Origin: Bacteroidales bacterium
GTDB lineage: Bacteria; Bacteroidota; Bacteroidia; Bacteroidales; UBA10428
Reading direction: 5' to 3'
Assembly (NCBI GenBank): GCA_016926375.1
Contig: JAFGOR010000150.1
Coordinates: forward strand, 1 to 55,111
Length of the DNA: 55,111 bases
Within the stretch, counting starts at the first letter, position 1. Each line of letters opens with the position of its first letter. Under the pieces are notes generated by a model, which saw only the letters and a program-made list of their open reading frames with translations, did not search any database and had not been told where the DNA came from. Below are positions 1 through 55,111 of the stretch, piece by piece. The position numbers were made by a program, and so were the translations under genes.

Positions 1-1037
1 CCTACCAGGTTTCCGTAAAACAGGCCTTTGACCATCAGGTAAACCGACTGGTAGAGAAATATACTGCGCACTCCCCGGTTGTTCATTCCCAGCGCCTTCA
101 GAATTCCGATCATGGTTGTCCGGTCGAGGATGATGATCAGCAGGCCGGAAATCATGTTGAAGGCCGATACGATCAGCATCAGTCCCAGCAGTACCCAAAC
201 ATTTTTGTCAATCAGTCCCAGCCAGTCAAAGATCTGGGGATACCGTTCACGGATATTGATAACCCGAAGTTTGGACCCGTCGGGATTGAAACTCAATCCG
301 GCTATGTTGAATACTTCTGCCGAGACCTGGTCGAGATCGGAGTAATCGTTGATCAGGACTTCAAAACCCGATACCTGTGTAGAATCCCAGTTATTCAGGC
401 TTTGCAGGTGGCCGATATCCGCCAGGATAAACTGCTTGTCGAATTCCATCAGGCTGGTACGATAAATGCCCGATACCGTAAATGACCTGCCTCGCGGCTG
501 ATCGTTGATGAAGTACATGGCAAAACGGTCACCGGGTTTAAGCTTCAGCAAATCAGAGAAATACTTTGATATCAATACCTGGTCGGTTTTTGAACTGTCA
601 TTCACGGTAAACACTGAACCCTCCACCAGGTTGCCGGAGAAAAAGCTCCAGTCGAAGTCACTTCCGACACCTTTTACAATGGCACCCTGAATGTCGTTTT
701 TTGTTTTGATGATGCCGGGTTTTGTCGCAAATACCTGTATGTGCCTGACTCCCGACGTGGATTTTAAAAAAGGAAGAAAAGTCTGGTTCTTCAAAACCGG
801 TTCCGTTTCAAAGGAATTGTTGGCATCGTAGTTAATGATCTGAATGTGCGAACCAAAACCGATAATTTTGCGCCTTATCTCATTTTTGAATCCCGTAACC
901 GTTGCCACGGCAATGATCATCACAGCCAGGCTGAGCGCAATACCGATGACCGATATGCGGATAATGGGACCTGCAAAAGAGGACCGGTCTTCTTTATTGA
1001 AAGTTAACCGCTTAGCTATGAATAATCCGGTTTTCAA
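1..1037 (-). CDS. LolC/LolE-like ABC transporter permease (FtsX family), 3'-truncated by window edge
   Basis: Read from the reverse strand; the ORF track lists only its plus-strand shadows because it has no ATG start and no stop inside the window. The translation starts LKTGLFIAKRL, has a first membrane segment around residues 25-47 (IRISVIGIALSLAVMIIAVA), a long periplasmic MacB-PCD-like domain, and a second hydrophobic stretch near residue 280 followed by the FtsX-domain pattern LKALGMNNRGVRSIF. In Bacteroidota this family supplies the permease of lipoprotein-releasing (LolCDE) or MacB-like exporters in the inner membrane. The start is TTG (1037), two codons after an in-frame TAA; a promoter-like TATCTTTG lies just upstream at 1059-1066. 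A LolD-like ATPase is in the window at 53.9 kb, so the two genes are not adjacent. The C-terminal end is missing only because the window begins here. Confidence 0.85.
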   Translation of the reverse strand, partial: MKTGLFIAKRLTFNKEDRSSFAGPIIRISVIGIALSLAVMIIAVATVTGFKNEIRRKIIGFGSHIQIINYDANNSFETEPVLKNQTFLPFLKSTSGVRHIQVFATKPGIIKTKNDIQGAIVKGVGSDFDWSFFSGNLVEGSVFTVNDSSKTDQVLISKYFSDLLKLKPGDRFAMYFINDQPRGRSFTVSGIYRTSLMEFDKQFILADIGHLQSLNNWDSTQVSGFEVLINDYSDLDQVSAEVFNIAGLSFNPDGSKLRVINIRERYPQIFDWLGLIDKNVWVLLGLMLIVSAFNMISGLLIIILDRTTMIGILKALGMNNRGVRSIFLYQSVYLMVKGLFYGNLV

Positions 1038-1058
1038 CAGTTATAAAAGTATGGGATT

Positions 1059-1088
1059 CAAAGATATTAAATCCTGGAGTAATATAAA
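1059..1088 (-). promoter_or_regulatory. Candidate Bacteroidota promoter of the LolC/E-like gene
   Basis: On the minus strand TATCTTTG (1059-1066) fits the -7 consensus TAnnTTTG, and TTTA (1085-1088) lies 18 bases upstream where TTTG is expected. The predicted transcript start leaves a very short leader before the TTG codon at 1037, which supports that start. Confidence 0.45.
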
Positions 1089-1254
1089 GTATTCATAACC
1101 TTAGTAGAATAATACTGCTGTGAATTAGATTGCGATGAATCATTTAAAAAATCTCACACTTCACAAATTTTTTAAAACATAAGATGAAATAAGGTAAAAG
1201 ATTTTGTAATCAGCAGAAAAACTGATGACTATATTTAGAATTAATATAAATTAC

Positions 1255-1294
1255 GGGGGGGGGGGTAAATATTTGCTTAAATATATTATATTTG
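1255..1294 (+). promoter_or_regulatory. G11 homopolymer placed at the -33 position of a candidate promoter
   Basis: Eleven G residues (1255-1265) are followed 21 bases later by TATATTTG (1287-1294), a perfect -7 box for Bacteroidota. The tract thus sits about where the -33 element would be. Homopolymer slippage there could change promoter spacing. It may equally be a sequencing or assembly feature, and a different TTTG (1272-1275) is too close (11 bases) to act as -33. Confidence 0.35.
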
Positions 1295-1295
1295 A

Positions 1296-1349
1296 ACATG
1301 ATCCGATAAAAGAAAATGGGTTTAGGGAAATATTGGAATAGGATCATGT
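1296..1349 (+). promoter_or_regulatory. 9-bp inverted repeat, possible attenuator or operator
   Basis: ACATGATCC at 1296-1304 and its exact reverse complement GGATCATGT at 1341-1349 are separated by 36 bases and start two bases after the TATATTTG box. AATAAGC and then TTTTTT follow, so in RNA this could fold as a terminator-like leader hairpin; as DNA it could be paired operator half-sites. Confidence 0.35.
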
Positions 1350-1428
1350 AATAAGCTTTTTTGAATACAAGATTGTGGGTAATCAGAGATAGATAGACCT
1401 ATTATTTGAGGGTATGTTAGTGTACAGG

Positions 1429-1462
1429 TTTGTATATTAATACGTAAGCATCACTATCTTTA
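1429..1462 (+). promoter_or_regulatory. Second candidate promoter upstream of the NVEALA-like gene
   Basis: TTTG (1429-1432), 22 bases, then TATCTTTA (1455-1462), one mismatch from TAnnTTTG. It would give a leader of about 100 bases before the ATG at 1568. The spacing is at the upper end of the usual range, so this is a candidate only. Confidence 0.35.
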
Positions 1463-1567
1463 AATGATATGGTGGCAATATTGAATACAACCCAAAATGC
1501 TGCAAGTGGAGTTTCGAAACCATAAATATTTGATATCAAATTAATTGTTTAATTTAATCTGAAAAAA

Positions 1568-1819
1568 ATGAAACGAAAAACAGTTTTTTTTGGTTTAGCT
1601 GTGTTCATCATCAGCTTGACTATTACAATTAATGCAGGATTTCAAAAAGGTAGTGATACGTTATTTGAAATTGGGGCTATAGTGGAAGCGGACGCCACTG
1701 CTCCGGAATATGAAAATGGTAGACCCATGTGTACTTATCAGCAAGGTGGCCAAACTAAATTTTGCTGTTATGATCCTGATGGAACAGATTGCGGAGCTGC
1801 TCCGTGTCCCGGAAGTTGA
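1568..1819 (+). CDS. NVEALA-like small secreted cysteine-rich peptide precursor
   Basis: An 83-residue protein with a basic start (MKRK) and one hydrophobic segment (residues 5-23). Residues 37-43 read AIVEADA, close to the NVEALA signature that names a Bacteroidota family of small leader-bearing peptides. The C-terminal 30 residues carry five cysteines (55, 66, 67, 75, 80) among Gly, Pro and Asp. Known of the family: NVEALA proteins are small, of unclear function, and often sit beside 6-bladed beta-propeller lipoproteins, as here. Inferred: the precursor is cleaved at or near the VEADA segment and the Cys-rich tail is the mature peptide, with the downstream signal peptidase and CxxC protein involved in maturation. 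It is separated from the next gene by a perfect 13-bp hairpin, which would allow it to be expressed more strongly. Base composition is far more AT-rich than the backbone. Confidence 0.7.
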   Translation: MKRKTVFFGLAVFIISLTITINAGFQKGSDTLFEIGAIVEADATAPEYENGRPMCTYQQGGQTKFCCYDPDGTDCGAAPCPGS

Positions 1820-1847
1820 TATGAGTATTTAATTTATGGCTTTTATG

Positions 1848-1885
1848 CAAGAGCTTTTAATAATATTTTAATTTAAAAGCTCTTG
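1848..1885 (+). terminator. Perfect 13-bp inverted repeat after the NVEALA-like gene
   Basis: CAAGAGCTTTTAA (1848-1860) and its exact complement TTAAAAGCTCTTG (1873-1885) enclose a 12-base loop. The 3' side is T/A-rich rather than a clean T tract, so it may be a leaky terminator or an mRNA 3'-end stabiliser letting the peptide gene be transcribed in excess of the genes behind it. Confidence 0.65.
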
Positions 1886-1913
1886 CTTTAATTTATATTT
1901 ATACTTACTACGA

Positions 1914-3110
1914 ATGAAATTTACACCTTACATTTCAATTATTGTTCTATTGTTTTGCTCCTGCAGAAATAAAGAACAAGATTTTCAAAACTCAAACAGA
2001 CCGGAAATAATCAATGTAAGTATTCCTGATCATGGTATATTAACTTTATCAGAATTATACCAAAACTTCAACTTGATAAAACTTCAATCAAGAGATAAAA
2101 CAGGACTAATTAACTATATTTCAAAGATGCAGGTCGTGAAAGATCGCATCTTTATTCTGTCAAATAATACCATTTTATGTTTTAAACTTGATGGTTCTTA
2201 TTTGAGTTCACTTGATAAAAAAGGTAAAGGTCCGGGTGAGTATTCCAGAATCAGTGATTTCTTTATTGACACATTGGTTAATTGTATTGAAATTAACGAT
2301 GATTTAACCAAGAAGATTATAAGGTATTCTTATGATGGTAATTTCCTTGATGAATGGAAACACAATTTCTTTGTAAACCGATTCATAAAAATCAACAATT
2401 ATACATATGTATTCTATTGTTCGTCATTTATTAATAGTAATATTAAGAAGAGAATCATATTTGTAAATAGGGAAAAGGGCGAAGTTCAAGAAAGTCATAT
2501 AGACATAACTGATGAAGAAGCATGGTATTTGTACATTATGGACAATACTAATTTTATAACTTCTTACAATGGTACCAATCAGTTTTTATATTCACAATGC
2601 GATACAATTTATTCAATAACTTCGAAAGGAATAATCCCCAATAAAGTAATTCATTATGCAGGACAAGGAATACCACAACAATTATTTAAAGAAAGGCACG
2701 AAGACATTTTTCAATTTATGCAAGCTTTAAATAAAACCAACTATACCGGATTAATAGATAATTATTATGATACAGATTCCTGGATCTATTTTACTGTTAA
2801 GCAAAAGGGTAACTTGTATCATGTAATTTTTAATAAGGATGAAAGGAATTCAAAAGTGGCAGATAAGATAATGGACGATATGATGTTTAGAGAGCATAAT
2901 TATTCCTCCAATTCCAGTTTTTGGCCTAAGTATAGTAGTAAGAACATGATTTATTATTCTCTTGACCCAGGTGAGTATAAAGCGATATTGGACTCTCTTC
3001 AGCATCAGGGTAAGGCTTTAGATAAAAAGCTTGTTGCATTTGGAGACAGTTTATCATTCCTGGATAATCCGGTTCTGATCAGATTTGAAATAAAAGCTAA
3101 CCACAAATAA
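1914..3110 (+). CDS. 6-bladed beta-propeller lipoprotein
   Basis: A 398-residue protein starting with a short hydrophobic signal that ends FCSC, a degenerate lipobox with Cys17 as the likely lipidated residue. Around residue 100 it has KGKGPGEYSRI, the hallmark of the Bacteroidota 6-bladed beta-propeller family (BF3059/DUF4934-like). The rest alternates beta-strand-like segments such as DRIFILSN, KIIRYSYDGNFL and YIFCFK-type repeats, as in propeller blades. The family is outer-membrane or periplasmic and its ligands are unknown; it is commonly encoded next to NVEALA peptides. Here it follows the NVEALA-like gene across a hairpin and precedes a thioredoxin-like gene by only 7 bases, so it probably belongs to one operon. 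A reasonable inference is that it binds or displays the mature peptide. AT-rich codon use matches its island neighbours and differs from the backbone. Confidence 0.8.
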   Translation: MKFTPYISIIVLLFCSCRNKEQDFQNSNRPEIINVSIPDHGILTLSELYQNFNLIKLQSRDKTGLINYISKMQVVKDRIFILSNNTILCFKLDGSYLSSLDKKGKGPGEYSRISDFFIDTLVNCIEINDDLTKKIIRYSYDGNFLDEWKHNFFVNRFIKINNYTYVFYCSSFINSNIKKRIIFVNREKGEVQESHIDITDEEAWYLYIMDNTNFITSYNGTNQFLYSQCDTIYSITSKGIIPNKVIHYAGQGIPQQLFKERHEDIFQFMQALNKTNYTGLIDNYYDTDSWIYFTVKQKGNLYHVIFNKDERNSKVADKIMDDMMFREHNYSSNSSFWPKYSSKNMIYYSLDPGEYKAILDSLQHQGKALDKKLVAFGDSLSFLDNPVLIRFEIKANHK

Positions 3111-3117
3111 TTGTAAC

Positions 3118-3741
3118 GTGAAAAGCTGTAATTGTTTTTTAGCGTTAGGGGCTTTTTCAGTTCTGCTCATAGGTTCTTTAATATTTTATAATGTTTTGAA
3201 TGAAAAGACCAAAAACAATTACCAGGCATTTGAGATGCTTCTAAATGGTTCAAGATTAAAATATAACATTTTAGAAAAGCAGTTTTATTTTTTCATGAAA
3301 TACAATGACTTCTATTTAAACAACAGTATATGCTTAACTGATTCGATAAGAAATAAATACAAGATTAAAGAGATCATTAAAAATAAAAGTTTTGTAATGG
3401 TAATTCCTGAAAACACATGTAATCTTTGTAATGATACTCTTTTATACAAAGTTGTGGAAAATGCATACAAATTTGAGAAGAACCAATTTTTTATTATTGT
3501 TCCATCAAGTCGTTTAAGAGAGTATTACTACTTTTTTAATCAAAGGAATATACCTAATATTTATGGTATAGATTCCGGATTATTTCTAATTAATGAACTT
3601 GATAACAGTTTAATTCCTTACTGTTTTCTTATAGATGAAAAGTTGAAGCTTACAAATCTTTTCTTGGCTGATGCAAGAAACCAGGAAATATTCATCCAAT
3701 ACTTCAAATCAATCTCATATGCTCTAAATGTAGGAATTTGA
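3118..3741 (+). CDS. Membrane-anchored thioredoxin-like protein with CxxC
   Basis: A 207-residue protein with a GTG start, one N-terminal membrane segment (residues 7-24) and a periplasmic domain. It contains CNLC (101-104) directly after a beta-strand (SFVMVIPENT), a following strand FFIIVPSS, and IPYCFLID (166-173), which looks like the cis-Pro strand of a thioredoxin fold. I infer a thiol oxidoreductase or isomerase of the TlpA/thioredoxin superfamily, though sequence similarity to textbook members is weak. It lies 7 bases after the propeller gene and its TGA overlaps the TTG start of the signal peptidase gene, so the two are probably translationally coupled. The five-Cys NVEALA-like peptide upstream is an obvious candidate substrate, but this is inference. 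Alternative: a redox-inactive structural homologue. Confidence 0.65.
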   Translation: MKSCNCFLALGAFSVLLIGSLIFYNVLNEKTKNNYQAFEMLLNGSRLKYNILEKQFYFFMKYNDFYLNNSICLTDSIRNKYKIKEIIKNKSFVMVIPENTCNLCNDTLLYKVVENAYKFEKNQFFIIVPSSRLREYYYFFNQRNIPNIYGIDSGLFLINELDNSLIPYCFLIDEKLKLTNLFLADARNQEIFIQYFKSISYALNVGI

Positions 3742-4604
3742 AAGGTTTAAAAGGTCATATAAGTTGGTCTCAAACAATTATAATTTTATTATGCATTATC
3801 CTGATCACATTTTTACTTCGGATTTTTGTTTTCGATCTATACAGAATCCCTTCTTCTTCTATGTCGCCGTCACTTTATCCAGGTGATTTTATCATTGTTG
3901 ATAAAATAAGCTATGGACCAAGGACTATTGACTTTCAAAAGCTAATAAAAGAGAAGATCTTAGATTACCGCTTATGCAAAGGAATTGATAATCCCCAAAA
4001 AGGTGATGTAGTAGTGTTTAATTACCCGGATTACTCAAATTTTAAACATTTAAACAATGTGAGTTTTTATGGAACCATCATGATTAAAAGATGTTTTGGA
4101 GAACCCGGGGACACTGTATTGATTAAAGTTGATTGTAATATATCTGACACAAACGGATTTGATGCCTATAATAAATACACTTCAGGTGAAATTGTTTTTG
4201 ATGAATTAAAAAGAACAAGACTTTTCCCATATGACAGTGCATTAAATTGGACAGTTTCCTGTTATGGCCCGTTATGGGTACCATGCAAATTTGCAATAAT
4301 TAATACTACATTAAGTTTTATGGAATACTATAGGGATCAGATAATTTATGAAGGTTTCAAAATGGAGGTTAAAAATGATTCTGTCATTCTGAATAATATT
4401 TACCACTTATCCCTAACATTCAATAATGACTATTACTTCATGGTTGGTGACAATTGGTATAATTCATATGACTCACGATACTGGGGTTTTGTACCGGAGA
4501 AAAATATCATTGGGAAAGCTGTGCTGGTTTTGTTTGCTTTAGATCCATTTAAACCATGGTATAAGAAATTCAAATGGAATAGATTTATGAGAAGGATAAT
4601 GTAA
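3738..4604 (+). CDS. lepB: Signal peptidase I (S26), island-specific copy
   Basis: A 288-residue protein with an N-terminal membrane segment (12-31) followed by the S26 boxes in order: box B RIPSSSMSPSL with the predicted nucleophile Ser41 before Met42; PGDFIIVDK (box C region); box D IKRCFGEPGD with the general base Lys117; and box E GDNWYNSYDSRYWG (237-250). All catalytic residues are present. Between boxes D and E there is the enlarged cap seen in Bacteroidota LepB. It would cleave signal peptides on the outer face of the inner membrane. The TTG start overlaps the previous stop (TTGA), which implies coupling. Its place at the end of a peptide-propeller-CxxC operon, rather than with housekeeping genes, suggests a dedicated role in processing the NVEALA-like precursor; that is inference. 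A housekeeping lepB would be expected elsewhere in the genome. Confidence 0.85.
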   Translation: MKGLKGHISWSQTIIILLCIILITFLLRIFVFDLYRIPSSSMSPSLYPGDFIIVDKISYGPRTIDFQKLIKEKILDYRLCKGIDNPQKGDVVVFNYPDYSNFKHLNNVSFYGTIMIKRCFGEPGDTVLIKVDCNISDTNGFDAYNKYTSGEIVFDELKRTRLFPYDSALNWTVSCYGPLWVPCKFAIINTTLSFMEYYRDQIIYEGFKMEVKNDSVILNNIYHLSLTFNNDYYFMVGDNWYNSYDSRYWGFVPEKNIIGKAVLVLFALDPFKPWYKKFKWNRFMRRIM

Positions 4605-4661
4605 AATGAATAAAAATGTAGAAATAAAAGAATTGCTTTTTAGTTAAGAAAAATTCATTTT
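4603..4661 (+). terminator. Weak AT-rich inverted repeat after the signal peptidase gene
   Basis: AAAATGAAT (4603-4611, overlapping the stop codon) and ATTCATTTT (4653-4661) are exact complements followed by a T-rich stretch. The stem has few GC pairs and a 41-base loop, so this is a possible but weak end of the island operon. Confidence 0.3.
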
Positions 4662-4738
4662 TATATCCTTGACTAATTTAAACATATACTATTATTACAA
4701 TAATTATAGAAGTCATCTGGTCCTGCAAATTTTTACTC

Positions 4739-5938
4739 ATGAATTGGTATACAACAGTTTCATGCATTGCCGTATTTCTTGGGCTTCAACTTTTTCAAGC
4801 CTGTGTGGCAAAATCCGATCCACCCGGGCAGTCCGTCCATGCCGGCGCGGACCAGACTTCCCTGTACTTCCCCCTTTTGGAAGGGAAATCTGTGGGACTT
4901 GTGGCCAACCATACTTCGGTCACCGGACAGGTTCACCTTGCAGATACTTTGATTCGTTCGGGAATTAACCTGGTGAAAATATTCGCGCCCGAACATGGTT
5001 TCAGAGGCACTGCGGATGCCGGGGAGAATATCACCAACGGTTTGGACAGCCAGACCGGCGTTCCCATCATCAGCCTGTACGGTTCAAAATCGAAACCTTC
5101 CGCCCATGATCTGAAAGGCATTGATGTGATGGTATATGACATCCAGGATGTCGGGGTAAGATTCTATACCTACATTTCAACGCTTCATTATGTGATGGAA
5201 GCCTGCGCGGAAAATGATGTGCCCCTGGTGATACTGGACAGGCCCGATCCGCTTGGACATTACGTAGATGGTCCGGTGCTTGACAAGGCCTTCAGATCCT
5301 TTGTGGGCATGCATCCCATTCCGGTTGTTTATGGAATGACGGCCGGAGAACTGGCCCGGATGATCAACGGGGAAGGCTGGCTGGCCGGTGGTCTTGCATG
5401 TGATTTGAAGGTTATTCCGTGCGATAGTTATGATCACAATACTTTTTACAGTTTACCAGTTGATCCTTCTCCCAACCTGAATTCCATGGAAGCCGTCTAT
5501 TTATACCCATCGCTGTGTATTTTCGAGGGCACCATCATGAGCCTGGGCAGGGGAACTCCAACACCGTTCAGGGTGGTGGGGCACCCTGAATACCCGGACA
5601 AAACCTTTTCGTTCACTCCGAAAGCGACAGCGGCCAATAAAAATCCGGTTCACAGGGATAAGATCTGCTATGGCACCGATTTCCGGTCAATGCCTGTCGC
5701 TGATTTGCAGCAAATGCGGGGATTGAATCTCCAATGGCTCCTCGACGCCTACACGACGATGGGGAAAAAGGAGAGCTTTTTCACCGATTATATCGATAAA
5801 CTGGCGGGAACAGGCAGTCTGAGGAAACAGATCATGGATGGAATGACCGAGGAGCAGATCAGACAGACTTGGCAGGAGGAATTGGTGAAATTCAAAGTTT
5901 TAAGAAAGAAATATATTTTATACAAAGATTTTGAATGA
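4739..5938 (+). CDS. namZ: Exo-beta-N-acetylmuramidase NamZ-like protein (former DUF1343), putative lipoprotein
   Basis: A 399-residue protein. Residues 1-22 form a signal sequence ending LFQAC, an atypical lipobox with Cys22. The mature part carries the family landmarks: GKSVGLVANHTSVT (49-62), APEHGFRG (83-90), VMVYDIQDVGVRFYTY, ILDRPDPLG and SPNLNSMEAVYLYPSLC. Characterised NamZ enzymes remove terminal MurNAc from peptidoglycan glycan chains; in Bacteroidota this is thought to feed muropeptide recycling. Length and motifs are complete, so it should be active in the periplasm or at the outer membrane. It starts 134 bases after the AT-rich island, and composition returns to backbone GC at this gene, marking the island edge. 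No other peptidoglycan recycling gene is adjacent. Several ORF-track entries over its first 300 bases are out-of-frame shadows. Confidence 0.88.
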   Translation: MNWYTTVSCIAVFLGLQLFQACVAKSDPPGQSVHAGADQTSLYFPLLEGKSVGLVANHTSVTGQVHLADTLIRSGINLVKIFAPEHGFRGTADAGENITNGLDSQTGVPIISLYGSKSKPSAHDLKGIDVMVYDIQDVGVRFYTYISTLHYVMEACAENDVPLVILDRPDPLGHYVDGPVLDKAFRSFVGMHPIPVVYGMTAGELARMINGEGWLAGGLACDLKVIPCDSYDHNTFYSLPVDPSPNLNSMEAVYLYPSLCIFEGTIMSLGRGTPTPFRVVGHPEYPDKTFSFTPKATAANKNPVHRDKICYGTDFRSMPVADLQQMRGLNLQWLLDAYTTMGKKESFFTDYIDKLAGTGSLRKQIMDGMTEEQIRQTWQEELVKFKVLRKKYILYKDFE

Positions 5939-5950
5939 AATCCAATATTT

Positions 5951-6290
5951 CAACCTACAAGGTTGAAGGATTTCATTTTATATATTTCCACTACAATAAT
6001 TCATCCTCTACGAGGATGTTACGGAGATGTCGTTAATGCTTATTGAAGGATTGATCCCCGAACCTTGTAGGTTCAATTATTGTAGAAATCGGGATGGCTC
6101 GCATTATTCCACATCCCTGTAGGGGATGAATAATTCGAATAATATAATCAACAACCGTTATTAGAAATTTTCATCTAAAAGAGGATATTATGGTGTTTGA
6201 TGATCATGATCTACAATAATTCATCCCCTACAGGGATGATGTATGTCGCAATAGTGATGTTTCTACAACAATTCATCCTCTACGAGGATG
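5951..6290. repeat. Cluster of REP-like palindromic repeats
   Basis: The 474-base gap 5939-6412 is filled with copies of one motif in both orientations. CTACAATAATTCATCC is followed by a palindrome such as CATCCTCTACGAGGATG (6002-6018), CATCCCCTACAGGGATG (6222-6238) or CATCCTCTACGAGGATG (6274-6290). An inverted copy with AATTATTGTAG follows GAACCTTGTAGGTTC (6060-6074), and others are at 5951-5965 (CAACCTACAAGGTTG) and 6112-6128. Stems vary by compensating changes while the TAC/TGTA loop stays, so the hairpin is being conserved. No RAYT transposase is in the window. ORF 6197-6379 is an artefact of this repeat. Confidence 0.8.
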
Positions 6291-6412
6291 TGTTCATGCT
6301 GGTTTTAGCAATTTCACAGAAGTTGAATTATATCAGGAAAAGTAGTTATTTTAACATCACATTAATATCTGACTACTAATGTATCATTTCATCTCAGGAC
6401 AAAATTAATAAG

Positions 6413-7267
6413 ATGAATTTTGTTGCAGAAAATCACCTCATCACCAACGGAAATACGAAGCTTGCGGTGAAAATTTATCCCTGCGCTGCATCGGAAACCA
6501 TTATTCTCCTTCACGGAGGTCCCGGTGTGCCGGACGAAATGACGGAAGTCCGGGAATTCCTGTCCGGGCATCTTCAGGTGATCACCTTTGACCAGCGCGG
6601 AATTGGAATGACGGACCCTCAAAACTGCAGCTTTACCATGGCTGATTACATCAGTGATGTAAACCATATCGCAGCTTATTTCGCCCTGGATGGATTTCAC
6701 CTCTTCGGGCATTCCTGGGGAGGTTTGTACGCGCAGCTATATGCCCGTGAGTTTCCGGAACGGGTGCTTAGTCTTTTCTTATGCAGTCCTGCATCGGGGA
6801 CAGGCAGGCAGTGGTCGCTGACCGAAAGAGAAGTGTTCCGGTACAACCGCGAACGCTCAACCCTTGGTGAATGGATCTGGATGGGCGTTAATACAGCATT
6901 GGGATTATTTGGAAGCAGCAGCGCATACCGCCGTTTATTCAGACAAATCATCATCAACTACCATAAAGGGTATAACGTGGAACCTCCCGATCCTGAAAAG
7001 CTTGCCCGCATAAATGCCAAAGCAGGCACCAGAACGCGTAATGCGATTAAGAAACATCCACCACTCGGGGTATTCGGAAAAACACCTTACCCGGTGATGA
7101 TTACATACGGTGAATTTGATGCCTATGGCAAAAGCAGGGAATTTGTACTGGAGCGGTTCCCTTTTGCCAGAACCGCAATAATACCGGGTTCCGGCCATAC
7201 TCCCTGGAAGCATAACCTGAAGGAGTTCGGGAAGATCCTGAATGATTTTTATGTACAGGGTCACTGA
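6413..7267 (+). CDS. Alpha/beta hydrolase, proline iminopeptidase-like
   Basis: A 284-residue cytoplasmic protein with no signal peptide. It has the oxyanion motif HGGPG (34-38), the strand/turn FDQRGIGMTD (59-68), the nucleophile elbow GHSWGG (99-104, Ser101), a likely acid Asp236 in TYGEFDAYG and His262 in GSGHTPW. HGGPG with DQRG and GHSWGG is characteristic of peptidase family S33 (proline iminopeptidase and related amino-acid-releasing enzymes), which removes N-terminal proline from small peptides. The substrate is uncertain because non-peptidase S33 hydrolases share these motifs. It is a single gene behind a repeat cluster and converges with the phosphoesterase gene, leaving 25 bases between stops. 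Confidence 0.82.
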   Translation: MNFVAENHLITNGNTKLAVKIYPCAASETIILLHGGPGVPDEMTEVREFLSGHLQVITFDQRGIGMTDPQNCSFTMADYISDVNHIAAYFALDGFHLFGHSWGGLYAQLYAREFPERVLSLFLCSPASGTGRQWSLTEREVFRYNRERSTLGEWIWMGVNTALGLFGSSSAYRRLFRQIIINYHKGYNVEPPDPEKLARINAKAGTRTRNAIKKHPPLGVFGKTPYPVMITYGEFDAYGKSREFVLERFPFARTAIIPGSGHTPWKHNLKEFGKILNDFYVQGH

Positions 7268-7292
7268 CAGGATACCTCCACTCCGTCCGGAT

Positions 7293-8174
7293 CTATGCCT
7301 TTTTGGATTGCCTGAATTCCCTAACCATTTGTTCAAACAATTCCTTGTCGTCCATATCCACCAGTTCTTCAGGGGCATCTTCCTGATCAGGTTCTTCCTT
7401 TCTCCTGGATTTATCACGGGGGTACCTGTAGATTTCCCAAATACCCTGGTTGTATTCCAGGGAGGTCAGGTTCTCCACCCAGTCTCCTGAGTTAAGATAT
7501 TGGATATGACCCACTTTAGGTACAACGATTTCTTTCATTTCAGGATGATGGATATGGCCGATTACGATGGCCTGGAATCCTTTTTGAATCGCATGTTTTG
7601 CAGCAGTATTCTCAAAATCACCAATGAATTTTACCGCAGATTTAACATTGTCTTTGATCTTTTTGGAAAAGGAAACCTTCCTCCTTCCGAACAATTGATT
7701 CACGAAATTGAGGAAGGAATTAATCAAGATCAAAGCATCATAACCCATGGCGCCCAGTTTGGCCAGCCATTTGTTATTGTGCATGATTATATCGAACACA
7801 TCACCATGGAAGAACCAGGTTTTCACGCCGTTCAGTTCCAGTTCCAGTTTATTGATGATCTCAAAGTTCCCGATCCGGAGACCTGCGAATTTGCGTAACG
7901 TTTCGTCATGATTGCCGGTGATATAATAGACCTCGCATCCTTTGGCTGCCAGGTTCAGTATTGATTTCACCACCTTCATGTGCGTGTTGGGCCAGTACCG
8001 TTTGGAGAACTGCCAGAAATCGATGATGTCACCATTCAGTATGAGCTTATCGGGTTTAATGCCCAGGAGATACTGGTTTAAGTCGTAAGCCTGAGAACCA
8101 TAGGTCCCCAGGTGAACATCGGAAATTACGACAAGCTCAACCTTGCGCCTTTTCGGTTTGACTGAAGCAATCAT
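7293..8174 (-). CDS. UDP-2,3-diacylglucosamine diphosphatase-like metallophosphoesterase
   Basis: A 293-residue protein with the complete calcineurin-like metal-binding set: DVHLG (19-23), LNGDIIDFW (46-54), GNHDE (87-91), FFHGDVFD (121-128) and GHIHHPE near residue 236. The DFW after the second motif and the middle helical region match LpxH/LpxH2-type enzymes, which hydrolyse UDP-2,3-diacylglucosamine to lipid X in lipid A synthesis at the inner membrane. Bacteroidota often carry several paralogues of this group, so assignment to the lipid A step is probable rather than certain. The last 50 residues are charged (KSRRKEEPDQEDAPEE) and look disordered. It is on the same strand as the GH26 gene, 60 bases apart, but no functional link is evident. 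Confidence 0.78.
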   Translation of the reverse strand: MIASVKPKRRKVELVVISDVHLGTYGSQAYDLNQYLLGIKPDKLILNGDIIDFWQFSKRYWPNTHMKVVKSILNLAAKGCEVYYITGNHDETLRKFAGLRIGNFEIINKLELELNGVKTWFFHGDVFDIIMHNNKWLAKLGAMGYDALILINSFLNFVNQLFGRRKVSFSKKIKDNVKSAVKFIGDFENTAAKHAIQKGFQAIVIGHIHHPEMKEIVVPKVGHIQYLNSGDWVENLTSLEYNQGIWEIYRYPRDKSRRKEEPDQEDAPEELVDMDDKELFEQMVREFRQSKKA

Positions 8175-8234
8175 ATCATGGTTAAGTTATAAATATTTTA
8201 TCAAATTTCAACTGCCGGATGTTGAAATCACATC

Positions 8235-9203
8235 TTACCAGCCGGGTAATTCATCCCTTGTCAGCACCTGGGGGGCTTCGTATAAGTTCCGGATCTCCTC
8301 CTCCGAGTTGGATTCGACAACCAGTTCGGCCCAGGGCATGAAGAAAACCCAGCGCGGTTGTTGCACCAACATTTCAGCCGTAGGCAGTTTGGCGCACTCG
8401 CCGATGGCAATGGGTTTGTCGCCGGCAACGGATAAAACTTCGTTGTACCACGAAGGGTCATAGCCTTTATCATATACATCAAAGGCAAAGACATCCCAAT
8501 ACCTGTCGCCGGGATTATAATCCGCAAAATCATGGCTCAGGTCCTGCATATCCCAAACCCAGATCAGGTTGCTCAGACCTTTTTCAACGGTGAAGTAATC
8601 GTGGGTAATGCGGTACAATTCAGCGGTGCCTTTCTGACCTTTTCTGCCGCCCCACCAGAAAGCGCCCTGGTTCATTTCGTGCAAAGGCCTGAAAAGAACC
8701 TCAACGCCGCTATCCTCGAGATCCTGTAGGTAAACGGCTATTTTGTCCATTCGATTTTTCCAGCTTGTGTTCAGGGGAGTTCCGTCAGTGATGAGTTCAG
8801 CCCACTGTTCATCCGACAGGTGGCTCATTACTCCCACCGAATCCCAGGCGCAGGGTTCGTCAAAGGCCGGATTACAGGCATGCCACATGAGGTTGATGAC
8901 AGCTCCGTTCTCCCATTGTTTTTTGGCTTCACGGATCATCAGCGGACGGTTACTGATATTCTCTTCCTGGAACAGGAAGTCCCCGCTCCACAATCCCGGA
9001 TATTTGCCGGTTATTCGGTTGATCTCATGGGTCCATTTATCGGGTATGGCATTGGGCTCCTTATTATGCTGGCCCGCAATTGTTTTTTTACCTGATATTT
9101 CATACAGGTAATCCAGGGTTTTAAAGGGTGTTTTTTTTGAGGTGGCACATCCTGAAATGAAGAGGATGCCGCAGAAATAAATCAGGAGGAAGGGCCTTTT
9201 CAT
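8235..9203 (-). CDS. Glycoside hydrolase family 26 lipoprotein (beta-mannanase-like)
   Basis: The track starts this ORF at 9266; I prefer the ATG at 9203, which gives MKRPFLLIYFCGILFISGC, a clean lipoprotein signal with Cys19. The 322-residue protein has the GH26 pattern: IAGQHNKEP (42-50), YPGLWSGDF (68-76), LMWHACNP (105-112), the acid/base Glu176 in FRPLHEMNQGAFWWGG and the nucleophile Glu269 in PIAIGEC. Most GH26 enzymes are endo-beta-1,4-mannanases. Both catalytic glutamates are present and length is normal, so it should be active at the cell surface or in the periplasm. No SusC/D pair or other carbohydrate gene is beside it, so it is not in a visible utilisation locus. A TATATTTG box at 9237-9244 fits this start. 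Confidence 0.85.
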   Translation of the reverse strand: MKRPFLLIYFCGILFISGCATSKKTPFKTLDYLYEISGKKTIAGQHNKEPNAIPDKWTHEINRITGKYPGLWSGDFLFQEENISNRPLMIREAKKQWENGAVINLMWHACNPAFDEPCAWDSVGVMSHLSDEQWAELITDGTPLNTSWKNRMDKIAVYLQDLEDSGVEVLFRPLHEMNQGAFWWGGRKGQKGTAELYRITHDYFTVEKGLSNLIWVWDMQDLSHDFADYNPGDRYWDVFAFDVYDKGYDPSWYNEVLSVAGDKPIAIGECAKLPTAEMLVQQPRWVFFMPWAELVVESNSEEEIRNLYEAPQVLTRDELPGW

Positions 9204-9236
9204 AAAAGGAAAGTTATCTTTGTTTGAAACATTGAA

Positions 9237-9244
9237 CAAATATA
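9237..9244 (-). promoter_or_regulatory. Candidate -7 box for the GH26 gene
   Basis: On the minus strand the sequence reads TATATTTG, a perfect TAnnTTTG match, 33 bases before the preferred ATG at 9203. No good TTTG is seen at the -33 distance. Confidence 0.4.
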
Positions 9245-9314
9245 ACAAGTATAAGATCATAACCATTACAGGAATTAGAGTTAATGGGTATTCAACCTGA
9301 CATTAACAAATAGC

Positions 9315-11165
9315 ATGATTTTTCGTCTTCGGAACATATGTCTTCTCTTTTGTTTTCTATCTGTTACAGCCAATGTTTATCCTGCAGTTTTCAATTGTGA
9401 AGTAATACGTTATATAACTTTTGTCGAGATCAGCCATGAAAAGCTGATCACCACAGACACCATTATCATGCGGATCAACAACCGGTCCGGTGACATTTTT
9501 TCGGCTATTGAGCTGAACTACAGCAAGGATAGTCCCATTACTGATTTATCTGCATGGATTGAAGATCAAAATGGGAAAATAATCCGTTATCTAAAAAAAC
9601 AGGAAATTACCGAATCCAGCGCAATTTCGGATGCCTCCTTCTATGAGGACAGCTATGTCAAGCGTTTTGTATTAAAACACAATGATTATCCTTACAGAAT
9701 AGGGTATACATACAAAACTACCAAAAGGCAGTTCCTGCACATTGCAAATTGGTATCCTATCCTTGGATTTGATGTGCCGACAAGACTGGCACAACTGATT
9801 TTTATATCACCTGAAAACTACCCGGTTAATATCAGGGAACATCAAATCAAACCCGCTGTCATAACCCATGCTTCAGGGATAACCCGGAAAGTATGGACTG
9901 CCGCTTATGATGGTACATTCAGTTCCGAAGTCTATTGTCCGGATATATCCGGCATTCTTCCTTCAGTAAAAATTGTACCGACGGACTTTTTTTACGGAAC
10001 CACGGGCAGTACCAAAGATTGGGAATCATTTGGCAATTGGCAGTACAGTTTGATCAATGGACTGGATGATTTGCCCCAAAATGAAAAGCTGTTTATTTCA
10101 AAGATGATTGAGGGAATTCAGGATGAAAAGGAAATTGTCAGGATTCTTTATCATTATATGCAGGATCATACACGGTACATCAACGTGTCCATGGACATAG
10201 GCGGACTTAAACCATACCCTGCCTCCTATGTTTCACAAAACAAGTATGGCGACTGTAAAGCGCTTACCAATTATATGAAGGCCTTACTGAATTATGCCGG
10301 TATCAAGTCATACTATACTCTGGTTTACGCCGGTACCCAGTCCCGCCGATTTTTAGAGGATTTTCCTTCACAACAATTCAATCATGTTATCCTGACAGTC
10401 CCGCTTGAGCATGATACGATATGGCTTGAAAATACCAATAATACCAGTCCCGTTGGATATGTGGGAACATTTATTCAAAACAGGAGCGCATTGCTTATTG
10501 ATGAAGGGAAAAGCAAAATAATCAGATTGCCTTCTTTGCAGGATTATGAAGCATTGGAAGGTAAGCATATTGACTTTTTACTTCAGAAAGGCATGAATTC
10601 CGAAATTACCATGCGGATTTCATACCGGGGCCTGGAGTTTGATCGCTTAAATGCACTTCATAACCAATATAATCTGGAAGATCAGGACCATTTCTTGAGA
10701 AAAATCCTGCCTTTCCCGAATTATGATTTGAAAACCTGGAAACTCATTCAAAAGGACCGTGATAGCAGCGTAATTACTTTTGTATCCGATCTTATATTGA
10801 AAAACATCCTGCAAAAGGCCGGTGATGAATACTATTTCGCCATTTTCCCGACCGAAATCCCTGATTTCACATCACCCAAGTTGCGAAAATTGCCGATAAA
10901 TATTCCTTATCCTATTTGTTCATCCGACACGCTGGTGTATCATTTGCCCCTTGGAACGAATAAGGTTTCAATCCCCGAGCCTGCAGACCTTTCCACCAGG
11001 TATGGGCGGTACAAAATGTCCAGTGTGAGGGAACATAACACGTTGACTGTGTACCGTGAATTCTGTTTGAATAGGGGATTTTATAGTCTGGAAGAATATC
11101 CGCAGTTGTTTGATTTTGTGTCAGCTGCTAAAACTTATGACAAACGAAAATTTATTATCCAATAA
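9315..11165 (+). CDS. DUF3857 and transglutaminase-like domain secreted protein (active-site residues present)
   Basis: A 616-residue protein with a signal peptide (residues 1-23), an N-terminal DUF3857 beta-domain (about 25-230) and a transglutaminase-like core. The core has KYGDCKALTNYMKALL with Cys314 and QFNHVILTV with His357, followed by WLENTNN where the acidic residue is expected, so the third position is Glu372 or replaced by Asn. The family is common in Bacteroidota, exported to the periplasm and functionally undefined; its fold suggests a cysteine protease or acyltransferase. It ends two bases before a second DUF3857 gene, so the two form an operon. The pairing of a catalytic-looking and a degenerate copy suggests a heteromeric or enzyme/pseudoenzyme relationship, by inference only. 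Confidence 0.82.
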   Translation: MIFRLRNICLLFCFLSVTANVYPAVFNCEVIRYITFVEISHEKLITTDTIIMRINNRSGDIFSAIELNYSKDSPITDLSAWIEDQNGKIIRYLKKQEITESSAISDASFYEDSYVKRFVLKHNDYPYRIGYTYKTTKRQFLHIANWYPILGFDVPTRLAQLIFISPENYPVNIREHQIKPAVITHASGITRKVWTAAYDGTFSSEVYCPDISGILPSVKIVPTDFFYGTTGSTKDWESFGNWQYSLINGLDDLPQNEKLFISKMIEGIQDEKEIVRILYHYMQDHTRYINVSMDIGGLKPYPASYVSQNKYGDCKALTNYMKALLNYAGIKSYYTLVYAGTQSRRFLEDFPSQQFNHVILTVPLEHDTIWLENTNNTSPVGYVGTFIQNRSALLIDEGKSKIIRLPSLQDYEALEGKHIDFLLQKGMNSEITMRISYRGLEFDRLNALHNQYNLEDQDHFLRKILPFPNYDLKTWKLIQKDRDSSVITFVSDLILKNILQKAGDEYYFAIFPTEIPDFTSPKLRKLPINIPYPICSSDTLVYHLPLGTNKVSIPEPADLSTRYGRYKMSSVREHNTLTVYREFCLNRGFYSLEEYPQLFDFVSAAKTYDKRKFIIQ

Positions 11166-11167
11166 TC

Positions 11168-13129
11168 ATGAAAAGATCACTTGTATTTTCTGTTTTGGCA
11201 TTTTCCTTTATCCTGTCAATGCAATCTCAAAATTATTTTGAGGATTTCGGGAAATTAAACATGAATGAACTCCAAATGACGACCTATAATCGGGATAACC
11301 TTGCAGAAGCAGTGGTTTTGTACGACATAGGAAAGACCCTTTTCACTACAGGTGATTTTGGAGTCCATTTTATATTTGATAGAATAGTCAGGATTAAAAT
11401 TCTGAGTAAAGCTGGTTTAAAGTACGCTGAGATTGAAATACCTTATTACATTGACAAGGATGGAATTGAGAAAATATCAGATATACAAGGGATTACATAT
11501 AATCTGGAAGGCAATACAGCAAAAATCTCGAGATTGGATCTCAAACAGGTTTATGATGAAAAGATTAATGAGAACTGGAGTCAAAAGAAATTTGCCCTGC
11601 CTGATGTGAAAGATGGTTCCGTGATCGAGTACAGGTATAGTATTGAGTCTCCATTTCTTTTTAACCTGCGTGACTGGAAATTTCAAAGCACAATCCCGGT
11701 TATATACAGTGAGTACACTGCCAGGATGATCCCCTTTTATGAGTACACCTATATACTTCAGGGTGCATCCAAATTTGATGTTTACAAAAATGTACCCGGT
11801 AATTTTAAAAATCATTATGCAACAGTGGATTATTATGACAATATCTACACATTTGGCATGAAGAATTTGCCTGCATTCAGGGATGAGGAGTTCATAACCT
11901 CAATTAATGATTACATCACGAAAATGGACTTTCAGTTATCACTGATCCGCTATCCAGGCGGATCAACACGTGAAATCATGACCACATGGCCTTTGCTGAT
12001 TCAGAGCCTACTAAAATTAAACGAGTTTGGTCTTTACATGAAGTCAATTGCAAAATCTTCTGATGAGTTACTCGGTACTTTGGCACTTGAATCAAAATCA
12101 AATGAAGATAAAACTAAGGCAATATTAAACTACATTAAATCTAACTATAATTGGGACGGTTATTCCAGCAAGTATGCCAACAAATCAACCAAGGAGTTTT
12201 TAAAAACAAGAACCGGAAATAGCGCCAATATTAACCTCTTTCTGGCTTCCATGTTAAGTGCGGCCGGCATCGAGGCCTACCCGGTATTGTTAAGTACCAG
12301 GGATCATGGAAAAATTCCGGTAGATTATCCGTTTGAACAATTCCTCAATTACGTGATAGTCCTTGCTAAAATTGACAATAAGGAAATCCTGCTGGATGCT
12401 ACTGAACCACTCAGTCCCTTTGGAATGCTTCCTGCCAGGTGCATCAATGAGAAAGGACTCATTGTTAACAAGGAAAAAACCGAATGGATTCAACTTGTTG
12501 ACAAAGGCGTTTCTGAAGAGGCAGATTCAGTTTTTATCACTTTTAATGAAACCCTCGATAGCGCTTTTGCAGATATTCATGTTCAATCACTTGGGCATAA
12601 GGCTTTGGAACTCAGAAGGTCTTATCACAATGATGCGGACAATTTAAAGGAATATTGTATGAAAGATGGAATTGAATTACAGGGTGGTATTGCAGTAAAG
12701 AATGAACAGTCCATTGAAAACCCTTTTTTATTTGATTATAAGGTGAAAACGGGTGTAGAGATTCTCGGAGATAAATTGTTGGTTACAGTTTTCCCCGGAC
12801 TGACTCCTTCGCAAAATCCGTTAAAAGTGGGATTCAGATCATACCCGGTTGATATGGTTTATCCCAATTCAAATAGTTTTAAGGCTATCATTGATATTCC
12901 CAAAGGGTATCGGTTTAATGAAGGTAAAAAGAATGTGTCTGTTGACAACGCATTGGTAAATATTCAATACCAGGTTGAAAGTACGGCTGCGCAGTTGAAT
13001 ATAACCGGATCATACACTTTTAAAAAGCCGGTTTATCTGCCGCATGAATACTATGATCTGAAAAGTTATTTCACCACCATTATAGAAACCTTTAATAATA
13101 AATTGATGCTTGTAAAAGCTTCCACATAA
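11168..13129 (+). CDS. DUF3857/transglutaminase-like secreted protein with substituted catalytic residues
   Basis: A 653-residue protein with signal peptide MKRSLVFSVLAFSFILSMQS, a DUF3857 domain (about 30-270) and a transglutaminase-like core ending in a C-terminal beta domain. At the position of the catalytic Cys the motif is RTGNSANINLFLASML, so Ser352 replaces Cys. At the His position it is QFLNYVIVL, so Tyr395 replaces His. The acidic residue Asp410 in LLDATEP is kept. Transglutaminase chemistry is therefore not expected. I recall that a subgroup of Bacteroidota DUF3857 proteins has this GNSA-type motif, so the change is probably a lineage trait and not recent decay; the reading frame is intact. 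Likely roles are binding or scaffolding in the periplasm beside its upstream paralogue. Confidence 0.8.
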   Translation: MKRSLVFSVLAFSFILSMQSQNYFEDFGKLNMNELQMTTYNRDNLAEAVVLYDIGKTLFTTGDFGVHFIFDRIVRIKILSKAGLKYAEIEIPYYIDKDGIEKISDIQGITYNLEGNTAKISRLDLKQVYDEKINENWSQKKFALPDVKDGSVIEYRYSIESPFLFNLRDWKFQSTIPVIYSEYTARMIPFYEYTYILQGASKFDVYKNVPGNFKNHYATVDYYDNIYTFGMKNLPAFRDEEFITSINDYITKMDFQLSLIRYPGGSTREIMTTWPLLIQSLLKLNEFGLYMKSIAKSSDELLGTLALESKSNEDKTKAILNYIKSNYNWDGYSSKYANKSTKEFLKTRTGNSANINLFLASMLSAAGIEAYPVLLSTRDHGKIPVDYPFEQFLNYVIVLAKIDNKEILLDATEPLSPFGMLPARCINEKGLIVNKEKTEWIQLVDKGVSEEADSVFITFNETLDSAFADIHVQSLGHKALELRRSYHNDADNLKEYCMKDGIELQGGIAVKNEQSIENPFLFDYKVKTGVEILGDKLLVTVFPGLTPSQNPLKVGFRSYPVDMVYPNSNSFKAIIDIPKGYRFNEGKKNVSVDNALVNIQYQVESTAAQLNITGSYTFKKPVYLPHEYYDLKSYFTTIIETFNNKLMLVKAST

Positions 13130-13222
13130 GTGTTCTCATCAATGCCATTTTAAATAGCAAGGAAACCATGTTTTTTTGAATTAATATCGCAATTTTGCCT
13201 TTCAGCGATAGAGTATGATAGC

Positions 13223-13984
13223 ATGATCACTATATGTGCGATAGCTTCGGGGAGCAACGGGAATTGCTATTACATTGGCAATGAAAGGGATGCTGTTCTT
13301 GTGGATGCGGGTATCTCTGCGCGCCAGGTCATCGCCAGGATGCGTCAGCGGAATTTAATGCCGGAAAAAATCAAAGCCATATTGATTTCTCATGAACATG
13401 CTGATCATACCAGGGGAGCGCGTGTTATGAGTAAAAAGCTGATGGTGCCGGTATACATGACCTCAAGGACTTACATGGCCTTGTATCCCCATCACCGGCC
13501 TATGGCGCCCCGATTTTTTGAGCCCGGCCCTGAAATCAGCATCGGGTCCTTTCGCATATTTCCTTTTTTGAAAAGCCATGATGCCGCCGAACCCTGTTCT
13601 TTCAGAATAGAGCACAACGGATTGAATATTGGTGTTTTCACCGATATTGGCGCACCCTGCGAGAATGTAAGAAATCACCTGGGCCTGTGCCACGCGCTTT
13701 TCCTTGAAACCAATTACGACGAAAAAATGTTATGGGAAGGAAGCTATCCCTGGCCGCTGAAGAGAAGAATCGGTTCCGATCACGGTCACCTGTCCAATGA
13801 CCAGGCATTTGAACTTTTGAAAAACCATTCGGGTCAGCAGTTGCAGACGGTATTTCTCAGTCACCTGTCTGCAGAAAACAATACATTGGAAATTGCTTCA
13901 AACCGGTTTGAGGAGTTAAGAGGTAAATTTGAAATTCGCCTGACCTCGAGGTATGACGCGGGGGAAGTGGTGTTTTTAAAGTAA
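13223..13984 (+). CDS. MBL-fold metallohydrolase, YycJ/VicX-like
   Basis: A 253-residue cytoplasmic protein with the metallo-beta-lactamase signature HEHADH (57-62) after AILIS, an upstream VLVDAG, a third ligand region around SHDAAEPCSFRI, GVFTDIG, and a late SHLSAENN segment. The opening ICAIASGSNGNCYYIG and overall length match the YycJ/VicX group of MBL hydrolases; some members have 5'-exonuclease activity linked to DNA repair. All metal ligands seem intact. It is a single gene that converges on the aminotransferase, with an inverted repeat array between them. Function beyond the fold is inferred. Confidence 0.82.
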   Translation: MITICAIASGSNGNCYYIGNERDAVLVDAGISARQVIARMRQRNLMPEKIKAILISHEHADHTRGARVMSKKLMVPVYMTSRTYMALYPHHRPMAPRFFEPGPEISIGSFRIFPFLKSHDAAEPCSFRIEHNGLNIGVFTDIGAPCENVRNHLGLCHALFLETNYDEKMLWEGSYPWPLKRRIGSDHGHLSNDQAFELLKNHSGQQLQTVFLSHLSAENNTLEIASNRFEELRGKFEIRLTSRYDAGEVVFLK

Positions 13985-13986
13985 AT

Positions 13987-14060
13987 AGGTGATTAGGTGA
14001 ATAAGTAATGAGGTTTCCTCACCTAATCACCTAATCACCTAATCACCTAATCACTTCATT
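13987..14060. repeat. Inverted repeat built from 8-bp tandem copies at a convergent junction
   Basis: Four exact tandem copies of TCACCTAA (14019-14050) follow a left arm AGGTGATTAGGTGA (13987-14000), which is their reverse complement; AGTAATGA and TCATTACT extend the pairing. The whole 74-base gap between the MBL and aminotransferase stops is taken up by this structure, which could serve as a bidirectional terminator. Confidence 0.75.
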
Positions 14061-15261
14061 ACTTACTACTTCTCCCAGGGTAATCCTCCAATCCCCTCTT
14101 CAAACATTCCATGGCATTTTGGAGATCATCGATTTTGAGCACGTAGGCAATCCGCACTTCCTGTTTTCCCAGTCCGGGTGTTTTATAAAATCCCGAACCC
14201 GGCGCCAGCATAACGGTTTGCCTGTTGTATTCAAATTCCTGCAACAACCACATCGCAAATTTCTCAGCATCGTCTACGGGCAGTTTTACCATGGTATAAA
14301 AGGCTCCTTTGGGCGTAGGGCAAACAACACCCGGTATATCATTCAGGGCTTTTACAAGGTAATTTCTTCGTTCGAGAAATTCATTGAAAATATAATCATT
14401 GTATTCAGGAGGCGAATCCAGGGCAGCCTCAGCGGCAAGCTGTCCGATATTAGGAGGACAAAGGCGTGCCTGGCCGAACTTAAGCGCAGTCGCTATCAGT
14501 TCGCGGTTACGGGAGGCTATAACGCCAACACGCAGGCCTGTTGCACTGTATCTTTTAGATACTGAATCCAGCAGCACCAGGTGTTCATCAACTCCTTCCA
14601 GCAGCATGGATGACTTTACGGATTTACTGTCGTAGGAAAGTTCCCGGTAGACTTCATCACACAGGAAGAACAGGTTATGCTTTATGGCCAGGTCCCTGAT
14701 CTGTTCCAGTTCGCTCCAGGAATAGAGGTAACCTGTAGGATTATTCGGGTTGCATATGAGCACGGCACGTGTTCGGGGAGTGATCTTCTTTTCGAACTCA
14801 GCAACTGGTGGCAGGGCAAAACCATTTTCTATGAAAGAAGTAACCGGTATAACAGTCACATCAGCTGCAATGGCAAAACTTAAATAATTGGCATAGAAGG
14901 GTTCGGGCACAATAATTTCATCCCCGGAATTCAGGCAGGCAAGCAGGGCGAAAGTAATGGCTTCCGAACCACCGGTAGTGACCAGAATATCCTGGTAATC
15001 AAGATTTACGCCAATTTTTTTATAAAAGTCGGCAAATTTGCGCCGCAATGATTCATTACCCGCGCTGTGTCCGTATTCAATAATGTTGGTGCCGATATTC
15101 CGGATGGCTTCAAGCGCATTGGGTGAGGTAAGAAGATCAGGTTGACCTATATTCAGGCGAAAAACATGGCATCCTCGTCTGGCAGCACTCTCGGCCAGTG
15201 GCACCAGCCTTCGGATGGGCGAGCTTGGCATCAGCTGGCCACGTTTGGATATCTCGGGCAT
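14059..15261 (-). CDS. PLP-dependent aminotransferase, class I (aspartate/aromatic type)
   Basis: A 400-residue fold-type I aminotransferase. Visible: RLNIGQPDLLTS (35-46), YGHSAGNESLR, the cofactor loop TTGGSEAI (95-102), NPNNPTG (171-177) with the PLP-ring Asn, CDEVYREL with Asp202, the Schiff-base lysine Lys236 in LDSVSKRYSATGLRVG, and a C-terminal VRIAYVL carrying the substrate-carboxylate Arg. The class transfers amino groups between aspartate or aromatic amino acids and 2-oxoglutarate in the cytoplasm; exact substrate cannot be set from sequence. It is 43 bases downstream of the DUF1573 gene on the same strand, so they may be cotranscribed. Confidence 0.86.
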   Translation of the reverse strand: MPEISKRGQLMPSSPIRRLVPLAESAARRGCHVFRLNIGQPDLLTSPNALEAIRNIGTNIIEYGHSAGNESLRRKFADFYKKIGVNLDYQDILVTTGGSEAITFALLACLNSGDEIIVPEPFYANYLSFAIAADVTVIPVTSFIENGFALPPVAEFEKKITPRTRAVLICNPNNPTGYLYSWSELEQIRDLAIKHNLFFLCDEVYRELSYDSKSVKSSMLLEGVDEHLVLLDSVSKRYSATGLRVGVIASRNRELIATALKFGQARLCPPNIGQLAAEAALDSPPEYNDYIFNEFLERRNYLVKALNDIPGVVCPTPKGAFYTMVKLPVDDAEKFAMWLLQEFEYNRQTVMLAPGSGFYKTPGLGKQEVRIAYVLKIDDLQNAMECLKRGLEDYPGRSSK

Positions 15262-15304
15262 GGAAATTATGTATTTATTTAAAAATGTTGTGATAATGCA
15301 GTAC

Positions 15305-15718
15305 TTATTTTTTTTCTGGCTCTTCTACTTTCCCCTTGATGACGAGGACATAAGGCTTATCGCTGGCATTGCAATAAACGGAGATTGATTTTGAGAAACT
15401 GCCTGTGATTCGTGTGTTGTAGCTTACTTTTATTCTGCCTTCCTCACCTTTATCAATGGGTTTTTTGGGCCATTCGGGTACTGTGCAGCCACAAGACGAC
15501 CGGACATTGTTCAATACAAGCGGAATCTTCCCCGTATTTCTGAACACAAATTCGTATGTGCCATCTCCGCCCCGTGGTATGGTTCCGTAATCATGTTCCG
15601 TGGTCACAAACTCAATGGCTGCGCCTTTGGATTGACTTTCAGCAGGCTGTGCCGATTGTGAACAACTCATGGTGAAAAAGAAGGCTGCCAGAACGTTAAT
15701 CAAAAGAAATTTTCTCAT
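15305..15718 (-). CDS. DUF1573 lipoprotein
   Basis: A 137-residue lipoprotein precursor with signal MRKFLLINVLAAFFFTMSC and lipidation Cys19. The mature domain (about 35-131) is an immunoglobulin-like DUF1573 fold: HDYGTIPRGG, YEFVFRNTGKIPL and the conserved SSCGCTVPEWPKKPI, then KGEEGRIKVSYNT. These proteins are abundant in Bacteroidota and resemble ASPM/SPD-2/hydin-type Ig domains; specific function is unknown. It precedes the aminotransferase gene and a TAATTTTG box sits 29 bases upstream of its start. Confidence 0.85.
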   Translation of the reverse strand: MRKFLLINVLAAFFFTMSCSQSAQPAESQSKGAAIEFVTTEHDYGTIPRGGDGTYEFVFRNTGKIPLVLNNVRSSCGCTVPEWPKKPIDKGEEGRIKVSYNTRITGSFSKSISVYCNASDKPYVLVIKGKVEEPEKK

Positions 15719-15746
15719 GTTCCAATAGTATAAATGCGAGTTCCTG

Positions 15747-15754
15747 CAAAATTA
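15747..15754 (-). promoter_or_regulatory. Candidate -7 box for the DUF1573 gene
   Basis: Minus-strand TAATTTTG matches TAnnTTTG and lies 29 bases upstream of the ATG. A good -33 TTTG was not found at the usual spacing. Confidence 0.38.
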
Positions 15755-15861
15755 ATGGATTTCAACAAATTCCATTCAGGAACTATTAAAATATTAAGTC
15801 TGGCATCTGGTTGCTTTTACCTGAAATCCATATTATCTGCAGGTTAATCAGCGAAAAATCC

Positions 15862-15869
15862 TATTTTTG
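15862..15869 (+). promoter_or_regulatory. Candidate -7 box for valS
   Basis: TATTTTTG matches TAnnTTTG. A transcript starting about 7 bases later would leave almost no leader before the ATG at 15881 but about 35 bases before the ATG at 15911, which helps choose the latter as the valS start. Confidence 0.42.
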
Positions 15870-15910
15870 TCAGGTTTTTAATGAGCAGTTTAACAGAAAA
15901 ACAGGCAGAG

Positions 15911-18538
15911 ATGGAAATTCCCAGCAGGTACAACCCCAGGCATGTAGAGGATAAATGGTATAATTATTGGATGGAGCGGAAATTTTTTAAATCGGTTCCT
16001 GATAGCAGGGAGCCCTATACCATAGTAATACCTCCGCCTAATGTTACCGGTGTGCTGCATATGGGCCATATGCTGAACAATACCATCCAGGATATCCTGG
16101 TGCGGAGGGCCCGCATGCAGGGTAAGAATGCCTGCTGGGTTCCGGGCACTGATCATGCTTCCATAGCTACCGAAGCCAGGGTTGTTGCAAAACTGAAAAG
16201 TGAGGGGATCGATAAGAAGAGCCTTACCAGGGAGGAGTTCCTCGGGCATGCCTGGGAATGGAGACGCAAACACGGTGATATTATTCTGGAACAGCTCAAG
16301 AAGCTTGGCGCATCGTGTGACTGGGACCGTACCAGGTTTACCATGGAGGATGCCATGTCGGAAAGCGTCATTCGGGTATTTGTCGATTTATTCAACAAAG
16401 GGCTTATATACAGGGGAGTGCGAATGGTGAACTGGGATCCCCAGGCCTTGACGGCGGTATCGGATGAAGAGGTGATTTACCGCGAGGTCAAATCGAAATT
16501 ATACTACATCCGGTACAGGATAAGCGGAGAAGAGGATTACGTTACCATAGCAACCACCCGTCCGGAAACCATACTGGGTGATACGGCAGTTTGTGTGAAT
16601 CCTGCGGATACCCGATACAGGAAACTGGTAGGCAAAAAGATCTATGTGCCCCTGGTTAACCGGTTGGTGCCCATTATAGAAGATGAATACGTAGATATGG
16701 AATTCGGTACGGGTTGTCTTAAAATAACGCCTGCGCACGATATCAATGATTATGAAATAGGCATCAAGCACAATCTTCCGAGCATCGATATTTTTAATGA
16801 GAATGGCACACTGAGCGAGAAGGCTGTTCTTTTCACGGGGATTGACCGTTTTAAAGCCAGGGATCTTGTTGTGAAGCAGCTTGAGAAAGAGGGTCTGCTG
16901 GCAAAGACGGAGGAATACGTGAATAAGATCGGATACTCTGAGCGCACGGATGAGGTCATAGAACCCCGGCTTTCACTGCAATGGTTTCTTCGGATGAAAC
17001 AATTGGCAGGTCCCGCGCTGGAAAATGTCATGAATGACACCATCACGCTGTATCCGGCCAAATTCAAAAATTCATACCGGAACTGGATGGAGAATGTCAG
17101 GGACTGGTGTATATCGAGGCAGTTATGGTGGGGACAAAGAATTCCTGCTTATTATTATGGGGAAGGACAGGATTATGTTGTGGCTGAAAGTCCGGATAAG
17201 GCCCTGGAACTGGTTAGAAAAAAGCTGGGAATGGAAAATACACAGTTATCTGACCTCAGGCAGGACGAAGACGTGCTTGATACCTGGTTTTCCTCCTGGT
17301 TATGGCCCATCTCGGTATTCGATGGAATTCGTAATCCCGACAATCCCGATATCAAATACTATTATCCGACAAATGATCTGATTACCGCGCCGGAAATTAT
17401 TTTCTTCTGGGTTGCCCGTATGATCATGGCCGGTTACGAGTACCGGAACGAAAAGCCTTTCAGAAATGTATACTTCACGGGGATCGTAAGGGATACAAAG
17501 CGGCGCAAGATGTCAAAGTCCCTGGGCAATTCGCCCGATCCGCTGCAACTGATCGAAAAGTACAGCGCTGATGGTGTTCGCATCGGTATGTTGTTGTGTT
17601 CTCCGGCCGGCAATGATCTTTTGTTTGATGAGAGCTTGCCTGAACAGGGGCGCAACTTTGCCAATAAAATTTGGAATGCTTTCAGACTGGTTAAATCGTG
17701 GCAGGTGGATCCGGAAGCAAAAGCACCCCAGGCTTCCGAGATGGCCATTATCTGGTGCTACGAAAGGTTGAAGCAAGGCGTTCGCGAAATTGAGGAAGCC
17801 TTCAACCAGTATCGCATATCGGAAGCACTTATGATTGCGTATAAACTATTCTGGGACGAATTCTCTTCGTGGTACCTTGAAATCATAAAACCCGAATACC
17901 AGAAACCTTTGGACAAACGCACATACCAGGCGACCATTGAGATATTCGAAGCCATGCTGAGGATCCTCCATCCTTTCATCCCTTTCATCACCGAAGAAAT
18001 ATGGCATCTACTCAAGGAAAGGCCTCAGGGATTCAGTCTTATGTATGAAAAGACTCCGTCAATAAAACCGGTTGATAAGGAGAAAATAAAATGGTTCGAA
18101 CAGGTTAAAGAGGTGGTCACCTTTATCAGGAATACCCGGGTTGAAAAGCAGATCAGTACGAAGGAAAAACTAATACTCTGCGTTAAATCAATCGATTATA
18201 ATGACGATTTTGACCCGGTCATTGTAAAACTGGGAAACCTGGATGAAATCAGGATGATCTCGGAAAAAGTGGAAGGAGCTGTAAGCTATATTACAGCCTA
18301 TGCGGAGTTTTATATTCCGGTTGGCGATTTGCATGATCAGGAAGGCGAACTTAAAAAACTCAGGGATGAACTCGACTATACCCGTGGTTTTCTGGAATCA
18401 GTAATGCAAAAACTCAGCAATGATAAGTTTGTCAGCCATGCCCCGGCCAAAGTGATTGAACTGGAAAACAAGAAAAAGGCCGATGCGGAAACGAAGATCA
18501 GGGCGATTGAGGAGAGGATTTTATCGATGAAGAAGTAA
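15911..18538 (+). CDS. valS: Valyl-tRNA synthetase
   Basis: A class I aminoacyl-tRNA synthetase that charges tRNA-Val. Numbering from 15881 (885 aa): HIGH-type motif HMGH at 60-63 within [30 protein letters not shown], the editing domain with [22 protein letters not shown] at 543-547, an anticodon-binding helical domain, and the C-terminal coiled coil that marks ValS (last 70 residues, rich in Lys/Glu). The track start at 15881 adds [11 protein letters not shown] prefer ATG 15911 (MEIPSRYNP) because relatives begin there and the -7 box at 15862-15869 would otherwise overlap the leader. It is a single gene converging on pdxH, with a tandem-word inverted repeat between them. Confidence 0.95.
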
Positions 18539-18539
18539 C

Positions 18540-18640
18540 GAGTAATGAGTAACGAGTAATGAGCGTGCATGGGTTTCGGGTGTGAAAACACCACCCTGGC
18601 CCCTGACTCATTACCCACTCATCACTCATCACTCATCACT
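18540..18640. repeat. Tandem-word inverted repeat between valS and pdxH
   Basis: The left arm GAGTAATGAGTAACGAGTAATGAG (18540-18563) is made of near-copies of GAGTAAYGA; the right arm holds ACTCATTAC and three exact tandem ACTCATC copies (18617-18637). The arms are complementary in large part and fill the convergent gap, so it may act as a two-way terminator. Confidence 0.7.
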
Positions 18641-18643
18641 GTT

Positions 18644-19282
18644 TCACGGTGCCAGCCGGTAAACCTCCCACATATTATCATTTCTTGAGTACTCGAACCT
18701 GTCGTGCAGGCGGTTCTCACGGCCTTGCCAGAATTCAACCAATTGCGGTACAAGTTTATAACCTCCCCAGTGCTCTGGCCTTCCAGGAGTTCTGGTCCTG
18801 AACATTTCCAGGTAATCTTTTTGCAGGTTTTCCAGATATTCACGGCTTGGAATTCTCCGGCTCTGAGGGGAAGACCAGGCGCCGATTTTGCTGCCTTCGG
18901 GTCTGGCTTCAAAGTATGCATCCGATTCCTGCCGGAGCGTTTTGAAGATCTTCCCTTCAATTCTTACTTGTCTTTCAATCCGCGGCCAGAAAAAAAGAAG
19001 GGAACCAAAGGCATTGGAAGCGAGCTGCACTCCCTTTTTACTTTCGTAATTGGTGAAAAAGGTAAATCCGTCATCATCCAGACTTTTTAACAGGACCACG
19101 CGGGAGGAGGGCTTGCCATCGGGTGTGGAGGTGGAAAGCACCATAGCGCTGGGTTCGTCTGCACCGGCGTGAATCGCTTCATTCAGCCAGAACCTGAATT
19201 GCACAATCGGATTGGCATCCAGGCTGTCGATTTCAAGCCTGGCATGTTTGTACTCCTTGCGCATGTCTTGTAATTCGCTCAT
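18644..19282 (-). CDS. pdxH: Pyridoxamine 5'-phosphate oxidase
   Basis: FMN enzyme that oxidises pyridoxamine or pyridoxine 5'-phosphate to PLP. The track start (19312) adds MQIAVIRYTY; I choose ATG 19282 (MSELQDMRKEY), giving 212 residues, close to the usual 210-220 and matching the family N terminus. Visible are PSAMVLSTSTPDGKPSSRVVLLK (substrate/FMN region), FFTNYESKKGVQL, FFWPRIERQVRIEG, SKIGAWSSPQS and the C-terminal FWQGRENRLHDRFEY signature. It is the last gene of a minus-strand group DUF4783-nadC-brkB-pdxH, so PLP and NAD cofactor genes are cotranscribed. Confidence 0.93.
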   Translation of the reverse strand: MSELQDMRKEYKHARLEIDSLDANPIVQFRFWLNEAIHAGADEPSAMVLSTSTPDGKPSSRVVLLKSLDDDGFTFFTNYESKKGVQLASNAFGSLLFFWPRIERQVRIEGKIFKTLRQESDAYFEARPEGSKIGAWSSPQSRRIPSREYLENLQKDYLEMFRTRTPGRPEHWGGYKLVPQLVEFWQGRENRLHDRFEYSRNDNMWEVYRLAP

Positions 19283-19325
19283 GTAAGTATATCTGATTAC
19301 TGCAATCTGCAATCATGATAACACC

Positions 19326-20270
19326 TCAAATCACCATTGGTTCAAGTTTTTTATTTCTTGCGTTCCGGATGCTGGCGTTCAGTTCGAAACCTGCGAGCAG
19401 GGCCATGGCATTGAAATTCATCCACAACATGATGGCAATGAGGGTTCCGATGGATCCGTAAAATCGGTTAAAGGGAGCGAAATGGTTCACGAAATAGGAG
19501 AAAGCCAGGGAAGTAATTATCGAAAGAAAGGTGGCCAGCGTGGATCCGGGTGTAAACAGGCGCCATTTCGTCTTCCTGGCCGGGGCCCAATAATACAGGA
19601 AAGAAATGGCCAGAAAAGTCAGTGCAAGAATGATGATCCATTTGCCGGCCATTAATAGGACATAGGTGGTGTAAGCCCTGATGATTCCCTCGGAATAGAG
19701 GTATCTGACACCCATGTTGGAAAATGATAGCAGCATTATAGCAATGGTCAGGATTATAAAGAGAATGATAAATAATACCACCGAAATCAGTCGGCTTTCA
19801 TACCAGCGTGGTGATATGATGGTGTGATAGGTTGCATTGAAAGCCTCAATGATTCCGTTAAGCCCTTTCAGAATAAAAAACAGGGTGAGCAGAAATCCAA
19901 AAATCTGCAATCCGTGATGCTTTTCAAAAATTTCTCCAAGTACTGATTCTAAAACGAGATAGGAATTTTCGGGAATGATGTCAACCAAAATATCGAGCAG
20001 GTCAGATTGAAAATTACGAATCGGCATATAGGGAATAAGACCCAGGAGAAAGATGACAGCCGGACCTAAAGCGAGCAGAAAATTGAATGCAATGGAGGTA
20101 GCTCTTATGTTCAGTGATCCTTTCATGAGCCCCTGGAAATACAAAGTCACAACCTCATGAAAGCTTAATCCCCTTGATCCCGGAAATCTGATTCTTTTAC
20201 AACGATCACCGAGTTTATGGATCTCCTTGTTTAATATTTTATAGGTGTATGTGTGCTGGTCCGAACTCAT
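19326..20270 (-). CDS. YihY/BrkB family inner-membrane protein
   Basis: A 314-residue protein with about six membrane segments. After a 25-residue cytoplasmic start comes the family opening FHEVVTLYFQGLMKGSLNIRATSIAFNFLLALGPAVIFLLGLIPY, then segments near residues 140-160, 185-205, 215-235, 250-270 and 280-300, with FYGSIGTLIAIMLWMNFNAMALLAGFELNA near the end. BrkB was once called ribonuclease BN in error; its transport or structural function is not established. Its start overlaps the nadC 3' end by 32 bases and no later Met gives a sensible N terminus, so the overlap seems real and suggests coupling. Confidence 0.85.
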   Translation of the reverse strand: MSSDQHTYTYKILNKEIHKLGDRCKRIRFPGSRGLSFHEVVTLYFQGLMKGSLNIRATSIAFNFLLALGPAVIFLLGLIPYMPIRNFQSDLLDILVDIIPENSYLVLESVLGEIFEKHHGLQIFGFLLTLFFILKGLNGIIEAFNATYHTIISPRWYESRLISVVLFIILFIILTIAIMLLSFSNMGVRYLYSEGIIRAYTTYVLLMAGKWIIILALTFLAISFLYYWAPARKTKWRLFTPGSTLATFLSIITSLAFSYFVNHFAPFNRFYGSIGTLIAIMLWMNFNAMALLAGFELNASIRNARNKKLEPMVI

Positions 20271-21123
20271 CAGGCTTATAATTTAAGGCCTTGAGACTTA
20301 GGTCAAGGCTTTTTATATGATGGGTGAGTGCCCCTACGGATACAAAATCAACACCACATACTGCATAATCCCTGATATTTTCCAGGGTGATTCCGCCTGA
20401 TGACTCGGTTTCATAACGTCCGGCAATGATTTCCACGGCCTTTTGGGTATTTTCAACGGTGAAATTGTCCAGCATAATCCGGTCGATCCCGCCCATGTCA
20501 AGAATAATCCGTATATCATCGAGATTGCGGGCCTCAATCTCAATGGCAAGGTGCCTGCCGGTTTTTTTCAGGTATTCCCTGGTACGCTGAATGGCTTGAG
20601 GTATGCCACCCGCAAAATCAATGTGATTATCCTTGATCAGGATCATATCAAATAATCCAAACCTGTGATTTAGACCTCCTCCGATCTTTACAGCATCTTT
20701 CTCAAGCATGCGCATGCCTGGGGTTGTTTTTCGTGTATCCAGTACCCTGGTTTTCAGACCGCTGAGCCGGTCAACATATTGCCTGGTAGTGGTGGCAATG
20801 CCACTCATTCGCTGCATGATATTGAGCACAAGTCTTTCAGCCTTCAGGAGAACGTGTACTTTGCTTTCTGCGATGAAGGCAACATCAGGTGGAGCTATAT
20901 GGTCCCCGTCGTGTTTGAAGATTTCCAGTCTGACGTCCGGATCAAGCCGGGTAAAAATTCTGACGGCCATATTTACCCCGGCCAGGATACCTTCCTCCTT
21001 GACCAACAATTGCGCATTACCGACAGCCTGATGAGGGATACAGGCCAGTGAAGTATGATCACCGTCACCTAAATCTTCATGTAAGGCATTTTCAATGAAT
21101 TGGTCGATATAGTTAATCGGCAT
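20239..21123 (-). CDS. nadC: Nicotinate-nucleotide pyrophosphorylase (carboxylating)
   Basis: Quinolinate phosphoribosyltransferase: quinolinate + PRPP to nicotinate mononucleotide, CO2 and PPi in de novo NAD synthesis. From ATG 21123 (MPINYIDQF) it has 294 residues; the track start at 21135 adds MRRK. Motifs: HEDLGDGDHTS, AERLVLNIMQRMSGIATTTRQYV, the substrate-binding DTRKTTPGMRMLEKDAVKIGGG, FGLFDMILIKDNHID, EIEARNLDD, IMLDNF and SSGGI with VDFVSVGALTHH. All are complete. It overlaps the upstream DUF4783 gene by 11 bases and the downstream brkB gene by 32 bases. No nadA or nadB is in the window. Confidence 0.94.
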   Translation of the reverse strand: MPINYIDQFIENALHEDLGDGDHTSLACIPHQAVGNAQLLVKEEGILAGVNMAVRIFTRLDPDVRLEIFKHDGDHIAPPDVAFIAESKVHVLLKAERLVLNIMQRMSGIATTTRQYVDRLSGLKTRVLDTRKTTPGMRMLEKDAVKIGGGLNHRFGLFDMILIKDNHIDFAGGIPQAIQRTREYLKKTGRHLAIEIEARNLDDIRIILDMGGIDRIMLDNFTVENTQKAVEIIAGRYETESSGGITLENIRDYAVCGVDFVSVGALTHHIKSLDLSLKALNYKPDEFGPAHIHL

Positions 21124-21532
21124 TTTCCTCCTCAAAACGAAGTTGATGAATATAGGGCTTATTTTCCCTTTGCTTGATCAGCAGAGTCACCCTGAAATTC
21201 CCGGTGGAAGTAGTGAGATTGCCAATGGCATATTGTGAACCCTCTTTTCCGCCCTTATGCAGGATAACGAAATTGGATGGCACATGTTTTGCAAAGAAAT
21301 TTTTAACAATCAGTTCTGCCTGCTGACTGCTGTAAATATCTGTCTGACCTGGAATGGCAAGTTCTATGCTGCTATTGAAAAAATTGGAAAGCTCAACTGA
21401 ATTGCCTGACTTCAAGGCATCAACCATGCCCTGCGGAATATCTCCCGGGGCTGAGGCGCTGACTCTCATGGCAATGGATACGATCAAGGATATCAAGGCC
21501 AGCACTCTTTTGAAACGGTTGATTTTCAACAT
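21113..21532 (-). CDS. DUF4783 secreted protein
   Basis: From the ATG at 21532 this is 139 residues: a basic/hydrophobic signal (MLKINRFKRVLALISLIVSIAMRVSASA), then a small alpha+beta domain with VDALKSGNSVELSNFFNSSIEL, IYSSQQAELIVKNFFAKH, SNFVILHKGGKEGSQYAIGNL and FRVTLLIKQ. This is the pattern of DUF4783, a cystatin/NTF2-like Bacteroidota family of unknown function. The track start (21589) would be almost on top of the -7 box at 21597-21604, so a downstream ATG is more likely. It heads the nadC-brkB-pdxH group and overlaps nadC by 11 bases; the neighbourhood does not explain its role. Confidence 0.75.
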   Translation of the reverse strand: MLKINRFKRVLALISLIVSIAMRVSASAPGDIPQGMVDALKSGNSVELSNFFNSSIELAIPGQTDIYSSQQAELIVKNFFAKHVPSNFVILHKGGKEGSQYAIGNLTTSTGNFRVTLLIKQRENKPYIHQLRFEEENAD

Positions 21533-21596
21533 GGTGTTTATCGCGATCATGTCAAAATAAAAAGTATTTTTGAATAATGATAAAACCATTAGTTCA

Positions 21597-21604
21597 CAAA
21601 TTTA
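21597..21604 (-). promoter_or_regulatory. Candidate -7 box for the DUF4783-nadC-brkB-pdxH group
   Basis: Minus-strand TAAATTTG fits TAnnTTTG exactly. It would give a leader of about 60 bases to the ATG at 21532. No clear -33 TTTG at the ideal distance. Confidence 0.42.
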
Positions 21605-21671
21605 ATTATTTAATTCAATTATGATGATGGATCAAATTTCGGGCCAACTATTCTCCTAAAAACTTTTTTTC

Positions 21672-22145
21672 ATGAAGATCAGCATCATTACCCTGGGAGC
21701 TACACAGGAACCTTATTTGAAAGAAGGGATTGCTTTGTATGAGAAAAGGATCAGGCATTATGTACCCTTTGAATTGATTTACCTGAACGAGCCACGTAAC
21801 ATGAAAAGCCAGCCTGAAAGTGTGCTCAAGGAACATGAAGGGAAAATACTACTTTCGGCTCTTGAAAAGACGGATCAGTCTGTATTGCTCGATGTGGAAG
21901 GCAAACAGCTGGATTCTTTTGCTTTTTCGGCTTACCTGCAAAAAGCCATGAACATGGGAACAAGAAACCTGGGATTTATCATTGGCGGGGCTTTTGGTTT
22001 TTCAAAGGAAGTTTATCAGGAAATACCCGAGAGATTGTCTTTATCGTGCATGACTTTCTCCCATCAGCTTATCAGGCTTGTATTTCTTGAGCAGCTTTAC
22101 CGGGCTTTTACCATAATCCGGGGAGAACCTTATCATCATACCTGA
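21672..22145 (+). CDS. rlmH: 23S rRNA (pseudouridine(1915)-N(3))-methyltransferase
   Basis: SPOUT methyltransferase that methylates pseudouridine 1915 of 23S rRNA in the assembled ribosome using S-adenosylmethionine. The 157-residue product is the normal length. Visible: KISIITLGATQEPYLKEGIALYEKRI at the start, VLLDVEGKQLDSFAF, the SAM-knot strand GFIIGGAFGFSKEV, and the highly conserved tail LSLSCMTFSHQLIRLVFLEQLYRAFTIIRGEPYHHT (two parts of one block). It is 34 bases upstream of the histidine kinase gene and may be cotranscribed with it. Confidence 0.95.
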   Translation: MKISIITLGATQEPYLKEGIALYEKRIRHYVPFELIYLNEPRNMKSQPESVLKEHEGKILLSALEKTDQSVLLDVEGKQLDSFAFSAYLQKAMNMGTRNLGFIIGGAFGFSKEVYQEIPERLSLSCMTFSHQLIRLVFLEQLYRAFTIIRGEPYHHT

Positions 22146-22179
22146 TTGTGTTTGATAACTAAATTCGAAGGATGTCTCC

Positions 22180-25100
22180 ATGAATACCAGTAAATACATT
22201 GCGATATTTCTGACCTTACTGATGATCACAGTGGGGAGTAATGTCATATTGGACAACTGGCATTTCAAAGAAAGCGACCACAGAAGGCTGCAAAAAGAAA
22301 TCGATAAAAAATTCCTTCAAACGGATCGCATATTTAAGAAATTGCAGGATAGCAACTGGCAGTTAAATGCACAGCTAACCGGCGACAAAGGCATTACCAT
22401 GGTGGTTTACCACAATGACAGCCTGATTTACTGGTCCGATAATACCATGAGCTTTAAATCATTTGAGCAGTTTGAACTCATCGGAAAGCGTTTTGATTCC
22501 ATTTCAAATGGGTGGTATGTAATCAAGACCTATCAAATAGATTCCATTAAGGCTTACGGGTTGATACTGGTAAAATCGCAATATCCCTATGAGAATGAAT
22601 TCATGATCAGTGGCTTTCACCCCGACCTGAAGCTGCCGACTTCAACAAAACTTCTTACCGTTGCCCAACCGGGGTCCTTTGCAATTCACGACTGGGAGGG
22701 CATTTATTTGTTCTCGATCAAGTTCAGCGTCAGTGAACTCAGGTATTCCCGGCTGGAGAAATTCCTGATCCCTGTTTTGATATTTTTATTGATCATTGCG
22801 TTCCTGTTGCTTATTCACAACATCCTGGGCAGGATCCAAAAACCGGGACTGAAAAACGCTCTTTTAGGATTGATGATCGCATTCTTTGCCTTACTGAGGT
22901 GGATTCAATACAGGTACCATGTTCCTTCCGATCTCTATAACCTTGAGTTATTCGGTCCCGTACCCTTCGCAAAATCAACCATTTTACCTTCTCTGGGAGA
23001 TGTCTTCACAAATACCATACTGGTACTTTATATTGTGTTGGAATTTTTCCTGGGATTCAGGTTTCCGAAGTTTCTGAATAAGGAAAAAAAGTCGGGTCCC
23101 AATGCAACTATTGTGCTGATGATGATCGTTCTGACAGGTTTCTTCCTCTATACCCATTTTATTCTGTCGAACCTGATCCTGCACTCAACGATCAATTTTG
23201 AATTTTACAAAGCTGCAAGCGTCAGTGTTTATACCTTTGTAGGACTGCTTATAACGGCAATGCATTTCGGCGCATTGCTTTTGCTCAACCTTTATTTGCT
23301 TTCATTGTGCAAGGATAGCTGTGATTTGGGCAAACTGATCCTGACCTTTATTCTCGTAAGTTCCCTGGTGCTTGTCCCGGCATACCTGCTGAATTTCGGA
23401 TTTGACTGCGTTTCACACCTGGCCTTTCTGGTGATGTTTGCAGCCCTGGCTATCCTTCATTACCGCAGGATACCGGTGGGTAATTTCACCACCATGGCTT
23501 TTATTGTTATCTTTTTCTCATCCTACTCAGTTTACCTGTTTAATCATTATGCGAAACAGAAACTGATGAATAACATGAAGGTCATGGCTGAAAATCTGGG
23601 AGCACAACATGATCCTGTTGCAGAATACTTGCTTGAGGGTATCAGTGACAGGCTTAGCCAGGATAAGACGCTTAATAATTTTATGTTTAACTGGTCAATC
23701 AGCGATGAGCAGATCCATGACTACCTTCAAAGCAACTACTTTAATGGCTTTTGGGGAAAGTACAAGCTACTTTTCGAAGACTGTTATCCCAGTAAGGAAC
23801 TTTACGATGGCGATACGCTGAAGAACTGTTATGATTTTTACAACAGACGGCTGGAGGAGGGTAAAAGCATGCTGCTGCCCCGGTCCAGGTTTTATTTTCT
23901 CGACCTCCAGAACGGAAGAATCAATTACCTGGGCTGGATTACTTATAAACACCCCACCAGGAATATCGAGGTTTCCTTGTTTCTCGAACTGGAAACGAGG
24001 TTGGTTGCCGAGGAATTGGGTTTCCCGGAGTTGCTGCTCGATAAGAAATACAAGGAGAACCGTTTGTTGACAGAGTATTCCTATGCCAAATATTTCAAAA
24101 ATCAATTGTTGGCTCAATCCGGAACCTTCCAGTACAGCCTTGATCTGAACACCTATAAGGGAAAGCCTGTCAAATTCGAAGGCTATGACCACATCATATA
24201 TTATCTTACCAAAGACAATGTGGTAATGGTGAGCAAACCGGCCACCACATTCTTTAATCGGCTGATATCCTTTTCCTACATTTTCTTATTCAATTATATA
24301 ATTGTATTACTCATCATTGGCATCCGGAATTATTCGAAACTGGGCGGTGACATAGAATTCAACTTTAAGAATAAGATCCAGCTTTCCATCATTGCCATAT
24401 TATTCCTGTCACTCATCCTGGTTGGCGGGGGCACAATTTATTTCAGCATTCAGCAATACCAGAAAAAGCAACTCGACCTGCTCAGTGAAAAAATCCAGTC
24501 GGTTTATATCGAACTGGACCGCATGCTTGCCTACCTTCCCAACAAGATCAGCCCTTACCAGAAAGGTGATGGTTTTGATAACCTGGAACAATTGCTGATC
24601 AAGTTTTCAGATATTTTTTATTCCGATATCAATTTGTATGATCCCGATGGAAATTTGCTGGCTACCTCCCGGTCTGAGATATTCAGCAAGGGAATCCTGG
24701 GCGAGAAGATGGATCCTCTGGCGTACAGTAAAATGGTGAAAGAAAGACAGGCTGAATTCATCCACCGTGAAACCATAGGAAAACTGAGCTTTTTATCGGT
24801 ATATGTTCCTTTCGTGAATGTCGAGAATAAACTGCTTGCCTACCTTAATCTGCCATATTTTACCAAGCAGAATATTTTGAGAAATGATGTTACAACGCTC
24901 GTGGTGGCCATTGTAAATATTTATGTGTTGCTGATTTTGCTCACCATTGCCATGGCCGTCCTCATATCCGATCAGATAACCCGGCCTTTACGGATGATCC
25001 AGCAAAAGTTCAGCCAGATAAAGATCGGCAGGAAGAATGAAGAGATCATTTACAAGGGGCACGATGAAATTGCAGGATTAGTATACGAATACAACCGGAT

Positions 25101-25818
25101 GGTTAAGGAACTTGTGAAAAGCGTGGAGATGTTGTCACGGTCAGAGCGTGAAAGCGCATGGCGCGAAATGGCCAAACAAATCGCCCACGAGATCAAGAAT
25201 CCGCTCACGCCCATGAAACTGAGCGTGCAGCATTTACTCCGTTCGTGGAAAGACAACAAGGAGAATTTCGATGAGAATCTTGAAAAGGTTACGCGTACGC
25301 TGATCGAACAGATCGATAACCTTTCCTTTATCGCTTCGGAGTTCAGCAATTTTGCGAAAATGCCCAAGGCTTTCAATGAAGAAATCAATATCGTGGAAAA
25401 GATCAGGAACTCCCTGAATCTTTTTGTCAACACCGAAAATGTTGACTTTGTTTTTGAGCATGAGAGTGAAGAAATAGTAGTATTTGCTGATAAGGAGCAG
25501 TTGTCAAGGGTGTTTATCAATTTACTGAAGAATGCCATCCAATCTATCCCCGAAAACCGGCATGGCAAGGTGGGAATCAGCTTGGTTCTGAACGGTAAAA
25601 TGGTGCGTATAAGCATTACCGACAATGGAAAGGGTATACCTGAAGATCTTCAGGGTAAGCTGTTTACACCAAGTTTTACGACCAAGTCCAGCGGAATGGG
25701 ATTGGGTTTGTCGATCGTAAAGAATATTATTGAATCTTTTGGAGGGAATATTACGTTTAACACAAAAGTCAACCACGGCACGACATTCGTTTTTGAACTG
25801 CCGGTTCATCAATTGTAA
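22180..25818 (+). CDS. Large NtrY-like sensor histidine kinase, orphan
   Basis: A 1212-residue membrane kinase. Residues 1-25 form the first membrane segment, followed by a periplasmic domain (about 26-190), a run of roughly seven hydrophobic helices (195-450), a second extracytoplasmic-like domain (about 455-690), a membrane segment near 700, then another near 740, a sensor domain (760-900), a segment near 915-935 and a HAMP linker (about 935-990). The H-box is QIAHEIKNPLTPMKLSVQHL with His1003; the HATPase has NLLKNAIQS (N box), DNGKGIPED (G1) and GMGLGLSIVKNI (G2). The kinase core resembles NtrY. No response regulator is adjacent, so its partner is elsewhere. The extended multi-helix N terminus is unusual in size and probably senses a membrane or envelope condition. 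Confidence 0.88.
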   Translation: MNTSKYIAIFLTLLMITVGSNVILDNWHFKESDHRRLQKEIDKKFLQTDRIFKKLQDSNWQLNAQLTGDKGITMVVYHNDSLIYWSDNTMSFKSFEQFELIGKRFDSISNGWYVIKTYQIDSIKAYGLILVKSQYPYENEFMISGFHPDLKLPTSTKLLTVAQPGSFAIHDWEGIYLFSIKFSVSELRYSRLEKFLIPVLIFLLIIAFLLLIHNILGRIQKPGLKNALLGLMIAFFALLRWIQYRYHVPSDLYNLELFGPVPFAKSTILPSLGDVFTNTILVLYIVLEFFLGFRFPKFLNKEKKSGPNATIVLMMIVLTGFFLYTHFILSNLILHSTINFEFYKAASVSVYTFVGLLITAMHFGALLLLNLYLLSLCKDSCDLGKLILTFILVSSLVLVPAYLLNFGFDCVSHLAFLVMFAALAILHYRRIPVGNFTTMAFIVIFFSSYSVYLFNHYAKQKLMNNMKVMAENLGAQHDPVAEYLLEGISDRLSQDKTLNNFMFNWSISDEQIHDYLQSNYFNGFWGKYKLLFEDCYPSKELYDGDTLKNCYDFYNRRLEEGKSMLLPRSRFYFLDLQNGRINYLGWITYKHPTRNIEVSLFLELETRLVAEELGFPELLLDKKYKENRLLTEYSYAKYFKNQLLAQSGTFQYSLDLNTYKGKPVKFEGYDHIIYYLTKDNVVMVSKPATTFFNRLISFSYIFLFNYIIVLLIIGIRNYSKLGGDIEFNFKNKIQLSIIAILFLSLILVGGGTIYFSIQQYQKKQLDLLSEKIQSVYIELDRMLAYLPNKISPYQKGDGFDNLEQLLIKFSDIFYSDINLYDPDGNLLATSRSEIFSKGILGEKMDPLAYSKMVKERQAEFIHRETIGKLSFLSVYVPFVNVENKLLAYLNLPYFTKQNILRNDVTTLVVAIVNIYVLLILLTIAMAVLISDQITRPLRMIQQKFSQIKIGRKNEEIIYKGHDEIAGLVYEYNRMVKELVKSVEMLSRSERESAWREMAKQIAHEIKNPLTPMKLSVQHLLRSWKDNKENFDENLEKVTRTLIEQIDNLSFIASEFSNFAKMPKAFNEEINIVEKIRNSLNLFVNTENVDFVFEHESEEIVVFADKEQLSRVFINLLKNAIQSIPENRHGKVGISLVLNGKMVRISITDNGKGIPEDLQGKLFTPSFTTKSSGMGLGLSIVKNIIESFGGNITFNTKVNHGTTFVFELPVHQL

Positions 25819-25871
25819 AGCGCTGTGAATGGTTGTTGATATCTGATGAAATATATTGCAGGATAATTTTA

Positions 25872-25879
25872 TATATTTG
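25872..25879 (+). promoter_or_regulatory. Candidate -7 box for the T9SS-linked operon
   Basis: TATATTTG, a perfect match to TAnnTTTG, 32 bases before the TTG start at 25911. No exact TTTG at the -33 position. It would drive the five genes up to 36019. Confidence 0.48.
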
Positions 25880-25910
25880 AAACACAACAATCAAACCAAC
25901 TAACCCAACT

Positions 25911-28900
25911 TTGGCTTTGAAGAGGATTATAGGCATAATATCGGGCTTATGGATTTATTCCTTCTTAAGCTTTTCGCAAAACATCCAGATTTCCGGAGTC
26001 CCCAATTATTACCTGCGTGTTGATGAAGTGCAGACTAACCGTGTCAGGGTAACCGATGTTTTGGGAGGACAGATCAGCCACTTTCAATCGGAAAGTAAAG
26101 TTTTGCTGATCCAGATGACCGGGGCCGTCCCCTATTCAGGTGCGGATTTCAAAACAAGGGAAGCACGTACAAAAGAAGATATGGGTGATGTGGGAAGCTA
26201 CGAGATATTTCAGGTTGATGAAGTAGTTGCCATAAATGCCACGGAAGCCTGGGTTATTTTTACCGATGATGTCTCCCGGACCTACGATGCAGGTGAAAAA
26301 ATACAACTTGTAAAATTTGTGGAAGGTGAAACGGTCTCTACCACGGGTGCAGTAAATGCCCTGGATTGGAACGGAACCATAGGCGGCATTGTTGCCATCA
26401 TCGGTACCGATTCGGTAAAACTCAACCACAACATTGATGTCAGTGCCCAGGGTTTTCGCGGAGGTGCCATTCCTGCCGAAAACTACACAGGAGGTTGCCG
26501 GTATGGCTTGAGTTCAGTCATCAAAGACACTTTATTTTTCCTCCCGGCACAAATGAACCGGTCGGGAAACAAGGGCGAGGGAATTGTTACCACTGCATTT
26601 CCCTATACCAAGGGTACGGGATTCGCTATTAACGGCGGCGGGGCCGGAAACGGGCTATACTCGGGCGGCGGTGGCGGCAGCAATTACGCCGTTGGCGGTG
26701 ACGGAGGCCGGCAATCTCCCGTATGTTCGGGTTTATATCCGGCATTGGGCGGCTGGGGTGGTTATGGATGTTTTGAGCTTTACACGGCCGGAAACCGGAA
26801 GATTATCATGGGCGGAGGCGGCGGAAGCGGTACCAAACTTTCAACCTCAACTCCTTCCAAGGGAGGTGACGGTGGGGGTATCGCCATCATCATCACCGGG
26901 GTGCTTGCGGGCAATGGCAAATCAATTTTGGCGAACGGGGAGAATGCCACAGCTACGACCGGAAGCGGGGGTGGCGGCGGTGCGGGCGGAACGGTGATCA
27001 TTGATGCAACCAGTCTTTATGGAGCATTGACGGTTAATGCCAAAGGAGGAAGAGGCGGAAATACGACAGATGACGGCAATTGCACGGGATCAGGCGGCGG
27101 TGGCGGCGGTGGGGTCATCTGGCACAACGGCGCTTCCCTGGCTGCAATCGTTGACTTCTCATATGGCATTGCCGGCGCTGTTGGCAGTTCCTGCTCGCTC
27201 GTACTGGGTATTCCCGGCACGCCGGGTTCAACGGGTGCAAAAATCACAAACCTGATATCACCGCTTACCGGATTCCTGTTCAATTCGGTACATGGAAAGG
27301 ATACCATTTGCGCCGGGCAGACTCCCAATCTTCTTACCGCCAGCCAACCCAAGGGCGGTGATGGCACTTATATCTTTTTATGGGAAAAAAGCACAGATAA
27401 CGCCAACTGGACGGATGCATCCGGAACACAGCTGAGAACCTTCCAGCCACCGGCATTGAATCAGACAACCTGGTACAGGCGAATTGTCACCTCAAACGGT
27501 GTCTTTGACACTAGCCGGGTAATTCAGGTTTTTGTATATCCTGTCATCAGCAACAATACGATTTATGGCATTGATACCATTTGTTACAACAATCATGCGA
27601 AATTGATTACAGCAGCCCAACCCACCGGCGGAAACAATGCATCCTACATTTACCAGTGGCAGTCACGCGACAGTGAAAGCATATGGAGCAACATGGGCGC
27701 CACCCGGACCTCAAATACACCGCTCGATCCGGGAGTACTCACGAAAACGATGTATTACCGTCGCCTGGTGAGCTCAACCGCATATTGCGCGGATACCAGC
27801 AATACCGATAAGATTACGGTATTGCCTTCAATCTTAAACAACGGCTTTGCCACCAGTGATACATCCATATGTTTGAATCAGAGCCCGGGACAGCTCAATG
27901 CTTTAACTCCCGGCGGTGGCGATGGCACCTATTCTTTTTCCTGGCAATATAAGCCGGCATCCGGTAACTGGACCAGCCTGGCTTCAAGCAATGTGCTCCG
28001 TTACACCGCAGGTGTGCTGACCAATGAAACTCTGTTCCGCAGGATTGTATATTCAGGGAATGACAAGGCTTGCATTGACACCGGAACCGTCAAAACGGTG
28101 CATACCATGCCCCTGATAACCAACAACAGCATACTGGGCAGCACCGTTCAGTATACATGCTACAATACACCTATTTCATTGCCGGGTTCTTCGCCTCTGA
28201 ACGGATTCAACACCTACGCATACCAGTGGGAACAAAGCAATGACAACAGCACATGGAATTCGGTCACGGGTGCGGACCGCGATTATGTGTCAGCAAACCT
28301 CACCAGCAGGAAGTATTTCAGAAGGATTGTATATTCCTCACCCGCTTACCACGAATGCACCGACATCAGTGACGCGGTTGAAGTGAGGATCAATCCGCTG
28401 CCTACGGGGGATGTAAGTGTGGATCGGGATACAATATGCGCAGGTGAAACCTTGTATGTAAAATTCAACCTGGCAGGCAGCGGACCTTTCAATGTTGCTG
28501 TCGCCGGTGAAAGTATTCCCGGTTCATCCAAAACAGGCATTACCGCACTTACTGATTCTGTAGCCTTTACTCCCGCTACCTCACAGCAGTTCACGATGTA
28601 TTCGGTGGAGGACGACAGCGGTTGCTTTGCCGATATTACAGGTTTTGCCAACGTTTCGCACGGCATAGTATATGCAGTTCCTGTCGCCAATGCAGGGACC
28701 AGCCAGGAGACATGCGGCCTGAACTATACGTTGCAGGCTGTTAAAAATATAAGCGGTTCTTCGGGTTTGTGGACAGGAACCGGTGTGACATTCAGCGATC
28801 CATCCAATGCCACCACCCAGGTTACTTCCGGAAGTTATGACACCAAAATGTTGAAATGGACTGAAACCAACTGGCATTGTTCTGATGAGGATGAAATTGA

Positions 28901-29444
28901 AATTACATTCCAGGAACAACCACCAGCGCCCGATGCAGGTCCCGACCAGAGTCTTGATTTCAGTTACATGGCCCAGCTTCAAGCGGTTGAACCGATCGTG
29001 GGTACTGGAAAATGGACCATTGAAACCGGTTCAGGAGAATTTGACAATGACATACTGCCCAACGCCGTCATCAGCGAGCTGGCCAGTTCCACAACTCTCA
29101 GATGGACCGTTACCAACGGAAGCTGTCCTGAGGTTTCCGACATCATGGAAATTCTGGTCAATCCGCTGGTCATTCAGAAAGGATTTACACCCAACGGTGA
29201 CAGCAAAAACGATGTATTTGACATTGGTGCCACCAATGCTGAGCTTATCAGGATTAAAGTATTTAATAGCGCAGGCGTACTGGTTTTTGAATCGGATAAT
29301 TACCAGGAAGGGGATCTCTGGGATGGATACAATATGGATGGAGTTGAATTGCCCGAAGGCACGTACTTTTATCTGGTCGACATGAAAATTGCGGGCAGGC
29401 AGGAGGAAGTGCAATTCAGGTCATTTGTTGAAATACTAAGATAA
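25911..29444 (+). CDS. T9SS type B sorting-domain surface protein, glycine-rich with Ig-like repeats
   Basis: An 1177-residue exported protein. The start is TTG (25911 or 25917): the frame has no upstream ATG before a TGA at 25878, and a signal peptide follows at once (LKRIIGIISGLWIYSFLSFSQ). Residues about 40-230 form a beta-rich domain; 240-450 is very glycine-rich with GGGGGSNYAVGGDGG-type runs; then about four related 90-residue Ig/PKD-like repeats each containing a TIC or SIC motif and a YQW or FSW strand (near 465, 550, 645 and 740). The last 90 residues, VIQKGFTPNGDSKNDVFDI... to the end, are the gliding motility-associated (CHU_C) type B sorting domain, which directs secretion by the T9SS and attachment at the surface. 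The PorP/SprF gene follows immediately, as expected for a type B cargo. Probably an adhesin or structural surface protein. Confidence 0.85.
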   Translation: MALKRIIGIISGLWIYSFLSFSQNIQISGVPNYYLRVDEVQTNRVRVTDVLGGQISHFQSESKVLLIQMTGAVPYSGADFKTREARTKEDMGDVGSYEIFQVDEVVAINATEAWVIFTDDVSRTYDAGEKIQLVKFVEGETVSTTGAVNALDWNGTIGGIVAIIGTDSVKLNHNIDVSAQGFRGGAIPAENYTGGCRYGLSSVIKDTLFFLPAQMNRSGNKGEGIVTTAFPYTKGTGFAINGGGAGNGLYSGGGGGSNYAVGGDGGRQSPVCSGLYPALGGWGGYGCFELYTAGNRKIIMGGGGGSGTKLSTSTPSKGGDGGGIAIIITGVLAGNGKSILANGENATATTGSGGGGGAGGTVIIDATSLYGALTVNAKGGRGGNTTDDGNCTGSGGGGGGGVIWHNGASLAAIVDFSYGIAGAVGSSCSLVLGIPGTPGSTGAKITNLISPLTGFLFNSVHGKDTICAGQTPNLLTASQPKGGDGTYIFLWEKSTDNANWTDASGTQLRTFQPPALNQTTWYRRIVTSNGVFDTSRVIQVFVYPVISNNTIYGIDTICYNNHAKLITAAQPTGGNNASYIYQWQSRDSESIWSNMGATRTSNTPLDPGVLTKTMYYRRLVSSTAYCADTSNTDKITVLPSILNNGFATSDTSICLNQSPGQLNALTPGGGDGTYSFSWQYKPASGNWTSLASSNVLRYTAGVLTNETLFRRIVYSGNDKACIDTGTVKTVHTMPLITNNSILGSTVQYTCYNTPISLPGSSPLNGFNTYAYQWEQSNDNSTWNSVTGADRDYVSANLTSRKYFRRIVYSSPAYHECTDISDAVEVRINPLPTGDVSVDRDTICAGETLYVKFNLAGSGPFNVAVAGESIPGSSKTGITALTDSVAFTPATSQQFTMYSVEDDSGCFADITGFANVSHGIVYAVPVANAGTSQETCGLNYTLQAVKNISGSSGLWTGTGVTFSDPSNATTQVTSGSYDTKMLKWTETNWHCSDEDEIEITFQEQPPAPDAGPDQSLDFSYMAQLQAVEPIVGTGKWTIETGSGEFDNDILPNAVISELASSTTLRWTVTNGSCPEVSDIMEILVNPLVIQKGFTPNGDSKNDVFDIGATNAELIRIKVFNSAGVLVFESDNYQEGDLWDGYNMDGVELPEGTYFYLVDMKIAGRQEEVQFRSFVEILR

Positions 29445-30353
29445 ATGCGAAGATCAATTATCATATTGTTTTGCCTTTTGCTGTCAGTCATCCTTGAAGC
29501 CCAGGAGAAAGCGCTCCTTTACAGCCATTACAGCTTTAACGGACTGGCTATTAACCCGGCCTATGCCGGTAGCAGGGAAATGCTCAGCATCAGCGTTTCA
29601 CACCGAAGCCAGTGGATGGGCTTTGAAGGTGCGCCTTCGTATAATATCGCCGGCCTTCACACTCCCTTTAAAAACACAAAGATGGGACTGGGATTGCTAG
29701 TAATGAATGAAAGCATCGGGCTGCGCAAGTATACGGGCATTTATGTAAATTATGCACACCGGTTGACACTGGGGAACGGAAAGCTCGCCCTGGGCCTGAA
29801 AGGCGGCATTTCCACCGGTAAATTCGAGCTGATCGATCTGGGTGGAGATGATGTCGTTTTCAGTGAGAAGTCGAGCAGTTACCTGCTGCCGAATTTTGGC
29901 ATGGGGATGTATTATTACACCCGAAAGTTCTACGCAGGCCTGTCAGTGCCGCTTATTCTGGGTTATGAAACCAATGAGACAGGCGAAGTTACAGCCTATC
30001 ACGATTTCAATAAATATGCTTATTACCTTTCGGCAGGAATTACTTTTGACATTGCTGATAACTGGCAGTTGCAGCCTTCAGGCCTGGTGGAATATGATAA
30101 GGCAGGCGGAGTCATTGCCGACGGCGGTTTAAGCTTGTTATACAAGGACGCCCTTCGTGTTGGCGCATCCTACCGCAGCAAACAGGCAATAGTAATGTTG
30201 CTTGACTACAAAATAAACTATCAGCTGCGGGTGGGCATTGCCTATGATTACGGATTGAACGACTTGAATGCTTACAACAGGAACTCCTTTGAGATTGCCC
30301 TGGAGTATAATTTCGGATATCAGATCAGAGCAGCAAACCCGACGATATTTTAA
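29445..30353 (+). CDS. PorP/SprF family type IX secretion outer-membrane protein
   Basis: A 302-residue beta-barrel protein with signal peptide (1-19, ending EAQ). It shows the family opening YSHYSFNGLAINPAYAGSREMLSISVSHRSQW and FEGAPSYNIAGLHTPF, then GLGLLVMNE and alternating amphipathic strands to a terminal aromatic-rich end. In Flavobacterium, SprF is needed to export and anchor the type B cargo SprB; PorP is the Porphyromonas relative. The start codon directly follows the stop of the T9SS cargo gene, so cargo and partner are coupled. It likely handles that specific cargo rather than being the core PorP of the secretion machine. Confidence 0.88.
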   Translation: MRRSIIILFCLLLSVILEAQEKALLYSHYSFNGLAINPAYAGSREMLSISVSHRSQWMGFEGAPSYNIAGLHTPFKNTKMGLGLLVMNESIGLRKYTGIYVNYAHRLTLGNGKLALGLKGGISTGKFELIDLGGDDVVFSEKSSSYLLPNFGMGMYYYTRKFYAGLSVPLILGYETNETGEVTAYHDFNKYAYYLSAGITFDIADNWQLQPSGLVEYDKAGGVIADGGLSLLYKDALRVGASYRSKQAIVMLLDYKINYQLRVGIAYDYGLNDLNAYNRNSFEIALEYNFGYQIRAANPTIF

Positions 30354-30359
30354 TCAACA

Positions 30360-31793
30360 ATGTTTTCCTATAAAAAAATATTTTTTTCCGTATTCCTGAT
30401 TCTTTGTGCCTGCCCCGGGCTTTTTTCCCAGGATCACTTTGAGGTAAAACGCCTTCTATTAAACACATCGGCCAGGGAGATGGCCCCGGCGTTCTATCAG
30501 AACGGAATCGTGTTTTGCTCCGACCGCAAAAATGAAGTGCTTACCAGTTATGTCGACCTGAACTATAATATGTTCACCAACCTATATGTGGCGGAACAGA
30601 AGAAACCCGGCAAATTTGAGCATCCCAGGCTGATGTCCAGGGAGCTCACCACTTTTTTATATGAAGGTCCGTGTACATTCAGCAAAGACGGAAAAACCAT
30701 TTATTTCACCCGTTCAATCAATGTATCGACGAGTTCCAGGAACAAGAACCGGGCAGATACAACCTTCGGGATCTTTAGTGCCACCTGGTCGGGTGGGGAA
30801 TGGGCAAATCTTACCCAGTTCAGGTTCAACCGACCCGAATACAATACGGGTTACCCCTGCCTTTCTGATGACGGCACCCAGCTGTTCTTTTGTTCTGATG
30901 CTCCGGGCGGGTTTGGAGGGATGGACATTTATGTTTCGAGGCTGGAAAACGGGCGGTGGGCAGCACCCGAAAACCTGGGACCGGCTATCAATACCTCTAA
31001 AAACGAGGTCTTCCCTTTTTTGCATTCCAGCGGAAGACTGTATTTCTCATCCCGGGGTTTGACTCAGAAGGGTGACCTGGACATATTCTATACCGTTAAA
31101 ATTGACGATGTATGGCAAAAACCCGTGCCTATGTCGGAACCTTTCAATTCAAACCATGATGATTACGGGCTGATTCTTAATGCAGCCGCAGATACCGGCT
31201 ATTTTGTTTCGGACCGCTCAGGTTCAGCGGATATTCTTTCTGCCTATTCAACAATTCCCACTTTCACACATTGCCCCGATCAGCAGGAGAATGATTATTG
31301 TTTCGTATTTTATGAACCCAACAACAACGAGGTTGATACAACAACTTTTGCCTATGAATGGGACCTCGGCGACGGAACCATAATCAGAGCGCTTGAAGCA
31401 GAACACTGTTTCGCCAGGCCCGACACCTATCAGGTTCAGCTAAATATCATTGATAAGCTTACCAGGGAATTAATGGCCAACCAGGCAGATTATACCTTTG
31501 TAGTATCAAAAATCGAGCAGGCTTATATTCATGGTCCTGAGACGGTAGCGCAGGGACAGGAGATAACCGTGAACGGACACGAAACCTATCTGAAAGATTT
31601 TACCGTTGATCAATACTACTGGGATTTTGGTGACGGATTCCGGGCCTCCGGATCCGATGTGAAACACCTTTTTGTTTTCCCCGGTACTTATAGTCTCACG
31701 CTGGGAGTAACCGATAAAACGGATGACAAAAATGAATCTGATCGCACAAGCTGCGTAACCCGCAAAATTATTGTGATAAGCCCGCAAAAGTAA
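30360..31793 (+). CDS. PD40 beta-propeller plus PKD-domain exported protein
   Basis: A 477-residue protein with signal peptide (MFSYKKIFFSVFLILCACPGLFSQ). Residues about 30-295 form a WD40-like (PD40) propeller with typical blades: APAFYQNGIVFCSDR, EGPCTFSKDGKTIYFTRS, YPCLSDDGTQLFFCSDAPGGFGGMDIY and PFLHSSGRLYFSSRG. Two PKD domains follow (about 300-385 and 395-475) marked by YEWDLGDG and YYWDFGDGF. It resembles the front half of PorE-type proteins but has no OmpA domain, so it would not bind peptidoglycan. It sits 6 bases after the PorP/SprF gene and is probably a periplasmic or surface partner of the secreted structure. Confidence 0.82.
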   Translation: MFSYKKIFFSVFLILCACPGLFSQDHFEVKRLLLNTSAREMAPAFYQNGIVFCSDRKNEVLTSYVDLNYNMFTNLYVAEQKKPGKFEHPRLMSRELTTFLYEGPCTFSKDGKTIYFTRSINVSTSSRNKNRADTTFGIFSATWSGGEWANLTQFRFNRPEYNTGYPCLSDDGTQLFFCSDAPGGFGGMDIYVSRLENGRWAAPENLGPAINTSKNEVFPFLHSSGRLYFSSRGLTQKGDLDIFYTVKIDDVWQKPVPMSEPFNSNHDDYGLILNAAADTGYFVSDRSGSADILSAYSTIPTFTHCPDQQENDYCFVFYEPNNNEVDTTTFAYEWDLGDGTIIRALEAEHCFARPDTYQVQLNIIDKLTRELMANQADYTFVVSKIEQAYIHGPETVAQGQEITVNGHETYLKDFTVDQYYWDFGDGFRASGSDVKHLFVFPGTYSLTLGVTDKTDDKNESDRTSCVTRKIIVISPQK

Positions 31794-31805
31794 TTGCCCT
31801 TTGAG

Positions 31806-31826
31806 GATTCATGTATAAAATGAATC
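31806..31826 (+). terminator. Weak hairpin inside the T9SS-linked operon
   Basis: GATTCAT (31806-31812) pairs with ATGAATC (31820-31826) across a 7-base loop, with a T6 run a few bases later. The 92-base gap is the largest in this operon, so it may be a partial terminator or processing site before the last two genes. Confidence 0.3.
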
Positions 31827-31885
31827 TATTCCCGTTTTTTATCGTATAGCAAGTAAACAACAACCGAACATCTGAATTATATCCT

Positions 31886-32857
31886 ATGAAGTACTTTTCA
31901 TTTCTAATATCGGCCCTGTTAATTACTGCCGGTTTACAGGCTCAGCCTGTGCCTGCAGGAGATGAAAATATTCCTTATCTCATGACTTTTGGCCCGAAAG
32001 CCGGAACATCGTGGGGCGATGATGATTTCTCGCAGACATTCTTTTTTCTTGTTCCCAAAGGTTTTTCACAATCGGTTTATATCAGGGTTTATGATCCTGA
32101 TATCAGCGGCTCAACGGATGAGGTGAATGGGGTCTTTGATACCAGGATGACGTATTCGGTATATGGGGGAAAGGAAAGTTATTCGCACAAAGACGCTATG
32201 GAAACTTCACCCAGGGGCAATTACAAGAGCGGGAACCTGCTGGCCTCGAAAACATTCGGTAACCAGGTCGATTATGATAACAAGTGGTATACTTTCGGAC
32301 CTTTCAATCCATCAGAAGGTGAATTTGTGCAAAGATTTGACGGCTATGTTTTTAAAGTCATCTGCGACGGCATGGCCGGTGATGATGGCAATCTTTACCG
32401 GTATTTCCTTTCGACCAGGATGGATGAGAACAAAGCCATCGAGGGAGCCAATGCCTTTGCATATGAATATTCGTTTCGTATGCATGACAATGCCACAGAA
32501 GTATCCCATATTTACCCGCTGGTTGACGACAGGACAATCTCGGTGAAACTCTCCAATTTTGACTGGGACTCGGACGGATTGATTCGCTGTGTATCCGTTG
32601 CCCGTAAAGGCCAGCTCTGCCCGGTATCCGGGGAAGATGTATGGGCCGAGAAAGAATTCACCATTTTTGATGAAGAAAAAAACACTTCACTCGATATTCA
32701 GTTTATCAAACGAAAAACACCACCTGTCAAAAATAACAACGTGGTTGTTAATGTCCGCAACCAGTATGGAGAGTTGCTGCCCTTCTACGTTATTCCAATC
32801 GGAGGTGTGCCCAAGTATAAGGCTGGCATTGATGTCAGACCCATGACGAAGAAATAA
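31886..32857 (+). CDS. Secreted protein of unknown family in the T9SS-linked operon
   Basis: A 323-residue protein I do not recognise. It has a signal peptide (MKYFSFLISALLITAGLQAQ), then a beta-rich mature part with many aromatic and acidic residues: IPYLMTFGPKAGTSWGDDDFSQTFFF near the start, VYIRVYDPDISGSTDE near 70, and ISVKLSNFDWDSDGLIRCVSVA near 220. No catalytic motif stands out. The DxDxSGSTDE and DWDSDG segments look like calcium-binding loops, which is a guess. It ends 9 bases before the propeller/SpoIIE gene, so the two are almost certainly cotranscribed, and it may be the periplasmic ligand-binding partner of that sensor. Confidence 0.7.
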   Translation: MKYFSFLISALLITAGLQAQPVPAGDENIPYLMTFGPKAGTSWGDDDFSQTFFFLVPKGFSQSVYIRVYDPDISGSTDEVNGVFDTRMTYSVYGGKESYSHKDAMETSPRGNYKSGNLLASKTFGNQVDYDNKWYTFGPFNPSEGEFVQRFDGYVFKVICDGMAGDDGNLYRYFLSTRMDENKAIEGANAFAYEYSFRMHDNATEVSHIYPLVDDRTISVKLSNFDWDSDGLIRCVSVARKGQLCPVSGEDVWAEKEFTIFDEEKNTSLDIQFIKRKTPPVKNNNVVVNVRNQYGELLPFYVIPIGGVPKYKAGIDVRPMTKK

Positions 32858-32866
32858 ATTTTACCT

Positions 32867-35800
32867 ATGCGCAAGGTTTTTTATTCAGTTCTAGCGGCTT
32901 TAGCCCTATTTTTTTCCCTGCCAGGCACATCCCAGGATTACAGGATAAGCCATTTCGGGTTAACCGAAGGTATCTCGCATCAATACGTGTATACAGTCAG
33001 CCAGGATAATCACGGGTATATCTGGATAGGAACCGGGCAGGGACTATGCCGTTTCAACGGAATCGCTTTTGACACGGATATCTTACAGGACTCGCTGGGT
33101 ACCGAGGTGGCCCAGTCAAGCATCAGAGACAGCCGTGGAGTCCTCTGGTTTGGCTACCAGAACGGAGATATCGCTAAATATGACGGAACTTCTTTCTCCA
33201 CCATAAAGCCTGGAGTTGAAATTTCCAGCGCTGTCACCGGTTTTGCAACATTGGAGGATGGAAACCTGATTGTATCCACGCAGAACAACGGCCTATTCAG
33301 TATGAATGCGCAAACAGGCGCAGCGAACCCTGTTTCCGGCATTGACAAGGGTTTGTTTACAGCTTTGTCCGTGAAAGGCAAAATTCTTTTGCTGGGTTCC
33401 ATGGAAGGATTAACCATATACTCGATTGATGGGACAGGCAACAACGCTGAGGTTCTTATGAAGATCTCAGAGTTTGATTTTATCAAAATACAGGATATAC
33501 AGCCTTCTTATGCTGAGAATATATTCTGGATAGCTACCGAGGAAGACGGGGTCTTCCGGTTAACATTGCAAGGAGGTACCTACGATCTCACCAAAATAGC
33601 CACCGAATCCAGGTTAGCTTCGGCAAAAGTGCAGTCAGTGCTTGAGGATTCTGATAAGCATTTATGGGTAAGTACATTATTGGGTGGATTATACCGGTTA
33701 AGCTTGCCTGACAAGAACGGGAATTTTGCTTCGGCTACTTTATACAATAAGCAGAACGGACTTTCTGAAGATGCAGTAAAAAAGGTGTTTGAAGATATCG
33801 AAGGCAATATATGGATTGCAACCTATGGAGGCGGTTTGAATTTATTTACCGGACAGGCATTTTCGTTTTTGCAGCAGGATGTGAATGGGTTGGACAATGA
33901 CATCCAGTCCGTTGTTATCACCGATGAAGACATTATGTACCTGGGGGGACCCGGTGGGTTATTCCGCGGTAAAAAGGGCGCCGACAGGTCCGCAACCAGA
34001 ATTGCCGGTGTTCCGGCAGACCGGATAATGGTTTTGCATACCGAAGGGAACAAGCTCTACATAGGCACTGAAAAAAACGGTCTGTTTCTGTTGGATATCA
34101 GGAGTGGTGCTGTGCGAAAAATTGCCTATGAAGCCGGATCTCTCGGCAGTCAGGTAAGCGCCATAGCCACCAGCGACCAATATGTATACCTGGGCACCCG
34201 GGATGGGATCTATAAATTTAGTAAGGATCTGCGTGAAGCTGTACATTTTACAACTACCAGCGGATTGCCGCATAACAGCATCGAACAGATCTATTTCGAC
34301 AGTAAAGGCAGACTTTTAATAGCAACACGCGCCAATGGCATTTTCCAGCTAACCGAGGATGACAGCATCAAAAATCTTTTCCCGGCGGGAAATACCGAAA
34401 TTGAGTTTAAATCTGTAATTGAGGATGATCAGGGAGGAATATGGGCCGCAACCTATGGTGACGGAATTGTCTATTTCAAAGATGATTCTGTTTACCAGTT
34501 CACCGTTTCTTCGGGTTTGAAATCAAATTATTGTTACAGCCTGGCAAAAGGACCTGATCAGAGCATCTGGATCGGACACAGGCTCGGATTGAGCAGGATC
34601 AAAACATCGACCATGAAAATCAGTGTTTTTGACAAGAACATGGATATTACCGGGGACTGCAATCCGAATGCTTCTTTTGTCGATAAAACAGGGGTGCTGT
34701 ATTTTGGTACCACCGAGGGTCTTGTTACCTATGATCCTTCCCTGGAAAATGAGAAAAAGCAGCCACCATTCACCAACATTGTGAGTCTTCTGATTTCTGA
34801 CAAGCCTTATGATTTTGGGAAGGAAATAGTACTTCCTTACCGTCCCTATAAACTGAGAATTGACTTCATCGGTCTGAATTACAGTGATCCGCAATCGGTT
34901 CGCTACCAGTACAAGCTCGAAGGGAACGATCTGGAATGGTCCGATGTCACATCCCAAACTTATGTTACCTATCCGAGGATCGAGGATGGGGAATATATTT
35001 TCTACCTGAGGTCGTTTAATAATGAAGGTCTCAGTCAGGAAACACCGGTAACCGTTAAAATCAGGATAAAGCCTCCATTCTGGAAAACCTGGTGGTTCAT
35101 GGCTTTATCATTGCTCACCCTTGTTTCAGCCGTATACCTGATCATCAAAATACGGGAGCGCAAGCAAAAACAATTGCAGGAATACCTGGAACGGGAACTC
35201 ACCCTGCGCACCAAAGAGGTCGTGGAGCAGAAGGAAGTAATTGAAATAAAGAACCGGGATATTACCGACAGTATCAATTATGCAAAACGCATACAAACCA
35301 GTATGCTGCCACCCATCAGGAGGCTCCAGCAGCACTTTTCAGGATGTTTTGTTTTCTACAGCCCCAGGGACATTGTAAGTGGTGACTTTTACTGGTTCGA
35401 CCAGGTAAACAACAACAAGTTCACCATAGTTTGCGCGGATTCAACCGGACACGGGGTACCGGGAGCCTTTATGTCAATGATCGGTTCAACACTGATCAAG
35501 GATATTTGCACACGTGAAGCCGGTAATTCTCCTTCACAGGTTTTGCAGGTTCTGGATAATGAACTGAGAAATACACTCAATCAGAATCTCGAAGATGGCA
35601 CAAAGCCGGGTGACGGAATGGATATCATTGTATGTGAGATTGATCTCAAAACGCATTATGTCAGATATGCCTCAGCCATGCGACCCATGATTATTTACCG
35701 CAACGGCGAGGAATACTTTGTGAAGGGAAGCCGGAATTCAGTGGGCGGACATTATGACCGGGAAGATAACCTGTTTGAAGATGAAGGTCTTCAATTGAGC

Positions 35801-36019
35801 AAAGGCGACATCATCTACATGTTCTCCGACGGTTATTCTGATCAGTTCGGAGGTCCCATGGGTAAAAAATTTAAAATGGTGAGACTGAAGAACCTCCTCC
35901 AGGATATTCACCAGAAACCCATGGAAGAGCAGTATACGCACGTGAAAAATACTTTCAACCTCTGGAAGGAGAACTATGACCAGGTGGATGACGTGCTGTT
36001 CATGGGAATTAAGATCTGA
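32867..36019 (+). CDS. Transmembrane sensor: two-component regulator propeller, Y_Y_Y domain and SpoIIE/PP2C phosphatase
   Basis: A 1050-residue protein. After a signal peptide (1-22), repeated Reg_prop units such as GLTEGISHQYVYTVSQDNHGYIW and EDIEGNIWIATYGGGLNLF form two periplasmic propellers (about 25-640), then a Y_Y_Y domain (650-735) with YQYKLEGNDLEW, one membrane helix (738-762), a basic coiled coil (765-830) and a cytoplasmic SpoIIE-type PP2C domain with SGDFYWFDQV, CADSTGHGVPGAFMSMIGSTL, GDGMDIIVCEID and YMFSDGYSDQFGG. The metal-binding Asp residues are present. The layout matches hybrid two-component sensors, but the output is a Ser/Thr phosphatase, so the likely target is an anti-sigma-factor antagonist or similar, not seen here. 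Its stop abuts the stop of the convergent rluB gene with no spacer. Confidence 0.88.
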   Translation: MRKVFYSVLAALALFFSLPGTSQDYRISHFGLTEGISHQYVYTVSQDNHGYIWIGTGQGLCRFNGIAFDTDILQDSLGTEVAQSSIRDSRGVLWFGYQNGDIAKYDGTSFSTIKPGVEISSAVTGFATLEDGNLIVSTQNNGLFSMNAQTGAANPVSGIDKGLFTALSVKGKILLLGSMEGLTIYSIDGTGNNAEVLMKISEFDFIKIQDIQPSYAENIFWIATEEDGVFRLTLQGGTYDLTKIATESRLASAKVQSVLEDSDKHLWVSTLLGGLYRLSLPDKNGNFASATLYNKQNGLSEDAVKKVFEDIEGNIWIATYGGGLNLFTGQAFSFLQQDVNGLDNDIQSVVITDEDIMYLGGPGGLFRGKKGADRSATRIAGVPADRIMVLHTEGNKLYIGTEKNGLFLLDIRSGAVRKIAYEAGSLGSQVSAIATSDQYVYLGTRDGIYKFSKDLREAVHFTTTSGLPHNSIEQIYFDSKGRLLIATRANGIFQLTEDDSIKNLFPAGNTEIEFKSVIEDDQGGIWAATYGDGIVYFKDDSVYQFTVSSGLKSNYCYSLAKGPDQSIWIGHRLGLSRIKTSTMKISVFDKNMDITGDCNPNASFVDKTGVLYFGTTEGLVTYDPSLENEKKQPPFTNIVSLLISDKPYDFGKEIVLPYRPYKLRIDFIGLNYSDPQSVRYQYKLEGNDLEWSDVTSQTYVTYPRIEDGEYIFYLRSFNNEGLSQETPVTVKIRIKPPFWKTWWFMALSLLTLVSAVYLIIKIRERKQKQLQEYLERELTLRTKEVVEQKEVIEIKNRDITDSINYAKRIQTSMLPPIRRLQQHFSGCFVFYSPRDIVSGDFYWFDQVNNNKFTIVCADSTGHGVPGAFMSMIGSTLIKDICTREAGNSPSQVLQVLDNELRNTLNQNLEDGTKPGDGMDIIVCEIDLKTHYVRYASAMRPMIIYRNGEEYFVKGSRNSVGGHYDREDNLFEDEGLQLSKGDIIYMFSDGYSDQFGGPMGKKFKMVRLKNLLQDIHQKPMEEQYTHVKNTFNLWKENYDQVDDVLFMGIKI

Positions 36020-36886
36020 TTATTTAAAGGCATTCATTTTCAGCATGGCAATTTCTTTCTCCGAGAGAAACCGCCATTCTCCCCGGCGAAGGTTTTTCTT
36101 GGTTAATCCTGCAAAATAAACCCTGTCGAGTTTGGCTATTTCATACCCCAGGCTTTCAAAGATCCTGCGTACAATATGGTTCCGTCCTGAATGGATCTCA
36201 ATGCCAACCTGTTTTTTATCTACCGGGTCAGCATAGCTGATGGAATCAGCTTTGATAAAACCATCCTCCAGGGTAATGCCGGATGCTACCTTATCCATGT
36301 CTGCCTGTTTCAGATTTCTATTCAGGTATACATGATAGATTTTTAACTTTTCAAATCTCGGATGCGTCAGTCTTTTGGTAATTTCACCGTCATTTGTAAG
36401 CAGCAAAACACCCGTGGTATTGCGGTCAAGTCGTCCCACCGGATAGACCCTTTCTTTGCAGGAGCCTCTCACAAGCTCAAGAACGGTTTTTTTTGCATGC
36501 GGATCTTCAACGGTAGTAACATAATCTTTGGGCTTGTTCATCAGAATGTAAACCTTTTTTTCTTCGCGCAATGTTTCCCCGTTGTATTTCACAATGTCTG
36601 TTGAACTGACCTTAACACCCAGCTCAGTGACCAGTTTTCCGTTCACGGTGATAAGCCCGGCCTGGATAAATTCATCGGCTTCACGCCTGGAGCAGATACC
36701 TGTACTGGCAATGTATTTGTTCAAACGAATGAACTCGCTTTCATGACCCGTTTTGGGCATTTCTTTGAACTGTCTTTTCGTTCGGGGCACTTTCCGTTCT
36801 GTTTTTACCGGTGCTTTTCCTTTCGAAGGAGCGCTTCTTTTTTGGGATGCAGCTCCCGCTTTTCTGGAACCTCTGGCTATGACCAT
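36020..36886 (-). CDS. rluB: 23S rRNA pseudouridine synthase, RluB/RsuA family
   Basis: A 288-residue protein: a Lys/Arg-rich N-terminal extension (1-46), an S4 RNA-binding domain (about 50-110, IRLNKYIASTGICSRREADEFI), then the RsuA/RluB catalytic fold with ILMNKPKDYVTT, the catalytic Asp in YPVGRLDRNTTGVLLLTNDGE, LTHPRFEKLKIYHVYL and SGRNHIVRRIFESLGYEI. It makes a pseudouridine in 23S rRNA, probably position 2605 by analogy with RluB. The basic extension is common in Bacteroidota members. Its stop codon begins one base after the end of the SpoIIE gene. It diverges from glmM. Confidence 0.88.
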   Translation of the reverse strand: MVIARGSRKAGAASQKRSAPSKGKAPVKTERKVPRTKRQFKEMPKTGHESEFIRLNKYIASTGICSRREADEFIQAGLITVNGKLVTELGVKVSSTDIVKYNGETLREEKKVYILMNKPKDYVTTVEDPHAKKTVLELVRGSCKERVYPVGRLDRNTTGVLLLTNDGEITKRLTHPRFEKLKIYHVYLNRNLKQADMDKVASGITLEDGFIKADSISYADPVDKKQVGIEIHSGRNHIVRRIFESLGYEIAKLDRVYFAGLTKKNLRRGEWRFLSEKEIAMLKMNAFK

Positions 36887-36909
36887 AGTTGAAGTACAAT
36901 TTAAATACG

Positions 36910-36917
36910 TAATTTTG
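36910..36917 (+). promoter_or_regulatory. Candidate glmM promoter
   Basis: TAATTTTG matches TAnnTTTG, with GTTG 18 bases upstream (36888-36891) as a weak -33. The leader to the ATG at 36979 would be about 55 bases. Confidence 0.42.
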
Positions 36918-36978
36918 CAGTTCTAAAAGTACTAAAATCGAACAGCTTTATATAGTTAAAATTCCTAAAAAACCACCT

Positions 36979-38367
36979 ATGACATTAATAAAATCGATAT
37001 CCGGGATTCGCGGAACCATTGGAGGCCTGCCCGGAGAATCACTTACTCCGCTTGACATTGTGCGGTTTACTTCTGCCTACGGCACCCAGATCAAACAGAA
37101 GCAGGAAAAGACAGCTTACAGCGTTGTTATTGGCCGGGACGCAAGGATATCAGGAGAGATGGTTTCCATGCTTGTTGCCGGAACTTTAATGGGAATGGGT
37201 ATCCACGTAATTGACCTGGGATTCGCCACAACGCCTACCGTTGAAATAGGTGTTACCTACCACAAGGCAGATGGAGGTATAATTCTTACAGCAAGTCATA
37301 ATCCGGGCCAATGGAACGCGCTGAAACTACTGGGTGAAAGTGGTGAATTTATTTCTGCGGCAGAAGGAGCCGAGTTGCTGGCCATTGCTGCCAGGGACAA
37401 TACAGAATACGCCCAGGCGACTGAACTCGGAAAACTGAGCCGTTTTGAAAGGATGGATGCCCTGCACGTTGAACAGGTTGCTGAAATGAAATATGTGGAT
37501 GTCTCAGCTATCGAAAAGGCCGGATTTAAAGTGGCCATTGATTGCGTCAACTCCGTTGGGGGAATTATTCTGCCGACCTTGCTCAAAAAGCTCGGCGTGC
37601 ATGAGATTGTCGAGTTGTATTGTACTCCTTCCGGAATTTTTCCCCATAATCCCGAGCCTCTTCCCCAACATCTCGGCGATATTTCGGGTGAAATTGTTAA
37701 ACATAAGGCAGATATCGGCTTTGTTGTCGATCCCGACGTGGATCGGCTGGTGATTGTGAATGAGGACGGTTCCATGTTTGGTGAGGAATACACCTTGGTG
37801 GCTGTAGCGGATTATATTCTCAGTCAGCATGCCGGTAATACGGTATCCAATCTGTCATCCACCATGGCGCTCCGTGACATTACCCAAAAATACGGCGGTT
37901 CATATACGGCAGCGCCCGTAGGTGAAGTAAATGTCGTTGCTGAAATGAAAAAAACCAATGCTGTTATTGGCGGAGAAGGTAACGGAGGCATTATTTATCC
38001 GGGTTTGCATTATGGACGGGACGCCCTGGTAGGCATTGCTCTTTTCCTGACCCACCTGGCCAAATCGGGGAAGAAATGTTCCGAATTGAGGAAGACTTAT
38101 CCGGATTATTACAACTCCAAAAATAAGATCGAGCTCCGGCCAGACGTTGATGTTGATCGGCTGATTCTCACTGTGCGTGAGAATTACAGGAATTACCCGG
38201 TGAACGATCGCGACGGTATCAGGATTGATTTTGACAGGGAATGGGTGCATTTGCGCAAATCCAATACCGAACCTATCATCCGAATAATCAGTGAAAGCAC
38301 ATCACCTGAAAAGGCAGAAGCTCTCGCATCCAAAATGATCCGCGAGATTCATGAAATTATTGGATAA
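36979..38367 (+). CDS. glmM: Phosphoglucosamine mutase (phosphohexomutase family)
   Basis: A 462-residue alpha-D-phosphohexomutase that would interconvert glucosamine-6-P and glucosamine-1-P for UDP-GlcNAc, and so for peptidoglycan and lipid A. Motifs in order: SISGIRGTIGG near the start, VIGRDARISG, the active-site phosphoserine Ser106 in LTASHNPGQWNALK, the metal loop DPDVDRL, the sugar-specificity loop GEGNGGIIYP, and the phosphate-binding RKSNTEPIIRI. GlmM is preferred over ManB by the SGIRGTIGG opening common in Bacteroidota, but phosphomannomutase remains possible. The DUF5686 gene starts just after the stop. Confidence 0.86.
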   Translation: MTLIKSISGIRGTIGGLPGESLTPLDIVRFTSAYGTQIKQKQEKTAYSVVIGRDARISGEMVSMLVAGTLMGMGIHVIDLGFATTPTVEIGVTYHKADGGIILTASHNPGQWNALKLLGESGEFISAAEGAELLAIAARDNTEYAQATELGKLSRFERMDALHVEQVAEMKYVDVSAIEKAGFKVAIDCVNSVGGIILPTLLKKLGVHEIVELYCTPSGIFPHNPEPLPQHLGDISGEIVKHKADIGFVVDPDVDRLVIVNEDGSMFGEEYTLVAVADYILSQHAGNTVSNLSSTMALRDITQKYGGSYTAAPVGEVNVVAEMKKTNAVIGGEGNGGIIYPGLHYGRDALVGIALFLTHLAKSGKKCSELRKTYPDYYNSKNKIELRPDVDVDRLILTVRENYRNYPVNDRDGIRIDFDREWVHLRKSNTEPIIRIISESTSPEKAEALASKMIREIHEIIG

Positions 38368-38371
38368 ATTT

Positions 38372-40861
38372 ATGATCCGGCGACTACTTCTGCTGATTGT
38401 GATTCTTATGCCATGCGGGTGGCTCTGGTCGCAGGATGACTATGTTACAGGCAGGGTGACCGATAGTATAAGTAACGAACCGCTGGCTTTCGTCAGCATT
38501 GTATATAATGCATCGGGACAGGGAGTGGTGACCAATTTAGAAGGGATATTCCGTATTCCGCGGTCAAAAAATGTTCAGTTTCTGAAACTGAGATACCTGG
38601 GTTACCGGCAGATCACCATCTCAAACCTGGCGGTCAGATCCCGAAATAACCTGGTTATTCGTATGGTTCCTGAGCCTTACGATATTGCCGAGGTCGTTGT
38701 ATATCCTGGTGAGAACCCTGCACATCGGATTATTAAACTGGCATCCGAAAACCGGAATAAAAATAATCCTGAGAAAGCCGGTCCCTTTTCCTACATAGCT
38801 TATGAAAAAATGGTATTTGACATTGATCCCGATACTTCCCGGTTATCGGCGCCAAATGATTCAGCAGTCCGGGAAAAGTTCACCCTGCCTGACAGCATTC
38901 CTTTTGGCATGGACCAGAAGGGCAGGATCGACCTGCAAAGGTTCCTGGACAAACAGCATCTCTTAATCATTGAATCGGTAAGCAGCCGTAAGTATTTTTC
39001 ACCGGAAAGGAACAAGGAAGAAGTCATCGCGTCCAGGGTATCCGGAATCTCACAGCCTTCCTTCATGGTGTTGGCCAGGCAGTTTCAGTCATTTTCGTTT
39101 TATAATGATTTCGTGAACATTGCCAACAGGAAGTTCATTAATCCTATCAGTCCGGGCAGCACCGACAAGTATTTCTTTATTATTCAGGATACTGCATATA
39201 CAGAGCGCCAGGATACGGTTTTCATTATTTCTTTCAGACCCTGGAAAGGACGGAATTTCGAGGGTTTGAAAGGAGTGCTATACATCAATTCAAACGGATA
39301 TGCCGTGCAAAATGTGCTGGCCGAAGCCAGTGAGGAGGATGCCATGTTCAGGGCTTCCATTCAGCAGCAATATGATTTTATGGAATCCTCCCGGTGGTTT
39401 CCGACTATGCTGAACACCAGCGTAACTTTTAATACGGCACAGTTCGGCGGAGGTAAAATGCCAGTGAATATAGTTGGCAGCGGAAAGTCCTATATTGTGA
39501 ATGTCAAATTCAACCCGGCTTATGATAAGGATGAGTTCGACAAAGTTGAACTTGAGGTCAACCCTGCAGCACACAAACAGCCCGAGGAGGTCTGGAACGC
39601 TTACCGTGTTGATTCACTCAGCATAAGGGAACTTGAAACTTACCGGGTAATTGACAGCCTTGGTAAAGCTGAACATCTCGACCGGACCATCAACTCTTTT
39701 GAAACCCTGTTCACAGGTTATTTGCCGGGACGATACTGGAGTTTTAATCTGCGGAGGTTTGTGGACTATAATCCTTATGAGGGTTTCAGATTCGGGGCCG
39801 GAGGAAAAACAACCAGCCAGCTCTCCAGGAAATTCACACTGGGGGGATATCTTGCCTACGGCCTGCATGACAAGGCTTTTAAATACAGCGGCAGCTTAAC
39901 CTTTCATCTCTGGCCGGCTCATGAACTAGGATTTACTTTACTTTACCGCAATGATGTGAATGAATCGGGAGGTGTCAGGTTCAACGAATCCTGGAATATA
40001 TCGGGTTCCGCATTCATCAGGGATTATATGATTGAGGTAATGGACCAGGCCAGGGAGGTTGAAACGTCTGTTGCATTCCGGGCCCTAAAATATCTGACAG
40101 CGCAGACATATCTGATCCACAGTACGATTATCCCAACAAACGGATATGGTTACAGCCTCAACGAAGGCAATCCCCAGGTTCTTCTGACACGCTTTTACCT
40201 TACTGAAACGGGTATCCGGTTGAAGTATGCCTTCAAGGAAACCTTCATGAAAACACCCAGGGGGAATGAATTCTCTATGGGAACAGTTTATCCGGTGATT
40301 TATTTTAACCTGGCGCTCGGGGTGACCGGACTAAAAGGGGATTTTAATTACCGGCGCAGTGAATTGAAAATCACGAAAGTTTTTACAACAAGAACTTTCG
40401 GAGATACCCGTCTTGCTTTGGTTGCAGGTATGGTTACCGGGGATGTGCCTTACAGTAAACTTTACGTGGGAATGGGCAGTTACAAGTCTTTTACCTTGGA
40501 AGCAGAACATTCCTTCGGCACCATGCGTTTCAATGAATTCCTGTCCGACAGGTTCCTGGCTCTTTTTATGAAGCAGGATTTCGGAAAACTTCTGTTCAAA
40601 CCACGCGGAAAATTTCAGCCGGAAATCGCCCTTGTTCAGAACATGGGCATCGGTGAGCTCAGAAATGCCGGGCACCACGAGAACATATCTTTTAAAACCA
40701 TGGGCAAAGGATACTTTGAAAGCGGTTTGCTGATTAATAATATCTTCCGGATTCAGATATTGCGCTATGGTTTTGGTGTCATGTACCGCTATGGTTCCTA
40801 TGCATTTCCTGAAACCAGGGATAACTTTGCATTTAAATTGACCTTGCAGCTGAATATGTGA
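38372..40861 (+). CDS. DUF5686 and CarboxypepD_reg-like outer-membrane protein
   Basis: The track start (38351) overlaps glmM by 17 bases; I prefer ATG 38372, which opens with the signal peptide MIRRLLLLIVILMPCGWLWS. The 829-residue protein has a CarboxypepD_reg-like beta-sandwich (about 25-110; VTGRVTDSISNEPLAFVSIVY, GVVTNLEGIFRI, RYLGYRQITI), then the DUF5686 region (about 110-400; NPAHRIIKLASENRNKNNPEK) and a C-terminal part of alternating strands ending in Met-free aromatic residues (FKLTLQLNM) typical of a beta-barrel. This is a widespread Bacteroidota outer-membrane family of unknown function, with a TonB-receptor-like plug domain at the front but no clear TonB box. Probably cotranscribed with glmM. 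Confidence 0.83.
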   Translation: MIRRLLLLIVILMPCGWLWSQDDYVTGRVTDSISNEPLAFVSIVYNASGQGVVTNLEGIFRIPRSKNVQFLKLRYLGYRQITISNLAVRSRNNLVIRMVPEPYDIAEVVVYPGENPAHRIIKLASENRNKNNPEKAGPFSYIAYEKMVFDIDPDTSRLSAPNDSAVREKFTLPDSIPFGMDQKGRIDLQRFLDKQHLLIIESVSSRKYFSPERNKEEVIASRVSGISQPSFMVLARQFQSFSFYNDFVNIANRKFINPISPGSTDKYFFIIQDTAYTERQDTVFIISFRPWKGRNFEGLKGVLYINSNGYAVQNVLAEASEEDAMFRASIQQQYDFMESSRWFPTMLNTSVTFNTAQFGGGKMPVNIVGSGKSYIVNVKFNPAYDKDEFDKVELEVNPAAHKQPEEVWNAYRVDSLSIRELETYRVIDSLGKAEHLDRTINSFETLFTGYLPGRYWSFNLRRFVDYNPYEGFRFGAGGKTTSQLSRKFTLGGYLAYGLHDKAFKYSGSLTFHLWPAHELGFTLLYRNDVNESGGVRFNESWNISGSAFIRDYMIEVMDQAREVETSVAFRALKYLTAQTYLIHSTIIPTNGYGYSLNEGNPQVLLTRFYLTETGIRLKYAFKETFMKTPRGNEFSMGTVYPVIYFNLALGVTGLKGDFNYRRSELKITKVFTTRTFGDTRLALVAGMVTGDVPYSKLYVGMGSYKSFTLEAEHSFGTMRFNEFLSDRFLALFMKQDFGKLLFKPRGKFQPEIALVQNMGIGELRNAGHHENISFKTMGKGYFESGLLINNIFRIQILRYGFGVMYRYGSYAFPETRDNFAFKLTLQLNM

Positions 40862-40902
40862 TGACAGACTGAGGTAATGTAACAGGAGAATGCCATCAAT
40901 AG

Positions 40903-40959
40903 CCCCAGGCTTCAGCCTGGGGGGCATTGTAGATGTGCAACAAGCAGGGCTTTAGCCCT
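40903..40959. repeat. REP-like GC-rich palindromes upstream of era
   Basis: CCCCAGGCTTCAGCCTGGGG (40903-40922) is a perfect 8-bp stem with a TTCA loop, followed by AGGGCTTTAGCCCT (40946-40959), a 5-bp stem with a TTTA loop. The related loops and the paired arrangement resemble REP/BIME elements and are a different family from those at 5951-6290. It may also terminate the DUF5686 transcript. Confidence 0.7.
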
Positions 40960-40973
40960 TTATTTATAAAAAT

Positions 40974-41846
40974 ATGTTTAAATCAGGCTTTGTAAATATT
41001 ATCGGCAACCCCAACGTTGGGAAATCCACCCTCATGAATGAGATGGTTGGCGAGCGTCTTTCAATAATAACAGCAAAGGCGCAGACTACCCGTCACAGGA
41101 TCCTGGGTATTGTTAACGGGGAAAATTTCCAGATTGTTTTCTCAGATACGCCCGGAATCGTAAAACCTGTTTATAAACTGCACGAAAACATGTTGCGGTT
41201 TGTAAGGACAGCCCTTTCAGATGCCGATGTTATACTCTATGTCACAGATGTGGTGGAGACACCCGACAAAAATTTAAATTTTGTAGAAAAAATCAGAAAA
41301 TCTTCCGCACCGGTGATTGTGGCTATTAACAAAACAGATCTGGCAACTCCTGAGTCACTCGGGATTCTGTCTTCGCAATGGAAGGAAATGCTTCCCGACG
41401 CTACGGTTATTCAGATATCAGCGCTGCGTAAACACAATCTGAACGATTTGTTTGCGTTGATCCTGGAAAGACTTCCCGAGGGTCCTGTTTATTATCCCGA
41501 AGAATCGCTTACCGACAGACCAGAACGCTTCTTTGTATCGGAAATCATCCGTGAAAAAATATTCCTGAATTATAAAAAGGAGATCCCTTATTCCTGTGAA
41601 GTGGTGATCGATTCATTCCGGGAATCCGAAGATATGGTTCGTATCAATGCAATCATTCACGTGATGCGTGATACACAAAAGGGCATCATTATCGGGCATA
41701 AGGGTGGCGCGCTGAAGAAAACGGGCACGGATGCCCGCCTCGATATTGAAAAATTCCTGGGGACCAAAGTCTATTTGGGATTGCAGGTCAAGGTAGCACA
41801 GGATTGGCGCAATAAGGACAAATACCTGAAAAAGTTCGGATATTGA
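40974..41846 (+). CDS. era: GTPase Era
   Basis: A 290-residue ribosome-assembly GTPase that binds the 3' end of 16S rRNA. G1 [10 protein letters not shown] (11-20), switch region TTRHRILGI, G3 DTPGIVKP, G4 NKTD, G5 ISAL, and a C-terminal KH domain with IIHVMRDTQKGIIIGHKGGALKKTGTDARLDIEKFLGTKVYL (one block; IGHKGG is the RNA-binding loop). All motifs are intact and length is typical. It begins right after REP-like palindromes and is followed by the Dabb gene and der, which looks like an operon of two translation GTPases. Confidence 0.95.
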   Translation: MFKSGFVNIIGNPNVGKSTLMNEMVGERLSIITAKAQTTRHRILGIVNGENFQIVFSDTPGIVKPVYKLHENMLRFVRTALSDADVILYVTDVVETPDKNLNFVEKIRKSSAPVIVAINKTDLATPESLGILSSQWKEMLPDATVIQISALRKHNLNDLFALILERLPEGPVYYPEESLTDRPERFFVSEIIREKIFLNYKKEIPYSCEVVIDSFRESEDMVRINAIIHVMRDTQKGIIIGHKGGALKKTGTDARLDIEKFLGTKVYLGLQVKVAQDWRNKDKYLKKFGY

Positions 41847-41870
41847 CTACCTTTGCACAAATTGGGTAAA

Positions 41871-42176
41871 ATGATAAAGCATATCGTAATGTGGACGATT
41901 CGGGAGGGTGAAACCCCCCGTGCCAAATTTGAAAGAATGGCAGAAGTCAAGGCCCGTATCCTTGAACTTAAAGACAGAATTGGTGTAATTGTCAACCTGG
42001 AGGTGTATTTTAATTCACCATCAGGCCCCGATGGCAATTATGATGTTGTATTGATCAGTGAATTCAATTCCTGGGCTGACCTGGCAAGCTATCAGCAGCA
42101 TCCGGATCATCTCCTGGTTTCTGATTATCTGCAAAATGTAAAGCAGAACAGGGCTGCCATTGATTATGAATTTTAA
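41871..42176 (+). CDS. Dabb (stress-responsive A/B barrel) domain protein
   Basis: The track start is a TTG at 41853; the ATG at 41871 ([14 protein letters not shown]) fits the family, whose members start MIKHIVxW. The 101-residue product is a ferredoxin-like alpha/beta barrel monomer with the usual end [30 protein letters not shown] (HPxH motif). Dabb proteins form dimers; some are plant stress proteins or polyketide cyclases, and in bacteria the role is mostly unknown. It lies 24 bases after era and 17 before der, presumably one transcript. Confidence 0.85.
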
Positions 42177-42193
42177 AAAATCCCCTTCACGGA

Positions 42194-43498
42194 ATGAGTA
42201 ATATTGTTGCCATAGTGGGTCGGCCAAATGTTGGGAAATCCACGTTGTTTAACCGGCTTACCGAAAGTCGCGAAGCCATTGTACATGAGACAAGCGGCGT
42301 AACCCGCGACCGGCATTATGGCAAATCGGTATGGAACGGAGTAGATTTTTCTGTAATTGATACCGGCGGATATGTGGAAGGTTCGGATGATATCTTCGAG
42401 GAAGAAATACGAAAGCAGGTCTTGCTGGCCATTGAGGAAGCCGATGTACTGTTATTCCTGGTGGATGTCCGGGAAGGTATTACGGATATGGACAAAACCA
42501 TTGCCGGGCTTTTACGCAAAGGCACCAAAAAAACCTTTGTGGTTGTGAATAAGGTTGATCATACCATGCAGCAATATGAAGGGGACATCTTCTATAAACT
42601 GGGACTGGGAGAGCTGTATAAGATTTCTTCCATAAGCGGAAGCGGCACTGGTGATCTGCTGGATGACGTGGTGAAAGCATTTGCCGGAGCTGTTGAGGAG
42701 GAACTTCCTGAATTGCCTCGCATTGCAGTGGTCGGACGACCCAATGTGGGTAAATCTACGCTGATCAATGCGCTTCTCGGTGAAGACCGGCATATCGTCA
42801 CACCGATTGCCGGGACCACGCGCGATTCGATTTTTACCAGGTACAACAAATACAATCACGACTTTTTTCTGGTTGACACAGCTGGAATCAGAAAGAAGGG
42901 TAAGGTTACGGAAAACATAGAATTCTATTCCGTTATGCGTTCAATCCGCACCATTGAGTATTCGGATGTTTGCCTGCTCATGATTGATGCCGCCCAGGGA
43001 CTTGAATCCCAGGATTTATCCATACTTAGCATCATCCATAAGAACAACAAGGGATTGGTGATCCTGGTAAATAAATGGGACCTGCTTGAAAAATCAACCA
43101 ATACGGCCAGGGATTATGAAAAGGAAATTCTCGAAAAAGTTGCGCCTTTCCGGGATGTTCCGGTACTGTTTATCTCTGCCCTGAACAAGGTACGTATACA
43201 CAAGGTGATCGAAAAGGCCATGGAGGTATGCAACAACAGGAAGCGCAAGATACCGACTTCGGTGCTGAACGAGATTATGCTCAAGGCCATAGAGCAATAC
43301 CAGCCTCCGGCCCTCAAAGGCAAGTACGTGAAGATTAAATTTGTTACCCAGTTGCCCACCTATGCTCCTGCTTTTGCTTTTTTCTGCAATTTCCCGCAAT
43401 ATGTGAAGGATTCTTACAAGCGTTACCTGGAGAATCAGATCCGACAAAATTTTGATTTTAAAGGGGTCCCTATACAAATATTCATGCGAAAGAAATAA
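42194..43498 (+). CDS. der: GTPase Der (EngA)
   Basis: A 434-residue double-GTPase for 50S subunit assembly. First G domain: [14 protein letters not shown] (8-21), [21 protein letters not shown]. Second G domain: [15 protein letters not shown] (about 181-195), [25 protein letters not shown]-terminal KH-like domain (about 350-434) contains [19 protein letters not shown] and ends in IQIFMRKK. Complete and of normal length. Confidence 0.95.
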
Positions 43499-43547
43499 TT
43501 TTGGCTTATAATTTGAGGCATTTTGTTCAAAACCAGGCAATATAGTT

Positions 43548-44042
43548 ATGAAAACAATGCGCATTATTATCCCGGCACTGCTGTTTCCGGTAATCCTATT
43601 TGTATCCTGTGAACCTTTTGAAAAAGTCAGCGATGTGCCGGAGATCCACTTTAAAAGTTATTCACGGTATCTGGTGGATACCCTCGATTTAACCATTGAA
43701 TCAGGCGAGCTTGTTTTTTCATTCCAGGATGGCGATGCTGATTTTGGTGTGGATACGATTGAATATCCCGAGGATACTATTAACCTGTACATAATCCCTT
43801 TTCAAAAGGTCGATCAGACCTACGATTCTATTGATATGGATATTTACGGGCGTAAATATGCCATATATTCCAATGAACGGCTTGACCGCACAGGACAGAA
43901 CAAAACCATCCAGGGTGAAATCAAAGTTCGGATCTATTATTTCCTGATCCCGCCTTACGACACCATCCGGTATGATTTTTATATCATGGATAGGGCAGGG
44001 AATAAGAGTAATGTAGAGTCTACTTCTGATATAGGATTTTAG
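43548..44042 (+). CDS. Lipoprotein of unknown function
   Basis: A 164-residue precursor with a lipoprotein signal ending LFVSC (Cys21). The mature part is acidic and beta-rich: PEIHFKSYSRY, FSFQDGDADFGVDT, INLYIIPFQK, IKVRIYYFLIPPYDTIRYDFYIMDRAGNKSN. The last segment resembles a single Ig/cadherin-like domain, and DGDADFG could bind calcium. I recognise it only as a type of conserved Bacteroidota lipoprotein. It follows der by 49 bases and a TAATTTTG box overlaps the der stop, so it may have its own promoter. It converges with the PorE-like gene. Confidence 0.7.
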   Translation: MKTMRIIIPALLFPVILFVSCEPFEKVSDVPEIHFKSYSRYLVDTLDLTIESGELVFSFQDGDADFGVDTIEYPEDTINLYIIPFQKVDQTYDSIDMDIYGRKYAIYSNERLDRTGQNKTIQGEIKVRIYYFLIPPYDTIRYDFYIMDRAGNKSNVESTSDIGF

Positions 44043-44190
44043 CAAATGGTAAACGGTGAACAGCCGGTAAACAGCCTGTAAACAGTGAACGGTAAATAGT
44101 CATCACAATAACCAAATACTGAATACCCTTTACTTTTTACCCTTTACTTTTTACTTTTTACCGTTTACTTTTTACTTTTTACTGTTTACT
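44043..44190. repeat. Long tandem-word inverted repeat between lipoprotein and PorE-like genes
   Basis: The left half repeats GGTAAACRG/GTGAACRG words (44048-44098) and the right half repeats TTTACTTTTTACC words (44129-44190), giving extended complementarity of GTAAA with TTTAC units. The right arm reaches into the last codons of the PorE-like gene. It fills the convergent gap in the same manner as those near 14.0 and 18.6 kb, but with a different word. Confidence 0.7.
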
Positions 44191-46183
44191 TGCCGCTATA
44201 GTCTGTACGTAACACTTTAAACTCCGTCCGCCTGTTGAGGAAATGTGCCATTTCCTGCCGGTCTTCATCACTCAGGCCATTGATGAAATTCTCGGAAAGA
44301 ACCGTACCCAATGGGAGGAAAGAATAGGCCGCGTTGTCCTGTTTGTCTACCGTTTTGGGCTGTGATTCACCATATCCCTTGGGAACCAGACGATCCCGCG
44401 ATATGCCTTTTTCAATCAGGTAATTTACAACCGACTGGGCTCTGCGGCGTGACAGGTCCACATTGTAAGCATCAGATGCCCGGGAATCGGTATGTGAGCC
44501 CAGCTCAATGACAATATTCGGGTTATCGTTCAGGGTTTCTACGAGTTTATCCAGGGAAACCATTGATTCAGGCCTCAGGTCGGCCTTATCGAGATCGAAA
44601 AAGATGTTCTCCACCTCGATGGGGGTTTCGATGGAAGCCAGGAAAATCTCTGTTTTGAATTCTGTGCTTTGTGAAATCCCTTTGGTGGATTCCCGTTCCT
44701 TACCCTTTAAAAAGCCGGGTTTTTCGGCAATAAATACATAATCCGTACCGGGTTTCAGGGTAAACCTAAAAATACCGTCCCGTCCCGTTTTAGTGTCAAG
44801 GGTTATACCGTCGCTGCCAATGGATTTGATGATGGCTTCGGGGATGATCTCTTCGGTCTTTTCATTTTTCACAACGCCAACAATGCTGAATTTGAGAGGG
44901 GGCAACAGGAAGGAGTAAATATCATCGCCGGTCTTGCCCTTCCGGGAGGATGAAAAATAGCCGCTTTCACGCTCTTTTTCAAAAATGATCCCGAAGTCAT
45001 CAGCCGCGGAATTGATCGGATATTTCATGTTGTCAACCTGCCATTGTCCGCTTTCACTTTTCACTGCTTTATAGATGTCAAGTCCGCCCATGCCGATATG
45101 TCCGTTGGATGAAAAATACAAGGTTCCGTCGGCATGCACATAGGGGAATAATTCATCTCCCGGCGAATTGACGGGACTCCCCAGGTTGACCGGGCTGCCC
45201 CATTTAGCATTTGCACTGGCGCGGGTTGCCATCCAGATGTCTTTGCTGTTTATACCTTCGGAAGATTTTATACTCCCCGGCATGTCAGAAACAAAATAGA
45301 GGGTCAGTTCGTCGGGTGAAAGAGCCGGGTGGGCGATTACCGTACTGTCATCGGCCAGACCCAGTGACTGAACATCTACCCATTTATCACCGTCACGGGT
45401 GGCGCTGAAAATCTCACACCCCAGGGCTTTACGCTTGCTTACGTTGCACCGTGTAAAGTACATGGTATTATAATCCGGGGAAAATACAGGTGTGCCTTCC
45501 TCCGCTTCGGTGTTAACCGTTTCAGGCAGGGGCAGGGGGGTACTCCATTTTCCTTTTTTGTCCATGGAAGAAAAGAAAACATCTGCGAACTGCTGACCGG
45601 TGCCGCCATGTTCGGCGTTTCCTGTTGTTTCATCCCTTGAAGAGGTGAAATACAATTCCTGGTAGTCAGATCGGGAATAAAAGGGACTGTAATCGTTGTT
45701 CTTTGAATTGATGAACTTCATTTCTTCTACCTGGTAACCTGTGGGCTGGTCAATCCATTGCAGGGCGAAATCACAGGAAAGAATGCCATCGGAACCGCGG
45801 GGATCATCAGGAACCAGTTCTTTATACCGTTGGTACTGGGCTTTGGCTTCTTCATAATTCTGGTTCTTTCGGAGCGCATCGGCATAATACAATACAGAAA
45901 GCGGATTTTCATAATCTTTGGCAATCACCTTGCCATACCAAAGAGCGGCCTGGGGAGCGTTATCCATTTTGCGGTAACATTCGGCGATGTAAAAAGCCAT
46001 GTGCAACTTTTCCTTTTTGTCAGTAGTCCTCTGATAGGCTTCCTTAAACTGATCAACAGCGATATAATACTCTCCTGCATCGAAAGTAGTATAAGCTTTT
46101 GATGCTCTTTTATTTTGGGCGTCCACCGGCAGGAGCAGAAAGACGGGCAGGAAAGCGAACAGGAGATATTTCACTTGTTTCAT
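44186..46183 (-). CDS. PorE-like OmpA-family protein (TPR, PD40, carboxypeptidase-regulatory, OmpA)
   Basis: A 665-residue exported protein with signal peptide (1-22). Domains in order: TPR repeats (about 25-130; AYTTFDAGEYYIAVDQFKEAY, AFYIAECYRKMDNAPQAALWYGKV), a PD40 propeller (about 150-410; FTSSRDE, TPVFSPDYNTMYFTRC, LFPYVHADGTLYFSSNGHIGMGGLDIY), a CarboxypepD_reg-like domain (about 425-510) and a C-terminal OmpA-like peptidoglycan-binding domain (about 545-650; VIELGSHTDSRASDAYNVDLSRRRAQSVV in one block). This order is that of PorE, the T9SS component thought to anchor the trans-envelope complex to peptidoglycan. Bacteroidota have several such proteins, so PorE identity is probable only. 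The strict OmpA Asp and Arg contacts are kept. Confidence 0.83.
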   Translation of the reverse strand: MKQVKYLLFAFLPVFLLLPVDAQNKRASKAYTTFDAGEYYIAVDQFKEAYQRTTDKKEKLHMAFYIAECYRKMDNAPQAALWYGKVIAKDYENPLSVLYYADALRKNQNYEEAKAQYQRYKELVPDDPRGSDGILSCDFALQWIDQPTGYQVEEMKFINSKNNDYSPFYSRSDYQELYFTSSRDETTGNAEHGGTGQQFADVFFSSMDKKGKWSTPLPLPETVNTEAEEGTPVFSPDYNTMYFTRCNVSKRKALGCEIFSATRDGDKWVDVQSLGLADDSTVIAHPALSPDELTLYFVSDMPGSIKSSEGINSKDIWMATRASANAKWGSPVNLGSPVNSPGDELFPYVHADGTLYFSSNGHIGMGGLDIYKAVKSESGQWQVDNMKYPINSAADDFGIIFEKERESGYFSSSRKGKTGDDIYSFLLPPLKFSIVGVVKNEKTEEIIPEAIIKSIGSDGITLDTKTGRDGIFRFTLKPGTDYVFIAEKPGFLKGKERESTKGISQSTEFKTEIFLASIETPIEVENIFFDLDKADLRPESMVSLDKLVETLNDNPNIVIELGSHTDSRASDAYNVDLSRRRAQSVVNYLIEKGISRDRLVPKGYGESQPKTVDKQDNAAYSFLPLGTVLSENFINGLSDEDRQEMAHFLNRRTEFKVLRTDYSGK

Positions 46184-46235
46184 ATTCTTTCAGTGTTTTT
46201 ACAGTGATAAACGGATGATCATCAGACTTCGTATA

Positions 46236-46261
46236 CAAAAATAGTATAATGAACAAATATA
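46236..46261 (-). promoter_or_regulatory. Two candidate -7 boxes for the PorE-like gene
   Basis: On the minus strand TATTTTTG (46236-46243) and TATATTTG (46254-46261) both match TAnnTTTG, 18 bases apart. Either could drive the gene at 46183. Confidence 0.42.
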
Positions 46262-46309
46262 GTAAAAAGAAGATATACACAGGATGGAAAGCTTTTGTCG
46301 GCGGGGAAC

Positions 46310-46371
46310 AAAAAAGCCCCCGCCCCGCCGGGGCGGGAAGAGGGCTACCCCGCCCCGGCGAAGCGGGGCGG
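46310..46371 (-). terminator. GC-rich double hairpin terminator of glnN
   Basis: Reading the minus strand, a first palindrome (plus-strand CCCCGCCCCGGCGAAGCGGGGCGG, 46348-46371) is followed by a second GC-rich stem (46316-46346, AGCCC/GGGCT with an inner CCCCGCCGGGG) and then T6 (plus-strand A6, 46310-46315). This is a strong intrinsic terminator. Its extreme GC content stands out against the local sequence. Confidence 0.75.
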
Positions 46372-46392
46372 AATTAACCTAACAGGAGTATC

Positions 46393-48582
46393 TTAGCGGA
46401 TGAACAGCAGTTCCCGGTATTTGGGCAATGGCCAGTATTCGTCATCCACGATCAGCTCCAGCTTGTCAACATGATACCGGATATCGTCGAGGTAACAGAA
46501 TATTTTTGTCGCATAAGCCATCGCTTTTTCCCTTTCATCTTCAATCTTATTGGCTACTTTCCGGGCTTCGATCATATCATTGGTTTTGGCCTTGATATAA
46601 CTGATATGCTGTGAAATTGTGCGGATCAGTTCAAGCCGGGCGCTGGCCAGTTCCTTGTACTCCTTATCATTGAACAGTTCCTTCAGGCCTTTCACATTCT
46701 CAACGAGTTCCGACTGATACCGGATGGCCACAGGAACAATATGATTCATAACCAGGTCGCCCATCACACGGGCTTCGATCTGGACCCGTTTGGTATAGTT
46801 GTCCCAGCGTATGTGAGCCCGGGCTTCGTTTTCACGTTCACTCATCACATCCAGTGAAGCAAAGAGTTTCTTGGAATTCGGTGTAAGGTAAGCATCCAGC
46901 GCTTCAACGGGATTGGTAATGTTGGTCAATCCCCTTTTTTGCGCTTCTTTTTTCCAGGCATCCCCATAATTGTTGCCTTCAAACCGGATAGGCTTTGAAT
47001 CAGTGATATACTGTCGCAAAACCTGGAATATGGCTTCATCTTTTTTTACATCCCTCTCAATCAGCTTGTCGACATCTTTCTTGAATTCACTAAGCTGCTC
47101 GGCGACGGCTGCATTTAGGGCAATCATGGGAACTGCCGGATTTGCCGAGGAACCAACAGCGCGAAATTCAAATTTATTGCCGGTAAAGGCGAATGGCGAT
47201 GTACGATTACGGTCGGTGTTGTCAAGCAGGATCGAAGGAACCTTGATTACGCTCAGCTTTAACTCGATTTTTTCATCCGGCGTCATCTTTTCATTGGATA
47301 CTTTTTTCTCAATTTTATTGAGCATATCGGTAAGCTGCTTACCAATAAATGCGGAAATAATGGCTGGAGGAGCTTCGTTTGCGCCCAGACGGTGAGCATT
47401 ACCGGGTGAAGCAACACTGGCTCTCAGCAGGTCCGCATGCTTGTGAACCGCTTTCAGGGTATTCACCAGGAAAGTAAGGAACTGCAGGTTGGTCTTTGGA
47501 TTCTTGCCGGGAGAGAATAGGTTGACACCGGTATTGGTGGCCAATGCCCAGTTGCAATGCTTTCCCGATCCGTTGACATGGTTAAAGGGCTTTTCGTGAG
47601 TCAGGACCGAAAACTTGTGGTGACGGGCAATACGCCGCATCATGTCCATCAGCAGAACATTGTGGTCAACCGCCAGATTGCACTCCTCGAAAATGGGGGC
47701 GCATTCAAACTGGTTGGGCGCGACCTCATCATGCCTTGTTTTTATGGGTATGCCCAGTTTATAGGCTTCCGTTTCAAATTCTTCAATAAAGGCAGTAACC
47801 CGTTCGGGAATGGATCCGAAATAATGATCTTCAAGCTGCTGATCCTTGGCAGAGGCATGTCCCATCAGGGAGCGTCCCGTAAGCACAATGTCGGGGCGGG
47901 CATTGTACAACGCCTCATCAATGAGAAAATATTCCTGCTCAACGCCTAAGGTGGCAATTACTTTAGTGACATCCTTGTCGAAATACTGGCAGACATCCAC
48001 TGCAGCTTTATCAACAGCATGCAGGGCTTTTAAAAGCGGGGTTTTGTTGTCAAGTGCCTCCCCCGTATAGGAAACAAATATTGTAGGTATGCTCAGAGTT
48101 CTTCCGATAATAAAAGCGGGAGAAGAAGGATCCCAGGCTGTGTAACCGCGGGCTTCGAAGGTGTTCCGTATGCCGCCGCTTGGAAAGCTTGAAGCATCGG
48201 GTTCCTGTTGTGCCAGGAGTTTACCCGAGAAGGCTTCAATCATATCCCCGTTATCTCCATAATCAAGAAAAGCATCATGTTTTTCTGCAGTGCCTTCTGT
48301 CAGGGGCTGAAACCAATGCGTATAATGCGTGGCTCCCATTTCAACCGCCCAGGCTTTCATGCCTGATGCGATCTGATCAGCAATTTTACGGTCGATTCTG
48401 GTTCCCTTCTCAATGGCTTCCTGTATGTGTTCGTATGCTTCACGTGACAGGTACTTCTTCATCTTCTTTTTATCAAAAACATTGCTTCCAAAATACTCAG
48501 AAACAGGTGATTTGGGAGAAGAATAGGGATTAGCTTCCCTGTTGTAGGCGCTTGAGAGCGCTGTAAAACGAATTGCTGCCAT
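46393..48582 (-). CDS. glnN: Glutamine synthetase type III
   Basis: ATP-dependent glutamate + ammonia to glutamine. The track start (48648) adds a hydrophobic 22-residue stretch; the ATG at 48582 (MAAIRFTALSSAYNRE) gives 729 residues, the usual GSIII length, and has a consensus promoter right upstream. GSIII landmarks: PVSEYFGSNVFDKKKMKKYL, the signature THYTHWFQPLTEGTAEKHDAF, GVEQEYFLID, FECAPIFEECNLAVDHN, NGSGKHCNWAL, RLGANEAPPAIISAFIG, DRNRTSPFAFTGNKFEFRAVGSS. This large dodecameric form is typical of Bacteroidota. It is a single gene with its own promoter and terminator; nitrogen control is likely but no operator is evident. Confidence 0.95.
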   Translation of the reverse strand: MAAIRFTALSSAYNREANPYSSPKSPVSEYFGSNVFDKKKMKKYLSREAYEHIQEAIEKGTRIDRKIADQIASGMKAWAVEMGATHYTHWFQPLTEGTAEKHDAFLDYGDNGDMIEAFSGKLLAQQEPDASSFPSGGIRNTFEARGYTAWDPSSPAFIIGRTLSIPTIFVSYTGEALDNKTPLLKALHAVDKAAVDVCQYFDKDVTKVIATLGVEQEYFLIDEALYNARPDIVLTGRSLMGHASAKDQQLEDHYFGSIPERVTAFIEEFETEAYKLGIPIKTRHDEVAPNQFECAPIFEECNLAVDHNVLLMDMMRRIARHHKFSVLTHEKPFNHVNGSGKHCNWALATNTGVNLFSPGKNPKTNLQFLTFLVNTLKAVHKHADLLRASVASPGNAHRLGANEAPPAIISAFIGKQLTDMLNKIEKKVSNEKMTPDEKIELKLSVIKVPSILLDNTDRNRTSPFAFTGNKFEFRAVGSSANPAVPMIALNAAVAEQLSEFKKDVDKLIERDVKKDEAIFQVLRQYITDSKPIRFEGNNYGDAWKKEAQKRGLTNITNPVEALDAYLTPNSKKLFASLDVMSERENEARAHIRWDNYTKRVQIEARVMGDLVMNHIVPVAIRYQSELVENVKGLKELFNDKEYKELASARLELIRTISQHISYIKAKTNDMIEARKVANKIEDEREKAMAYATKIFCYLDDIRYHVDKLELIVDDEYWPLPKYRELLFIR

Positions 48583-48606
48583 ATTGTTTTTATTAATTAT
48601 TTGCGA

Positions 48607-48638
48607 CAAATGTAGTAAAAAATAAAATATACCCCAAA
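48607..48638 (-). promoter_or_regulatory. Consensus Bacteroidota promoter of glnN
   Basis: On the minus strand TTTG (48635-48638), 20 bases, then TACATTTG (48607-48614): a full match to TTTG-N19/20-TAnnTTTG. It would give a leader of about 20 bases before the ATG at 48582 and is the clearest promoter in the window. The 265-base gap up to 48847 is otherwise AT-rich with nothing further recognised. Confidence 0.7.
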
Positions 48639-48847
48639 AAAAATGCATATAAAATTAAAAATAAATGAAAAAATAATGAAAATTAAATAAAATATAGGGG
48701 TATGTTAAGAAAAATAGATAAAAACAGAAATTAATATGTTTTGCATTTTACAGGTTCTTCAGGGCAGGTTTTAAAATTTCACAGTAATCCTTGAAGAATC
48801 TGATTAATTGTCTAATTTCATATCCGGAAAACCTAAAATTCACCGGT

Positions 48848-49579
48848 ATGAAAGCAATAAGTCTTATTATCGTATGGGTAACCTTGTCATTGCAGTTGTC
48901 ATTGCAGGGTTGCACTCCCGTTTCTTCTCCTGAGATCCTGGTTTTTGCCAAAACACAGGGATTTTATCACACAAGTATTCCCAAAGGCATGGCAACCATC
49001 ATGCAAATTTGCGGGGAGAATGGCATCGCGGTCGATACCTCCCGCAATGCAGAAGTCTTCACTTTTGAAAAACTGAAACGGTATAAAGTCGTCGTCTTTT
49101 TGAACACGAGCGGCGATATCCTCAATGAAGCACAACAGGCTGCCTTTGAAAAGTACATTCAATCAGGCGGAGGATTTGTAGGCATTCATGCCGCTACGGA
49201 CACTGAATATGACTGGCCCTGGTACAACAGGCTTGTAGGGGCCTATTTCCTTTCCCATCCCGCCCAGCAGCAAGCCACGATCAGGGTTACCGACAGGTTG
49301 CATCCTTCCGTCGGTTTCCTGCCGGAACAATGGACACGGACTGACGAGTGGTACAATTTTAAAAACATAAGCCCCGACATTCAGGTCTTGGCCTACCTCG
49401 ATGAAACAACTTACCAGGGTGGAGAAAACGGTGAAAGGCATCCCTTCATCTGGTGCCACGAGTTTGACGGAGGACGGGCCTTGTACACAGGTGTGGGTCA
49501 TCGGGATGACAATTATGATGAGCCGTTGCTGCAAAAGCACCTGCTGGAAGCCATCCGGTGGACCGGGAAACTTAAGTAG
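48848..49579 (+). CDS. ThuA-like domain lipoprotein
   Basis: The track begins at a TTG (48791); the ATG at 48848 yields MKAISLIIVWVTLSLQLSLQGC, a lipoprotein signal with Cys22, and 243 residues. The mature part is a ThuA (trehalose utilisation) class I glutamine amidotransferase-like fold: ILVFAKTQGFYHTSIPKGMATI, VVVFLNTSGDILNEAQQAAFEKYIQSGGGFVGIHAATDTEYDWPWY (one block), GGENGERHPFIWCHEFDGGRALYTGVGHRDDNYDEP. The nucleophilic Cys of true amidotransferases is not at the elbow (GIHAATD), as is usual for ThuA. Periplasmic members are often fused to or near glycoside hydrolases, probably binding or modifying sugars; here it stands alone. Confidence 0.82.
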   Translation: MKAISLIIVWVTLSLQLSLQGCTPVSSPEILVFAKTQGFYHTSIPKGMATIMQICGENGIAVDTSRNAEVFTFEKLKRYKVVVFLNTSGDILNEAQQAAFEKYIQSGGGFVGIHAATDTEYDWPWYNRLVGAYFLSHPAQQQATIRVTDRLHPSVGFLPEQWTRTDEWYNFKNISPDIQVLAYLDETTYQGGENGERHPFIWCHEFDGGRALYTGVGHRDDNYDEPLLQKHLLEAIRWTGKLK

Positions 49580-49593
49580 ATGGATTTCTTCAG

Positions 49594-50181
49594 TTAAAGG
49601 GCGTCAGAGTCCCTGGTGATCTCAAGGTTTTTGGCTGCCGTTTCCAGCAGACTGAACCAAGCAGAGCCGTAATATTGGGACAGTGCGTTTTTGCAAAAAA
49701 GGTAAACCGGCATTTGTTGTTCTTCTCCCAACCGGATTGCAGGCTGGCAGATTTCCCAACGGTCATAGTTTACAGCATCATACTGCCTGTATTTCTTGAT
49801 CCTTATGGGGTAAAGGTAACAGGAAACCGGTTTCCGGAAATCAATCACACCTGCCATAAAGGCTTTTTCAATGGCGCAACGTGCAATTCCGTTTTCAAAC
49901 AGGGTATATGCGCATTCTTTTCCTTCAATTAGAGGGGTTACGGTGTCACTTTCAATATCAATGACCGATGTTCCCTGCTCCTCGATGCTTCTAACAGCTT
50001 CCTCACGGAGAAATGGTTTCAGGGCAGGATAGATTTCTTCCAGTTTCCTTACTTCATCCGCTTCCAGCGGGGCGCCTGAATCCCCTGTGACACAACAGGC
50101 GCCTTTGCAGGCACTCAGGTCACAGGTGAAACAGGATGTGATCACGTCAAGACTGACCAGGGTTTTGTCGATTTCCAGCAT
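49594..50181 (-). CDS. DUF3109 cysteine-rich protein
   Basis: The track start (50280) is extended; the ATG at 50181 (MLEIDKTLVSLDVITSCFTCDLSACKG, one block) fits the family and gives 195 residues. A cluster CFTCDLSACKGACC near residues 17-30 plus later Cys in GKECAY, ARCAIEKA, SCYLYPIRI, EICQPA and YLFCKNAL gives about ten cysteines, as in zinc- or Fe-S-binding YkgJ-like proteins. DUF3109 is conserved in Bacteroidota with unknown function; a metal cluster is inferred. It diverges from secDF, and converges on the ThuA gene with 14 bases between stops. Confidence 0.8.
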   Translation of the reverse strand: MLEIDKTLVSLDVITSCFTCDLSACKGACCVTGDSGAPLEADEVRKLEEIYPALKPFLREEAVRSIEEQGTSVIDIESDTVTPLIEGKECAYTLFENGIARCAIEKAFMAGVIDFRKPVSCYLYPIRIKKYRQYDAVNYDRWEICQPAIRLGEEQQMPVYLFCKNALSQYYGSAWFSLLETAAKNLEITRDSDAL

Positions 50182-50213
50182 GAATGAATATTTGGGGCGA
50201 AAATAAGGAATAA

Positions 50214-50240
50214 GTTGTAAAAGTTGTAAAGGTTGTAAAA
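50214..50240. repeat. Three tandem 9-bp repeats in the DUF3109/secDF divergent region
   Basis: GTTGTAAAA, GTTGTAAAG, GTTGTAAAA in tandem (50214-50240), directly upstream of the putative secDF promoter. Could be operator copies or a simple expanded microsatellite. Confidence 0.6.
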
Positions 50241-50244
50241 TCCG

Positions 50245-50274
50245 TTTCGTCATGCCGAAAATTTTATATATTTG
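50245..50274 (+). promoter_or_regulatory. Candidate secDF promoter
   Basis: TTTC (50245-50248), 18 bases, then TATATTTG (50267-50274). The -7 box is perfect and the -33 box one off. Leader about 40 bases. Confidence 0.52.
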
Positions 50275-50319
50275 CGCCACTGTAAAAAATCAGATTTATA
50301 AACTAATATCAATATAGCA

Positions 50320-53300
50320 ATGCGTAACAAAGGAGCCATCTGGACATTGGCTATCGCGCTCGTGCTGGTCTGCCTCTATCAGCTTTCATTCACCGTGGTT
50401 ACAAATAAGGTAAGGAAAGACTCAAAGAAATATGCACGGGATGCACAGAACGTGGTTGACCTGAAAAAGGCAGATTACTACCTTGATTCCATAGCCGGTG
50501 AGCCGGTATATAATTTCCTGTGGCTGAAAAAATATACCTACCGGGAATGCCAGGAAAGGGAAATCAACCTCGGTCTGGACCTGCAGGGTGGTATGAACGT
50601 AATCCTCGAGGTTTCCGTGGTGGATGTCATCCGGTCCATGGCCAATTATTCAAAGGATTCGACCTTTAACCGGGCCCTTGCGCTTGCCAAAAGGAACCAG
50701 GTGGGTTCCAATGAGAATTTTGTAACCCTGTTCGGACGCGCGTTTGAAGCAACCGACCCAAGTGCAAGGCTGTCCGCCATTTTTACTGCACCGGAACTTC
50801 GGGACCTCATCTCTTACAACACCTCCAACGCAGACGTGCTGAAAGTGATCCAGGATGAAGCAGATAAAGCCATTTCCAATTCCTTCAACATCATCACCAC
50901 CCGTATTGACCACTTCGGTGTTACTTCACCCACTGTGCAGCGACTGCAAAATGGTGACCGCATCCTGGTTGAATTGCCCGGTGTGGAAGAAAAGGACAGG
51001 GTAAGGAAACTTTTGCAGGGAGCAGCCCGTCTTGAATTCTGGGAAACCTACAGCAATACCGATGCTGAGATCCGCAACGGCTTACTGGCATTAAATAGCC
51101 TGGTTAAAGAAATCAATAAGGCACAAAAGCCTTCAACACCTGCTGTTCAACAATCCGCAGCTCAGAATGTCATTGACAACCAGGCTCAAAATGCACAGCA
51201 GACTGCCGATGAGGAAACTCCTGCTTTGTTGCAGCAGTTATCTCAGGATAGCACAAGGGTTTCCCAGGATACCGCGGCATCCTCCACAGATGCTTTGTTG
51301 CAGGAGAATCCGTTGTTCAGCGTGCTGGTTCCTTATGTTAATCAGAATGGCGAACTGCTCCCCGGATCGGTTTTCGGCCAGGTTCATTATAAAGATACGG
51401 CCCGCGTAAACCAGTATCTCAGACTGGCCATACAACGCAACCTTTTCCCGCGCAATTTCAAATATTTCTGGTCAGCCGAGCCTATCATGAATCAGACTAC
51501 CCAAAAACCGACTGATTATTATGAAGTGCATGCCATTAAGGTTACCAGCCGTGATGGTCTGCCTCCGCTTACAGGGGACGCGATTACCCGGGCTACAAAC
51601 CAGTATAATGAAAACAGCGGGGAGGCCTATGTATCCATGGACATGAATGCACAGGGCACTCAGATCTGGGCGCGACTTACCCGTGAAAATGTCGGGAATA
51701 TAATTGCCGTGGTAATGGACAATTATGTGTATTCCTATCCCCGCGTCAATGAGGAAATACCCACCGGCAGTTCCCAAATCACTGGCTCATTCGATGCCAA
51801 AGAAGCTGAAGACCTTGCCAATCTCCTGAAGTCCGGTACTATGCCTGCCCCCTGTAAAATCATTCAGGAAGAAGTAATCGGCCCCTCCCTGGGTAAGGAA
51901 TCCATCCGGACAGGTATGAATTCTCTTCTGATCTCCTTCGTGTTGATATTTTCTTTCATGGTCTTCTATTATACCCGAAGGGCTGGTCTGGTCGCTGACG
52001 TTGTCCTCTTCTTGAACATGTTCTTCCTGATCGGGGTACTGGCTTCACTGGGCCTTGCCCTTACGCTGCCGGGTATTGCCGGTATCGTGCTTAACATCGG
52101 TATGTCAGTTGATGCGAACGTCCTTATCAATGAACGTATCCGGGAGGAACTGATGGCCGGCAAAGGCGTTAAGATGGCCGTTGCCGACGGATACAAGAAT
52201 GCCTTATCCGCCATCATCGACGGAAACATCACAACGCTGATCACCGGGATCATTTTATACATCCAGGGTGTCGGTCCGGTGAAAGGTTTTGCCACAACCC
52301 TGGTTATCGGGATCATCACCACCTTGTTCTCCACGCTGTTTATCAGCAGGCTGATCTTTGAAATCTGGCTCGAAAAGAATCCGAATGCGCTCACATTCAG
52401 TACAAGATTATCTGCCGGTGCCTTTAAAAACATTAATCTCGATTACATCGGGAACCGGAAAAAGTTCTATGTACTGTCCGGCGTAATTATGCTTGTTGGA
52501 ATTGGCTCACTCCTAATTCGGGGCCTTGACCAAGGTGTTGACTTTACCGGAGGACGCAATTATATTGTGCAGTTTGAGAAGCCGGTCAGCACTGTCGAAA
52601 TTGCCGGGTTGCTCGAGACCGAACTTGGCATGCGCCCGACCGTAATTACCTATGGTACTGAAGACAAAGTGCGTATCACGACCAAATTCGGCGTTGATTC
52701 TGAAGATCCCGAAGTGGATAATCAGATAGAAGCGTTAATCTACAAGGGTGTCAAGCCAATTGTCGGTGAAAATGTAACCTATGACCAGTTTAAAGACGAT
52801 TATGTTCAGGGATTGCAGCGGGTAGGCCCAACCATTGCAGCTGACATCAAACGAAAATCTTTCATTGCCATTGTCCTGTCCCTGATTTTCATGTTTCTTT
52901 ATGTTGGGTTCAGGTTCCGAAACTGGAGCTTCGGACTGGGTGCCATTGCCTCGCTGGCCCACGACGCCTTTCTTGTAATAGCCGGGTTCTCATTGCTATA
53001 CGGATTAATGCCTTTCTCCCTGGAGGTGGACCAGACTTTCATTGCGGCTGTCCTCACCATTGTAGGGTATTCGGTGAATGATACCGTGGTAATCTTCGAC
53101 AGGGTGAGGGAGTACCGGGCCCTGCATCCCAAAATGGATTTTAAGACATTAATCAATAAGGCGGTCAATGATACATTCAGCCGTACGATCATCACCTCGC
53201 TGACTGTGCTGATCACCGTAGCCATTATCTTTTTCGTCACCGGTCAGAGTGTCAGGGGCTTTGCTTTTGCCCTGCTGATTGGCTTGGTGTCCGGTATTTA

Positions 53301-53388
53301 TTCCACCGTGTTTATTGCATCCGCCCTGGTTTATGATACCAGCATCAGGAGAGACAAGAAGAAACTTGCGCAACAAAGCGCTCGTTGA
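50320..53388 (+). CDS. secDF: Protein translocase subunit SecDF (fused)
   Basis: A 1022-residue inner-membrane protein that pulls secreted proteins across the membrane using the proton gradient. SecD half: first membrane helix (7-27), the periplasmic P1 domain with NLGLDLQGGMNVILEV and RIDHFGVTSPTVQRLQNGDRILVELPG (one block), a Gln/Ala/Ser-rich insertion (about 265-325, Bacteroidota-type), then GSFDAKEAEDLANLLKSGTMPAP and six helices. SecF half from about 705: DQGVDFTGGRNYIVQF, then VGPTIAADIKRKSF, GYSVNDTVVIFDRVRE (the conserved Asp/Arg region) and TITSLT-like FSRTIITSLTVLITV. SecD and SecF are one polypeptide, common in Bacteroidota. A strong terminator follows. Confidence 0.95.
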   Translation: MRNKGAIWTLAIALVLVCLYQLSFTVVTNKVRKDSKKYARDAQNVVDLKKADYYLDSIAGEPVYNFLWLKKYTYRECQEREINLGLDLQGGMNVILEVSVVDVIRSMANYSKDSTFNRALALAKRNQVGSNENFVTLFGRAFEATDPSARLSAIFTAPELRDLISYNTSNADVLKVIQDEADKAISNSFNIITTRIDHFGVTSPTVQRLQNGDRILVELPGVEEKDRVRKLLQGAARLEFWETYSNTDAEIRNGLLALNSLVKEINKAQKPSTPAVQQSAAQNVIDNQAQNAQQTADEETPALLQQLSQDSTRVSQDTAASSTDALLQENPLFSVLVPYVNQNGELLPGSVFGQVHYKDTARVNQYLRLAIQRNLFPRNFKYFWSAEPIMNQTTQKPTDYYEVHAIKVTSRDGLPPLTGDAITRATNQYNENSGEAYVSMDMNAQGTQIWARLTRENVGNIIAVVMDNYVYSYPRVNEEIPTGSSQITGSFDAKEAEDLANLLKSGTMPAPCKIIQEEVIGPSLGKESIRTGMNSLLISFVLIFSFMVFYYTRRAGLVADVVLFLNMFFLIGVLASLGLALTLPGIAGIVLNIGMSVDANVLINERIREELMAGKGVKMAVADGYKNALSAIIDGNITTLITGIILYIQGVGPVKGFATTLVIGIITTLFSTLFISRLIFEIWLEKNPNALTFSTRLSAGAFKNINLDYIGNRKKFYVLSGVIMLVGIGSLLIRGLDQGVDFTGGRNYIVQFEKPVSTVEIAGLLETELGMRPTVITYGTEDKVRITTKFGVDSEDPEVDNQIEALIYKGVKPIVGENVTYDQFKDDYVQGLQRVGPTIAADIKRKSFIAIVLSLIFMFLYVGFRFRNWSFGLGAIASLAHDAFLVIAGFSLLYGLMPFSLEVDQTFIAAVLTIVGYSVNDTVVIFDRVREYRALHPKMDFKTLINKAVNDTFSRTIITSLTVLITVAIIFFVTGQSVRGFAFALLIGLVSGIYSTVFIASALVYDTSIRRDKKKLAQQSAR

Positions 53389-53393
53389 TTCTT

Positions 53394-53424
53394 AAAACCC
53401 GGATCCCTGATCCGGGTTTTTTTT
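53394..53424 (+). terminator. Intrinsic terminator of secDF
   Basis: AAAACCCGGATC (53394-53405), loop CCT, GATCCGGGTTTT (53409-53420), continuing T4: a 12-bp perfect stem with T8. The -33 region of the next promoter overlaps its T tract. Confidence 0.9.
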
Positions 53425-53436
53425 AGCATCTTTTAC

Positions 53437-53444
53437 TATATTTG
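53437..53444 (+). promoter_or_regulatory. Candidate -7 box for tatA-like/lolD
   Basis: TATATTTG, perfect match, 19 bases before the ATG at 53463, so the leader would be about 12 bases. The upstream element is masked by the terminator T run. Confidence 0.45.
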
Positions 53445-53462
53445 TAGGCTCAAATTAAATCT

Positions 53463-53885
53463 ATGCAGCATATTTTTGTTTTTCTCAGCGGGGGAGAGTT
53501 GGTGGTTGTTTTTCTGGTTTTCCTGCTGCTTTTCGGATCGAGTAAAATTCCCGAGCTGGCAAAGGGCCTTGGAAAGGGTTTGCGTGAATTCAAAAAGGCG
53601 ACTGACGATATTAAAAAGGAAATCAACAACAGTACCGGAGATATTACACGGGATATTAATGACAGTATCGGGGGGCTCCAGAAAAATATCACGGATATTA
53701 CCTCAGATATATCCAAAGACTTGAACGAGAATGCCGGTTATGTGAGCCAAAGCTTAAACGAAACTTCAACAACCGTAAACCAGAATATTGCGGAAACTGC
53801 TTCAGAAGCGACAAAGGATCTGAACAAGGGTGCAGAAGACATCCAGGACCAGATCAACGAGATCACGGATAATATCAGCTCCTGA
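53463..53885 (+). CDS. TatA/Hcf106-like twin-arginine translocase protein with long tail
   Basis: A 140-residue protein. Residues 1-25 hold a membrane helix ([12 protein letters not shown]), then the hinge [23 protein letters not shown] (one block, 24-46), which is the TatA/B signature, and an amphipathic helix. The remaining 90 residues are a hydrophilic tail with repeated D-I units every 3-4 or 11 residues ([34 protein letters not shown]), predicting a long coiled coil. TatA multimers form the pore for folded proteins with twin-arginine signals; TatA proteins are often 60-90 residues, so this one is long and TatB-like in length. No tatC is adjacent. It lies 6 bases before lolD and is likely cotranscribed with it. 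Confidence 0.85.
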
Positions 53886-53891
53886 ATTGCC

Positions 53892-54551
53892 ATGGCAATA
53901 ATCGAGGCAACAAACATCAGCAAGTCTTTTGGTTCATTGCAGGTTTTAAAAGGAATCAGCGTAAATATACAGCCGGGCGAAATAGTCACCATTGTTGGTG
54001 CAAGCGGTGCAGGTAAAACAACCTTTCTTCAGATCGCAGGCACGCTCCTCAAACCATCGAAAGGCCAAATCAGGATCAACGGAACAGAGGTCAGCCAGCT
54101 AAAGGACAAAGAACTGGCCAGGTTCAGGAATAAGCACATCGGGTTTGTTTTTCAGTTCCATCACCTGCTGCCCGAATTCACAGCCCTGGAAAATGTATGC
54201 ATACCCGCCTTTATTGCCGGAGTGAGCCGAAATGAAGCCATGCGCCGTGCCGACGACATCCTTGAATTTCTCATGCTCAGTCACCGGCTGAACCATAAAC
54301 CGGGTGAATTGTCCGGTGGCGAGCAACAGCGCGTAGCTGTTGCCAGGGCGCTGATCAATAATCCAGATGTTGTGCTGGCCGATGAACCTTCCGGCAACCT
54401 CGATTCACATAATAAAAAGGAACTTCACGAGCTGTTTTTTTCCCTGCGGAACAAGTATAACCAGACCTTTGTAATCGTCACCCATGATACGGAACTGGCC
54501 GGCATGAGCGACAGGACGATCACGATGCATGACGGGTTACTGGTGAGTTAA
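53892..54551 (+). CDS. lolD: Lipoprotein-releasing ABC transporter ATP-binding protein LolD-like
   Basis: A 219-residue ATPase. Walker [10 protein letters not shown] (about 35-43), Q-loop region [19 protein letters not shown] (one block, typical of the LolD/MacB group), signature [15 protein letters not shown], Walker [13 protein letters not shown] and H-loop VTHDTEL. It would drive LolC/E in extracting lipoproteins from the inner membrane toward the outer membrane, or a MacB-like exporter. The permease is not adjacent; the LolC/E-like gene at the left end of the window is 53 kb away. A palindrome CTTCGCC/GGCGAAG follows the stop. Confidence 0.9.
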
Positions 54552-54571
54552 TTAAGTAATATGCCAATGTG

Positions 54572-54597
54572 CTTCGCCCACAGAAGCCTTGGCGAAG
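54572..54597. repeat. Palindrome after lolD
   Basis: CTTCGCC (54572-54578) and GGCGAAG (54591-54597) are exact complements with a 12-base spacer. Possible terminator or short palindromic repeat; no T tract follows. Confidence 0.45.
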
Positions 54598-54662
54598 GAG
54601 GGCAAATGTGCAAACTGCAAGCATGTACCTGACATCAACAAAGGTTCCGCGGCCAAGCGCAT

Positions 54663-54845
54663 CAATATGTACTGATATCTTCACCAGAACGTGCACTACT
54701 TGAGTGTTTGTATCTTACTCCAAATCATTTTGACATGGTCGAATGCTATCAGGTCCTCGAAGGTCTTTCAAATCTTCGGCCAAAAGTACTGCATCGATTG
54801 ATTACAATCATATATTCAGGAGTTGGGTTGACTGAAATGTGTTAA
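54663..54845 (+). pseudogene. Fragment of an AbiEi-type antitoxin (type IV toxin-antitoxin), decayed
   Basis: Below the length cut of the ORF track. In one frame the sequence reads YVLISSPERALLECLYLTP, then HFDMVECYQVLEGLSNLRPK and VLHRLI before the reading frame runs into IIYSGVGLTEMC and a stop at 54843. The block SSPERALLECLYL...VECYxxLEGLxNLRP is what I remember of the C-terminal half of AbiEi-family antitoxins, which in intact proteins continues with a KVKRLFLYLAEKAG segment that is missing here. Upstream in frame there is a TGA at 54630 and no start codon or N-terminal winged-helix part. So it looks like a remnant of an antitoxin gene that has lost both ends. No AbiEii-like toxin is visible. 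Confidence 0.6.
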
Positions 54846-55027
54846 TTATGTAAATCTTATAAATAATTGTGTAACAACTTTCTTCTCAAATTGACATAAC
54901 TTTTCCAAATATGGTGGTAAGCGATGAACGCAGAATTGAAATAAGAATATTTACAAAATAAAGCCTTTAAATTTATTTGGCGGAATCCGAAAAGCCATAT
55001 GAGTAGGAAAATAATAAAAATAATATT
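54846..55027. other. AT-rich gap before the last gene
   Basis: Together with 54552-54662 this completes the gap after lolD. Beyond the palindrome and antitoxin fragment I see only AT-rich sequence and no clear promoter box, RNA gene or ORF. Confidence 0.4.
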
Positions 55028-55111
55028 ATGAGAACAATTAAGAGTCTAGTAATCATTGGAGTTGTTGCACTTTTAGCATCATGTGCATCAACAGCCAAAT
55101 TTCCTGTTTCA
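55028..55111 (+). CDS. Lipoprotein, 5' fragment cut by window end
   Basis: Only 28 residues are visible: MRTIKSLVIIGVVALLASC followed by ASTAKFPVS. This is a standard lipoprotein signal with lipobox LASC and Cys19. The family cannot be set from the fragment. It is too short for the ORF track and continues past the window. Confidence 0.7.
   Translation, partial: MRTIKSLVIIGVVALLASCASTAKFPVS

Follow-up and report, generated by a model that had tools for sequence, protein, structure and literature searches.

In P. gingivalis, PorE has been reported to bind both PorP and the type B cargo PG1035 (PMC9143113), and in F. johnsoniae a type B cargo of the type IX secretion system (T9SS) that is encoded with a PorE homologue appears static, the published mobile adhesins being encoded without a PorE-like gene (PMC12618676). 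The CxC motif in the C-tail of SprF links this protein to GldK (PMC12635249). Feedback on T9SS expression has been published for PorA, a surface CTD protein (PMC7712824), and sensors of the BT4663 type, with Reg_prop and Y_Y_Y domains, bind sugars (PMC5121618).

The locus described here joined an anchor part and a sensor architecture that were each known, and their combination, together with one of its proteins (D), was described in nothing that we found. Namely, the open-access literature (subscription papers and preprints were outside the search) yielded no paper in which SpoIIE and type IX secretion appeared together and nothing on point about propeller-SpoIIE proteins in Bacteroidetes. This agreed with the preliminary description of the locus, to which the combination was not known as a described system.

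Gene layout and gene products

The window, i.e. the whole stretch of 55,111 nucleotides that was analysed, was contig C193 of a 3.43 Mb assembly that was 86% complete. The features relevant here were as follows.

22180-25818, + strand: histidine kinase, candidate sixth member, 1212 aa, about 11 TM segments, HisKA and HATPase_c
25872-25879, + strand: TATATTTG, candidate Bacteroidetes-type -7 element (TAnnTTTG), located 31 bases ahead of the A start codon, consensus match only
25911-29444, + strand: gene A, T9SS type B cargo, 1177 aa, TTG start
29445-30353, + strand: gene B, PorP/SprF-family outer-membrane carrier, 302 aa
30360-31793, + strand: gene C, PorE-type PD40 propeller with two PKD domains, 477 aa
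31822-31848, + strand: ECF-sigma-like candidate promoter GAATC-N16-CGTATA upstream of D, spacing conserved in several lineages
31886-32857, + strand: gene D, secreted, probably all-beta protein of no known family, 323 aa
32867-36019, + strand: gene E, Reg_prop propellers, Y_Y_Y, one TM segment, coiled coil and SpoIIE PP2C domain, 1050 aa

The gaps A-B, B-C, C-D and D-E were 0, 6, 92 and 9 bases by ORF coordinates, and the gene directly after E (36020-36886) was convergent, so the unit ended at E. The preliminary description had listed the same five genes and the same gaps, which matched exactly, and the domain searches bore out each of its domain labels; the one thing it had omitted was the histidine kinase upstream of A. 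Of the 46 loci where the gene before A could be read, 40 had a multi-TM histidine kinase in this position, directly adjoining A, also where the downstream neighbour differed, and it may be part of the system. No response regulator adjoined it in the window.

Protein A had a signal peptide, an AgmC_N-like glycine-rich domain (residues ~32-415), Ig-like repeats and a C-terminal CHU_C/type B CTD (1088-1165; CHU_C E 4.9e-19; TIGR04131 37.9 bits, cut-off 35). Its glycine-rich N-terminus (window 25968-27275) resembled that of Myxococcus AgmC, with an AgmC_N score of 165 bits that was below the curated cut-off of 275; scores in a similar range were obtained for five of the six A homologues scanned. 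The AF2 model of residues 20-455 had a pLDDT of 92.9, and Foldseek against the PDB gave no good fold match for it (best query TM at most ~0.21).

Protein B, encoded without any gap after A, was assigned to PorP_SprF (E 1e-65; TIGR03519 236 bits, cut-off 90.55). The CxC motif of the periplasmic SprF C-tail was absent from B in the window and from all B homologues (0/70). Since B lacked this tail, a gliding role appears unlikely, and A as a gliding adhesin was disfavoured. The suggestion in the preliminary description of a surface filament or adhesin with its own sensing pathway was supported in part, in that the type B protein and its carrier were genetically locked to a propeller/SpoIIE sensor.

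Protein C matched the PorE model NF052230 (E 9e-48) over model positions 146-407 of 648, with 163 bits (below the curated cut-off of 600), and domain searches in the window found PD40 and two PKD domains, no TPR and no OmpA-type peptidoglycan-binding domain. By its sequence C is a homologue of the PorE-type propeller, and A-B-C can therefore be considered a variant of the published cargo-PorP-PorE complex (PMC9143113, PMC12618676), that is, a putative static anchor with the wall-binding end missing and D-E following it. The C protein of locus L136 had an OmpA domain and was intermediate towards PorE. As for the T9SS translocon, SprA_N was present in 20 of 23 family genomes and gave no match in the 86%-complete assembly itself; after the search of the family genomes, the missing SprA was treated as incompleteness.

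Protein D had no Pfam or NCBIfam match and no sequence homologue in the PDB. Its AF2 model was all-beta (pLDDT 85.9, pTM 0.84; the other four models were lower, 74-77), and its Foldseek matches were tandem jelly-roll or beta-sandwich proteins, namely SIDT ectodomains, DeCLIC N-terminal domains and ColG tandem collagen-binding domains. These matches had good E-values and low global TM-scores (at most ~0.27 by query) and were used for the fold class only; on this predicted structure D is probably an all-beta protein with a tandem jelly roll. The invariant motifs WGDD, GxDG and NFDWDxDG would suit a calcium-stabilised structure, which is a guess. A viral origin of D was rejected: no relative was found among 2.9 million viral contigs, and the viral fold matches were generic beta-sandwiches. 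Outside the class, 12 of the 13 loci read encoded proteins of ~1600 aa that began with a D-like domain and contained long PKD arrays; the weakest matches of this survey were marginal. Such fusions tied D to the type of domain found in C.

In three of the loci outside the class (L180, L181 and L187) a SpoIIE gene was found within a few genes of the giant D-PKD protein, which may be a coincidence. The only such SpoIIE protein scanned, that of L180, had a receiver domain, and the D-PKD gene of this locus also adjoined a cyclase with a Cache-like domain and a FecR-LysM protein.

Protein E contained Reg_prop, Y_Y_Y and SpoIIE domains (SpoIIE E 3.3e-20; 73.3 bits, cut-off 25), with a single hydrophobic TM segment at ~742-763 and the SpoIIE PP2C domain at 850-1049; its output domain was thus SpoIIE and not a histidine kinase or response regulator. 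All the PP2C metal-binding motifs (SGD, DSTGHGVPGA, SDG and QVDD) were present, and they were intact in 64-66 of 67 E proteins. The SiaA model covered residues 768-1048 with 163 bits, far under its cut-off of 700. On a small tree, E proteins encoded beside D grouped, with support 0.98, apart from the two additional propeller-SpoIIE proteins that this genome encodes. No phosphatase partner gene was found in the cluster. The genome encoded two STAS proteins with DSSG and one RsbW-like kinase outside the cluster, so a partner switch is possible.

Two further propeller genes deserve mention. In one relative (L173:7139-12531) the propeller protein beside D ended without SpoIIE, and D was immediately preceded by a histidine kinase and LytTR regulator pair, as though one output module had replaced another. 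At L142:5151-10739 (contig C241 of the assembly that contains the window) another propeller-SpoIIE gene followed a TPR-caspase (Peptidase_C14) gene by 33 bases on a common strand.

Distribution, spacing and conservation

D was found in 22 of 23 family genomes, in 58 of 393 genomes sampled from the order and in 49 of 395 sampled from the class. We then surveyed the best 80 named genome loci encoding D, which came mostly from uncultured Bacteroidales. The order A-B-C-D-E was kept on one strand in 64 of these 80 loci, which argues for more than chance, and 12 of the 16 remaining loci were truncated at contig ends. The SpoIIE gene therefore co-occurred with PorP/SprF in other genomes; a lack of such co-occurrence was one of the two outcomes that the preliminary description had named as refuting it. 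D-E was preceded by genes other than A-B-C in L126, L128 and L134, and an OmpA-domain protein preceded D at the contig edge of L131. Among the 20 loci read in the class-level survey, all five genes were present in nine (including L157 and L158, where one member each was masked by an overlapping frame in ORF picking), D-E without A-B-C in five (L160, L162, L165, L166 and L173), a PKD protein with D-E in three, and C or a PKD protein with D and no E in three (L159, L174 and L175). D adjoined E, a PKD protein or both in 20 of 20. Thus, A-B-C-D-E is a real, widespread unit, and the pair D-E or the pair C-D, not a strict A-E set, makes up its core, because D-E persisted without A-B-C and C-D without E in different lineages.

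Variants of the cassette were also seen. Several family members possessed a distinct paralogous cassette (L052-L058; D ~56% identical, C ~650 aa), and L127 and L136 had the arrangement A-B-C-A-B-D-E with the cargo and carrier pair duplicated. The assembly itself contained a second copy of the cassette on contigs C4 (L033) and C178 (L140), with D at 82%. That this copy is a paralogue arisen by duplication is less likely, since on C178 it carried the downstream flank of the window (rluB, PGM, a DUF5686 gene and era); more probably it stems from another strain or species within the MAG.

The median gaps in the named loci were 0 for A-B, 2.5 for B-C, 92 for C-D and 11 for D-E (78 loci for D-E). 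Thus, A-B-C and D-E formed two tightly spaced blocks. In several lineages the C-D gap contained GAAAC-N16-CGTATA or a close variant, which we take to be the layout of an ECF-sigma promoter. The strict pattern had 17 matches in 100 loci (1.58 Mb), and all of the 11 intergenic ones were on the operon strand, where seven preceded D and four preceded A. The -10 part alone occurred in 19 of 72 C-D gaps, as against 2.4 +/- 1.5 in first-order Markov sequences, the loci being mutually related and so not fully independent. A genome-wide search with the strict pattern was uninformative (4 matches, 2 in the reversed control). The ECF-type motif was recurrent and not universal, many lineages being without it.

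Two other explanations of the C-D gap were discarded. The published SigP motif differed from GAATC-N16-CGTATA in a comparison by eye, and folding of the relatives' gaps gave no common stem that would represent a conserved RNA hairpin; what the gaps held instead was the promoter motif. Elsewhere in the genome, at L194:1501-2812 (contig C155), the same ECF-like motif was located ~76 bases before the gene of a 402-aa secreted protein whose C-terminus resembled the type A T9SS sorting domain; this motif match is possibly due to chance.

Identities were calculated as medians against the window proteins over up to 70 loci, and the housekeeping yardsticks came from fewer loci. The medians were 34% for A, 38% for B, 40% for C, 65% for D and 45% for E, and 61% for era, 62% for PGM and 63% for RluB. 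D was thus as conserved as housekeeping genes and was, ahead of the sensor, the most conserved member. Within E the identity rose from the propellers (33-37%) to Y_Y_Y (51%), the TM segment and coil (63%) and SpoIIE (65%). The propellers, which would face the surface complex, varied along with A-B-C, and D and the phosphatase were conserved.

Possible signalling across the envelope and its alternatives

We consider a trans-envelope cassette for outside-in signalling, which would have a T9SS type B surface anchor as its base and pass the state of A through C and D to E, to be the best explanation, and we put its chances a little short of even. That it represents an undescribed class of outside-in transduction is a more tentative proposal; here a T9SS-displayed protein would be wired via its carrier, a PorE-derived propeller-PKD link and the adaptor D to an inner-membrane PP2C phosphatase, with signalling replacing cell-wall anchoring. 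The signalling interpretation was based on the conserved order in the named and class-survey loci, the homology of C to the PorE propeller, the D-PKD fusions, the constant position of D beside E or a PKD protein, and the intact phosphatase motifs. It was further based on the contrast between variable propellers and a conserved phosphatase and D, on the separate grouping of the E proteins beside D, on the STAS (DSSG) and RsbW-like proteins of the genome and on SprA in the family genomes.

From these observations we infer in the following way which proteins touch each other, what is signalled, what the phosphatase acts on and which response results. A would be secreted by the T9SS and then kept on the surface by the carrier B, and C, having no peptidoglycan-binding domain of the PorE kind, would dock on the periplasmic face of B. 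The PKD domains of C would reach D, a rigid all-beta adaptor, which in turn would touch both propellers of E in the periplasm. If A bound a ligand, made contact with a surface or failed to assemble, the C-D-E contact could be altered, so that the propeller pair would move as in Reg_prop sensor kinases and the cytoplasmic PP2C phosphatase would be switched. The phosphatase would most likely dephosphorylate a STAS-type antagonist and thereby change transcription, perhaps including that from the ECF-type promoter of D-E itself.

Part of the evidence spoke against such coupling. In L126, L128 and L134, as in five loci of the class survey, D-E stood without A-B-C, which indicated that D-E can work in the absence of the surface complex. 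The C-D gap was the widest of the four and can accommodate a promoter, so the A-B-C and D-E blocks may be regulated apart; the lack of a phosphatase partner in the cluster and the three loci with C-D and no E also counted against signalling from A to E. In the main rival model D-E would sense an environmental ligand, for example a glycan or calcium, on its own, D serving as the binding protein in the periplasm, and would merely control the expression of A-B-C from the same cluster, which would be co-regulated and not coupled. The same eight loci, the tight spacing of D-E, its own promoter motif in some lineages and the sugar binding of known Reg_prop/Y_Y_Y sensors such as BT4663 (PMC5121618) would all suit this model. 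However, C-D occurred without E, and the D-PKD fusion outside the class tied D to domains of the C type and not to E alone. We regard an independent sensor as the less likely of the two.

It is also conceivable, and in our judgement improbable, that E serves as an assembly checkpoint, reading the building of A-B-C from an accumulation of free C or D in the periplasm and tuning secretion rather than sensing outside contact. Such a checkpoint would share its gene evidence with trans-envelope signalling and would be comparable to the feedback proposed for PorA-PorXY-SigP, PorA feedback on T9SS expression being published (PMC7712824), and an ECF-type motif did lie beside the cassette. On the other hand, the cluster had no core T9SS genes, and the motif differed by eye from that of SigP. 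A purely structural role, in which C and D would belong, together with A, to a structure of the envelope or matrix and E would be present by neighbourhood only, seems very improbable: the giant D-PKD proteins outside the class look structural and C-D without E exists, but D-E was the tightest long-range pair (median gap 11, 78 loci) and E persisted where A-B-C was lost. Least probable of all was ancestral synteny without functional meaning. In its favour, the flanking rlmH, kinase, rluB and PGM genes also had a common order in the closest relatives; against it, the neighbour downstream of E varied in most of 66 loci with A-E unchanged, the gaps were near zero, whole second cassettes with D ~56% identical were found in several family members, and D was fused to PKD arrays.

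If signalling from A to E is true, it would constitute a trans-envelope route that uses the T9SS, and it would matter in a phylum in which most type B surface proteins, like the many propeller-SpoIIE proteins, have no known function. Moreover, the analysis singled out D, a protein of no known family with conservation at the housekeeping level, and made the question of D as a bridge between the surface complex and the sensor directly testable.

Comparison with described systems

The closest relatives of the anchor part were PG1035-PorP-PorE of P. gingivalis and cassettes of the Fjoh_3952-3951-3950 type of F. johnsoniae, in which a type B cargo, its cognate PorP/SprF carrier and a homologue of the PorE propeller are likewise encoded together (PMC9143113, PMC12618676). 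In comparison to them, C had PKD domains in place of TPR and OmpA domains, and D and E followed; no sensor has been described for those known complexes. The SprB-SprF gliding adhesin system shares the type B cargo and the SprF-family carrier, but B was without the CxC of the C-tail (0/70) and a PorE-like gene was present.

On the sensor side, E resembled the hybrid two-component sensors of the BT4663 type in its two periplasmic propellers, Y_Y_Y domain and one TM segment. In contrast to them, its output was a SpoIIE PP2C phosphatase rather than a kinase, and it was encoded with a surface-protein cassette and not in a polysaccharide utilisation locus. With the SiaA/RsbU-type PP2C phosphatases of partner-switch pathways E had in common the C-terminal PP2C domain with its metal-binding motifs, whereas its sensor half was unrelated and no partner genes were present in the cluster. 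Finally, PorA-PorXY-SigP was similar in the proposal that a surface CTD protein sends its signal inward by way of an ECF sigma factor (PMC7712824), and differed in its proteins, in having a kinase where the present locus has a phosphatase, and, by eye, in the promoter motif.
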